From: Owenia fusiformis
Taxonomy: Eukaryota > Annelida > Polychaeta > Sabellida > Oweniidae
Assembly (NCBI GenBank): GCA_903813345.2
Contig: CAIIXF020000007.1
Location: 7,569,730-7,633,729, forward strand
DNA: 64,000 nt
Direction: 5' to 3'
Positions 1-64,000 of the stretch are shown here, piece by piece. Below the pieces are notes generated by a model. It made no database searches and was not told the origin of the DNA. It saw nothing but the letters and a program-made list of their open reading frames with translations. Every line of letters starts with the position of its first letter. Position 1 is the stretch's first letter. The position numbers and the translations under genes were made by a program.

Positions 1-2
1 AC

Positions 3-3000
3 CTTTAACATCTGCTCATTAACAGCTGCTAGGATTGAGACAGAACCAAATACCAGCTTGAATAACTTCAGATACAAATTGGACCTCTCCATGTTAGCTG
101 GAATAGCAAAAAGGTAAATTTAAACATGTAAATTCTCCAAATACCAATATATGGTCTTTTTCAACTTAGTAATGACAAATAAGATACAGGAAGAAATTAT
201 CACATACATTTGGTGTAAATGTAAACTCAAACAGCACCAAATAAAAAAGGTAAATTTTTCTTTCAAACACGATAGCATCTAAAATATAGCTCAGCCTAAG
301 ACAAATCCTCAAATAAAAGCAATCCTTGATTCCTTCAAATAAAACGATTGGCCATATTTCTGTAAGGATGTGCATTATACTGTACAATATCATATTCTAT
401 TGTTGTGAGATGTTTCATTAAAAAACAATTCATAAAAAATACATACATCCCATTTCTTCGAGACGCTTCAACAGATATTCTACGAGGATTGTAGCAAATG
501 TAGCAGATGTGGTGGGGTTAGCTAAGAATGAGTTGGCCACAATTTGCAGGGCATAGTTATGATGTATCCTCTCCACCATATACTCCACAGTTGTAGAGAA
601 AATCTCACGGAACGTATTAGGATTCATCAAGGTAAACTGAAAAACCAAATGTTTCAAACTAACAGATATAAGTACTTTACAGGTACAGTAAAACCTGTTT
701 AAACAGAACACCTGTAGGACAGATCAAGAGTGTTCGGATTAGCAGGTGTTCACATTTTAAGATTTCTAAATATGTGGGCCAATGGTAAATAACAAAACTC
801 AGAAACCTTGTCCACATTGACAGGAGTTCCAATAAGACAGTGCTCGAGTTTTACTGTAGTTACATACATAAATTAACATTGACTAGTTTAATGCATTAAC
901 TTTGTTATTCACACCTATAAGCTTTACATCAGATAGATAAGTGACTGAACTATGCTTAGTAAAAGTTTGATGCATTTTCAAAGAAAAATAAAGGTTTTGC
1001 ATTCAATTATCAAATGTTCAAATTTTTTTGGACCACCCTGTATATGAGACAATATTAAACCATGCTTTACATACCACTCCTGCAAAGTGTTCCAACACTT
1101 CCTTTTCTTCCTTCATGCGAACAGTCTGTACGCTGAAAAATATGATTTACATAAAATGAAAACAAGTCAAACACTTTTGTCAATAAACCAAAGTACATGT
1201 AACTTATATGTACATGACATTTGGAGGTTAGAAAATATGATTTACAGGAATGTCTCCCTGTAAGGCAAATATTCCTTTTTTATTTCTGCAATGTCATGTT
1301 AACCTTGAAAAATAGCCATCAATAGCTCAATGTCATAGCTAAGAAATAAACATTCCAACAAAAAAACTTTCTGTCCTCATAAAAAAGAAAGATGCTTGGT
1401 GATTGAAAACTTTCTATAGTATTAAATGCTCTACAATCACATTATATTAGTTCAAAAACAACAGATTCTGGAACTGTATATTATACAGTATAAACAAAAA
1501 ATAGTGGGGTTGCTCCAGGTCCCTGAATAATAAGCTAACAATGACCTTTCCATTTAAATTGTCCAAGATTCCTTGCACCTGTTCACTGGACTGTACTTAC
1601 TTGGCAGGTCTGATGTAGGCTTGACCAGCTGCTGTCATATTAACTGTGTAGATATCTAAAGCCTTCAATGCATGCTTCACAAGGCGGACAAACACAAGTG
1701 TCTCCTTGGGGAGGAACTGCTTGTTCTGTGTAAATGTGGCATCTAAATCAATAGTTGTTTGTACAAATATGGCATTTACTCAAAATAGTTTTGTATATCA
1801 AGGAGGTATCTAGATACCACAACAATTTGAGTTATGTTGCATAACTATGGCATTGATAACAATCATCTGTTTGGTTTAAATGTAACTTTTTCTTTTTCTT
1901 AATGTACACAATTGAAAGTCAGTATAAAGTACCTGTACACAAAATCAAAAAAGTAAAACTCTACAAACCTGTGCCAGGAGCTTTACATGAGGCTGTCCCC
2001 CAAGTTATTGTTTTCACCCCACAGACTAATGTTTTCACCAGGCTCCTACAGTCAGAAACAGAGTAATTGGCCCCTTTACCAGTCTACAAATACACAAAAT
2101 AATATGATTATGATATAATAGTTTATCACATCTCAAACTTTAATGATGGACATGAAAATGATGGAAAATGAAAATAAAGGATACAATAGTCTGAATTCTC
2201 ATGGGATAAATGGTGGTGAGTATGATATATTGGATATCACCCCTCAAAAATGAAATACACATTAAAACAAATTTCCTTCAGTTTGAAAAAAAATAAGCCA
2301 ATGTTACAAATACATAATAATATTGAAGTCTTAATAGCACATGAAAAGTATATGTATCCTACAACGAGTTAAAGTACAATAAGTGGGAAGAACATGTGTT
2401 TTACAGTAAGATATAGTTCAATTCTGATGTCCTCATATTAACTATTGAAAAGGTTTGACTGAATCTTTAAAGTCCCCGTCTAAAGTTTGAAAATATTTTT
2501 TTATCATTCATGTACTATTTGTCAGGACTTAAAAAGTGATTTTAGAGATTTTTGAACAAAAATAATTTTTTGAAAAAAAAGTTGTGAGCATTTCATTTCT
2601 CAAATATTCAAATTTCCCGCCATTTATCAAAAAAAGTTGAAATTTCAAAATCATCAAATAGTTCTTAATGCATTTCAAAAAAGATTATCTTTTTAACACC
2701 AATGCAAAGATTGAACAAAGGACACACTATTATAATAGCAAAATGCCATATTTAATGGGCCACTTCAATGTTTTAGCATATCAAAAATATTTTGAAACAT
2801 TAGTGATGTCACTAAGGTAGCAAAAACTTTTTGAAAAAAATTGAAATTTTTTTTTCGATGTCAATCTTTTTTAAATATGCTAGACTTTCATAAAAAACCA
2901 ATGTTGATTGTCTAACCAGGTTAAAAGGAAGAATAAATTATGTTTTAGATATCATTGTACCATTGGTTTCTATGAGAACTAAAATTTTGAAATGCATTTT

Positions 3001-6000
3001 TCTCATAACCATTTTCATGCACTGATAAGTTCATTTCTCGCTTATTTATGAACCGATTTTCTTAATTTTTTCGGCAAAAAACATGGGAGGATGAATGCTA
3101 TGCATTGGTATGAATTGTGGCTAATTAGAAGATATGAGTGACCTCTAAAAGTTGGTTTTAAATAAGTTCACAAATTTTGGAACAAAAAGTCTATCAAAAA
3201 CCACTTTTTGAAATTTAAAAAAAAGGTTTCACATATCACACTTTGATAACATTGGGTAACACTACAATATAAGCCAAAGTGGTTTAAACTTTATATGGGG
3301 CCTTTAAAGAGGTCATCTGCATGTTTTAGATAGTATTTAAAGTACTTATCAGATTATTTGTAAACAGACTTATCTTTTCATGTTACAATACACACTTCAT
3401 AAGTCTTTATCAGGGTTGGTCTACTCTTTGTGTGTCATATACATCTTAGATGTAAAATAATTATTTCTTATTCACCAGTAAATCATCAAGAAATGTATAA
3501 TGTTTAGAATTTGGATTAAAAACAGTAACATTTAAGTGATAGCTTTTACTGTGTTTATTAATTTAGATTCACAAGTTATTTGGATTAAGGAACCATTCAC
3601 TGAATTTAATTAACCAGTAGAGGAAATTTTCGCATTGTCTCATAGTTATATGATAACCCCTGCTTAGCCTGTTATCTTATCTTATTCACACAGTCTCATA
3701 AAAGCTAAACATTTGTAAAATAAAATACAAACCCGTCTATTGGGTATCCAAAACAACAGCCTTATAAATCCAAACATGGATTTAATATATGGATTGTTTC
3801 TTGGAGTTTTGTTTGTATCAAGTTGCACGTCGGAAGAATCTAAGGATGTGAAAAAGAGGTCACCTGTGGTTCAGACGCCATTGGGGGTCACGTATCCAGT
3901 TAGGACGGCAAAGGAAATACGACAACTTCAGGAAACTGGGGTCCTTGCACCTGGCGATGTCATAGAGATGCAAAATGGAATATGGGAATCGCAACGAATT
4001 ATTGTTAACGTTTCCGGAACTGAGGAAGCTGGGCGGAGGATCTATCTGACTGCCCAAACTCCCGGAGGGGTAAGCCTGAGAGGGAAGTCATACATCCGAA
4101 TGAATGGGAACTACATTGAAGTACGTGGGGCACTTTTTGAAGGAACAAGCTGGGAGAAACACTACCCATTTCAATTTTCCAAAAACACCCATCACAACCG
4201 TGTGACAAATTGCCTGGTACGTGGATTTAACCGTGAAGACTCAGTTTCAACGAAACATTACTGGGTCGAGTTATGGGGTTCATATCATACAGTAGACTGG
4301 AACGCTTTTGAAGGGAAAGGTATGCACAATGGTGAAATTGTACGTGTGAAAGGTGACCCGTCAGAGGTAAGGGAATCATGGGGACATTATATCGCAAATA
4401 ATTACTTTGGAGCAAGACCAGATGTGCAGACAAATTCGGCAGAGGCTATTCAAATTGGGATGAAGAACAACTTTCAGGATTTAGAAACAGTTGTAGAAAA
4501 CAATGTGTTCTATAACTATGATGGCGAGATAGAAACTATCTCTGTAAAAGGTTAGTTTTATTTAATACTCACATCTACCCAGTTTAAATATCCAAACTCT
4601 TGCCATATAAGCTTGGTCTCTGGTTAAAATTGTGTGAAAAATGAATATGATTCATTAAGGCCAAATTCTTGACTCAAACTTCTAAAATCCTATTTCTAAT
4701 AGTATTTCTAATTCTATGAGTGGTTGTATAGACAAAAACTGAATTCATTTCATTAAGACTTCCAGTTATTTTCTATCTGAACATTGGGTCTATAAAATTA
4801 TATAAAGAAAGACTGAAAATAATACTCAGTAAAGAATATTGAGATTGATAAAATGTTTTGAACTGTAATATGCACTACCTTTTATTTGAATTTTCAGGTA
4901 GTAATTGTACGCTACAATACAACACATTCATCCAGAGTAAGGGGCTACTTTGTCTTCGTGCTGGAGACAGAAACGTTGTCCAGGGGAACTACTTTTTCTG
5001 TGACAACAAAAAAGACTGTGGAGGGATACGCATCCATGGTAACGATCATCGGATCTTAAATAACTATGTCGAAGGTGAATACTCTGCATCAATGGCACGA
5101 GGTTCAATGATAGTGCATTCTGGGAACCCTGAAGCTGGATCAAATGGCGACAAGAGACGAACACAGCGATCATTAATTGCGTTCAATTCTTTTGTGAAAT
5201 GCCGTCGTTGTATAATCATTGGAGAAGGTGGCGAGGAATACCCGAGAGACAATATAATCAGTAACAACGTAGTATGGGGCGAGAATCCACTTGTCACACT
5301 TATCGACATTGAAGATGGCGCCGTAGACAATGCCCACAATACATTATTTGAGAGTAACATAGTATCTAATGGATACTCATTTAGGACAGGAAATGGGATC
5401 CGTCAGACAGCCCCTCGACTGGTGAGACACCCAGTATTCCAGTACTACACTCCCTCGGCAGAAAGCACTGCACTGATACGCCAGGCCCGTGGTAAGCAAC
5501 TATAGTATACATATAGTTTTTACATGTATTGTATTTTGTAAGAGAATTGTAATCTAAAGTAAATTGCTTTGTAAACCTAAAAACTAATCTCTTACTTTAA
5601 TAAGATGCAGATAGTATTGCACTAAAAATAAAGTATTGGAATACAAAACCTCATTTTTTTATTAGGAAGTGTATAATGAGTAAAATATTTGATTGTTTAT
5701 CAGGAGAATACAGACGTGCTACTACTGAAGACATCAGTGGCAGATGGCGTGCAATGCCTACTGACATAGGAGCTGCCCTCTATGAAGCAAACACAAATGA
5801 GATCCCCACAAGACGTCCTTTAGGACCATCAGACGTTGGACCTGACTGGTACACTCCTACACTGATCAACCCACAAGAACACTGGGAACAGTATGACTTC
5901 TCCCATTATGACGATTTTGACTTCTCTCAAGAGGGTATCAAAATACCAAAGGTCAAGGTCAAAGATGGCAAGGTTATTAAACCAGAAATGAAACTAGATT

Positions 6001-9000
6001 AACTAATCTGAGTTATTACCCATAATGCTCCTGAGCTGTCTGCATCTTTTACAATGAAAGAAAAATATTTACTTTTGTATATATCTGTATTATTATTATT
6101 ATTATTATTATCATTTATTTGCCTGTATTTAAACAGAGTAGTTTAACACATTAATTATAAATTACAATCTATGTATTGTGAAATCGAACATAAAAATAAA
6201 CCAATCTATATTATGAACATTTTTGTTATTTTGTTTGAAACACAAACTTGCGGTATTACCTGATTGTCTAAATACAGTCAATAACTAAGAGCAACCTGTG
6301 TTACCTACATAGGCTCTCATCATGCGTGACCTTTTGTTTGTCATACTTAAGATGATTTTAGATATCTCTATCATGTCCTCTCTGTCAACGTTAACTTCGT
6401 TGAATGCAAATAGAACAGATGTTCTTGAATAAGCATTAATGTATTTCCTTGTGATTAATGTCAGTTTGGCATGCTCATCTGAGTACGCGTTGCAAGAATT
6501 CAGAAAGTGGTCAATTGTTTCTATTTCAAATAAATCACATAGCACACATATACAGTTAATACCAGAATTTTTAACGCGAAGATCATGACAGTCCGTGGCG
6601 AGGCGCATTATGTTTTTACATGGTAAGAGAAGTTCTGGTTTTAGTCTTGATAACGTCCACCAGGCAGTTGGCTTCATAAGACCTGCTGACGTCTCGCTGA
6701 TATCGCAAATGTTCTGACATATTTCGTGCCTATTGTACATTGAGCTTGTTGTCCTAAAGTCTCGTCTTATCTCGCAGCCTATTAAGTCTCTAATCTTGAG
6801 CTTCCAAGCAGGTTTTGTTGGGAAAATGGCAGAGGTAAGCATTTCTATGACTGCCTCTTCTAGGTTGAACCGCTGTACACATTGCCACATTCTTGATATA
6901 GGTGAATTCCATGATGGCAAGCTGCTCGTTACTATCTGAGTAAGTCTTAACATCATGAGTTGTTTATAAATGTTATTCATTGGCAGACAAAGTATTCCGA
7001 AAAACATCAGCAGTCGATCGTACATGATTTTCATTTGTATTGGCATAATCCCAAGGGGCATAATTGAAGTTGGGTTACTACTATTCTTGGGCAAAAATTG
7101 TATGCGCCTGCAAATTTGGCGTTGTGTTACCTCTAGCTGCTCAATTTCTCCTCTCTTATAGTCAATTATTTGATCCCCATATAACATAGTTGGGATGCTA
7201 AAACTATTGTACAATTTGGCACTAACAATAGGTGTCAACCCTCCAGATTTACTACCCAAACCAAATAAGGAGTACATTTTCCTTTTCCCATTGGAGCTTG
7301 CTCGAGCTACGTGGTCTTTAACATTTCCCGAGGTTGATAATGGTATACCGACGTGTAATGCACTAGTTACGTTCTTAATGTTCTCTTCACCCAGTTTAAA
7401 ATTAAACTTGGAGTTTGATGTGTCTCCATATGTTAAAGCAACGCACTTATCTGGATGTAGTATATATCGCCATCTATTACTGTGCATAAACGCCATGTCA
7501 ATAAGCGTATTCATAGCGTTCGGAAAAAGTGATATGAGTGCAATGTCATCGGCATAGGCTGTAATTCAAAACATGAACAGTTTTGAAATAAAAATGGGAA
7601 TGATTTTTGGATAAAAACCAAATAAAGTATAAATGAACTGCAGAATATTGTTTGTGTAAAACTGCATTATAGAAAGGTTTTGCACAATGGGTTTTAGCTA
7701 AAATGTATGTGCAACCTCATCTTGTTTTATTTGAAATGCTATGTATAAATCTGGTGAATGCATTGTTGATTTTAGATACGTTGAGCTAAAAACATTGTGC
7801 GAAACCTCCCTAATAACACGAAAATTATAAATCAAGAATAAGATAAAACAGAAAAAGTTCTAAAAATTAATAAAGTAAAGCAATCAGAGGGGTTTCTTAC
7901 CTTTTCTTTTTCATCTTTCGAGTCAGTAACTGTAGTTCCAGGTTTATCATCTTTCACATCTGGCTCTTTCTTGATCTCAATAGTAGGTGGAGGGGTGGGG
8001 GTCTTGCTTGTTGAATCATTGGTGGGGCGACTGATATGAAAATTTTGAATATTTTTAGTGTGTATAAAGGGGTGTTCAATGAGTCAATGATTTATTTTTT
8101 TGGAATTGTTGGATAATTCACAAATTACCCATTTTTCAAAATTAATTTGTACATTACAAATTCACTTGAATCTAAAAAATATTTCATGATAACTTGTCCC
8201 CTATGATTGTACGCTATATGCCTTATATTCTATTTTTCACTATTTTATGTCTTATCTCAATGGATATAAGATATCTTAATCTGTAAAAAAATCAACTTAC
8301 CATTTAGACATAATAGCAGGTAGCTGTAGTTCTGCTATAGTTTTAAACTTCATCACAAACACGACTAACATTCTCATCAACAATTCCCGGCCCTAAAAAT
8401 ATGAACAAAATTACCATTTAAAAACATTTTATGAACAAGAGGCTCGGAAAAATGACCCTGATAGTGCAAAGCCATGAATAACTGGCACTATTGAAACCCA
8501 CTTTTTCTCAATTGAGTGTCCACTGTAATCCACTTGCATTAACCACTATTATAATAACATAAAGGAAATAAAATAAAAATAAAAATGGAGAAAAATACAC
8601 CATTCTTTCAACACTTTACACTATGAAACACAGAAACTTACATTTCCAGTTTCCTGTTCACTACGCTGACCAATACATTCTACGAGATTCAATAATAATT
8701 TACAGGACATTGTCTGAATGTTGCTGGGTAGAGTTTCATCATGGACATTCTTGGAGAAGAGATTCACTGCCATGGAGAGTTCATTAAGAGGCAAGGACTG
8801 CCTCACATGGTGCACTAAGTCAGCTAGGGTGCTATAAGCCAGTGGCCTGCAATGAAAATAATACCCAAATTGATAAGTCTGCAAGTGATATATGCTAAAT
8901 ATGAGTAAATACAACAGAACTCATAAATGAACCTATATCCATGTAGTGGCTCTAGAGATTCAACTTTACATGGAGACATGTATATGTTCAGTTATCAATT

Positions 9001-12000
9001 CTGGGGTATCCCCCTCTTTTATACCCTGCATACATACTAGTTTGATAGCTGTGTATACTCTGAATAAAATTTAGGATATCACTTTTTCTGAAGACTACGG
9101 CAAAATGCCTTAGATACTATGATAAAAGATATAAATAATATGTGTATACTCTGAATAAAATTTAGGATATCATTTTTTTCTGAAGACTATAGCAAAATGC
9201 TTATGAGATACTATGATAAAAGATACAAATAATATCTTTTTGCTTGACTAACTGCTTCGTTACCTTGCATTCAGTCCTCATTAGTAGTCTCATCGTATTT
9301 TGTATTTTCTTAACTTTTACATGTGATACATAGTCACATATTTTTAATGGCAATTGGTAGCCCAAGCATTGAAAATACTCAAAACTTGTTAAAAATCCAC
9401 TGGCACCCAGTTGAGAATTTGGAAATTCATGAAATTTTTTTCAGTGTTTGATAAATGACAAATCTAGCATATTCACCTGAGTGACTCATGCGTTGTCCAG
9501 CCAGATCCAATCAGAATGTTCTCGTCAAACAGCTTATCAATGTGTGGAACAAACCCTGGCAAATAAATACAAAATATCGTGTGAGTGTTTGATTGAAGGC
9601 ATGTACATGTATAGATGAATGAATGAACTCACAAACCAATAGATTATTTATTTTGAATTTCAATGGAGCAAGCTCTAAACTGCTTCTTTTCAGAAAGGTC
9701 TGTTCCACAAATAATGTCTGAAGTATAATAAATAAATATTCATCAGAAGGCTTCACAAAGAAATTATTAATATTTAAACAGTACTAATGAAAAAAATATT
9801 AATATTCTAACTCACGATTTCTGAGATCAGTTGCGAGTATATGACGTGCTGCTATAAGTAGCTCCTTCCTCAGATGAGCGACCTCTAGTGGACAAAGAGT
9901 AAACAACTGTAGCATTCCGCGCACCATCTGCTGGGAATGTGTGTTCACAATTTCCTAAAAAATACACATATATAATTATATGTTAATATAAATAAATAAA
10001 TATACAATAAGGATTATACTTCACTGAAATTGAGATGTAGAAATGAGGAATGAAAAATGTGGAAATATGCAAGCTAACATAGTACATTAATCAACTCAAA
10101 ATTCTGTTATCAGCTATTTTGTCAGACTTTCATGAATGTAATAAACTTTTGAACATTAAAATATTGTTGACCTTCATTGCATGGGAAAATATAAAACTCA
10201 AAAGAAAAAAATTACAGCATTTAATGCAATTCATTTAAAGTGTATACTATGTACCTGATACATGCGAATAATGTATGCAAGGAAGGATAGTGTTTTGATC
10301 TGGGCAGCTATAAAGTCCACAAAAACCTCTTTATTGAAGGCTGGGTTTCCTCTGCAAAAGAAAACGTTTTATTCAGTTAGTTGTATTCCCTTATAACTTA
10401 CCACATATGATTTAGTAAATATATTATACATTGAAACTTTTTGTTCAGGTCACAAGGTGAAAACAAGGCATTAACATTGCAAAATGTCACCACCATTTCT
10501 TAAAGATGTCAAGCGCCGATCACCAACTGCCGATCACCAACCGCTGTCACAAAAAATGGAGACCATCACAATATGTCACCACTTTTTGGTGTTGACATAA
10601 AAATGGTTTAGCTCTAGTCTAGCTACAACACCTTCTGATTCCCACTACACACCTTTCGACAAGTGATGAAGTAGACAAGGAGGAGGGGAGGGGGTCAGAG
10701 ACTTGAAGTAAGAATAGTTTGACTCTTAAAATCAACATTTCAACATACAGATAATTGATTAGCTAATGCTTGTCACTTTTTGCTCATATTAACTTTACTT
10801 ATACTTTGGCAGAGACATACCTGTGTTGTGGGGATGGTTGGAGAATGATAGTGTTCATAATGAGAGGTATGAAGTCTGCAACATCACTGTGTACACTCTG
10901 TTTGTATAATTGATACATCAGCACCACTATGATTGGCAGTTCTGCTAGGACCTTCAGCGATAGCACTGCTCTGGGGATTATATTGCACTGAAATTGAGAT
11001 ATATGCCATGGGGATTATATTGCACTGAAACTGAGATATATGCCATGGGGATTATATTGCACTGAAACTGAGATATATGCCATGGGGATTATATTGCACT
11101 GAAACTGAGATATATGCCATGGGGATTATATTGCACTGAAATTGAGATATATGCCATGGGGATTATATTGCACTGAAACTGAGATATATGCAGGGATGTC
11201 ATTAGAATTCATGAAAGGAGGATCATTGGCATATAAAGGAGGAGCAATACTGTAAGATGGCTGCGCGGTGCAAACTAGGGGGTCTGGGGACATGCCCCTC
11301 CAGAAAATTTTGAAATTTAGACCCTCTTTGGTGCATTCTGAGCATATCTGAGCACAACATTTTCAATAATAATATTTATAATACATAATTCATTCATTTC
11401 TGACGCATGATCAATCTCAATGAAATATAAAGATCAACATTCAATAGTTTGATATGTATTTTTGACTTGTAATATTTTATTTGTTTTCAAATGTTGCCCT
11501 TTGTGCTTCCTCACTATGATGTGAGATAATCCCAAAAAGATCAATTGTATTAATTAAACAGTTTGTTTTCAAGATTATGTGTAATTGTTAATAATAGTAT
11601 CCATTGAAAGTTGGCAGGACACTGATAAAGGTTTTTTGCTACTGACCCATTAATCTCAAAGCAATGATGTTTTGGTTTTAGAGGTCAATCAAAATGGTGG
11701 CCGAATTACTGTAAGATAATTATCTCAGTGTTTCTCTAAAACACTACTGATTATCTGCCTATTACACTTAGATTTTGTCTTCACAAGGTAGGCCAATTTA
11801 TATTCTTTCATTTGATATGTTTAACTGAATTGAAAGCCGGAGATTTTCATCTGAAAGCCGGAGAATTCTCCGTGACCCGGCTTGTAATGACATCCCTGTA
11901 TATGCCATGGGGATTATATTGCACTGAAATTCAGATGTATGCCATGGGGATTATATTGCACTGAAATTGAGATATATGCCATGGGGATTATATTGCACTG

Positions 12001-15000
12001 AAATTGAGATATATGCCATGGGGATTATATTGCACTAAAATTGAGATATATGCCATGGGGATTATATTGCACTGAAATTGAGATATATGCCATGGGGATT
12101 ATATTGCACTGAAATTGAGATGTATGCCATGGGGATTATATTGCACTGAAATTGAGATATATGCCATGGGGATTATATTGCACTGAAATTGAGATATATG
12201 CCATGAGGATTATATTGCACTTAGATTAAGATATATGCCATGGGGATTATATTGCAATGAAATTGAGATATATGCCATGGGGATTATATTGCACTGAAAT
12301 TGAGGTATTGTGGATCATACTGGACTAAAATTGAGGTATATGGGGATTATATTGACCTGAAATAAAGAAATTGAAAATTGAGATATCTTGCACCAAAATA
12401 TGGATATTTCTTTTTATATTTCTATTTAACACTGAAAAACAGTGATTAATTTTATTTCTAGAGTCCCGTGATTTGTTAGTACATGTATATTGAGCTTTAG
12501 ATTGAAACTAAGCCAACCTAATCTTTTACATTTTGTGAGTAACCGAAAACCTTGATGCACTTTCTCGTATTTATATAATTTGTATATAGCACCATAAACC
12601 TCAGTTTATATAACTCACCGATACCTGTTGACCATCAGAATTCTTTTTATCAGTCATAATCGTTGTCATGGTGAAGGTCTCTGCAAGCATTGTTTCCACA
12701 TTCACCTCAGACATTTCTTTAACTTTTACTTGTGCACGAGGCTCAAATATCTTAGCTAGGTGGTTTGGGAGTTCCTTGTAGATTGTCTTGACAAAATGCA
12801 AGAATTTCTGAATCTGAAATGAGTAGAGTAAAACATTGCAAAAGATTATCTGTAAATATTCAACTTTTAATATTTTGTTTAATTATGTGAGTAAATGCAT
12901 GAACTGTAGTTAGATTTCACAATATATCACTTTAAGTGCTGAGGAGGTTTCCAAGTGTAATATATGTGGGATAGAAGAAGTACTATTGCAACACCACAGC
13001 GAATGAAGAGTACAGTAGTACTATAGCATTTGATGGGTTGGTTTTAAAATAAGAGTCAGCCATATTTATGACTACAGCCCATAAACTTTTAGCTTGTTTA
13101 TCACTCTTGATAATAACTTTTTTGAAAACTCTCACTATCCCAGAATACCACAATAACAGCATCATCTATCTTACTCACTAAAATCAAATAACTTCATTAT
13201 TTTTCAAATATTTTATGATGCATCAAGAGATTCCATTTCGATATTCACTAAGGCCCTAAAAACTATAAATTATGGTAAAGCTTAAAGGGTCTATGGTCTG
13301 ACATACCTCTTGGTTCATCTGTGGCCTGTACTGTTTATGAAGCTCCATAATGATCCGCAATGCAACCAATACATTTTCTTCATTCTCTTTCTGTAGAAAG
13401 AAAAATCAATTTTTAACTTCTTATTCAAAATTAATTGATCTCACAGGCATTCTGCCATTTCATGTGTATCGTACATATACACATTTTACAATATAAACTT
13501 AAATAAAAATTGACATTGGACCATTTAATTAGAAAGTTAACCAAATAATCGCAATATTTTCTTTTTTAACTTCAGAATTTTCTGACAAAAGGATTTCTGA
13601 ACCCCTACTCCGTCCTCTTTGAATACTATTATTATTATTAGATGCTTGATGACCAGATGATTGGTCACTTATCAAAGAAATATGAAAACCACAACATTTG
13701 ACTTAGTACATGTTACATTTACCTTTATGATCTGTTTTATGTAGCATTTTAAAGTTATTATTCCAATCTACAGACCCAAGTTTGGGAAATTATGATTAAT
13801 AAATGACACCCTCACAGTGACCAGGGGTTTCAATAAGCACAGGCGGATGGCGAAAACGCCTGTTCAAATCTCAATTACGCCTGTTCAAATATGTAGAAAT
13901 AAAATTCACTGTTACCTAACTTACCCTAAATCATTTTAGTGAAATAAGTTTCAGCCTGTTGAAATTGCCAAAAAGCCTGTTGAAAAAATATTTGTTGAAA
14001 CCCCTGAGTGACCCTTACATACCTCAAGGAGACCAAACATGATTGGTAGAATCTGTTTAACGTAAGGCCGGAGATGCTCATTGGTTGGAATCCTATGAAG
14101 AATTTCAAGTAGGAGTTTGCGTAATTGTTGATTGTTCTGCTCTGCCACAAATTGAGGTTCGCCATCTTGTAAAATCTTGAGAAATACACGCATTGCATCT
14201 TGCAAGAATTGTTGATATTGAGGGGATGACGTCACTGTCTGAAAAAGAAGTAATGGAAGAAGTTAGCACACACGAAGATGGATTATTCCCTTTCACTGAT
14301 TCAGAAAATATAGGGCACAATTTTTTTGGGATACATGAACATGTAAAAAGTCATTATTTATATTTGTTTCTGGCTTTCGGTAATAAAAACTTGACTTAAC
14401 TCGTGAGTCACTGACTATTAAATAAACTATTTTCTTTAGAAATATGATAATCCAGCTTGTTTGACTTCCTTCCGCTTACCTCAAAGTTTTCACTAAGCTC
14501 TTGGGCTGCTTTTAATTTCTTTTCTACACCTATAAAATAATACAAATGTTCACATTTTGTACAGGTCATATGACCCAGATGCTTTTTCCTTGATACTGTT
14601 TACTTCAGGTTTTATACGATAACTAAATGTAATAATATTTTTCTGACACAAAAAAGAAATTTGCAAGCAGCATATACAATTGACCTAGCATTGTATCCCT
14701 TACGATCTGAAATATAATATCTCCTAATAAATCTGTGATATGTTATTAAACTGGTGAAGTTATTTCAAATTTAAAGTGTGAAACATTTACAGAAAATTAA
14801 TACATCATTGTAAAAATCCTGTTTTCCTGTATCACGGGATGTCATCGCCTGATTTGGTCAATGTTAGGGAGCAGGTCGTTTTTACAATAAATTTCAATAT
14901 TTTCACACAAAATATTTTTTTACTGAAAAACTGCTCATTCGCAGAGAAAATGTACTAGCACATGCAATGACAATGTCAATCATGCTTCTGTACGAAATTC

Positions 15001-18000
15001 GGCGGAAGTCTTTTATAATCTAATACGAAGTTACTAAAAAAGGCGCGAACGCCCTACACTCAAAATGATCGTTTTTCCATTATAACTTTTTAACGTAATT
15101 TAACGAAGGCTTCTAATTATTATCCAAGATAGTCTAAATACCGATTAAAATATTTCTTACTTCAAACAGATACGCCGTCTTTTATTCAATTTTTTAAAAA
15201 ATAATAAAAAATAACTCTTGTCAATGTTAGGGAGCAGTCAATGTTAGGGAGCAAAATGATTTTATCAGAATATTAAAAATGTAGCAAATGGCCATTTAAA
15301 ATATGTATGGCATTTATAAACTAAACAATATTGTTTGAATGATTATTTTAAACCCCTTGCCTTAACAAAATTTAACAAAATCGATAAAAAAATTGTTTTG
15401 CATTTTTGTTATCTTCAGAAAATGGACTCTCAAAGATTTTTGACGAAGGAAAGTTAATTATTATCATGGATAATCTCAGTACATATTGAAATATTTCTTA
15501 CTTCAAACAGGTACACCTTTCTTTAATTTTTTTTAAATAATAAAAAATAAGTATGATCAATGTGGCGGAGCAAACAATGCAGTGGGGCAGAGAACATTTT
15601 TCATCCAACTACAATATGCATAGACATACTATGGATAGACATATGGTAGACGCTGTGGAATATAATTGTCACACTTGTGGTAGCAAGTTCAAAAGGAAAG
15701 ATCATCTTATTCAACATATGATGGTGCATAACTCTAGTGATCATAAGAATATGTACGTATGCAGCAAATGCCCAAAACAGTTCTCTAGGAAAAGCTGTTT
15801 GAACAGGCACGAGATGACCCACAAGGACTCTGAGTTCTTTTGTGAGACTTGCCAGGACATGGGATCAGATATGGAGGGCACACGCTTAAACGTTCACAAG
15901 AAGCTTGTTCATGGAAACACGTTATTCAAATGTCCACATTGTTGTAAGGAGTTTAAATACCGAGCAACCTTACAACGGCATATTAAAACGAATCATTCTT
16001 CAAACATGTAAGATAGCGTAATAAATGCGCAGCTGCAGTTGCTAGCTAGCTCATGATCTAGTAGCATGAAATGTAATGTTTTGTTATTTTAAAAATTATG
16101 TCTCCCCTGAACTGTAAATTTCAAAAATATTCTCAATAATTCCATGATAATTCATTCATATAATTACTGTAGTACATTGGAAAGTGAAATAAGTAGCTTG
16201 CACGGTGGATATGGATGACGCAGTCCAGCCACGTACTGTATGTGTAATCCCAGGTTAATATATAGGGTGTCCCCAAGTCTGCAAGTGAGCCGCTTTTTGA
16301 CAATTAAATTCATTCAAAACTTAAATAAAGTAGCCTTAAGCCCAGTATACACCAATGGGACAAAATCCTACTTGCCCATCGAGTCCGATCTTGCCCTATC
16401 GAATCCGAACTTGCCCCAATGAGTCCAACGGAGTCCCATGGTTGATGACTTTGCCCCATCAAGTCCCAACGTGCCCCATCGAGCCCCATGGAGTCCCATC
16501 AAATCCCACCTTGCCCCATTGGTGTATGTTGGGCTTCACATAACATGTGACCTGATCGGAAATCCCACGATGCCCCATGGAAAGAATGTTCATTCTCGAT
16601 GGGGCAAGATGGGACTCCGTGGGATTTTGCCCCATCCTGCCCCATCGAATCCCATCGAGTCCAACGTGGGACCTCATGGGACTCGATGGGGCAAGATTAT
16701 ATGCAAGTTGGGGCAAAATCCGACGGAGTCCCATTGATTCCCACGGACTTCATGGGGCAAAATCCCAAAAGGTCCCACTAGGTCCCACGCCATGTTAAGT
16801 CTATGGAGGTCCCAACTTGTCCCATTGGTGTATACCGGGCTTTAGAGTATCATTAGCAAGTGGTACACATATAACAGAGATCGGTTATATACTGCATTGT
16901 CTGAGTATTGACAAATTGAAGTATACGTGTAAAAATCTACTATCATACATGTAACTGCGCAATGAGCACTTCATAGCGTTTGTGCCAGCTATCAGGTGAT
17001 ACCCGGTCGTAAAGATAAGTGCGAGACTAACTCTCTTACTTTAATACTAGGAAAATATCAAATCATAGAACTGAAGGATGTCGGAGATTTCTCAAGCCTA
17101 TATATCAGTTCAGATAATTTATCATCCACAATTTAGGATTGTGAACTGATGACATCATCAAAAAGTGTATATAACGATACATCCATTCATTTACAGTTAC
17201 ACCCCAGTCACATTTGTCGCACGGCGGCCGCAAGTCGACCGCAGATCAATTAAATCGGTGAATTTCTGCGGCGAGCGTAGAAAAACTACGCTCGCCTTGC
17301 GGCCTCCGTACGGCGAATCCAGTTTTTTACAGGCCGCAGGGTCGCCGTAGAAATTATAACTCGGAGTTATAATATTTGTTCATTTCTGAGGTCCCCGTAG
17401 AAATCAATAGGCTCAACAAGATTGAATCATTATTTGTCAATGTTTCACGATCACTTTTCATTTGATATTACATCCTAGCACTATGAATAACATTTATAAA
17501 TTGTCCCGATGTAAATAAAATGAAAAAAGTATTATTTATCAACAGAAATTTAAAATTCACCGTGCGGCTGCCGTGGGAAATGTGACTGCAAAAGTATGAG
17601 AGCGCAGAAATTCCACGGTGAGTGTAGAAATGTTACAGGCCGCAGAAATGATAGACCGCAAGGTCGCCGTAGGAAATGTGACTGGGGTGTTAGAGGTCAA
17701 CGAATAAAGAAGGAATGGTTCGCATCTAAAACGAACGTAAACAGGATTTAGCTGAAAATAAAAAATGCAAAATAACCTTTTCAATGATTTTCTTACAATT
17801 TTAACGCTTTCCTCCCCAAAGGGTATCAAATAATCATACAAACAAAATTGTTCAGTTTATAAATGCCATACATATTTTAAATGGCCATTTGCTACATTTT
17901 TAATATTCTGATAAAATCATTTTGCTCCCTAACATTGACTGCTCCCTAACATTGACAAGAGTTATTTTTTATTATTTTTTAAAAAATTGAATAAAAGACG

Positions 18001-18596
18001 GCGTATCTGTTTGAAGTAAGAAATATTTTAATCGGTATTTAGACTATCTTGGATAATAATTAGAAGCCTTCGTTAAATTACGTTAAAAAGTTATAATGGA
18101 AAAACGATCATTTTGAGTGTAGGGCGTTCGCGCCTTTTTTGTAACTTCGTATTAGATTATAAAAGACTTCCGCCAAATTTCGTACAGAAGCGTGATTGAC
18201 ATTGTCATTGCATGTGCTAGTACATTTTCTCTGCGAATGAGCAGTTTTTCAGTAAAAAAATATTTTGTGTGAAAATATTGAAATTTATTGTAAAAACGAC
18301 CTGCTCCCTAACATTGACCAAATCAGGCGATGACATCCCGTGTGTATGCACATTGTGGATATTAAGAAAATAGACTTGACAAAGAATGCTATAAGTCAAA
18401 TATATTCTAAAATTGAAACAATTTTTGTAATGACATGCTTGCTAGATCTGATACCACCTTTTTTAGAAGGTTGTAACAGAAGTTTATGCCCCCGGAAGTT
18501 AAGCTTACCTGTCGTAGGATCAGCAATAAGAGCAACATATGATTTGAAGGTCTGTATCTGACCCACAGTCTCCTGAGGACTCAGGGGTGGTGCCAT
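3..18596 (-). CDS. TRRAP: TRRAP, 5' part (17 coding exons, continues beyond window)
   Basis: N-terminal 714 codons of the transcription/transformation domain-associated protein, the very large pseudokinase scaffold that brings activators to SAGA and TIP60/NuA4 acetyltransferase complexes in the nucleus. Exons in transcript order: 18596-18509, 14529-14480, 14238-14023, 13390-13307, 12813-12619, 10987-10821, 10351-10255, 9954-9816, 9555-9477, 8846-8642, 8392-8301, 8030-7901, 2083-1969, 1742-1601, 1132-1075, 636-447, 97-3. All junctions are GT-AG and every phase closes. Peptides match remembered vertebrate TRRAP closely: RIPTNEHLRP, LAELPIIVVLMYQLYK, FIAAQIKTLSFLAYIIR, RPLAYSTLADLVHHVRQ, TMSCKLLLNLV, ALQIVANSFLANPTTSA. 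These are HEAT-repeat segments; FAT and kinase regions lie outside the window. The start codon 18596 gives MAPPLSPQETVGQ and joins in frame to KLKAAQELSENFE. Exon 12 encodes a Pro/Lys-rich variable linker. Introns 1, 5 and 12 are swollen by inserted elements. Confidence 0.95.
684..858. mobile_element. Small MITE with TACAGTAAAACCTGT ends (dispersed family)
   Basis: Begins TACAGTAAAACCTGTTTAAA and ends with an inverted TTTTACTGTA. The interior carries AGAACACC-type blocks. Related copies lie at 22856, 24709-25039, 35494-35656 and 41984-42141. The shared termini and short length point to a non-autonomous DNA transposon. No clear target duplication was read. Confidence 0.6.
2465..3309. mobile_element. 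Non-autonomous TIR element, about 845 bp, in TRRAP intron 12
   Basis: The left end CTTTAAAGTCCCCGTCTAAA is matched in inverse by the right end, which reads TTATATGGGGCCTTTAAAG. The interior is AT-rich and noncoding. A second, 3'-truncated copy of the left half lies at 38268-38600, with shared blocks such as TTTCCCGCCATTT and CTTTTTAACACCA. No ORF was found. Superfamily unknown. Confidence 0.6.
3776..6002 (+). CDS. PL6-family polysaccharide lyase (chondroitinase B / alginate lyase-like), complete, nested in TRRAP intron 12
   Basis: Three exons, 3776-4550, 4898-5491 and 5704-6002, encode 555 residues. Introns are GT-AG. The second join is G|GA, giving ARGEYRRATTED. PL6 enzymes are right-handed beta-helix lyases that cleave alginate or dermatan/chondroitin by Ca-assisted beta-elimination. 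Recurrent N-N-x-F/Y rungs are visible (NNYFGA, ENNVFYNY, QYNTFIQ, QGNYFFC, LNNYVEG). The metal/catalytic strand reads GEIETISVKG (E251, E253, K258), followed 21 residues later by LRAGD (R279). This is the same spacing I remember for E243, E245, K250 and R271 of Pedobacter chondroitinase B. The His after that Arg in RHG is Ala here. The C-terminus TEDISGRWR...PLGPSDVGPDW is PL6-like. The start at 3776 (caaacATGG) gives a hydrophobic leader ending VSSC17. AATAAA lies at 6195-6200. Substrate cannot be assigned. Transcription is opposite to the host gene. Confidence 0.85.
6087..6112. repeat. (TTA)n microsatellite
   Basis: About eight uninterrupted ATT/TTA triplets in the 3' UTR of the PL6 lyase gene. 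Confidence 0.9.
6195..6200 (+). terminator. Polyadenylation signal of the PL6 lyase gene
   Basis: AATAAA lies about 190 bp after the lyase stop codon at 6002, with T-rich sequence following it. The spacing suits a short 3' UTR. It ends before the LINE fragment that begins near 6285. Confidence 0.55.
6285..7562 (-). mobile_element. 5'-truncated non-LTR retrotransposon (LINE), C-terminal half of reverse transcriptase ORF
   Basis: On the minus strand the frame opens with AYADDIALIS, the catalytic YADD box of a non-LTR reverse transcriptase. It continues without a stop for about 425 codons to TAG near 6285. The thumb and C-terminal parts include PDKCVALTYGD, LGIP-like HVGIPLSTSG, and AKLYNSFSIPTMLYG. 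A terminal zinc-knuckle-like motif reads CVLCDLFEIETIDHFLNSC. Upstream of YADD (7563 and beyond) the frame hits a stop at once and no further RT motifs follow, so this is a 5'-truncated copy. The intact remaining frame suggests a fairly young insertion. I cannot assign the clade with confidence. It lies in TRRAP intron 12 just downstream of the lyase gene and in TRRAP sense orientation. Confidence 0.85.
9050..9233. repeat. Tandem duplication, about 92-bp unit, two copies
   Basis: The block starting TGTGTATACTCTGAATAAAA occurs twice in succession with a few differences. It lies in TRRAP intron 9 and has no visible function. Confidence 0.8.
10464..10600 (-). repeat. Short dispersed element, 'GTCACCAC hairpin' family
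   Basis: Read on the minus strand, the start is TGTCAACACCAAAAAGTGGTGACATATTG (given here only as landmarks: a GTCA-ACAC / GTGGTGAC hairpin followed by ATATTGT). The end is GGTGGTGACATTTTGCA followed by ATGTTAATGCCTTG. The same termini occur at 29068-34998, 40681-40836, 50239-50449 and 61229-61378, and in part at 35064-35168. Confidence 0.65.
10973..11190. repeat. 37-bp minisatellite, proximal block overlapping TRRAP exon 6 acceptor
   Basis: Six 37-bp units, each starting GGGGATTATATTGCACTGAA on the plus strand. The first unit is the genuine TRRAP exon 6 boundary: on the minus strand it reads TTTCAG|TGCAATATAATCCCC, where TGCAATATAATCCCC is coding. Every further unit repeats the acceptor plus the first 15 exonic bases. 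The array is interrupted at 11191 by a TIR element and resumes at 11899. Confidence 0.95.
11191..11898. mobile_element. hAT-like non-autonomous TIR element inserted in the 37-bp minisatellite
   Basis: The termini are perfect inverted repeats, CAGGGATGTCATTA and TAATGACATCCCTG. The element is flanked by TATATG on both sides, consistent with a 6-bp target duplication, although duplication is ambiguous inside a repeat. The 708-bp interior has no convincing ORF. CAGGG termini fit hAT relatives, but hAT usually makes 8-bp duplications, so the superfamily is tentative. Confidence 0.7.
11899..12345. repeat. 37-bp minisatellite, distal block (about 11 units plus degenerate edge)
   Basis: Continuation of the array at 10973 beyond the TIR insertion. 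There are about eleven 37-bp units and one or two decayed ones near 12300-12345. Most units keep the minus-strand string ATCTCAATTTCAG|TGCAATATAATC, that is, an intact AG acceptor. Single changes mark individual units (GCACTTAGATTAAG near 12210, GCAATGAAATT near 12250). Confidence 0.95.
15412..15575. repeat. Diverged direct copy of inner TIR segment
   Basis: The sequence from about 15412 to 15575 repeats the order of blocks at about 15062-15260. Shared landmarks are GACGAAGGAAAGTTAATTATTATC versus ACGAAGGCTTCTAATTATTATC (compared by eye), then ATATTTCTTACTTCAAACAG, then an AT-rich run, then the GTCAATG-like motif. This indicates an older internal duplication in the transposon. Confidence 0.6.
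15553..16011 (+). CDS. C2H2 zinc-finger ORF carried by the long-TIR transposon
   Basis: 152 codons from ATG 15553. Fingers: C39-x2-C42...H55-x3-H59; C70-x2-C73...H86-x3-H90; a looser C97-x2-C100...H115-x4-H120; C127-x2-C130...H143-x4-H148. The stretch before finger 1 (FSSNYNMHRHTMDRH) resembles the helix end of a further, eroded finger. The protein probably binds nucleic acid; whether it serves the transposon or is a captured host fragment is unknown. The start codon lies in a degenerate copy of the element's own inner-arm sequence: ATGATCAATGTGGCGGAGCA resembles the arm motif GTCAATGTTAGGGAGCA. This makes a de novo 5' end likely. Upstream exons cannot be excluded. No transposase domain is seen. 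Confidence 0.65.
   Translation: MINVAEQTMQWGREHFSSNYNMHRHTMDRHMVDAVEYNCHTCGSKFKRKDHLIQHMMVHNSSDHKNMYVCSKCPKQFSRKSCLNRHEMTHKDSEFFCETCQDMGSDMEGTRLNVHKKLVHGNTLFKCPHCCKEFKYRATLQRHIKTNHSSNM
16339..16841. mobile_element. PIF/Harbinger-like MITE nested in the long-TIR transposon
   Basis: The left end AGCCCAGTATACACCAATGG is matched by the inverse right end CCATTGGTGTATACCGGGCT. TTA flanks both sides (16336-16338, 16842-16844). A 3-bp TTA duplication is the Harbinger hallmark. The 503-bp interior is built almost entirely of degenerate short blocks such as TGCCCCATCGAGTCCCA and their inverse, with a third internal end-like block at about 16512-16535. It is noncoding. Confidence 0.75.
17200..17689. 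mobile_element. Second PIF/Harbinger-like MITE nested in the long-TIR transposon
   Basis: The termini are CACCCCAGTCACATTTG and the near-inverse AAATGTGACTGGGGTG. TTA duplications lie at 17197-17199 and 17690-17692. The 490-bp interior has several GGCGACC/CGCAGG palindromic blocks (for example GGCGAGCGTAG and CTACGCTCGCC). It is a different family from the MITE at 16339 but has the same target type. Confidence 0.75.
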
Positions 18597-20233
18597 CTTT
18601 CAAATTATAGCCTATATGGCAGTCAACTTGTGCTTGATATACACATGTGCATTGCTCTGAAATAAGTGAAAGGTACACTTGATGATTATTAATGATCTAT
18701 CATTAATCTTCATAGAACAGCTATTTTTTTCATTGTATTAATTCATAGCGTGGTGAAAACGATGATTGAAAAGTGAGAAAATATTCCGGAAGAGAAGGTC
18801 ATGTGATCAGTAGACTAGTCGCCATATTGGAAAAAACAATTCCATTTGACTTTCAATACTTTCATGCCAATCTTACCGCACTACAAACTGCGACATCGAT
18901 GCAACAACTGAATAAAAGTATTCATCTTCAAATTACATTATAGAGTTACGTTGAAAACCCACAAACAAATGAGCAGTAGACCAAAGAAGACGCGTCGCTA
19001 TTATCTAGGTCAATCTGTTCAGTGGTCCGAATTTTGTTGTTCATTGTACAATCTTTTATTGATTAAACTCGATATACTGACTATTAAAGCAATGACAAAG
19101 AAGAATACTTACGATGGTGTCATTGTTTTATTTAGCGTGCTGGTGTGAAAACAAAATTGAGTAATTAGTTTGATTTAGAACTTTCGTGTCACGCAAATAG
19201 CTACACGAAATTCATAGTTGGAAAATATTGACCAATCAAATTTTGTCCTTTTTGAGTGCTTTTTCAGTGCATATTTGCGAACGTTCTGATTCAAAGAGCG
19301 AACCGTGAAAAGGAGAATTATGGCCTTGACGTTATATCCCAATCAGACAGTTTATACTCAGAAAGTATGCTATATTTGTATAACTGAATTCCTTTTGATG
19401 GTATTAGAGCAGTATTAAATTTCGAACGGAATGCGTGACATATAGGTGATTCACGTTAAAAGTCCGAACGGAATGCGTACATTTTTTTTGGCGTTCGTAT
19501 TTTTGCTGTATCGACGAGCTTTTTAGAAATTTTTCTACAGAAATATTTTTGCTTGACAATTACCAGGTAAAATGCGTCTTTGCGTTTTTTTATTGGATAT
19601 AGACTAAGGCCTATGTGGGAAGAGTTGAACAAGAAATAAAAAGGTTCACAGAGCAGAGATCAATAAACTTTCATTATAGTAGATCCATCTTATGAGCATC
19701 TAACTAAAAATGAAACAGTTTGAGTGGGCTTAGCCAATAACAGTGGCAAAATAGAAAATAACAGTTCAAAAGTGAAATATTTGAAAGTGAGAAATCAAAC
19801 AAAAACGCGGTCTTCACTTCGAGTTCGAATCCTTCAAAAATTGCAGCATTTCTTTATCAAATAATGGTCGCAAATAGTCGAGGCGTTATTTAAGAAGTAT
19901 TTTGTCAACTTTGAAGAAGTGAAAGGCAATCTAATTAGCGAAATATCTACAAAACATAAGAAAAGTACTCACCAAGAAACACTCAAACTTCGTGACGTCA
20001 TAGATCTACCTTCAAAACTGAGGGTCATATGGCCGATAGGTGGCCGATGACTAGTTCAATTTCCGGTTCGAAACATCTTTAAAAATTTAGTTGAGTTTTG
20101 TAAGATTATGAGAACAAAGAAAGATTTTATTCGAATATTTTAATTTTAACCAAAGTGTCTTTATGTAAGCTTCTTGCAGATGTAAGGATTTGAAACATAC
20201 TTCTGGTATTGGTCCACAGAATCAGTCCCAAAT
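18597..20233. promoter_or_regulatory. Divergent intergenic region TRRAP / ARL5
   Basis: 1.64 kb separates the TRRAP start codon (minus) from the ARL5 start codon (plus), a head-to-head arrangement. I see no TATA box that I would trust and no coding exon. A pair of similar strings, TCGAACGGAATGCGT and CCGAACGGAATGCGT, lies near 19422-19480. Both transcription starts presumably lie here. This is inferred from gene order only. Confidence 0.45.
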
Positions 20234-23200
20234 ATGGGGCTTCTTTTTACAAAACTTTGGAGTTTCTTCACAAATGAAGGTAAGGAAGCTGTCAGTGTCA
20301 GCTGTCAAACATTCTTTGTTTTCAGAATATTATGTATCTTCACAATTGATAAATATTAAACAAGAGTTTTATATTTGGGAAAAAGGCCCTACGGCAATTA
20401 GGGAAGTCAAGAACTTGTGAATACGATGTGATTTTGTCGTCAACGTCTTTTGTTTTGTCACATAAAAAAAATGAAATATTAAAATTCACCACTAACTTTT
20501 CAAAAAATGTGTCATGTAATTCATTGGCATTGTTGGTTATATTCTTGAAAGTATCAGACGCCAAAGCGGTAGATGTGCGATTCAAGATTTTATTTTATCA
20601 CTCATTTAGATCTAAATATTTTTCTATTCTCTGAAATAGGAAGGAGGAAGAATATTGTATTGGTCAACAGTTTGCATTATTTTTACTTAATATGATGATG
20701 GATGTTTATCTGGTAATGGCCCTAGGGCGCCCCAGGGAAATGACTAACTAACGAGCATAGTGTAACAAGCCAGATAAAGAAATTGAGAGAAAGTGCAGTG
20801 TTCTCCCCAAAAAAAATTTCAACTGGGTGCAAGATTTCAAGTCTGAAAAAATCAGCACTCGCTACGCTCACAATATCTCTGTGTAGGTGCTTACTTCACT
20901 CATTTTTTAAATCAGAAGTTGAAGTGCAGATTGCCAACTGGGGGGCCTTTGGTTTCAAGTAGGGGGAGCCCCCGGTAAAAGTGACATGGGGAGATCACTG
21001 ATTTGTGCTATATTCAATGCCCCATATGGGAATCGAACCTAAGACCCTTGGACCCAAAGTCTGATGCTCTACCGACTGACCATAATAAAGCCTTAAGCCA
21101 CTACAGCTGGACTGTAGTAGCAACTTGCTATCAAGGCTCGTTACACTATCTTCCCCTTTGAAAGGATCACACCTTCTTGGTCAGCCCTGCTTTCCCTAGC
21201 AGTGACTACCACACATACATGGGCGCAAATAATACAACCAATGCTTTAATCCCACATCTGACACCAATGTAAAGACCCGAGGGCGTCCCATGTGTATTGT
21301 ATATTATCGAGTGATGTTCTGCTATTAAGAAAGTCTCAGTTGTGTTGTCTAATTCCATCGACACTGTCCTTCGAGAAATGTAATTTGAAACACCATTGAT
21401 AACATCATTTTTAGAAATAGTCAACCCGTAAATTGTAAAATTGACAACGTTTTCAAGAAACTGGCTCCGGAATTAGCTTAGCCTCAATGTGTGATGGTAG
21501 TTGATAGATAAAGTATGTCCTTTAAATTGGGACTTTAGCCTTTCACCAAACAAATGGAAGAAATAAGAAGGAGCATTTTGATACTCAACTTATCCAAATC
21601 CCATGAGAAAGAAATATACGACATGGGTTATCTTGTTAATAGGGAGAGATCATATCAAGGAGATCCTAAGATTTAGAATCATGTCTAGGGGTTTTATGCT
21701 CAATTCCATTTGAATAATAACACTACCCTTTCAATCTGAGAATATTTAGTGAGCAAAAGAGGTGAAAATTGGCAGATGAAAATGAGATGTGAAATCAACA
21801 TTGCTGTTATAAGGACTTCTTACCTCAAATTGATCCATAGGGCTTCCCAAATTGAATGAATCATATTACCTTTACACATAGGACATCATAATGACTCCAT
21901 CTTATGGGAAGATTTATATTTCACTTTTGTATACAGTTGCTTCAAATTAATTACATGTCAGCTGTCCCAAAAATATGTAAGGATGCAACAAAAAGATTTA
22001 CAAATGTACATCCATTTTAAATCTCATGCCATGCTGAAGAACCATAAAGTACGTTTATAAGTGATATATACAAAGGTGCTATCCTAACAATCTGCCCAAT
22101 ATACTTTTTTGCTTTTGAACCTATTGTGAACTTTACATAAATATTAAGATTAATATCGTATATGAATTAATTCGAGATTAGGGAGGGGGCATATAAGTAT
22201 AAGGGATACCACAAATAATGCTCTTTAATTTCCAGGTTATAAAGTTCATATCAAAGGAAATAAATGTTACTTGTATTTCCAGAGCACAAGGTGATCATAG
22301 TTGGCTTAGACAATGCAGGGAAAACCACAATTTTATACCAATTGTAAGTACAGTATTCTAGTTAAAGCTACATTTGACGAATAGTGATTATCATTTGGTC
22401 TCAAAGAAAACTGATTCACATTTAAATATGAAAAATTGCCAATGTTTCATTATCCTATTTGAATTCAGAATTCCTACAATTGTCCATTTAACAGATATTG
22501 TACAGTTCCTATAATAAACTGTAGACTGTCAACTTTAATGAAAATAGGGTATACACAATAGGAGTATTTATATGTCTCAAAGAAGTTATTCACTATTCAT
22601 CATGGGCTATATTGTCCATTCTTCATTTGATACCAGATGTTAGAATGATTGTGTTTATCTGTATGTGTTGTACCTGATTTATATGTCTGTGGTTTATGAC
22701 AGCAGTGTGTTCATGCATTGACACCTGTTATAAAACTTGGAAGCTGAGGTAGTCTGGACTGAATTTCAGCCAGAATATGTAACTATAAGGTAGATAGGAG
22801 AGAATGAAAAACCTTGTAAAAGAGTAAAAGCTTGAATAGAGGTTTTCCACTTGATTACAGTAAAACCTGTGTCTAGTGAACACCTCTCTCACTAGGCTAG
22901 TGAATACCTATGGGCCCCTTCCTCCGCACATACTCTACTGACTTCTATATAAATTACCCTCTCTGTAGTGAACATCTACTAACACTGAACATATTTTTTG
23001 GCAAAAGTGTTCAATATTCACATGATCTACTGTTGTTCAAAGTTTTGGAGAGTAACAAGTCTTAGAGTCACTCATCGCTCAACTGCTAACTTCAGAAGCA
23101 GACTGACAAATAAGATCCAGTGTCAATAAGCCCTAATTAAATATTTGTATATGGATTGTTTCATCTGATGATAGTTTAGTATTCCCCGATGACATCTTTA

Positions 23201-26200
23201 GGGAACTTGTGATTCCCTAATGATGTCATCAGACTCATCGGGGGGGGGGGGGGGGGGGGGTGGGGGTGGGGGGGGGGGGGTAAACAAATTAAAACATCCT
23301 TCTTCATTCACATTTAAAATGATTTATCACAGAATTAATATAATTTGGGAAATTTGTTGACACATTAGTCTATTGCCTTGGTTTACATTGACATACTCAT
23401 ATCATATACTCATATCTTGAAGTATGGTAGAGTTGTCTTAATCCAGCTATCAAAGAATCCATGAAGGCTATTTAATTTTGTAAGGTAATCAAAATGGGGT
23501 ATGCCAGATTGTGGGATTCACAACCTGTACTATCCCCCTCAAACATTAAATAGAAAATCAGAAGGGTTTGCCAAAGTAGCAATGATTTGTATGATATCAT
23601 TGTTCTTATGTACTTTTATAAAAGCAAGACCTGCCATTATTTCATAGTTTTACAGCATATGGATGTAGTCATACAAGAAGCTAAGGTAAATTCATTTTAT
23701 TGATTCAACTCAGTCAGTAAAATGACCAAGTTAACAAGTGCACACATGTACAATTAACATGTAGTTGAAATCAATGGTTTTTAGTGAAATAATCGTCCAA
23801 CTCATAAACCACCCTCTAGAATATATGTATACTTTCGTTACTTATGAATCAAATAATTATTTCTTAACCTAAATTCACACTAGAACCTCATCTTATTCTT
23901 GCTTTTAGAAAGGTCAAACACCTTGGGCGAATCATGACGACTTAAATCAGAAATTGAAACTGTGTTTATGGCAATGTCTTCAAGGCTAGTACACCTACAC
24001 ATGTAAAGGCCCATGAAATTATATTTTGTTTGACAGGTTATTTGAATGAACTAGGGTTTACTGACATCTGGCTATTGATTAGTTTTTATTAGGTTTTATA
24101 CTGAATGTTTTTTTTTTGTTCCACATATTGATTCATAAGGTTTGGGTTGCTTTACTCCAAGTTCACTTAGATATCTCTAGGGGATGATACTCATGAAATT
24201 AAGATATATGACTGTTGAAGACAAACGTCAGTTAATAGCTTCTTTCATTAGAAATATCATTAGAAACCATTAATGTATCAATTATTAGTTTGATTGGTTT
24301 CGAAACACTATATTTGGACACTTCTGATTGGTTTCAAATAGATTTTCTGCAAATGTCTTGTCCTAAGAACAGGTCGGAAAAATGGATAATGGATAAAAAG
24401 CACAATACTCGTACATTTACACACATGCATTCAAAAAAGAAAACCATGTAAATCAACAAACAAATCAAAAGGTTTACAGTATTTTCATATGAATTTAATT
24501 TGAACATTTGAACAATTTTACTGCTAAATATTGTTCTATGTTATGGATCAAAATTAACCTGTATTAAGTAGATGTTTATATATAGGATCAACTGCCATTA
24601 TGTTAAAGTATTAAACTCTTTATATTAAAATGTAGCATTGGCTATGTGTACACATACCTTGATCATAATCATAACACACACATGTAAACAGACCACCCCT
24701 TTTATTAGTACAGATAAACCTGTCTTAGTGAATACCTCTGTCTCTGTAGTGTCTAGTGAACACTCCTTCTCAGCATAAACTCTACCACTGACTGCTGTAT
24801 TAAATCACCTCTCTGTAGTGAACACCTGTGTCTAGTGAACACTCCTTCTCAGCATAAACTCTACCACTGACTGCTGTATTAAATCACCTCTCTGTAGTGA
24901 ACACCTGTGTCTAGTGAACACTCCTTCTCAGCATAAACTCTACCACTGACTGCTGTATTAAATCACCTCTCTGAAGTGACATATACAGTGAACACATTTT
25001 TAACTCTCTAGGTATTCACTGTTCACAGGTTTTATTGTATGTATAATTCATGTTCTAGAATAGTAACATGGTCTCCAGGGTTTGTACTCTGATGTCCAGA
25101 AGTTAGTAGCAATCACTTTTCTCTGAATAAGACAAACAAATATACAGTTTGATCCAGATATCCCGGACAGTGTATCACTGCAACGTGGACTGAGGAACTA
25201 GAGCCACCTGGCTAACTGTCCCTCATGAAATCAAACTATTGCCAAGGGTAGAGGGACTTTCAGAGCTACCCTGAATCTTCCTTGGCTGAGCCACACTTAA
25301 TTCCCTCTTAACAATTAGTTTTGATATTAGGTATACTGTTCACATACTTTCATTAACATATTCAGCATGTTTTGTCGTACAGTATGACATGATTAATGAA
25401 GACCTTGGGAAACTTAAGGTGAAATGTTTTCATGAGGACACTTACCAGTATTTAGCTTACTGCCACAAGTAGTTTATATAGGGAAAGTTAATAAAAAGTA
25501 GCATTAGGGTTGTTTGGTTCAAATTCAAACATGACCGTGCTCTATTCGAATTTCTCAACCAATCAGAATGCAGCATAGCCAATATAGAACGTTCTCTAAT
25601 TCTCCATAGATGCACGACCATGCTCTATTCAATCTGCAATTTGCATTGTTTTGAGTGACGTCACATCTCAGCTGCACATCTGGGGCTCTGTCCGGGGATA
25701 GCTGTTCTTTTTTACTCCCTCCGTAACTACTGTAACTATTTAACTACTTGACGTCACATTAACACCCCATGTTTGCATACACCGTATAAAATCTAAAACG
25801 GGGAGTAAAATAGAACAGCCCAAACAAATTCTAAAATTTTTCCGGCCAACTTCAGAATCTTGACAGCATGCGTATTCTTCCTTCATGCCCGTTCCACAGA
25901 CACGGCTTTTACTAATTTTTATGTTTGAATCGGAATAAATAATGATAGGCCATTCAATATGGTGAAATTCAGCACTCGTTGGACAGAATGTTAGGTACAA
26001 ATGCACTCACCTTCGGTTCGTGCTTTGTACAACATTCTGTCCAACTCGTGCTGAATTTCACCATATTGAATGGCCTATCATTATTTATTCCTTAAATACA
26101 TAATTTATGGTTTTTATGCATTTTATGTTTATTCATGGTATCCGCATAGTATTTAGTAATTAACACGTAAAGGATTAGACCTGTTTAGTCCCAGTTGTAA

Positions 26201-29200
26201 AGTCCCAATCAAATGATACATGTCATGCCAGTGGAGGATGGGGGGGGGGTCACCCCTGCATCCTTTCCTCAGCTTTATGGTCAATTTGCCTGAATATTTT
26301 AATTTTGAATTTATTTCAACTAGCCGTTTTATTGCATTTAGGGCATTGCACCTGTCAGTATCGGGGGGGGGGGGGGGGGGGGGGGGCAGAAATTCTTTTC
26401 AACTGACTTTGATTCAAAGTTGTCAAAAATTGACCCCCACTAGAATTTTTGGAAAAGTGGACCCCTTTGGCAAAAGCTTCCAAAAGGCCTGAGTATATTT
26501 AGAGCTTTAAGGCATTGTACATATATCAGTATATTTAGGGCTTTAGACTTAGGGAGATGTTTGTCTTACTGAGGCTGATGCTTGGTAGTGTTTACCTTAT
26601 GAATGTGCACTTTTACTTCACCTTGTCATTCACCGTAATATTTGTTTTATAGATTTCTTTACCATATAGTAATAAGAACACTGAGCAATGTTAATAAATC
26701 AATGCTTGACTTAAATTGTTCAATTATTTTTTCTTCATGTTTCTCTTTTAGTTTTCAATTTCTTTATTAGCAAATGTACAGTTGCTTCCGTTTATGATTA
26801 GTTAAACTTATATTTTCCATCATTTTGAAATATAGAAAAATGTATCAAATCCAATATATACAATGAACATGCATTCGAGCATTTTTGAACCTCAGGTTGA
26901 AAGATTAAAAGATAGAGTATACATAAAAAATACATGAGCAAGCAGTTATAGTATTTAAATTGTAGGATTTTTAAGACTTAATGGTATCATAAATCCTCAA
27001 GGTATCTGTTTTCAAGTCCATTTTAATACTCATCATATCTTTCTGTTTCACTTGCCAAGAAGAAATGAGATGTCATGGTTTATCATGGTGGGTTATGTTG
27101 TACCTCGTTGTGTGGCAATTTACTGTAATTATCAAGCATGATAATTTAATTGTACATGGGGTCATCTATACATACAGTACAGTGCAGTGCAGTGCAGTGC
27201 AGTGCAGTGCAGTACAGTGCAGTACAGTGCAGTACAGTACAGTGCAGTGCAGTGCAGTGCAGTGCAGTACAGTACAGCACAGCACAGTACACAATATAAA
27301 GAAATGCCTCAAATTCATGAAATCCTCCATTGAGTATCTGGCTAATTTCCCAAATAGATTGTGTTTTCTGTAAGCTGTATGCCGGACTGTGAAGGACCCT
27401 CCCACGTGACTACAGTAAAGCCAATCTAAGTGGAACCCCTTTGGAACCTCTAAAAAGTGTTCTACTTGGGAGGTGTTCAACTTATATAGAGGTTTGGTTA
27501 ACATCAAGTCAGTTGGTCTTGGGACTAACAAAGGTGTTGCCCTTACAGGTCTCTCTAATGTAATACCTGTCTAAAGTGAGCATATTTTGCATGAGATGGA
27601 GACAGGGGAGTGGTGGGAGAGAGGAGAAAATGGGATGGGAGAGGGAGAGAGGGGGATAGGTGAGATAGCAATGGGAAAGATTATGTTCACTATGACTGCT
27701 TCTCAGCATACTCATGCATACTAAAATTACAGATGTGTGCTAGAAAGCATTTTCACTTTGCTAAACAGAAATATACGTAAGAAACAGAAATATCTTTAAC
27801 AAATACCGTAATGAAGAATGTAAATATCCCAAGCTCAGAACCTTAATTTTCTTGTAGCTTGTTTATTGATGAATTCTCGTGAAGCACAACTCACCTTTAA
27901 TAAGAAAGTGTTTTTGCCAGGAAATATATTGATTTAAGATTGTATTTCTATGATTAATTCTAATGTTATTGTTTCTGTACATATTAGTCTTTTTATATCT
28001 TATATGTAACATTTAATTAGTCAAGGAAGTTGAGATCATAAATTGAAATACTGCATATGTGTGTACTATATAACTTGCGCATATGGAACACCTTCTGTAT
28101 TGAAATGTTTAAAATGTCAAAAATGTTCCTAAACAGGTGTTCCTTACAGAGAAATATCATTATGTAAGTCACTGGATGTTCCATGTAGAGAGGTGTTCTT
28201 TACAGAGAGGTGTTCCTTCTATTTGGGCAAGTTTTACAATACATATCACAATGGTTTGAAGCAAGAGTATATAACATATGTGCATGTTTGTTATCTCATG
28301 AGATCATATAACCTTCATAATAAATGTATAATATAGATATTCAAGCTTCAGGTCTTCTTGACTTGGTAGTCTTACTACACACCTCCCCCCTTTGTGAGAA
28401 GGTGTGTAGTCAAGCAGTGGTAGGGGGAGGGGGGGGGGTACAGGGGCTTGTAGGTATATTATTGACTTGGCTAATACAGTATATCTTTTTTCTTTCCAAG
28501 GAATTGCAATAAGGACTTTATATGTCATCACGGTCTTCTATATTTACTACCTTTTATCAATATTTTATTTGTCTCATTTCCTCTCTTGCATTTTGTTGTC
28601 AAAATATCAATATTTATGGTACTATGACATTAGGGGAACTGTGGGGTTTATACGAGACTAGCTCCTGTGCTAGGCATACTGTTATTAAACCAGTGTATTC
28701 TTTCAGTATATACTACAATGAAGGTTCAAGATAGCTCGTAGACTGTCACTCAGTTTCCTATTTTGAATTCTCGATATAAATTTGGCAAACTTATATCAGC
28801 CATCCAGACTACGGGAGGAGATAAGATGGATAAGATCATATATTTGTACATTATTTTGTGGTTTTCGAAACTTGTGTAAACATTAAACAAGGGTACAGAC
28901 CACTTGAAATCAGTAGGGTGGCAGACATCAGGCAGACACAACAAATGCACATTGCGTAAAAAGGGTTTATGTGTAATTCTTACTTATGTTCTTTTTATGT
29001 CAACTCTATAAGACGTGACATATTCTTAGTCTGGGACCCCTATTTCTACCGAGGGTAGATATATTATTATGTCACCACCAAAAGTGGTGACATATTGTTA
29101 TGGTCTCCGTTTTTTTGCGACGGCGGTTGGTGGTTGGCGTCCGGCGGTTGGTGGTTGGCGTCCGGCGGTTGGCGTCTGTAACAATTTCTTACAACTTCCT

Positions 29201-32200
29201 ATAACTTAACAAATACTGTTTAGACTGACTTCAATTTTTTTTCTAAATCATCTACATGGAATTATTACACCAAAAGTAGTGTGAAATGGCCTTTTCACGT
29301 GTTGGCATAAAGTTTTGATGACATTTAAAGACATAGTTCCTCTTTCACGTATATTATCTCATGGAAATGGGCATACCAGCGCAAAGATCTTTGTTCCGTG
29401 GTGAAGAAAAGCCATCAAACATTGTCTGAAGAGCAGATTTATCTCCGTAATTCTACTTTTAACATGGCGACCTTGACCTTGAAAAAATATAGCCATTTGG
29501 GCGGTAATAGGTGTTTCAAAAGTGAAAATGAGTGCATTTTTCGTAGTTTTACTTTGACCAAGCCTAGAAAAAAATCGAAGTGGTAAACCTACCCCCAATT
29601 TTTGATATTTTCGTTGTCTAGAAGTGTCCTAGATGATATCAAAGTTTAAGAAAATTTGTATGTCTAGAAATATTTTATAAATTAGTGCCAATATGGTGGG
29701 TTTGGGTGTTTTTTGCTCTAATTTTTTACCCCATTTCTACGGTTGCCATGGCAACTATAAGGCTTTGGTAACCATGCCAACTTGATTTTTGAAGGACATC
29801 CACCTGATAGTAGTTGGGCCAAGTTTGATGAAAAATGGGCATGGTTTGATATGCTGACAGTGAGGTTGATTGTGGCATGTAGTAAAACGGCAAAAGAATG
29901 GTGGAGTCATACCATTATTTTGCCGCATTTTGATGCTTAATTTTCAATTTATAATCGTTTGGTACCATCGTGACGTCACAATATAGCGTCTGACCTCATG
30001 ATATGGGTACCAAATTGAAGAGGACGTGACAAGCTTTAAGATGGTACCAAACATGTGGCCATTCATTTGATTAAAATGCTAACTTGAATAAGCCCAAAAG
30101 GTGTGTCACTCCCCTACCCCATCCATTTTTCAGGCCAGTGAAAAACACCAAAATCTCAAATAATGCAGGCATCTTCAGGGGTCGTTTTTTGGCCCCGTTT
30201 TATTCAAAATATCATGTTTCTGGATACCAATTTTATCAGAAATGTCTCAATTACCTAAAAACAGTTACACTAGTGCTGCATAAGAAAACTTGTCTCCATT
30301 ATGGAATTATTACACCAAAAGTAGTGTGAAATGGCCTTTTCACGTGTTGGCATAAAGTTTTGATGACATTTAAAGACATAGTTCCTCTTTCACGTATATT
30401 ATCTCATGGAAATGGGCATACCAGCGCAAAGATCTTTGTTCCGTGGTGAAGAAAAGCCATCAAACATTGTCTGAAGAGCAGATTTATCTCCGTAATTCTA
30501 CTTTTAACATGGCGACCTTGACCTTGAAAAAATATAGCCATTTGGGCGGTAATAGGTGTTTCAAAAGTGAAAATGAGTGCATTTTTCGTAGTTTTACTTT
30601 GACCAAGCCTAGAAAAAAATCGAAGTGGTAAACCTACCCCCAATTTTTGATATTTTCGTTGTCTAGAAGTGTCCTAGATGATATCAAAGTTTAAGAAAAT
30701 TTGTATGTCTAGAAATATTTTATAAATTAGTGCCAATATGGTGGGTTTGGGTGTTTTTTGCTCTAATTTTTTACCCCATTTCTACGGTTGCCATGGCAAC
30801 TATAAGGCTTTGGTAACCATGCCAACTTGATTTTTGAAGGACATCCACCTGATAGTAGTTGGGCCAAGTTTGATGAAAAATGGGCATGGTTTGATATGCT
30901 GACAGTGAGGTTGATTGTGGCATGTAGTAAAACGGCAAAAGAATGGTGGAGTCATACCATTATTTTGCCGCATTTTGATGCTTAATTTTCAATTTATAAT
31001 CGTTTGGTACCATCGTGACGTCACAATATAGCGTCTGACCTCATGATATGGGTACCAAATTGAAGAGGACGTGACAAGCTTTAAGATGGTACCAAACATG
31101 TGGCCATTCATTTGATTAAAATGCTAACTTGAATAAGCCCAAAAGGTGTGTCACTCCCCTACCCCATCCATTTTTCAGGCCAGTGAAAAACACCAAAATC
31201 TCAAATAATGCAGGCATCTTCAGGGGTCGTTTTTTGGCCCCGTTTTATTCAAAATATCATGTTTCTGGATACCAATTTTATCAGAAATGTCTCAATTACC
31301 TAAAAACAGTTACACTAGTGCTGCATAAGAAAACTTGTCTCCATTATGGAATTATTACACCAAAAGTAGTGTGAAATGGCCTTTTCACGTGTTGGCATAA
31401 AGTTTTGATGACATTTAAAGACATAGTTCCTCTTTCACGTATATTATCTCATGGAAATGGGCATACCAGCGCAAAGATCTTTGTTCCGTGGTGAAGAAAA
31501 GCCATCAAACATTGTCTGAAGAGCAGATTTATCTCCGTAATTCTACTTTTAACATGGCGACCTTGACCTTGAAAAAATATAGCCATTTGGGCGGTAATAG
31601 GTGTTTCAAAAGTGAAAATGAGTGCATTTTTCGTAGTTTTACTTTGACCAAGCCTAGAAAAAAATCGAAGTGGTAAACCTACCCCCAATTTTTGATATTT
31701 TCGTTGTCTAGAAGTGTCCTAGATGATATCAAAGTTTAAGAAAATTTGTATGTCTAGAAATATTTTATAAATTAGTGCCAATATGGTGGGTTTGGGTGTT
31801 TTTTGCTCTAATTTTTTACCCCATTTCTACGGTTGCCATGGCAACTATAAGGCTTTGGTAACCATGCCAACTTGATTTTTGAAGGACATCCACCTGATAG
31901 TAGTTGGGCCAAGTTTGATGAAAAATGGGCATGGTTTGATATGCTGACAGTGAGGTTGATTGTGGCATGTAGTAAAACGGCAAAAGAATGGTGGAGTCAT
32001 ACCATTATTTTGCCGCATTTTGATGCTTAATTTTCAATTTATAATCGTTTGGTACCATCGTGACGTCACAATATAGCGTCTGACCTCATGATATGGGTAC
32101 CAAATTGAAGAGGACGTGACAAGCTTTAAGATGGTACCAAACATGTGGCCATTCATTTGATTAAAATGCTAACTTGAATAAGCCCAAAAGGTGTGTCACT

Positions 32201-35200
32201 CCCCTACCCCATCCATTTTTCAGGCCAGTGAAAAACACCAAAATCTCAAATAATGCAGGCATCTTCAGGGGTCGTTTTTTGGCCCCGTTTTATTCAAAAT
32301 ATCATGTTTCTGGATACCAATTTTATCAGAAATGTCTCAATTACCTAAAAACAGTTACACTAGTGCTGCATAAGAAAACTTGTCTCCATTATGGAATTAT
32401 TACACCAAAAGTAGTGTGAAATGGCCTTTTCACGTGTTGGCATAAAGTTTTGATGACATTTAAAGACATAGTTCCTCTTTCACGTATATTATCTCATGGA
32501 AATGGGCATACCAGCGCAAAGATCTTTGTTCCGTGGTGAAGAAAAGCCATCAAACATTGTCTGAAGAGCAGATTTATCTCCGTAATTCTACTTTTAACAT
32601 GGCGACCTTGACCTTGAAAAAATATAGCCATTTGGGCGGTAATAGGTGTTTCAAAAGTGAAAATGAGTGCATTTTTCGTAGTTTTACTTTGACCAAGCCT
32701 AGAAAAAAATCGAAGTGGTAAACCTACCCCCAATTTTTGATATTTTCGTTGTCTAGAAGTGTCCTAGATGATATCAAAGTTTAAGAAAATTTGTATGTCT
32801 AGAAATATTTTATAAATTAGTGCCAATATGGTGGGTTTGGGTGTTTTTTGCTCTAATTTTTTACCCCATTTCTACGGTTGCCATGGCAACTATAAGGCTT
32901 TGGTAACCATGCCAACTTGATTTTTGAAGGACATCCACCTGATAGTAGTTGGGCCAAGTTTGATGAAAAATGGGCATGGTTTGATATGCTGACAGTGAGG
33001 TTGATTGTGGCATGTAGTAAAACGGCAAAAGAATGGTGGAGTCATACCACATGTTCTCAGAAGTTCAAATCTGACTTTAGGTTTGACATTTGACCTTCAA
33101 TGACCTTCTCAAGGTCAAAAAGGTCTTTTTTCAACTTGCTTCACATTGACTAAATTTTTTTTCAAAATCATCTACATGTTCTCAGAAATTCAAATCTGAC
33201 TTTAGATTTGACATTTGACCTTCAAATCTGACTTTAGATTTGACATTTGACCTTCAATGACCTTCTCAAAGTCAAAAAAGGTCAAAAAGGTCTGTTTTCA
33301 ACTTGCTTCAAATTGACTAAATTTTTTTTTCAAAATCATCTACGTGTTCTCAGAAATTCAAATCTGACTTAAGATTTGACTTAAGATTTGACATTTGACC
33401 TTCAATGACCTTCTCAAGGTCAAAAAAGGTCAAAAAGGTCTGTTTTCAACTTGTTTCAAATTGACTAAAAATTTTTTTCAAAATCATCTACGTTTTCTCA
33501 GAAATTCAAATCTGACTTTAGATTTGACTTAAGATTTGACATTTGACCTTCAATGACCTTCTCAAAGTCAAAAAAGGTCAAAAAGGTCTTTTTTCAACTT
33601 GCTTCAAATTGACTAAATTTTTTTTTCAAAATCATCAACATGTTCTCAGAAATTCAAATCTGACTTTAGATTTGACATTTGACCTTCAATGACCTTCTCA
33701 AGGTCAAAAAAGGTCAAAAAGGTCTGTTTTCAACTTGCTTCAAATTGACTAAATTTTTTTTTCAAAATCATCTACGTGTTCTCAGAAATTCAAATCTGAC
33801 TTAAGATTTGACTTAAGATTTGACATTTGACCTTCAATGACCTTCTCAAGGTCAAAAAAGGTCAAAAAGGTCTGTTTTCAACTTGCTTCAAATTGACTAA
33901 AAATTTTTTTCAAAATCATCTACATGTTCTCAGAAATTCAAATCTGACTTTAGATTTGACTTAAGATTTGACATTTGACCTTCAATGACCTTCTCAAAGT
34001 CAAAAAAGGTCAAAAAGGTCTTTTTTCAACTTGCTTCAAATTGATTAAAATTTTTTTTCAAAATCATCTACATGTTCTCAGAAATTCAAATCTGACTTTA
34101 GATTTGACATTTGACCTTCAATGACCTTCTCAATGTCAAAAAAGGTCAAAAAGGTATTTTTTTTCATCTTGCTTCAAATTGACTAAATTTTTTTTCAAAA
34201 TCATCTACATGTTCTCAGAAATTCAAATATGACTTTAGATTTGACATTTGACCTTCAACGACCTTCTCAAGGTCAAAAAAGGTCAAAAAGGTCTTTTTTC
34301 AACTTGCTTCAAATTGACTATTTTTTTTTTCAAAATCATCTACATGTTCTCAGAAATTCAAATCTGACTTTAGATTTGACATTTGACCTTTAATGACCTT
34401 CTCAAGGTCAAAAAGGTCTGTTTTCAACTTGCTTCAAATTGACTAAAAAAAATTTTCAAAATCATCTATGGTTCTCAGAAATTCAAATCTGACTTTAGAT
34501 TTGACATTTGACCTTCAATGACCTTCTCAATGTCAAAAAAGTCAAAAAGGTATTTTTTCATCTTGCTTCAAATTGACTAAATTTTTTTTCAAAATCATTT
34601 ACATGTTCTTTGAAATTCAAATATGACTTTAGATTTGACATTTGACCTTCAATGACCTTCTCAAGGTCAAAAAAGGTCAAAAAGGTCTTTTTTCAACTTG
34701 CTTCAAATTGACTAATTTTTTTTTCAAAATCATCTACATGTTCTCAGAAATTCAAATCTGACTTTAGATTTGACATTTGACCTTTAATGACCTTCTCAAG
34801 GTCAAAAAAGTTCAAAAAGGTCTGTTTTCAACTTGCTTCAAATTGACCAAATTTTTTTTCAAAATCATCTACATCTTTTCAGAAGTTCAAATTTGACTTT
34901 ACAAGTTCTCAGAAATTCAAATCTGACCTAAGTTTGAACTCATAATATTGTGAGCAGCTAGGTGGTGACATTTTGTCATGTTAATGCCTTGTATTGGCCA
35001 AGGGATAATCCCAATATCCTGAACCAACTATAGGATGATCTGTTTATCCCATACCATTCTTGGTCTCCAACGTTTTTCTGGGTGATGTTTGGAGATCAAC
35101 AGTTAGTGTTCAGAGTTTGGCCTCTGTAACAAATGGCAGGTGGTAACATTTTACAGATTCATGCCTTGTTCTTACTTATCAGTATCACTGAGGATGGCAT

Positions 35201-38200
35201 CTGTCATCAGGTGTACTTTTCACAATGTTATATAATGAATGAATACATATAATATAGTCATTGCTTAAGAATATGGTCTCTGTTGAGCATTGCATCGTCC
35301 TTGTGACATTCACATATTATTGATTCAGTGTATTTTTATAAATACATGTGCATACATGTACTTTTATTTTTATTTGTACTGTATTGTACATTTATTTAAA
35401 AAAGCCATGCTAGAATTATATTGTAGTATGTCTATATCTACCTAACCTTAGCTTACCTAACCATTGGTTAAAGATTACAAAATGAAATATTCTTTGAAAC
35501 CTGTAAAGGGAAACACCACTAGAAGTGAAACACCCCTGTTAGTAGAACACTTTTTAGAGTCCCAAGACCAACTTACTTAAGGTTAAATGAATTCCCCAAT
35601 AAGTGGAACATTTTTTAGAGGTACCAAATGTGTTTTACTTATACAGGTTTTACTGAATGTAGTTGAAAAAATTCACTTCCACTGTCCTTTGTTTTCAGTT
35701 TAATGAATGAGGTTGTACATACGTCCCCCACCATAGGAAGCAATGTAGAAGAGGTAGTCTGGAAAAATATCCATTTCCTCATGTGGGACATAGGTGGCCA
35801 GGAGTCACTTCGCTCATCTTGGAATACATATTATACAAATGCTGAGGTATGTTTGTCTATTAATTAAGCCTCTTGATTACCCAGAGTGACAAGATTTTTT
35901 TCATCACCATAAGAAACAACCCTGAAACCTAGTTACAAGGTAATCCATCACCAAATTTTCTACTAAAATTGCTCGAATTTGAAAATTTTTCATCTAGTTT
36001 ACACAAAAAAAATGTATAGAAATGATCTCACCAACTAATTTCACTAAATTGAGATGCCTCTGTTATATGTGTATCAGGTAGTTAAATGTCAAAAGCTGAC
36101 AATATGAAAAATTCTCTTGTTTCATACCAATTTTGGAGCTTGGGATTCAAGAGGTTAAGTCTTGAAGTCATAAAGCACTCAAGATTCAAAATATGTTGTT
36201 CTGATACTCAGACCATCTTTGCCTTGCAAAGAATGCTGGAACGGTACTGATACAAGGTTGTCATCGCTCACGATACAAACCATGTGAATCAGAAAAAGAT
36301 GATTATGTTTTACACATATTCACTCTGTCACATAAGCTATATTAATTGACAGATGCGCTACAATCTATTATGCAATATTGAGCGAACCTGTCAAGGACAC
36401 GATACCTTTAGTTAAGGACAATGTCATCCTTCAAGATCGGTCGTTCGCTTTTTTCATAGCAGGGCCAGGGATGGGACAATTTTAGTCTTGAGATATTTTG
36501 TTATTATGATGTTAGTCTTGCTTCAGGACCCTGGAACCTCCCCTTATCTACCTCAACAAAAGCCTTTCGTTGAACTAGGGGGGGGGGGGTGTTGAAGTTA
36601 GGCTACAATGACATGCTAGGTGTCTGAGTTCTGCCAATACTGGCCAACATTTTGAGTTTAGAATGTCATCGTTTTTCATCAAGATTACTGGTAGACATTT
36701 ACCTATATACCGCATACAAAATGCATAATGCTCTCATTCTCAATTAAAGTTCAGTGATTGACCTTAAAATCGAGGTAACACTTACATAAACTGGTAACAT
36801 ATGTTCTTTTATCAATATGTAATTATAATGCAATATTATGATTTAAAGAACTTCATATGTTGTAATCAATATCGTTTAAGGGTTCTAACAGCTACTGAGT
36901 CTTGAATGTATCATCGTAGATTATAATGTTAAATTTTAAGCTCCAGGGGGACTTTAAAATGTAATCATTGGATAAATCCATTATTATGAGAAAGTAGAAA
37001 TAAACAAAGAGGATGTTCTGACTAAGGGAAGATATCTTTATTTTCCTCTTATTCCATTTTTGATATGATATTCAACATATGCATGAGGAGAATGATGAAG
37101 AAAAAATTTATAACTAACATAATTCATATAATTGTATTTCAGTTCATCATTCTAGTGATAGATAGCACAGACAGGGAGAGATTAATGATAACTAGGGAAG
37201 AGTTGTACAGAATGTTATCTAATGAGGTAAGTACGCTCATGGGCCATGGGATAAACAGCAATCAATTCATCTATCCAGGTGATAACTGAGATACAGGCTG
37301 ATCAATTTTGTTCAAAGGCTTATGCCTTACGAGCATATATAGGATCTCTGTTTGAGATTTTGAATTTCCAATATGGCCATTCAATTCAAAGCTGCCACTG
37401 TTTTTTCTTAAAAAATGTAATCCTCAAATAATTACTCAAGAAAAAAACTGAAGATGGCTGTTGATTTTAAAATGGCAACCATTTTAAACAAGCTGATTCA
37501 TAATTCTTGTTATTCTGTGGAGAACTGTTTGTAATTAATATAATACCAATGTGACAAGACTTAATTTGTGACATGCAATCTCTATTATATAGTTGTAATA
37601 TTAAGCTTTCTGATATGGTATTTAATAAGTACATTGTATATACTCAAAAAGCTTGCAATAATGCCAAGAACAGGGTGACCCAAAATGAATACACCCCATT
37701 AAATTTAGAATAACTCTTAATTTGGGGGATTTATGTAGATAGGGTGTTCATGAAGTACACCACTGTTTGTTCCATCAAAATGATTGGTCCATTTTAACAA
37801 AAATTCAACCAAAATTAAAATAATTAACCCAGCTTTAGAAGGCCGCATTTTTGAGTCACCCTGTATAACTCACAATGTAAGGTGCTAATGCAAAATGAGC
37901 TGTTGTTCTGACATGATTATGATATTGGCTTGACAAAAAATAAGATAACCGTTCCAATATAAAATTGGTACATATATAAAAACATGTACTGAACGACAGT
38001 GAGATTCCATTGTCGATAACGACAGTACAATGTATATACCTTTAGATCTAATATGTTTTAAGATAAATTGTCAAATCTGTATTATGCCAGTAATTTCTAG
38101 AAAACCATCCATATTTCATCTTCACATGCACTGGTCTCATTCCCGGGGTCTCATTACCCCCAAAGAAAACCAAATGACTAAAGATGATAAATGAACTTGA

Positions 38201-41200
38201 TCCGAAAATATAGTTGATCATCCCCTAATTGTAATAAGGTGACATTGCACACCTGAATGAATAATTTATTAAAGACCCTATCTAAAGTTTGATATGTGTT
38301 TTTACTGTTTTTCATGACTCATCAAGTGATTATAAGAGATGTTTGAAAATATATTTTGTTGGGGAAAAAGTTGTCAGCTTTTTATTTCTCAAATTAATCT
38401 AATTTCCCGCCATTTTTCAAATAAAATTTGACATTTTATAATTGTCAAATTTCTACTAAACAGTGCAAAACACATCATCTTTTAACACCATTTCAAAGAT
38501 TGAAAAGAATGACATACTACATGTATTTCAATAATAAAATGTCATATCTAACGTGCCACTTAAATGCACTAAAAAATTGCACCCTAAGTGACATCAGCAG
38601 ATATTATTCAAGGTTAATGCTGATATTGTTTGTTGTTTCAGGAGCTAAGGAAAGCAGCTGTGCTGATATTTGCCAACAAGCAAGACATTAAAGGTTGTAT
38701 GTCTCCCGCTGAAATCTCACAGCAGTTGAATTTAACATCAATAAAAGACCACGGTCATCATATACAGGCCTGCTGTGGTTTAACTGGGGAAGGGTAAGTA
38801 TTTTGTATGAACATGTGCCCAGAAGCGTGAAATATAAATAGAGGATATCCTATGATTTATTAGCATTATGATTTTATACACAAATTGATAATGGTATCTG
38901 CACAAGTGTACAAAGCTCTGTGTCTCATGGTTTAAAAGGTGTTTTCAATTGTTTAGTTATAAATTGCCAAAATATTTTTGCATTGTTAAATGCACTGAAA
39001 AAAGTAATGTACTGTACATGATATCCTATGAATATCACGGTTACTATGGAATGATAAAATTCCATTCTGATTTCACAGTCCCTCTTTATGTAATGATTTT
39101 CAAGATGTAGAAAGGGTGCAATGCATTGAATTCTATACATAAGTTTCAGTGGGAAAACACTGTCAGGTATATAAATTATTTATTTTCCTGAGAAGGAAAT
39201 GAGATTACATTTATCCTACCAGAGAAGATTTTGTGATCCCTCAGGTAGATATTATATATTTAGCTCATGATATGTCCTATATCTAAAACTTCCCACAGCA
39301 TGATATCAATGTTTGTGTATTACTTATAATTTCTCAATTATTCATAGATATTCACTTAATTTTGCTAGGAAAGAGGACTGGGTATGAAGATCACAATTGT
39401 TGGAAGGGTTATCTGAAGTTTTCTAGTTCTTTTAAATGAAGTTAATGTGTTAATGAAGCAAAGTACGTTGTTACAAAACTTAAAAATTCAGTGACAGTGA
39501 ACAGTGACATCTGTAACATATAAATAGTCATCTTATAGACTCTATGGCACTTAATATTCTATTAGTGTTTCTTTCTTGTATACTGTTTCTAAAATTATCA
39601 CATCTTAGCATGTTAGGGTTAATATCAATTTAGGTGACATACTGTATATCATTTTCCTCATTTGTTAGTAGTAATTATAGAGATGAAGCATAAGATCTTC
39701 CTTAGTTGTATTGAATAAAATCATGTTTTTGTGTCAATTTGTCTTTAACTGAAATATTTCCGTTTACATCCTCATAGTTTTCAAGGCTAATAACGCAATG
39801 CGTCATCCCTAGTGTATCATATTATTAATTTATTCCATGAATACTGCTTTTCCTTTAGTACCAGTGATCTTCCCAGCATTAGAGGAACTCTGTGCTTTTG
39901 CCTGCTGCAAAAATTACACCAAAACCTCTTAAAAGTTTGTATTCTGTCAAAATGATTCAAATTTGAAATATTTTATCCAAAACATGTAAAATTGAAAGTT
40001 AAGCTTACTGAGTACCCTTTTCATTTTCAAGAATAATATTTGGAAATGAGCTTCATCTTCAAACACATATCAAGAAAGTAATTATGACTAGCCTCTGGCT
40101 TTTAGGGCATGGGCGCAGGTTTCCAAATTGAACGACGTGTTCTATTGTTTTCAATTTCCTGTTGTCCTTAAGCTATTATTGTGACTTGGTTTGGTTTGAT
40201 TTATTCTTGCGTGATACATTCCCAGTAGAGTAAGATAAAGTGTATGTTATTGCTTGCAATTATCAACTTCTCCTTCTCACTCCATTGTTTGGATCCACCA
40301 ATTATCACCAGCTATTTGTGAAGCTTTACCCAGAGGGATGCCAAGAAGTTAATAGAAATCACTAAGCTCTGAATAGGGCAATTCTTCAAGGAAGATTGGC
40401 TCTCAAGGTTTCAACTCGATATTCTGCCATAAATGGAGTCATGTCCTGATTACAAAATTCAAAATCAAGCAGCCGCAAGACTTGTCAGATATTTGTGAAG
40501 CGGTACCCTGAGGGATGTCAAGAAACTAAGAGAAATCACTACTATTTCAATATCACAATATACAATATAATTTTTTTTTGATTCTGATAGGATCTTTAGT
40601 TAAAGACCTCATAGGTAGCTGTCCTGGCTTTTATTGGGAGTTTGAATTTGAATTAAATGCCAGCTACTTATGAAGGGATTATTATGTCACCACCCAAAAA
40701 ATTGGTGACATATTGTTATAGATCCAACTTTTTTTGTGAATGGTATTCAGCATTTGGTGGTTGGTGTTCTGGAGTCAATGGTCAGCTTCTGTAACAAATG
40801 ACAGGTGGTGACATTTCGCATGTTGATGCCTTGTACTAGATATAGTCATACGAGCAAAATCAAACTACATGTACATCTATTGGAAAGTGAGGTGAAATTG
40901 CATAACATGAAGGATGGTTTATACTCAGTTCATCCCAGATCTTGCCAATATATCTTTTTAGCGCATTTATTTATAATGTGATGTAAGCTAATACAGATTC
41001 ACCGCCCAAAGAGCTTTTGCATTGTGATAGATGTTTCCTTATTAGATTACATAACAAAAGGAATCATTGATTTTGTATGTATGATTAAACTTGTATGGAT
41101 GACATTCAATTATACCCGATCTTTTTCCTATATCTGTTGGTCTTTGTTTAATTAGTTCTTCGTTCTTGCTGAAAGATTTCGTCTCCCAGGAGATGACTGC

Positions 41201-41831
41201 TCCCCTCCAATATTTCCCTAAGCTTTCAAAAATTTTGAGTTTGATTTTGTGACTTCATCTATACTCTTTCAATGAGAAATAATCCTTGGATCTAGCTTTA
41301 TCCAATCAGATTAAGGTCATTGAGGGTAAAGGATCACATAGGTAACACATAGACTTGGGATTAGTCAATTTTGCATAATACTTGTCTTTGTCTCTCATTG
41401 CCAGCATAGAGATGTAATTATATTGCCAAGTTGTTTTTGCCATATTTAACACATTTTCTTATACATGTAGATTATGAAAAGCAAATCAAGTACTTCACAT
41501 TTATATTTATTGTCATGTTCAATGCACTGATGGGTGAACATGTATCTAGATGGGCAGTCAGGCACCACATAAATTATCTTGTCATGAAAAACTGCTTTTC
41601 CATTCAACTTGAATTTTTTTACAGATGAAAGAGCAGAAGAGTGAGGTTTTAGGCAGATTAGGTAATTTACATGGCAGCCATTTTGCTCTTTAATGTGCGA
41701 TATCTATCACTGTGTCTTGTTCTATTCAAAGAGTCCTCCTGTTTCAATTTATAATCTCTAATAATTTGTTTATTCTGTGTTTCAGGCTATATCTTGGATT
41801 AGAATGGATTGCCAATCAGCTCAAGAGGTGA
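20234..41831 (+). CDS. ARL5: ADP-ribosylation factor-like protein 5 (ARL5), complete, six coding exons
   Basis: Exons 20234-20279, 22283-22343, 35699-35846, 37143-37226, 38642-38793 and 41786-41831 encode 178 residues. All introns are GT-AG and all phases close. ARL5 is a small Arf-family GTPase of the trans-Golgi that recruits the GARP tether for endosome-to-Golgi traffic (family knowledge). [12 protein letters not shown] gives the myristoylation site Gly2 and an amphipathic helix. The P-loop is GLDNAGKT (23-30), switch II is WDIGGQE (65-71), and the guanine-base motif is NKQD (125-128). CCGLTGEG fills the G5 position. The C-terminus [11 protein letters not shown] matches vertebrate ARL5A/B (179 residues); paralogue not resolved. 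Intron 2 spans 13.4 kb and is loaded with repeats. There is no canonical stop or frame problem. Confidence 0.95.
20757..21149 (-). mobile_element. tRNA-Lys-like element bounded by 15-bp inverted ends
   Basis: The ends ATAGTGTAACAAGCC and GGCTCGTTACACTAT are inverse with one mismatch. Inside, on the minus strand at about 21096-21022, is a tRNA-like block. It holds a box A region GGTCAGTCGGTAGAGC, a Lys-like anticodon arm start CATCAGACTTTGGGTCC, and a perfect box B GGTTCGATTCC. The acceptor and T stems do not pair properly, so it is a tRNA-derived sequence rather than a working tRNA. A SINE head inside inverted ends is unusual. It lies in ARL5 intron 1. Confidence 0.65.
21150..22282. other. 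ARL5 intron 1, remainder: nothing recognised
   Basis: AT-rich intronic sequence up to the exon 2 acceptor. I see no ORF, RNA gene or clear repeat. Confidence 0.5.
22856..23040. mobile_element. TACAGTAAAACCTGT-family MITE copy (right edge uncertain)
   Basis: Starts TACAGTAAAACCTGTGTCTA with the AGTGAACACC blocks seen in the family member at 24709. The right end near 23030 is decayed, so the boundary is approximate. Confidence 0.45.
23240..23280. repeat. Poly-G tract
   Basis: About 40 bp of almost pure G on the plus strand, broken by two T. It is preceded by an imperfect inverted repeat at 23183-23240 (GATGACATC / GATGTCATC blocks). A similar G tract lies at 26362-26386. Confidence 0.9.
24709..25039. 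mobile_element. TACAGTAAAACCTGT-family MITE with internal 79-bp tandem amplification
   Basis: The outer ends are TACAGATAAACCTGT and ACAGGTTTTATTGTA. Inside, a 79-bp unit starting GTCTAGTGAACACTCC is repeated three times (24751, 24830, 24909) with almost no differences. It shows a family member growing by internal tandem duplication. Confidence 0.7.
25932..26091. mobile_element. Foldback element, two about 68-bp inverted arms
   Basis: The left arm (25932-26001) and right arm (26024-26091) are near-perfect inverse copies, with outer tips GGAATAAATAATGATAGG and CCTATCATTATTTATTCC. A loop of about 22 bp (CACTCACCTTCGGTTCGTG) sits between. It lies in ARL5 intron 2. The two small open frames across it are artefacts of the palindrome. 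Confidence 0.85.
26362..26386. repeat. Poly-G tract
   Basis: About 25 uninterrupted G on the plus strand in ARL5 intron 2. Confidence 0.9.
27174..27290. repeat. (CAGTG/CAGTA)n pentanucleotide microsatellite
   Basis: About 115 bp of 5-bp units alternating CAGTG and CAGTA. Open frames through it (Ser-Ala-Val-Gln-Cys repeats) are low-complexity artefacts. Confidence 0.95.
29256..33049 (+). repeat. 1,045-bp tandem repeat, about 3.6 copies
   Basis: Units start at 29256, 30301, 31346 and 32391. The last is cut after about 659 bp at the string GTCATACCA. I see no difference between copies by eye. Landmarks in each unit are GGTTGCCATGGCAACTAT (a palindromic GTTGCCATGGCAAC), two GGTACCA blocks and TGACGTCAC. 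The repeated short open frames of 62-81 codons lie in overlapping opposite frames and match nothing known to me, so I do not call genes. Confidence 0.95.
33050..34930 (+). repeat. Tandem array of about 14 units, 125-170 bp, rich in AGGTCA half-sites
   Basis: Each unit contains TGTTCTCAGAAATTCAAATC, then TTGACATTTGACCTTCAATG, then ACCTTCTCAAGGTCA, then AAAAAGGTC repeats, and a poly-T run before CAAAATCATCTAC. Units vary by short internal duplications (GATTTGACTTAAGATTTGAC). In most units AGGTCA-type hexamers occur four or five times. Confidence 0.9.
35064..35168 (+). repeat. Partial 'GTCACCAC hairpin' family copy
   Basis: Shares TTGGTCTCCAACG, TCTGTAACAAATGGCAGGTGG and the ATGCCTTGT tail with the family, but its 5' hairpin is gone. 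It sits just after the giant copy. Confidence 0.5.
35494..35656. mobile_element. TACAGTAAAACCTGT-family MITE copy
   Basis: Starts GAAACCTGTAAAGGGAAACA and ends TACAGGTTTTACTGA, with the AGTGGAACA-type interior of the family. It ends about 40 bp before ARL5 exon 3. Confidence 0.5.
35847..37142. other. ARL5 intron 3: nothing recognised
   Basis: AT-rich intron with a short poly-G run near 36580. No ORF, RNA gene or clear transposon seen. Confidence 0.5.
37671..37863. mobile_element. Small MITE with CAGGGTGACCCAAAA ends
   Basis: The left end CAGGGTGACCCAAAA and right end TTTTTGAGTCACCCTG are imperfect inverse repeats 193 bp apart, with A/T-rich flanks. Isolated ACCCTGTATA ends also occur at about 1033-1045 and 48909. 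No internal ORF. Probably Tc1/mariner-type, but no clean TA pair was confirmed. Confidence 0.55.
38268..38600. mobile_element. Truncated copy of the TIR element at 2465-3309
   Basis: Starts TTAAAGACCCTATCTAAAG and shares with 2465-2815 the ordered blocks TTTCCCGCCATTT, ATCTTTTAACACCA, CAAAGATTGAA and AGTGACATCA. The right inverted end is missing. It lies just upstream of ARL5 exon 5. Confidence 0.55.
38794..41785. other. ARL5 intron 5: mostly unremarkable
   Basis: Contains the short dispersed repeat at 40681-40836. It also has two loosely similar blocks, near 40315-40375 and 40490-40550, sharing TTTGTGAAGC and CAGAGGGATG-like strings. No gene seen. Confidence 0.45.
40681..40836 (+). repeat. 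Short 'GTCACCAC hairpin' family element
   Basis: Begins TTATTATGTCACCACCC with the inverse TTGGTGACATATTGTTATAG. It contains GGTGGTTGGTGTTCTGG and TCTGTAACAAATGACAGG, and ends GTGGTGACATTTCGCATG followed by TTGATGCCTTGT. It is the clearest short member of the family. Confidence 0.7.
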
Positions 41832-44738
41832 TACAACCATACACTAGGACATTATCAACATTCATAGCCTCCATATGGGGAAATTGTTAAATGGTGGCCA
41901 TGTTTTGAAAAATAACATGGAGTTGAGTGGCAAAGATGGAAATCAGGAAGGATTATAAACAAGTATACCTGCATTCAGGCATATACAGTAAAACCTGTCT
42001 GAAGTGAACACTTTTTCGATCAGCTGAAAGTGTTTTGTGGTTTCAGTAACCTATGAGTCATAGCCAGAAAAGTATTAATATTTCAAGATGTTCACATGAT
42101 AGAATTAGTCTAAAGTGTTCACAAAGACAGGTCTTACTGTACTTAAGCCTCCTGCCAAATATAATTGTATGGAATCTCATTAACTGAATAAAGATGCCAC
42201 GCAATCATATTGGGATGCCATATGGTCATACAGAGATGCCATATGGTCATACAGAGATGCCATACAATGAACTAGAAATGCCATACTAGAATATGATCAC
42301 CATACTGATTTCCCAGGGGCAACTATATTTATATACTACAATTGACAGTGTACAGTGTACTCCCTGACAGTGTTTCAATCAAGTTGCCCAGAGAGTGAAT
42401 GTTTGGAAACTGGATATATCATTTAGAAAATGTGACGATTTTAACATTGTAGTGAAGCAAGAATATCAGAATGGAAAACCAGTTTTGAAAATAAAATAAA
42501 ATGATTCACATTTACAGAAATTCAGAAATCGTGGTTCAGGCTACAATACAATGTACCTTTCTTACCAGATAATATTTTCATATACAATATGTAGTGGGAT
42601 AAGATAATATTGTATTGATATAATAGTTATCACCAAGGGGTATCATTGATAATGTCTCTTAAGTTTCAAAATTTAGTATTGCATCAATATTTTGTGAACT
42701 TTTAGAAAGCTGTACAAATGCACACACATTTTGCATGCTCTTGAGAACAAAAGTGAACGTGTATGTATTATTTTTGCATTTATGTTCCATGTCTCGTGCT
42801 AGTCACTATAGTAAAGAGATCTGTATCAAGTAGCATTACATCCTTCTCATTCTTGGCTACACCCCCCACCAAAAGCTTGGGAACTAAAACTTCCCTTTTG
42901 AACCACATCTGTTAATGCCTGATGAAAATATTTAAACATACAGATTTTAAGAAGCTATCTAACTAGTCGGGTTTGCCAAACCTTTTATGGGGAGTGTATA
43001 TTATAATGAAGAAATTATATCATTATGAGGAGAAAGTGTCAGTCTGCATAAGGTGTATAAATATAATTGGGTGAAATTGAATTCTAAATTAGAAGAAAGT
43101 GCTCTTTTACCAGAGATAATTGTCACTTTTTGGCTGCTCTTTTTGCGGATGTACTGTATGTTTGCAAATAAATGAATACGCAGACTTAAAGGGAAGCATT
43201 TCAATTTACGTTTTAAAAATATATTTAAATGGAAGATTCAGATGGTTTCTCAAATGTGTAAGTTATAAATGTTTCACTTGTATCTGATGAATCAGTTTAA
43301 TTGAAACTTGCATTAATTGAATGGTTTAAAGTTCTGCTGTAAAAGTATAATGTTCCCTTATGATAGGTTTTGAATAGTAGAAACTAAAAGAAACATTTAG
43401 TGGTCATTTCCACTGTTTCCCAACACATTATGTAAAAATACTCATTCAACAAAGAATTATAGTCTTGCCTCAAGTCTGGTCACTAGTCTTGCTCAAAGAC
43501 TGTATCCACCCCCCCCCCGTCACTTTCACTCTCTTTACCTGGCAATATACAGAGAGAGAAGGATAAAGGGGGGGGAGTACAGGGTTTTTAAGCAGGACTA
43601 TCTGGTCACCTTCAATTTCCAAACCCAACTGTGGTAGAATTAGAATTGGGGGGACAGGGGCGTGATGCAAGACTAATGATATATTGGAATTCAAAATACA
43701 AATTTAAGGTTTTGCTTATTTTTTTTCATTGTGTGAATGGTTTGCTCATAATGGTTAAATGGCTTCCAATGCTGTAGAATTAAAAATACAGACAATTAGA
43801 TTTTAAATTGAAGCCAAAATGCCAGTATTTGATTAGGGAAATAAAGATGGTGATTTAAATAATTGGTTTTAATAGTTACACAAGCATGACATCTTATTCA
43901 CGTGTACATTGACATAGGCCTTATCTTTCATATTGGGATCCCGAAGTTAAATGCTACAAATATAGTAAGCCAGTGCAATCTGGACTTTTCTGTCTAACTG
44001 ATTGCTGAACTTTCCGAGGCAATTAAGAATACTGAGTGGAATTTCAGTCACTTGGTTTTTTAAAACTAAAGGGATTTCCAATATGATTCAGACCTACATA
44101 GATCAGTCTCACCAATTGGGACGAACCACTATTTCAGGGTGTAAATAACATGTATTCAATATACTGTATCAGTTTTATTTGTTCATTGTGTCTCGCACTG
44201 TATTGTTATAATATTGTATGTTAAAATCCAATTCAATTAAATCCAGTCAGCCATGGGTATATCACTCATAAATGATTGAGTATATTCCTTCTGTACATGT
44301 ATTCCCTTGAAATGGTACGTAAATAAACAAATTGAAATGGTGTCATCGGGATAGAAACATTTATCATTTTGTTTTAGCAATTTTAGATACTTATAAGTTT
44401 TGCCAAATGAAGTACATAAGTTACAAGCAACTACGGTATCCTTATTTCTCCACCCTCCAAATGCATGGCTAAAGACATCACCCTCTCTGTTCCTTCGAGG
44501 GGGGATGATGTCTGGAGGCTTGCATTTGGAGAATGCATTTCTCTGTCCTAGGATGTCATATATTTTTGTCAATACATTGTATAATATTGCAAGTCTAATG
44601 TACGTCTTAACCCAGATGTCATTTACACTGAACTAAAAGGCAATTGTGTCATTTGTTTTAAGAATTGTACAATATCATTTAGCTTATGGAAAATCTATAG
44701 CAATTGTACCATCAGTGATGTATTTTAAATGTAATAAA
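41832..44738 (+). terminator. Presumed ARL5 3' UTR and polyadenylation signal (44733-44738)
   Basis: No coding exon lies between the ARL5 stop and the KIF9 3' end. AATAAA at 44733-44738, followed by TGTGTTTTGTCC, is a good candidate for the distal signal and would give a UTR of about 2.9 kb. An earlier cluster at about 42488-42501 (AAATAAAATAAAA) is an alternative. The stretch also holds one MITE and several CA/CT-rich runs. Confidence 0.4.
41984..42141. mobile_element. TACAGTAAAACCTGT-family MITE, complete
   Basis: The left end TACAGTAAAACCTGTCT is inverse to the right end AGACAGGTCTTACTGTA, 158 bp in all. It lies in the presumed ARL5 3' UTR. It is the best-preserved copy of the family in the window. 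Confidence 0.75.
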
Positions 44739-44857
44739 ATAACTCATTAGAAATATTCTGTGTTTTGTCCATTCTGGGGCTGTACAAAAAATGTACTGTA
44801 ATACATTAGGCAGTATTCCACACAACTTTAATTTGAAGTTAATGAAACTAAATAATT

Positions 44858-44863
44858 TTTATT
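44858..44863 (-). terminator. Candidate KIF9 polyadenylation signal
   Basis: AATAAA on the minus strand about 440 bp beyond the KIF9 stop codon, and about 120 bp from the ARL5 candidate signal on the other strand. The two genes therefore end tail-to-tail. Confidence 0.5.
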
Positions 44864-45298
44864 GATACATCTGTACATTTACATACAATATATACATAAT
44901 TAATATAAGGAGGGCACATTATATGTACAATATTTACAATTTTCGAGGATTTCATCCTGAATTTTCTTACCTTTTAATTTTACATAGTTTATTAGAAAAC
45001 TGCACATTGGCATATACTCTGATTCCCATTCACCCACAGCTATAATACAGGAGATGTTTAGAATATAATCAATTCAATTTTTTAGTTTCATAAAAAATGC
45101 ATATGAAGAAAGTAATCCTGCATTTTGGCAAACTCTTGAAGTTAAAAATATAATCAAATAGCTATAATGTCAGGATCATCTCCCACGGTCTATTTTGACA
45201 AATTAATATAATATGACCAGACAAAAACAGTTTGAGACTGGTTTATAAATCCAACTGTCCATTGTACTCGAAACTCAAGCTCGACTATAGTAGAGAAT

Positions 45299-48200
45299 TT
45301 ATGGCACAACTTCTAACATTGTTGGTGCTTGGTTGCGAATTTTACGGGTCGGGGTCCCTGGTTTACGGGCTGTCATACCAGGTTGAGGCTGGCTCATGGC
45401 AAACTCGTAAGTTTTCTGAAAAATATTAATAAAAGTTCATTACATAACATTTATTATCTTTTGCAATTTATTTCCAATGAGATCTAACTATCAGGCATGT
45501 TCAAACAAGAAAGTACATCATAATATCATTGTCTTGTTGGATATTATAGTATCATTATACAAAGGCCTTGAAACCCCCAAAGAAGCTTATTGTATACAAT
45601 TATCCATTCAGAAAAAATATCCCATGATAGAAGTTATTGAATGATTTGAAGTGCAATACAGGATATATTCTGTTCGAGAAATTCTGTATCGGAAAGAGAC
45701 AAAGTCGAGTGCCAATACAGAACTGACCAATCAGAGGGCTTCATTTTACAGATCATACAATAATTATTGTGTATATATTTAAAAGTAGCTATTTGGCTCT
45801 CTTGAAATCCTTATTTTGAGTGAAAAATATATTGCTATGTCATACCCGTCTTTCTGTTCTCATCCTGGCATTGTAATAAGCTGCCGAGTCAGGATTCTCC
45901 ATCAAAAGTTCTGTCTGGAGGCGATCAAACTTTTCTTGTTCATCTTCAGGCTGAAATAAGATACCATTAGATTGTTAATAATTCATAGTGTCACACATGT
46001 ATCCAACTTCATCAAATGCCTTGTTATGCATCCAGAAGTTTTGTAAATCAAATTTAATTCATACTTAATAAATAATTCAGATATAAAAAGGGAAGAAAAT
46101 AATTTGTTTCTCTTGAATACATGATTAAAAAAAGTAATATTATGGTGCTTCTTTGAAAAAAAGGCATACTCACTTTAAGTCACTGATTTTTCATTTATTA
46201 CTTGTTAATTTCTCTTATGTTCTATGATAAATTAATGAATAAATGGACCACTGCAATCTTTTCATCAGGCAAATGCTCATGGTTTGAATTTTTTTATTGA
46301 TTTTAGACTTATACAGATCTGAAGAACATCAATCTGATGCACACAACATGATGGGAATATGAAATCTAATTTCTTTCTAAACCAAAAAATGATTTACTTC
46401 TAACTTACCATTCCGTTAGGGTCATATGGTGGCACGACTCCCGCCCTCATTCCCACTCCAGCTTGCTGACTAGTTTGTAGGTCATCACCAGGGGTTAGGA
46501 AACTCTCTGCATACCATGCGTCAAACTCTGTGATCAGTCGTTGACGACATTGGTCGACTAATTTTTGACAATATTGAACTTCAGATTTTAGAGATTTCAA
46601 TTCTTCAAAGTCTACTTTATAGGAATGTTTGAGTTCTTTGAGTTTTTTGATTTCTAAAAATTCTTCCTCTGTTATTATTGCCTCTCCTTCATCATTGTAT
46701 AGACCACCTGGAAGCAGAAATATAAAATATCTAGAAAATTAAAAAAAAGGATATCCACATTCAGTAATCTTAGAGACTGCATTAAAATTTTAAACATAAC
46801 CCATTTAAAATCTGCCTGTCAGTTATTAATGACTAAGGAGGTACACTTGCATATGCATTTCTACAGAAAAAATGGAACTGCATGCTCTAAAAGTAATTTT
46901 TCTGACTCTTTCAAACTTACCTTGTGATTCTCTATCCATTTTCAAATCCTCTAGCTTCACTCTAGTTTTGTCAATATCAACTTTTACTGAGTTAATAGCT
47001 CTGGCTCTTTCAGCATAAGCTTTCTTCTTGTTAACCAAAATATCCTTATTTTCATTAAGAATTCTATTAATTTCACTTCCGCGCTCATTTTTAAACTCTT
47101 CAAATGCAACAGTCCTGAGGGGTGGTGTACTAGGGCGTTGCTGTGGTGGGGGCTGGGTTCGTTGACCTGCGGAGCTAGGAGCACTAGATGGTGGTTCCTC
47201 CCCCTCTTGTTCTCCTCGTTTCTTATCAGCTGAGGGGGTGTGAGGAGTTGCTGTGTCCTTGTCTCTGGTACTCTGTTGAGAGGCTGCTGCTTGTCCACCC
47301 TTGCCTGCTATAGGACTGCAATACAAAACATTCAACTCAAATTATCGACATATTAAATAATTTTCAAATGTATAATCTTAGATTGCCAGGGGTTACTAGT
47401 ATAGTACTTGCAGGGGTTTCATTGGCAATTAGCAACAAGTGATTTTCTCCAGTTGTTTAACCAAATTTGTTTGCTGAACAAATGTTTCTATGCCAACAAT
47501 ATAATTAAGAAATATAGACCGAAGAGCTGGGCTACTATTTTCGAATACATCCCAAAGGGCTTGGCACAAACGTTTTCTGTAAGTTTTTGTGCCTAGCCCT
47601 AAGGGGTGTAATCAAAAATAGTAGCCCTGCTCTGAGGTCTATATTACGATTCGAACATGGAAACTCACCAGAATATTGCAAAATCGTCAATTTCGATGTT
47701 CATTTCCACTTTTTTCATTTCTACTTCCGGTTGAGCTTTTGCACTGAACGAAAAACTTAGTACAGAGCCAGGGCATTGATCTCGAATATGACCCGGGTGA
47801 AACATTGACTTTGTTCACAGTTTATAGAAGGCGTGAATACAGTCATGTTGGAATTTCCCTTAAGGCCCATCAAGCACGAACAGCACAAAGATATTTAACA
47901 AAACAAAACATTCTAAAGAAGCTTTATCAGAAAACCTTTGTCTGCTAACCCTCTATAATAGTATTCATACACACCCCACCAAAACCTTGGCAACTGGAAG
48001 TCCCCTTTTGAACCATACGTCTTAAACTCTGTTCATGTATAATGACTGATTTTTACCTTGTCATAAACCTTTTATCTATTGCTATTGAGGAGCAAACTCA
48101 GGATAAAAACAGGCTTTAAAATGCTATCCACTGGATATATCTGGTTTCCAAACTTGTGGAGGGGAGTGTAATACCAGGATAATCAATCCAGCCTACCTAG

Positions 48201-51200
48201 GTGCAGTGCGCTCTGCTTTACCCTTCCCTCTCTTGGCATCTCTCTTCTTGGCATTTACCACAGATGATTGGTCAGCCTTTGCACTCTTAGGGGCCATGCC
48301 TACACCAAATCCATTCCCATCAGTATCTCCTACGAATGTGCCATCATCAGCTATTTGAACACCAGCCTTCTGAGCAGCCGCAATGGAGGCGGGGTCTGTT
48401 TTGTCAATTAGTGTGTACTTTTCTTTTAGCTTCTTCTCAATGTCTTTTTCCATCTCACTGAAAGATTGATTTTCAAAGTCATCAATTTGATCAAAACACT
48501 TAATCAAAAAGAGATAAAAAGTGATTGACTATGACAATTATTCTTTTATAAAAAATCTAAATAATATGCATGTAACCTTAAAGTGGAGATATTGAAATAT
48601 CTAGTCTCTATATAAGATTCATTTTTAATTCATTTGAATTATTTAATCTAAATACTTAAAGTCATTTCTTACTTGCAAATGTCCCTGAATGCCTCAAACA
48701 CACCCTGTATCTGACGTAGATTCACAATCTGAAATATTACAATAATTTAATAAACTTGAACGATTACAAATAATATTCAACTAGCATCTACTATTACTGA
48801 CACTAGATATAAGAATATTTCAACAGAACATTTTATTTAAGACATTCACAATTTTAAAAAAATAAGCTGATTAGACATCAATATTAGATATGTCACTCCT
48901 TAATGGAACACCCTGTATACTGTAAAACAAAATATGATGGGACACCCTGTATATGTGCATAGGAGATAAGATCATACTCACATCAATCTCATCCAAAGAT
49001 TTGCTTAGATAGCGCTTCACTTGCTGTCTCGTCTCATACTTCTGTTGCTCTGATAGAGGGTCATAGCTTATTTGACTCCTGTTTGTCTGGATGAATATAA
49101 CAAATAACAGCATTGTAATCTTTTACTTTAATGTTCTTACATTGATTGTCTTACATGATTGATTATAAAAATATACAACTGAATTTCTGACACACTTCTG
49201 ATTTTTCGCAAAGGATGTACTGAATGTATTTTTTTCAAAGAAAACTATGATCTGTATCTTCATGTAAAGGCTCCATGCAGAGTTTTAAAACATTGTTAAA
49301 TAATCCAAATATCATTTGCCATGACCAAAAATAAAAGCGCTGTTGGTCATTTAATATTAAAATATTCCCCACTAATTTACCAGCAAAGTTTATATTTTAT
49401 AAATTCAAAGAAAATTAATTAATAAAAACTATTCAAAAACTTACCAAAGTGTCATGCATGGCAAGTTCATGTTTAAGGGCTTTGATTTCTCGCTCTAGTT
49501 TCTTCACCATGATGGTAGGGTCGTAGTCCTCATTGATGCATGGTTCACTCGCAACACACATCATTCTTGTTGCAAACCTTAAGGTGGAGATCTGGAGGCA
49601 AATAATTATTCTATAAAAATTGACCTGTATCCATAATGCATTTTTATGTATTTTTGTTACTTTTTCACAATAACTTCAAGTACCACTAAACAATGCTCAA
49701 GATTGAAAGAATAACAACAGTGCTAAAAGAAAAAGTCTGGTGCATCGAACCACGAACCATTCAATAAACTGTAAATAGAAATAATGGCCTCCACTACAGT
49801 ATTATATGGTTGTTACCCTTGCTTGAAGTAAAGTTAGCATCAAAAAGTATTGTGGACTCGCTACACATTGGATAAGTAGGTTTTCACATTTCAAGATTCT
49901 AACATGTGAGTTAATAGGAGATAACAAGAATTGAAACTGAAAATGTTCACATTAAGAAGTGTTTGAGCATACAGGTTTTTATATAACAAATTACTTACTG
50001 TTTCCTCTATCTGCTGAGATTCTCCCCAAATGTTAGCAACCAGTAGTGTCTTACAATTACCCCCTATAGAGTCCTTGAGGCAATGTGTCAGTTTGGTCTG
50101 CCTATAAGGTACATGCTCACGACGTTTATCCGCTAATGCTATGATAGTTTGTTCGAGGAATGTCAGAGATTTGTTGATGTACATTGCTTCTTGTTGCGTC
50201 TTGCCTTCAGACTGAAAACAAATTTCAGACTTAAAACATAGTAGGCATTAACATGCAAAATGTCACCACCTGCCATTTGTTACAGACATTATTTGTCACA
50301 GATGCCAAGCATTTTTCAAATGATTTTGGATCAAAGTTGTCAAATGTGAACCACTTAGAATTGTTTGAAAAATGAACCCCCTTGACAAAAGCTGGCTACG
50401 GGCCTGCCATCCACAAAAAAGTTGGAGACTATAACAATATGTCTCCACTTGTGAAAATTAGCAATTTAATTGCCCTCTCAATAGTTTGATTTTAGCTGTA
50501 AACATTGTCTACCCCAACTACTAGCCTCTGAGCATCAGGGATCAACCTTTTCTCTCAATCTTTTCTGGCCTGGCAAGCTTAGTTTTAAAACTTAGATTTT
50601 ATTGTTTTTAAGTTATATGCTAATAATTCAATCCCTACCTTTGTTTTACCAAGTCGTTCAGAGCCTGCTAAATCTACAAAGTTCAGTTTAGAAGTTGTGT
50701 ATTTTGCCTCTGATTGGACTCGAGACCGTGACTCTATGTAGACCGTTAATATACAATGAGACCTTGACGACTGTTTGTTGAGAGAATGTGCTGCAATTGC
50801 CCTGTTAGTCTCACCCTGTAAAACAGACAAAAAACTCTATAAAAGTGAACCAGATAATGTACATTAGAAGAAAATCTAATGAAAATTGTTTTTGTCAAAT
50901 ATTTTTACAAGTGCATTCCCTACCCCTTTTATATCAAGTACCAACCATAGAAAAATGAAAATATTTTTTCAGATTTATAAAAAAATCTTACAAATTCAAA
51001 TCTCAAATTACGAATTCTATCATGTGTGCTCATGCCATTCAACAAGTGTACCATATCCTGGAATCCCTTACCTATGAATACCTTTATTAATTTAAATGTA
51101 TCCTTTAACTCTTACCTCAAACAGAAGGTTCAATGCTTCCTCCTCATTCTGGGCCAGATGACAAGAGAGTCCTTTTACATATACCCCATTCTCATCCTCC

Positions 51201-52709
51201 ACAACTGTCATAGGGTTATAGTTGCTACCAGCTAATGACTCTGGCAATGTGGACAGCAGGTCAAACATAGACTCATTGTAGATCTCAAGATATGATAACC
51301 TACAGGAAAAAACACCATTCACTTTTTGTATGCTTTATTAACAATGAAAAAGAGTAAATTAAAGAGAGATGCTCATTATTTTATTATTAAAACATCTGAT
51401 TATTCATAGAATGAATAAAGAGAGGCGTCTTCCTTGAGAAGATGGTAAGAGGACCAATGTTGAACCAAAAAACTGATGATTTCAGAAAAGTTGGTTTTGA
51501 TGATGAGCTTTATAACAGATGCCTGAGTAATGGGTTTGAGATCAGAATAAAGAGTTCCATATCATATATACTTTTGCAAAGTAAAGGCTGTAAAGGGCAA
51601 CAGATTTCCAATAACCTATCCAAACTCATACCTAATTGCAATGGAGTATTCTGGCCTATCATCTATCTCAGCATAAAGTTGTGACAAAGCTCTAGGAATA
51701 AGGCCCCTGTGCTTGTAGTTCTCTGTGGCTCCAGTAATAGTGAAAGTTTTTCCTGCCCCCGTCTGCCCATAGGCCATAAGTGTTCCTGGAAAATAATATG
51801 GTAAATGATACTGTATAGATGATTTATAAATGTTTCATATCTATAAAGTGAAACCTTTGAACAAGAGCATCTCCATTATCCATAACATTGAACATGAACT
51901 TGATCCAAATGTAAAGCTTGTCTGTCTCGTGTATGAAATATTCATGATGTTGAAAATCATATGTTTTGTCTATTTAGTAGCCTTATGACCTATGAATAAT
52001 CAAATATACAAAATGTATAGGTTTTTGAAAATGCTCTTACCATTGTATCCATCGAGGCCTGATGTAACAATATCAGTAGCAACTGTATCATAGACTTGCT
52101 CTTGGCTGGCATTGTGTAACACACCATCTAGTTTGAAAGACCAGTCCAGTATCTGATTGTTTACCACACCTCTTCTGTCATCTCTCTTACCGTGGATGTT
52201 AATTGTCTGTAGCAATAACCAATGAATATTAATTTATGATTCCTTCAGAAATTTTTTACCAGTAAACTTCATGTTGTAAAATTTATAGAATTCATACAAA
52301 ACAATTAGTAAAATAACATGTTCAAGCCCATTGTACATCCTATCCCCTAAAACACAACTAGCTATTTGGTAGACAATGATACACACAATCTAAAAGCTCT
52401 CAAAAAAGAAGTGAAGGTGTATGGCAGCCGTAGCTTCACAAAATTGATATAGAAAATCTTTATCATACTCCTCATCCCTATATTTTATGCTGCATATTTC
52501 TATTGATTTGGGGAAACTAAAACCACTGTACAGTTGCGGTATATCAAATGTGACAAAGGAATTATCTCCATACTCAATTATGTCCTGTCAAAGAGTTTAA
52601 ATACTGTTCTTACTTTTCCATCTGGCTGTAGGTCAATCATGTCATGTGCAAAGTTCGCTGTTGGTCGCGTCCTCACAAGGACTTTCACTTTCTTGCTTTT
52701 CCCACTCAT
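45299..52709 (-). CDS. KIF9: Kinesin-9 family motor KIF9, complete, 14 coding exons
   Basis: Exons: 52709-52614, 52206-52041, 51785-51632, 51299-51116, 50815-50639, 50211-49999, 49591-49445, 49086-48982, 48728-48673, 48457-48197, 47315-46921, 46707-46409, 45950-45846, 45415-45299. They sum to 824 residues; human KIF9 is about 790. All introns are GT-AG. The N-terminal motor has P-loop GQTGAGKT (94-101), switch I NKQSSRSH, switch II DLAGSE, and YINKSLTFLEQ. Kinesin-9 signatures follow: VVNNQ.LDWSFKLDGVLH, VAFEEFKNERGSEINRI, VQYCQKLVDQCRQRLI.EFD.WYAESF. Coiled-coil segments flank a Pro/Gln-rich linker in exon 11. KIF9 acts in motile cilia and sperm flagella at the central apparatus (family knowledge). 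A TTTCAG just before the start codon exon suggests a 5' UTR intron. Confidence 0.95.
47512..47648. mobile_element. Imperfect foldback in KIF9 intron 10
   Basis: The left arm TATAGACCGAAGAGCTGGGC and right arm (inverse of GCCCTGCTCTGAGGTCTATA) enclose further inverse blocks TACTATTTTCGAATACA / TGTAATCAAAAATAGTA and GGGCTTGGCAC / GTGCCTAGCCC. A palindromic MITE about 137 bp long, without ORF. Confidence 0.6.
50239..50449 (-). repeat. 'GTCACCAC hairpin' family element in KIF9 intron 5
   Basis: On the minus strand it opens GTGGAGACATATTGTTATAG TCTCC and closes GGTGGTGACATTTTGCATG followed by TTAATGCC. A roughly 60-bp unrelated block in the middle makes it longer than the 40681 copy. Confidence 0.6.
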
Positions 52710-52719
52710 TTTTCTATTC

Positions 52720-53637
52720 TGAAATACAAGATACGTAGGCCTCAAAGTTACCTCAAAGTTACATCATGCTCAAAGTTACCTCTTCCAAAGGCTGACTGAT
52801 CTCTAAGATCATCTATTAGATCAATCAGCATTAAAGTACAAATAGAGGCTTCTGCGTCCGAGTTTATCTAGCCTAGAACATAGGAAAATTCTGACTTTAC
52901 AGATTCTGTGGCTTGTCACTGCCCTTATCTACACTCGTACCTTGCATATGCATTTAGCGCCAGGTAAGCCAGGTATGCACAGGCGTACCAGATGGTTGCA
53001 AATACACTTCAAATACAACCAAACTTCAAAATTTTCTGGGGGAGAACCTCCAGACCACCCTGAACGCTAGTTTTTCGCTTCTCTGAACTCGTGTTACCAT
53101 TATGGCGTATTACTCATAAAAATAGCGCGAAGCCCATGATATGGAGCAAGGAGAGATATCTTTTGTCATTATACAGTATGAAACAATGTCAGGGATTAAA
53201 TTAGATATACATGAAACTGATCATTGTGCTATTGAACATTGGCTGATAGTGACAACTCAGTGACGCTTAGAAAGTGACACCTGAGCTGACTGCTGGTGAT
53301 AATAGGCCTAATGATAATCCAAAGAAAATTTAGTTGCACTTCAGCTTGTACTAGTCTATTAGGAAATAAAGAGTAAAATACATAATAATATATATCTTTT
53401 CTTATTACCCTAAGTTTGAAAGAGCTAGCGCACTTACTTTAGTATATATTTATTGGAGATATACGCTGGAAACCGATGAAATATAAGAGAAATTTTCACA
53501 TGTGAAGTTTTAATTTTGTTATTTTGTTGTCACTAACAATGCGCATGCGCATTATTGAGTTCTCGCAAAGTCACGCGGGAGTTTGAAAATGGCAGAAATA
53601 TTTTTATTTTCCAAAATTTTGTAAAAAGGTTGAAAAT
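52720..53637. promoter_or_regulatory. Divergent intergenic region KIF9 / ALS2
   Basis: About 0.9 kb between the KIF9 start (minus) and ALS2 start (plus), a head-to-head pair likely sharing a promoter. AATGCGCATGCGCATT at about 53537-53552 is a perfect palindrome containing GCGCATGCGC, the NRF1-type core, about 90 bp upstream of the ALS2 ATG. Transcription starts are not determined. Region 52740-53000 contains a repeated CTCAAAGTTACCTC. Confidence 0.5.
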
Positions 53638-56600
53638 ATGGCAACAAAGAAGAATAGGAGGTAAGAATAACAATACTAGGTCGAGTCAATCATCAATAAA
53701 GTACATTTTCTTCAAATTCTCGACGATCTACTTGTGGGATTGTGGAGAAATCTACTTTGTTTACAAATAGTTTCATTTGACTTTGATCATCACATCTGAC
53801 ATTTTTAGGCCTAATTGATCATTCAATTCGTTTTCACTTCAGAGATGAGTCTTTGGCACTCTTTTATTGAAGTGTAATTTGATGACTCAAGTCTTGGTCT
53901 CAAGTCTTGAGTGAAAACTGAAGATCTATAGTAGATCTATATGTGTTATTTATTTACACAGTCAGTGAAAATGAATAAGCACTCAAATCAAAGGACCCCA
54001 CACTTTCCGTAGGTCCGGGAACGTTGCATGTATAAAAGATAAAGTCTGAGTCCTTTCAAAAAAATCTAAGTGGATATAATAAATCTCATTTCATTAATTT
54101 AAAGGTTTGTCACGTAACCAGTTTATCGCACACAAGTGAAATCGATTCTTCATTCGTGCATATATACGACTATCTTTTGCTATATTTACCTGTTTATTTG
54201 AATTATTCCCTCCAATTCGAACTTTGAGACTCACCTGATTATACATGTTATTGGGCCTATGACAATTTCATTTAGAAAATAATTAGCCATTATGTCCCTA
54301 TCATTGAATATATGCCTGAGGTCTGACGTCAATATAGCCCGAGCTTGCGAGGGTTATATTTACGACATACCTAAAGTACATTTTACATTACATTTCATGA
54401 ATATAATATGTAGAAATGCGTGAAAAAAGACAAAAATGCTTTGTTTTCATGTTATATCAATGACGTCACACGTCTGTGTGCGATTGGAACATGTAAGAAA
54501 TGAAACGTGACGTCATACGATTGTCATGGTAAAAAGTTTGGCGGCTATACAGGAATATATAGCCGTCCTTCGGCTCCATTGACTTCCATACAAATGCTTC
54601 GCTAGGTATGTAATACTTAGCAGTTATGTCCCTATCATTGAATATATGCCTGAGGTCTGTCACCAATATAGCCCGAGCTTGCGAGGGCTATATTACGACA
54701 GACCGAAGGCATATATTCAATGATACGGACATAACTGTTGTATTACATACTTTTATATCATGGCTACGTTATATCAATGACGCCACGTGTCTGTGTGCGA
54801 GTGAAATTAGGAAGAAATGAAACATGACGTCCCGATGACGTCATAAGATTGTCATGGTAAAAAGTTTGACGGCTATATAGGAATATATAGCCGACCTTCA
54901 GCTCCATTGACTTCAATACAAATGCTTCGCTGGGTATGTAATACATTCATATATAGCACTGTAGGTTTGATTGACACAAAAGCCAAGTGAAATAGACTAT
55001 AATCTTACTCGTCTCTTCAAAGGCCATGAACTTCATTTCATCACATTTTCAGACATGACGATGATGATGGAAAGGACCAGGTCTATGTCTGGCAGGGCTA
55101 CATTGGAACAATCACACCAAGATCATTTGATGTGTTTAGTTCTTTACCTGTACAAAAGGTGGCACTGGGATCTCATCATATCAGTTTCCTCACAAAGTTT
55201 GGAGAAATGTACACCTATGGAAACAATCAGTATGGACAGCTTGGCCTTGGACACTTGACAGATGAGCTAAAGGAGCCTTTTCTGGTTGAGGCATTATTAG
55301 GTAGACTTTTCATTTCATTTCTTAACTTCATTTTAGCCTGTCTGACATTCAGTTTTTGTACAGTGAATAAAGATAGACACTTATTTATATACATGTAGAG
55401 GTATGGAAATAATATTTACAAAGGCCGATCCAGAAGTTCTGATAAAATGCAAATGTAGTATTTATATGATAATATACAGACTCAATTATACAGTATAGAT
55501 ATACTGGTTGCATTGATAACCTGCAAAAGGCTAATAAACCCACTGGTTGTGAGGTAGATATTTAATTTGAAAATAAATATAGAACATAATGGATTCAAAT
55601 TATTTACAAAGCCACAATTTCCTTAATGTTGATGTATATTTTATAGATTCCCATGTATTCTAAATTTCTTATCTGAATATACATTGAAAAGACAGCCCAG
55701 CAATGATTTTAATCTCTAATTTAGGGTTACTAGTGTATATGAACGTGGTATTGATAATTCTCTATGGTATTTTCCAGGGAAATTCATAACAAATATGGAT
55801 TGTGGAATGCGTCACACTGCTGCTGTGACATCATCAGGTGATGTGTACTGTTGGGGTGATGCATTACATGGACAGTGCGGACCATATACTACAGACAAAA
55901 TTCCCACTCCATGTTTAGTTAGTGTCACGCAGGATCACCATGTGTGTCAACACGGTATCCCGGCTGAGAGCAATGCCGTCTCTATACAGGATATTAGTTG
56001 CGGGGATACGCATACCTTAGCTCTCTCTACAGACAGTGATATTTACGTCTGGGGTACAGGCCCACAGCTTGGCCTAGGACAGGTTAAACACACATCTAAA
56101 CCCACCTTAATGCAAACTTTCACATTCAGACATGTCTTGAGTATATCTGCTGGGGCTCAACACAGCGTTGCATTAGTCAAGAAGAAAACAGTCAGCACTA
56201 GGAACCTATCTACCCCTGAGAGTCCTCAGTGTAAGATTAAAGTGCATGACATCAAACCATCAACATGTGTTGAGTGCAATAATGAGATTTACACATATAC
56301 TGAGACTAACGACACTTGTATTATTGACAATGATCACACATGCCCACTTGGTTTAGACATTGATAAAACAGTTGCAAGTGAGGACAGTGGATTAGAACAC
56401 TCAAATGGCAGTGAAGCCAACAGTGTGTATGATTCAAATGGAGCGAATTCTGAGCCCAAACCCACACAGGCCCACCTATTGGTAGTTGATGATACAGTCC
56501 CAAAATCGAAGAGTTCAACTTCATTTGTTGATGAAATTGAAGCTAAGGCATTTCTTCAAAGACAGCTTTCGAACAATGAATCTAATCCTGGTGCAAACCT

Positions 56601-59600
56601 ACAAGAGAAAACATCAGAAATTGAAATCATATCGAGGACATCTTCTCTCGATAATGTTGATCACATCGTCATGGGTGGTCAGACTTTCCCGCCGTCAAAT
56701 AATGCTTACCTCAGGGGTAAAATCGGCAGCATTCTTAATAATGTACCCATGACATCAGGCGTGGTTGATCAAGTCTCTACTATAACTAGTAAAGTTATGT
56801 CTACCGTAAAGGATTCCATGGATAAGTTTGGATTTGTGTCGAGCCCCAATATTGACAGTATTACGCAGATATCTGAGTCGAGTAGTGTTGAATCTTTTTC
56901 AAGCGATTCAAGGTCAGATTCCCTATCAGGGTCATCTCCAACTTTACAAAGGCACAGACATGTAGACCCAAAGAGGTCAAAGTCATTGAAACCGGATGAT
57001 GTGATAGAAGAAGATAAGTTGTTGAGTAGAACTAAGTCATTGCCTGTTGGTCTTGTCAACCATGTTAAACAAGGTAAATCAAAATATGTTTTGGAAATCA
57101 TTTTGTATTGACACTTATTGATAAGGGATGGTGTCTAAATTCGAACAGTTGTGGAAAATTTAAGCTGGTTTTTTTAATGAATAGCCATCATCCCCCATCA
57201 TATATAATATAATTTGAAAAATTTAATACTGAGTATGCTTTTCACTTGAATTTTTCAAAAAATCAACAGCTTTTACCAATGAAATTTCCTTTATCCCCTT
57301 TTCCATAACACACATGTTGATTTTTTTGTTTTCAGAATATTAACATATTGAATTACATTATTTTGCAGATGGTGAAGTGTGTTGCGAAACAGAAGTTTGG
57401 GTCTGGGGTGATGGCCAGAATGGGCAATTGGGACTAGCTGACCTCAAAGAAAGGTAAACACATGCTGACATAGCCTAAGAACGAGGCCAAAGAGGCAAAT
57501 GCCTCACTGCCTCACAAAATAAATTGTAAAAGTGCTTTTCATGAACTCTACTGCTGATATGAAATTCAGACATTGATCTCCTTTTAGATGTTCAAATATC
57601 AGATGTTAGATTTTAAAGCATCCTTAACAAGTACACAGAAGCTGCAAAGGGGGTTGTTAAGCTTTAAGTTGCAATCATTATTGCTCCAATTACAGTTCAG
57701 ACAATGCAATACAATACCTTATAGTGGAAATCAATATGAAATTCATTATGCCGATTATGAAGGCAAATTGTTTAATCTGATTTCCAATTTGGTGGCAACT
57801 GTTGGATGTAGGATAATGCAATTGAAGTACTGAGTACATTGTATAGTACATGAAATTCAATAATGTATTATATAGCATATAATACTGTACATGTGTATTG
57901 ATTAAAAGTTTTTTCACAGATTTTTTTGATGTACAAAATCCAGCTTAAATTCAAACTTGAAATTGAATACAGCCTGCATCATTTCAAACCTACTATGCTG
58001 ATATTCACTCAACCAATCAGAGAGGTGAAATATAATGCTTTAATGTCGGTAAATTCTGGATTGACAATAACATCATCAGAATATAAAGCATAGAAAATGG
58101 TCCTGAAGTTTTTAGATCAACTACAATCTGTTCACGATTCTTGCACGTTCTTTTTTAAAAAAGAGTTTTTTACCAAAACATCTGGCAAATATCCCCTGTT
58201 GACACGTTACATTTTGAAATATTTTTCGTCTTTAAACGCTCATAACTCAAACAATATATGACTATTATACTTATTTTTCGTCTTGATAAAGGTAGATGGA
58301 AGTTTCATTTCAAAGGATGAATTTTAGTAAGCGTCCCATTTTGTGACGTCATAGAGTTTGAAAAATAGAATCTGTTGACAGCGACCTTTTTTGCTCATTT
58401 TTTGTAACCTTCAACTTTTCAGGTGTACATTAAACAAAAAATACAAGATCAATTTTTAATAAATCATACATCATTATTTTGCTCTTAAACTCTAGTTTAT
58501 TAATAAATAGTTGATTTTGTTCGCAAAAGTATGTGTTTTCTGTTGTATGTGGAAAAGTAGAGGACGAAAGGTTTTCAAAATTCATTAAAATAGGGCTAAT
58601 TTACGCCATTCGCCTATTTTCAAGCACAGCAACACGTATATTTATTTCACCTATAATATCAATTGATTCGTGTTTTATGATGCTCCTATCCCATTGTTAA
58701 TACATATACAATATCATAGTTATTCGCCTTAAATATTTTGAGATATAGAGGCAAATGTGGAGGATGAAAGGATTTCTATATGTGTACATTTTTCTCAAAA
58801 AAAACGTCACATTCTGTGGTGTTAAAAAGCGAAAATGTGTAACAATGCGTGCGCAATCTTTTTGCGACTACGTCAATGCAAGCAAAGGGTAGATTAACTA
58901 TCAATTGTATGCACCATTGAAGTATAACTGTAAACTAGATTATAAGGGTACAGTTCATTTTCATCCAAACTGAGATGTATATACTTCTAGAGCCTGGATC
59001 TTGTATTGGAATTAAGTTGGAATTTTCATTGATTTGCCACCAGGCTTTTGTAGTTGTTTTTTTTTATTAATCATTTTTATTTCAAGTTCATATATTATAA
59101 CATTTAATTTCATACAATGAAAATTCAACAAGGTTAATCAATTTAACATTTGTGTTGAACTTCGAAGTAGACATACCATACACTTATATGCAATACAAAG
59201 GACGATTCTCGGTTTGGAGAACGAAGTTCATCAATCTAAATGAGCATTATCCCTGCTTCGGACAAATTTGATTTTTTTTACATAATATAGATTTGAATGT
59301 CTTCTTTTGAATAGTCATAATTTAATTTGGGTAATATTTCTATATTTTTCGCAAAAAAATATTAGCGCAGTACACCGATGAACTTCTTTCCCCAAATCGA
59401 GACTTGTATTTTACTGAATCGGTCTAATTGAGCGTTATCCCTGCTTCAGACCAATTTGTTATTTTTACATTTTGTAGATTTAAATGTCCTCTTTTGAATA
59501 TTCATAGTTTAATTTGGGTAATATTTTTATATTTTTCATGAATCAAATTATTAGCCCAGGAGACTGTTCTCCAAACCGAGAATCGTCCTTTGTTACAATT

Positions 59601-62600
59601 ATTCGTAACTATTCATATATAAACAAAAAGGAAAAAGTACAATTAAAGCTGATATTGGAATGCTTTACAAAAAAAGGTGTGCAGTGGTGTAAATTATGGG
59701 ATGGTGTAATATACATGTTAGTCAATCTTGGTTGCTTGTAGGAATTTTAAAGTTGCTTTCAGCAGAAGTGTATTATCTGCATTACTAAGTTCACTGTTAC
59801 CATGCAAGAGCATATTTACTTTGCTAACAGAGTTAGCATCTAAGAATTTTTTTTTTGTAGTAAACCAAGTGATAATGCATTAAGTAATTAGATAACTTCA
59901 TTACTATAGCATTTATAGGTATGTTATGCAACAGCTAGATCCTTTCTCAGAGAAGTCATTAAATTTGTACCATTATTTGAACTGACATTACCAATCAATA
60001 ACTAGATTCAATGCCAATTTGCAAAGCTAAAGCTGAAGCATTGTGGACTAAGAGAGAAAGAAAATATCCTTGTTTATCACTGAGTTTAGAGTTCAAGAAA
60101 CATAACATATCTCTTAATAAAGGTATTACATGTCAATTCATTCTTTAGTCTGATATCATGCTATGATATTAAGTTCAACACTTCCAACAAACATTTGAAT
60201 TTCTTTAGATATTGCTGATTATAACAATTACATCTATCTTAGGCTTGATATATACATGTTTAATCTACTTCTTCTTAGGGGGGGTTTGCATCACTGCCAG
60301 TGAATCAATCCAAAAAAGGGGGTACAGGGGTTCACCCCCTGAAATTTTTTAAAATTTACATTGTATATGGACTATGGTGCATTCTAAGCATTTCAAACTA
60401 TAATATGTTAATGTTTTTACAAAATTGCTTTTTTCTTTTTCTTTTTTTGTTGGGGGGCACCCATCGCAGCCCCCCCACCACCTTGGGTATGGCAATACAT
60501 TGATATTAAGCAGATTATATATCAAAATATTATTGCTCTGACCTCAGAATTGTTTTAGCAATTAAAACCTCAATGAAAACATATAATACTATCCCATGAA
60601 TCACTGTATTTTAGGCATCTACCATGTTGCATCAAGAGCCTGAATGACAAGAATATTGTTAAGATATCTGCTGGTTCCTACCACTCTTTAGCACTGGCAG
60701 CCACTTCTCAGGTAAGGTGCTACCAGAGGTTTCTTCTCACCTCCCCAACATTGAAACAAGTGGGTGTGATATGCACTTGAACACTTAAAAATTTAAAAAA
60801 AATTTAAATGTGAATTACTTTGCCTATACATGTATTTGCTTGTATTGAGAGTAGCTTTGTATAAGGCAGGGGAGAAAACTGTCACAAAAAAGTTTCACAG
60901 AAATATATTTCAAGAGTTTTCCTGAGCTGACCCCATATATTTGAGAATTACAGCAGTGTATTATTGACTCCCTATTGAGATGCCTGTACTGCATATCATT
61001 GTAATGTATGTATGATAATCCATATATCTTAATTTGGAACAGTCATGTAACTATTAATAGAATGGTGTTTTTGATTCAGGTATACAGCTGGGGTAGAAAT
61101 GAAGATGGGCAGTTAGGTCACAATGAACCTCTAATAGAGACACCTCATCGAGTCAGGGTAAGCTAGTGGATGGTTAAGTCCCATGGGGGATAGGTCAGAA
61201 TAATAAAAAGATTTGGATTTCATTTTTTATTTTGCCACGTCAGCGGTGACGTATTGTCATAATAAGCCCCTACTTTTTGTGGCTGGTGTCAGCATCTCTA
61301 ACAGTGTTCGGCGAGTGTAATAGTGGTCGATGTCTCTAACAAATGGCTGGTGGTGACATTTTGCATGTTAATACATTGTTTAAATGTTTGATCAACTTTC
61401 TTTGATTTGTGAGAATTTGTGAGGTTATAATAAGGAGTGTTATTTTGGAATTTTGAAAATATAATGTTATACAATATATATATATATGTGCATTTGATTG
61501 CAGTTTGTAGGTAGCAATCAAGTGTGGGACATAGCAGCTAGTGAGAGACACAGTGTCTTCCTTGTAGATGGCATAAGTTGCCAACCTGATCTCTACTACT
61601 GTGGGAGAGAACCTAGGCAAGTATAATGACTTGAATATGTGCGACTTGCCCCATAGCAAAGGAGTTTGTTTAAGCCCCTCCCCCAAGGATCACCCATGGA
61701 ATACTGACCTACATTCCCTTCTTTTTTGTCAATTTACCCCAAACTTTGTTCACATTTTTTTCAATTTATTAAAGATTTTGTGAAGATCTTTTACAGTTCA
61801 AGTTAAATTCTCTATGGGCTTAATTTGTCTAAACCCTTCGATCTAAATATACAAGTATATGTATTTTTTATATTGAGTAATGGGAGTTATTTGTGTTCAT
61901 GTATTCTTCAGGCAATCTATTTGTGAAGATGAGCAACAACACAGTACAAGTTCCCCATCTAAACTCTCATCTCTCAAACAGGTAGGAACACTTTCTCTGT
62001 TACATTGTACTTTTAATTCCGTTACAAGGTTACCTTTACCTTTGAGAAAATATAAGTGAATCAAATGATCATGATCCTTATAGAAAATACTGGGATTTGT
62101 TTTAGACTATTTAATGTTTTTTTGACCGTGTTCACCCGATAAGCGCAACATTTTCTAAAAGTGGTACAAATATGAGAAGATTTTCCACCTAACATTTTAG
62201 GTTGGATTTGTGAAGGCAATCATATGTGGAGGTGATTTATGCGGGTGTATATCAGACAAGAACACTACAGGTCACATCGCAACATTACACGAGTTTGTAT
62301 TACATTACATTGTATTGTATTTAGGTTGGATTTGTCAAGGCAATCATATGTGGAGGTGATTTATGTGGGTGTATATCAGACAAGAACACTACAGGTCACA
62401 TCGCAACATTACACGAGTTTGTATTACATTACATTGTATTGTATTTTAGGTTGGATTTGTCAAGGCAATCATATGTGGAGGTGATTTATGTGGGTGTATA
62501 TCAGACAAGAACACTACAGGTCACATCGCAACATTACACGAGTTTGTATTACATTACATTGAATTGTATTTTAGGTTGGATTTGTGAAGGCAATCATATG

Positions 62601-63986
62601 TGGAGGTGATTTATGCGGATGTATATCAGACAAGAACACTACAGGTCACATCGCAACATTACACGAGTTTGTATTACATTACATTGAATTGTATTTTAGG
62701 TTGGATTTGTCAAGGCAATCATATGTGGAGGTGATTTATGCGGATGTATATCAGACAAGAACAGTACAGGTCACATCCCAACATTACACGAGTTTGTATT
62801 ACATTACATTGTATTGTATTTAAGGTTGGTTTTGTGAAGGCAATCATATGTGGAGGTGATTTATGCGGGTGTATATCAGACAAGAACACTACAGGTCACA
62901 TCGCAACTTTACACGAGTTTGCGAGCACTGAGAGGTCTTTCTATTGCCAATTATTCCCTGTTCTCAACCGAGTAGTATTACCTTTCACTAAGACAGGTAA
63001 GAAGTATGAGTCATCTTAAATAATTTTTTTAATTTTTTTTTTATTACTTTTTTATTCATAGAAAACATTAAATAAAATTGATAAAACATAAAAAAATATT
63101 CACTGCACAATTTAAAGTGTAATTTCATTTCTGTTATAGTAAACAATGAATATTGATAATAGGAATAAATATCATTCTAATATGAAATGTGATGTCAAAA
63201 TAAGCGTACAATTGATTCACTGGTCTATACTTTTAAATGTATGACTATATATTTTGTTATAGAATAGTAAATGTTATGTTTTATGATAGAGTAACAATAC
63301 AGTTGAGCTTATGAAATGACATTATAATGTCAACAGAATATTGTATTAATCGAACAAGTTTGCCATCTGTTGAGTAATAAGAGATCAGTCAAGAATATTC
63401 CATTTATTTTTGTTTTTCAGATATCTATGACTCTTTGCTGAAGTCCTCTCATGGTGCTACTATAAAGTCACTTTTCGAGACATTCATCAGTATTTCTAAT
63501 ATGGTAAATATAAGATCTTCCATCTTGATTTTTATAAACAGGATTTAGGGAGAACATGCTTTCATTGAGGTTTTATCAAAATAGGAGTTTCTATATTGCT
63601 TTGAAGTCCTGTTAATTCTAGTTTTTTTGTGAGATTTTATGAGAATTGCATATTAAACCTCTGTTAATAACTTACATTTAACTTTTTTTGATAGCATATT
63701 TTGAATTCAGTTAAAATTTTCCACAATAATAAATTTGATTTTTACAGTTATGTTATTTCAATCAGTTACTGCATGGTCAGTAATACTCTGAAATATTTGT
63801 ATGCGTTTATTAGGTGTGTTCTAACAGTCTAGAATTGACAGCTATTATACAGCAGGGCCTACCTATAGAAACACTGAGATGTATAGACAAGCATGACTTT
63901 TATATGAACAAGTTCAAGACCTACTCAAAATACTTCGGAGATATGTTGGCACTAGGAGGGTTTGAACAAATCGCAAAAGAAGGACA
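53638..63986 (+). CDS. ALS2: Alsin (ALS2), 5' part, 11 coding exons, continues beyond window
   Basis: Exons 53638-53660, 55053-55300, 55778-57073, 57369-57453, 60615-60711, 61080-61157, 61504-61616, 61912-61981, 62825-62996, 63421-63503 and 63814-63986 give 812 codons plus 2 nt. Alsin is an endosomal guanine-nucleotide exchange factor for Rab5, with Rac-linked functions. The RCC1-like propeller is present in two parts: VYVWQGYIG, MYTYGNNQYGQLGLG, VYCWGDALHGQCG and IYVWGTGPQLGLG, then VWVWGDGQNGQLGL and VYSWGRNEDGQLGHN. A Ser-rich linker (about residues 225-522, exon 3) interrupts it, as in vertebrate alsin. LYYCGREP and GHIATLHEFASTERSFY lead into the DH region. PH, MORN and VPS9 parts lie outside. 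Start ATG 53638 gives MATKKNRRHDDDDGKD. The exon 7 donor is GC (see findings). Exon 9 is preceded by an array of partial copies of itself. Confidence 0.93.
54286..54945. mobile_element. Two adjacent copies of a palindrome-rich repeat, about 330 and 320 bp, in ALS2 intron 1
   Basis: Both copies run from TATGTCCCTATCATTGAATA to AATGCTTCGCT.GGTATGTAA. Shared features are ATATAGCCCGAGCTTGCGAG, a TGACG(T/C)CAC site and TTGTCATGGTAAAAAGTTTG. Each contains inverse blocks: ATTGAATATATGCCT is mirrored by AGGCATATATTCAAT in the second copy, and GGCTATA...TATAGCC brackets the AATATA centre. No ORF. Confidence 0.7.
57454..59194. other. ALS2 intron 4, first part: nothing recognised
   Basis: AT-rich intron. 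No gene, RNA or clear repeat seen before the TIR element at 59195. Confidence 0.45.
59195..59593. mobile_element. TIR element with 27-bp ends and internal duplication
   Basis: The left end ACAAAGGACGATTCTCGG and right end CCGAGAATCGTCCTTTGT are perfect inverse repeats, and the match extends to about 27 bp. Inside, a roughly 190-bp block is present twice (landmarks GAGC.TTATCCCTGCTTC and TTTAATTTGGGTAATATTT). No ORF worth calling. Lies in ALS2 intron 4. Confidence 0.75.
61229..61378 (+). repeat. 'GTCACCAC hairpin' family element, diverged
   Basis: Starts GCCACGTCAGCGGTGACGTA, then TTGTCATAATAAGCCCC. It ends TCTAACAAATGGCTGGTGG followed by TGACATTTTGCATGTTAAT. It is about 150 bp and lies in ALS2 intron 6. 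Confidence 0.6.
61617..61911 (+). other. GC-AG intron in ALS2 (intron 7)
   Basis: Exon 7 ends CCTAG and the intron starts GCAAGTAT; it ends TTCTTCAG. Only this join keeps the frame: AG|G CAA TCT gives EPRQSICEDEQQ. Using the nearby GT (CAA|GTATAA) would run into TGA within five codons of exon 8. AG|GCAAGT is the classical strong GC donor. Confidence 0.85.
62201..62824 (+). repeat. Array of five partial copies of ALS2 exon 9, each with its own splice acceptor
   Basis: Units start at 62201, 62325, 62450, 62575 and 62700 (period 124-125), followed by the true exon 9 at 62825. Each unit has a TAG acceptor (AAG at 62825), then 96 bases of exon 9 from GTTGGATTTGT to CACGAGTTT, then GTATTACATTACATTG spacer. 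In each partial copy the exon portion is directly followed by GT. The true exon continues GCGAGCACTGAG. By my count seven codons vary across copies; five of those changes are silent. Confidence 0.95.
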
Positions 63987-64000
63987 GTAAGTAGTAGAGG

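Follow-up and report, generated by a model that had tools for sequence, protein, structure and literature searches.

How does a polysaccharide lyase of family PL6 come to lie in the genome of an annelid, and is it likely to be a working enzyme there? In the excerpted text of two papers, all 177 PL6 entries in CAZy were bacterial in 2016 (PMC4954714), and in 2024 PL6 was placed among the families whose alginate lyases come essentially from bacteria (PMC11468063). No paper on an animal PL6 was present among the open-access PMC matches listed; animal PL6 may well have entered databases through automatic annotation. The locus lies in a window (the whole stretch of DNA analysed) of 64,000 nucleotides from Owenia fusiformis, contig CAIIXF020000007.1. 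We are reasonably confident that it represents a working nuclear animal gene for a secreted, Ca2+-dependent PL6 lyase, which was gained once from a bacterium and later duplicated, with one copy becoming fused to a SUEL lectin domain. The gene model is as follows:

3776..6002, plus strand: PL6 lyase gene, from start codon to stop, by joining of exons, with Pfam and PDB matches
3776..3826, plus strand: hydrophobic N-terminus, residues 1-17, putative secretion signal (top 11-residue mean hydropathy 2.53)
3776..4550, plus strand: exon 1, residues 1-258 and base 1 of codon 259
4551..4897, plus strand: intron 1, GT-AG, phase 1, 347 nt
4898..5491, plus strand: exon 2, remainder of codon 259 through base 1 of codon 457
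5492..5703, plus strand: intron 2, GT-AG, phase 1, 212 nt
5704..6002, plus strand: exon 3, remainder of codon 457 to the stop

Joined, the three exons give 1668 nt in frame (555 codons plus stop, hence a 555-aa protein), and the start codon stands in the context CAAACATGG. Exon 1 encodes the hydrophobic N-terminus, which on its hydropathy is a probable secretion signal, followed by one helix, the first half of the beta-helix, the predicted Ca2+ ligand positions and the catalytic Lys; exon 2 encodes the second half of the beta-helix, the catalytic Arg and an Ala that replaces a conserved His. Bacterial similarity ends at about residue 505-517 in many matches, so that the last ~40 residues, in exon 3, are poorly backed by relatives. 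An earlier, sequence-only reading had proposed an intron-bearing and apparently intact PL6 gene here; the two GT-AG introns, the joining frame and a match to Pfam PF14592 bear out the first of these claims, and frame and motifs are consistent with the second. It had also pointed to a polyadenylation signal. AATAAA does occur, twice in the 600 nt 3' of the stop, but the mean among shuffled sequences is 0.74 and 53% of them contain at least one, so the hexamer carries little weight and was dropped as evidence for the gene.

The family assignment is clear, with a score against PF14592 (Chondroitinas_B / PL6) of 2e-56 and 192 bits, compared to a cut-off of 24; no NCBIfam model matched the protein. 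Each of the 15 distinct sequences that a search of the PDB returned at E <= 1 belongs to PL6 (best 3.5e-45), and the strongest of these solved matches were alginate lyases. Exons 1 and 2 were modelled separately (pLDDT 84.9 and 83.4, respectively), and every structure-search match at E <= 0.001 was a PL6 protein, 24/24 for exon 1 and 22/22 for exon 2, with PL6 at the top and TMq of up to 0.77 and 0.82. By homology and on these separate models, the protein is a PL6-type right-handed parallel beta-helix. It shares family, beta-helix and the catalytic Lys and Arg with their surroundings with Pedsa0632 (7o7a/7o84), AlyGC (5gkd) and the metagenomic 8bwk, which unlike the animal gene are bacterial.

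The positions on which function would depend were compared with an alignment of bacterial relatives, the BcelPL6 equivalents and roles being taken from an excerpt of PMC6879350:

4433..4435, plus strand: N220, probable Ca2+ ligand; N in 177/179 bacterial rows, Asp in the second animal copy (the paralog described below)
4451..4453, plus strand: Q226, replacing the -2 subsite Arg (Arg216 of BcelPL6, by spacing); R in 171/179 bacterial rows
4526..4534, plus strand: E251 and E253, probable Ca2+ ligands; E in 173/179 and 178/179 rows
4547..4549, plus strand: K258, catalytic Lys (Lys249 of BcelPL6; PMC6879350); K in 178/178 rows with a residue
4957..4959, plus strand: R279, catalytic Arg (Arg270 of BcelPL6; PMC6879350); R in 178/178 rows with a residue
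4960..4962, plus strand: A280, replacing a conserved His (His271 of BcelPL6); H in 169/178 bacterial rows with a residue
4999..5019, plus strand: C293 and C299, Cys pair common with the paralog; Cys in 5/175 and 1/178 bacterial rows
5029..5031, plus strand: R303, +2 subsite Arg (Arg294 of BcelPL6; PMC6879350); R in 177/178 rows
5200..5211, plus strand: C360 and C363, Cys pair common with the paralog; Cys in 63/176 rows at 360 and 0/95 at 363, where many bacterial rows are gapped

The Asn, Glu and Glu of the Ca2+ site are thus all kept and metal binding is predicted. We take the ligand roles of these positions to be those of AlyGC and chondroitinase B (N220). The spacing of 21 residues from K258 to R279 and 24 from R279 to R303 equals that of Lys249, Arg270 and Arg294 in the mannuronate-specific BcelPL6 (6qps; PMC6879350). 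E251, E253, K258 and R279, together with the Ala after R279, are as the sequence-only reading had them. C293-C299 and C360-C363 are putative disulfides; C360 by itself is common in bacteria.

If the enzyme works as its relatives do, Ca2+ held by N220, E251 and E253 in the parallel beta-helix would neutralise the uronate carboxylate at +1, K258 would abstract the C5 proton and R279 would protonate the leaving oxygen, cleaving the polymer chain by beta-elimination. The product is likely to be secreted and to act as a beta-elimination lyase on a uronate polymer, alginate being no more than the leading guess for its substrate; secretion, metal binding, activity and substrate are all predictions. 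The Ala at the His position would make polyM a less likely target than a polyG-like or mixed polymer. At the -2 subsite, where Arg216 of BcelPL6 binds (excerpt of PMC6879350), both animal copies depart from most bacterial relatives, so the actual substrate may be some other uronate polysaccharide.

Searching the genome revealed two PL6 genes, the second being on another contig, of 42.5 Mb, where it joins a SUEL lectin domain (4.1e-11) to PL6 (1.2e-48). This lectin-fused paralog is new here: both it and its lectin domain lie outside the window and so beyond the reach of the sequence-only reading, as does the loss of the -2 Arg common to both copies. The paralog is ~40% identical to the window copy, retains the His after the catalytic Arg and has no intron position in common with it; a scan of the ~1.9 kb upstream for a signal exon gave one poor candidate. 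Both copies have Gln at the Q226 position, and Trp in place of an otherwise conserved Tyr (W167) and an otherwise conserved His (W175). Altogether 32 residues that are rare in bacteria are common to the two, including the Cys pair and the Gln for the conserved subsite Arg. Among 150 bacterial pairs in a laxer control the mean was 0.8 and the maximum 5, a comparison that favours the animal pair, which lacks the close relatives that bacterial pairs have among the rows. In a stricter control, which excluded the tested pair and nearer kin from the counts and dropped 460 of the 600 drawn pairs with <60 rows left, the 140 remaining bacterial pairs of similar identity averaged 6.9 such residues and never exceeded 16, all below the 32 of the animal pair. 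We know of no lectin fusion among animal carbohydrate enzymes of bacterial derivation such as invertebrate GH32.

A more far-reaching reading, which we put forward only tentatively and think rather less likely to be right than wrong, is that the two genes form an animal PL6 branch whose substrate differs from that of the bacterial alginate lyases, as marked by the lost -2 Arg, W167, W175 and the Cys pair. One copy would have lost the His, the SUEL domain of the other would target a polymer bearing galactose or rhamnose, and together they may be a two-part system that digests or disarms an acidic polysaccharide of algae or bacteria.

With regard to origin, the animal copies are sisters with 100/100 support in a 78-row tree of bacteria and the animal pair. 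Since they are sisters, ~40% identical and share the 32 rare residues, their sequences suggest a single old acquisition followed by duplication. According to the reading we favour, the host lineage would have acquired PL6 once from a bacterium, long ago; the gene would then have picked up introns and neared host codon composition, its gained Cys pair would suit the secretory pathway, and after duplication the second copy would have joined an animal SUEL lectin domain. We infer the direction and age of the transfer, the trees having sampled bacteria and the animal pair, and a bacterial source is plausible because papers describe PL6 as bacterial. A precise bacterial donor was rejected: the quicker 178-row tree places the pair elsewhere than the 78-row tree does, and under bacteria-only sampling p-AU was 0.042 with the pair constrained to its best-BLAST-match group and 0.080 with a Planctomycetes/Verrucomicrobia-type group. 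The best bacterial match to the window copy is 38% identical, and the branch of the paralog is long (1.9), which the tree tool warns of. A first scan of genome contigs with the protein alone gave no relatives among 12 pattern matches. A viral source found no support, with no relatives among 65 pattern matches in viral contigs and no match to the PL6 domain of either copy in phage records; 10 plasmid records matched, all at <60% identity.

Alternatively, PL6 could be an ancient family of animals or eukaryotes that passed down by vertical descent and was lost many times, with two copies simply surviving in this genome. The long stem between the pair and all bacteria sampled (1.25 + 0.44 changes per column, split by an arbitrary midpoint root) would fit, as would two copies ~40% identical with no common intron position, while the description of PL6 as bacterial in excerpts of PMC4954714 and PMC11468063 is weak evidence against; we regard this history as unlikely. 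Invertebrate GH32 (PMC11311677) offers a comparable case of a bacterial carbohydrate enzyme taken up by invertebrates, from a different family.

An equally unlikely proposition concerns function, namely that the window copy is a pseudoenzyme which is folded and secreted and binds its polymer uncut, the lectin-fused paralog with its His being the active enzyme. The point against an active enzyme is A280: excerpts of PMC6879350 give the His as 95% conserved in PL6 and essential in a polyM lyase, with the H271N mutant of BcelPL6 inactive, and BcelPL6 also has Arg216 where the animal protein has, by spacing, Q226. AlyGC and 8bwk likewise have RH at the animal RA, and Arg at Q226, in the PDB alignments. 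However, the same excerpts report that AlyGC and AlyF, both G-specific, are negligibly affected by mutation of this His and that a chondroitinase B His mutant retains 25%. Since 9/178 bacterial rows also lack the His, it does not define PL6; moreover K258, R279, E251, E253, N220 and R303 are all kept, and Q226 is present in both copies.

The sequence-only reading had also raised matrix polymers as a substrate. That the protein is an animal lyase for the chondroitin or dermatan sulfate of its own matrix would accord with the inclusion of chondroitinase B in PL6, with the name of the Pfam model and with the partial tolerance of His loss by chondroitinase B (excerpt of PMC6879350). We think it improbable, and the idea gained no positive support: the chondroitinases B share family and fold but match more weakly, ranking 11, 14 and 15 of the 15 PDB sequences (2.4e-21 for Pedsa3807, 7o78; 2.5e-16 to 2.7e-16 for 1ofl and 1dbg; ~2.5e-16 for the group 1dbg, 1ofl, 1ofm), whereas the top alginate lyase reaches 3.5e-45. 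The fold ranking agrees, a chondroitinase B is not the nearest solved PL6, and no link to matrix was found.

The remaining question is whether the gene belongs to the animal at all, and here its neighbours are informative:

1603..1734, minus strand: TRRAP exon piece at lower coordinates than the gene, about TRRAP 572-617 (peptide match 1.2e-9)
8642..8827, minus strand: TRRAP exon piece at higher coordinates than the gene, TRRAP 379-440 (peptide match 3.8e-25 at best)

A further minus-strand peptide, at 624-448, corresponds to TRRAP 643-701 (2.4e-24). Residue numbering follows full-length TRRAP chains in the PDB, which we take to be human. As minus-strand TRRAP peptides lie on both sides of the plus-strand PL6 gene, the latter sits antisense inside the TRRAP span, as had been claimed. 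Its GC3 of 0.40 is somewhat below the 0.467 of three search-verified TRRAP exon pieces (495 nt), and the laxer host value is 0.44 over 1257 nt of TRRAP pieces, a set partly picked by eye and including one 45-nt piece that overlaps another in a second frame; intron GC is 0.24-0.27. Integration in a host chromosome with eukaryotic gene structure is thus seen in the introns, the TRRAP nesting and the GC3. Bacterial contamination or mis-assembly, for which the mainly bacterial description of PL6 might speak, was thought unlikely from the outset and can be dismissed as exceedingly improbable because the gene, with its two GT-AG introns and GC3 near the host's, is flanked by pieces of TRRAP exons on a contig of 39.8 Mb, and its lectin-fused paralog lies on a separate contig. 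Its own introns, its GC3 and the diverged paralog indicate that it has probably long been resident. Of the earlier proposal of an ancient bacterial gene made eukaryotic, the nuclear location and eukaryotic structure therefore stand and long residence is probable, while the bacterial source is plausible from the literature.

Alginate lyases of family PL14 occur in abalone and other molluscs. These are also eukaryotic and alginate-acting, PL14 being listed among the families of some eukaryotes (excerpt of PMC11468063), but belong to a different PL family, set apart by description. A PL6 gene in an annelid cautions that PL6 is unsafe as a bacterial marker in metagenomes. The paralog pair offers a test case for the fitting of a bacterial enzyme to the animal secretory pathway, through Cys pair, introns and lectin fusion, and, since one copy lost the conserved active-site His and the other retained it, also a test of the role of that residue. 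If active, a PL6 uronate lyase encoded in an animal genome would let the animal itself attack alginate-like or bacterial exopolysaccharides, with no help from gut bacteria.

The PL6 polysaccharide lyase gene of the window is interrupted by two phase 1, AT-rich GT–AG introns of 347 nt (GC 0.27) and 212 nt (GC 0.24). A second PL6 gene, L007, lies on another contig.

Window 3776–4550, 4898–5491 and 5704–6002, plus strand: three exons of the PL6 gene, joined without frameshift into 555 codons
C5:13858517-13855980, minus strand: paralog L007, six exons, in frame to the stop (contig C5, 42.5 Mb)

The window protein matches Pfam PF14592 at 2e-56, and the 15 distinct PDB sequences matched at E ≤ 1 are all PL6, headed by alginate lyases (8bwk, 3.5e-45; 7o84, 1.7e-41; AlyGC, 1.5e-38), with chondroitinases B at ranks 11, 14 and 15 (7o78, 2.4e-21; 1ofl and 1dbg, 2.5e-16 to 2.7e-16). 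Bacterial similarity extends to residue 505–517 in many matches, and most of exon 3 is therefore supported.

The assembly comprises 498 Mb in 525 contigs, and the contig bearing the window, C7, is 39.8 Mb long (window at C7:7569730-7633729). The PL6 gene is flanked by minus-strand peptides that match TRRAP, a conserved animal gene: residues 379–440 on one side, and 572–617 and 643–701 on the opposite side, arranged as expected for a gene on the minus strand. With the 379–440 peptide, five TRRAP sequences scored 89 bits versus 33–38 for five others (Tra1 and a kinase entry), which suggests that the host is an animal. The sequence-only reading, which had proposed two GT–AG introns and an antisense position within TRRAP, is borne out. 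GC at codon position 3 is 0.40 in the PL6 gene versus 0.47 in TRRAP, the latter over 495 nt of pieces verified by search. About 280 bp beyond the PL6 stop, between the same TRRAP pieces, lies a retrotransposon-like frame (6285–7562, minus strand; RVT_1 0.0079, 16.4 bits, below the Pfam cut-off of 29.6), which is taken as a recent insertion because copies elsewhere are 98–99% identical (one nearly full-length on C5, 99%; partial ones on C11, C9 and C1, 98–99%). Further animal genes are indicated by a KIF9 domain match in one frame (46826–47335, minus strand, 5.4e-14) and by RCC1 repeats in another (55795–57111, plus strand), whose match to alsin is weak and falls under the cut-off.

Two genome searches turned up the same gene pair (four and six exon matches, each from two genes) and no third PL6 gene, giving a count of at least two. 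In the paralog, a SUEL lectin domain (4.1e-11) precedes the PL6 domain (1.2e-48); the paralog's start and first exon were not found in a scan of ~1.9 kb upstream. This gene has five introns, all but one in phase 1, and the three within the PL6 domain, near window-protein residues 137, 228 and 367, share no position with those of the window gene (259 and 457).

Relatives of the window protein, sought in genomes drawn by phylum with the seed genome counted in, occurred in 14/392 genomes from the phylum of a Planctomycetes locus, 41/395 from that of a Flammeovirga locus, 34/387 from that of a Lentisphaeria MAG and 22/398 from that of a Shewanella locus, and in 21 of 98 genomes of the best match's order. 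The closest bacterial match (38% across residues 32–507) came from the Flammeovirga-phylum genomes. A further 75 genome_contigs loci and five of ten plasmid records were also available. The bacterial set comprised 184 frames.

In a careful tree of the two animal proteins with 76 of these frames, picked by score with a per-source cap, the animal pair forms a clade at 100/100, whose stem measures 1.25 changes per column. Because the paralog branch is long (1.9), the pairing was checked by a second approach. Of the columns used, 164 to 167 have the same residue in both proteins, and in 32 of those the residue is seen in ≤5% of bacterial rows, which are partly redundant. In a first control of 150 bacterial pairs at 36–45% identity, shared rare residues averaged 0.8 (maximum 5); this control leaned towards the pairing, because the set includes close relatives of the bacterial pairs. 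In a stricter control of 140 pairs without nearer kin (460 of 600 drawn pairs being discarded because too few rows were left), the mean rose to 6.9 and the maximum to 16. The excess in the animal pair stands, though it is smaller than the first control implied.

As to the donor, no single bacterial group stood out: p-AU was 0.042 when the animal pair was constrained with 16 Flammeovirga-phylum rows, and 0.080 when it was constrained with 13 Planctomycetes/Verrucomicrobia-type rows, both groups having been picked after the tree was seen. A quicker 178-row tree joins the pair to two divergent bacterial rows, L092 and L094 (support 87), inside an 11-row bacterial set (support 92), six rows of which lack the active-site His. 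In the careful tree another divergent row, L088 (Sphingobacterium), stands next to the pair with modest support.

The active site was compared with the 179 bacterial rows of at least 250 aa. K258 and R279 are invariant (178/178 rows with a residue each), and E251 (173/179), E253 (178/179), R303 (177/178) and N220 (177/179) are nearly so; the predicted conservation of the first four holds, as does the loss of the His after R279, A280 standing where 169/178 bacterial rows have His. Ala occurs at position 280 in two of the nine exceptions, L093 and L137, which are one genome counted twice. Six rows of the 11-row set (L112, L151, L108, L150, L137 and L094) carry Gly, Lys, Ala or Gln there, and may represent a His-free subgroup of PL6. 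In the paralog, which keeps this His, the following residue is Thr, against Gly in all 178 bacterial rows having a residue. PMC6879350 reports that mannuronate-specific BcelPL6 needs Lys249, Arg270 and His271, that for AlyGC and AlyF, both G-specific, the effect of mutating the His is negligible, and that the corresponding chondroitinase B mutant retains 25%; because these effects differ, A280 would cut the odds of polyM cleavage more than those of cleavage as such. BcelPL6 Arg216, described there as binding at −2, matches window Q226 by spacing; both animal copies have Gln, whereas bacterial rows have Arg in 171/179 and Gln in 6. Both copies also share W175 and W167, each found in 0/178 bacterial rows (His in 161/178 and Tyr in 142/178, respectively).

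Separate models of exon 1 (258 aa) and of exon 2 (197 aa), built with bacterial rows, reached pLDDT 84.9 and 83.4, and their PDB fold matches at E ≤ 0.001 were all PL6 enzymes (24/24 and 22/22), with chondroitinases B at lower ranks. First for exon 1 was the alginate lyase Pedsa0632, which acts on poly-MG and poly-G (PMC4954714).

The N-terminus is hydrophobic, and the window protein is therefore probably secreted. Two cysteine pairs common to both copies, C293/C299 (bacterial Cys 5/175 and 1/178) and C360/C363 (63/176, and 0/95 rows aligned at 363), would fit an oxidising secretory route. The window copy has two further unusual cysteines, C262 (window 4906–4908; Asn in 177/178 bacterial rows) and C277 (Cys in 1/178), which may form an extra bond special to it. 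Its N-terminus includes LFVSSC-T (window 3809–3829; Cys at that column in 11/173 bacterial rows), which resembles a bacterial lipoprotein box; the likeness is either a leftover from a lipoprotein signal or a coincidence.

Since its residues are conserved, the published PL6 scheme can be applied to the probably secreted window protein: Ca2+ would neutralise the substrate carboxylate, Lys would remove the C5 proton and Arg give one, and the polymer chain would be cut by beta-elimination.

PMC4954714 gives all 177 PL6 proteins in CAZy in 2016 as bacterial, and PMC11468063 placed PL6 in 2024 among families whose alginate lyase activities come essentially from bacteria. The main text of a metazoan transfer compendium (PMC13342648) contains neither 'chondroitin' nor 'alginate', and the matches listed in the open-access literature include no report of an animal PL6. 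The window gene adds a variant to a known family: a PL6 enzyme in an animal, having a lectin-fused sister.
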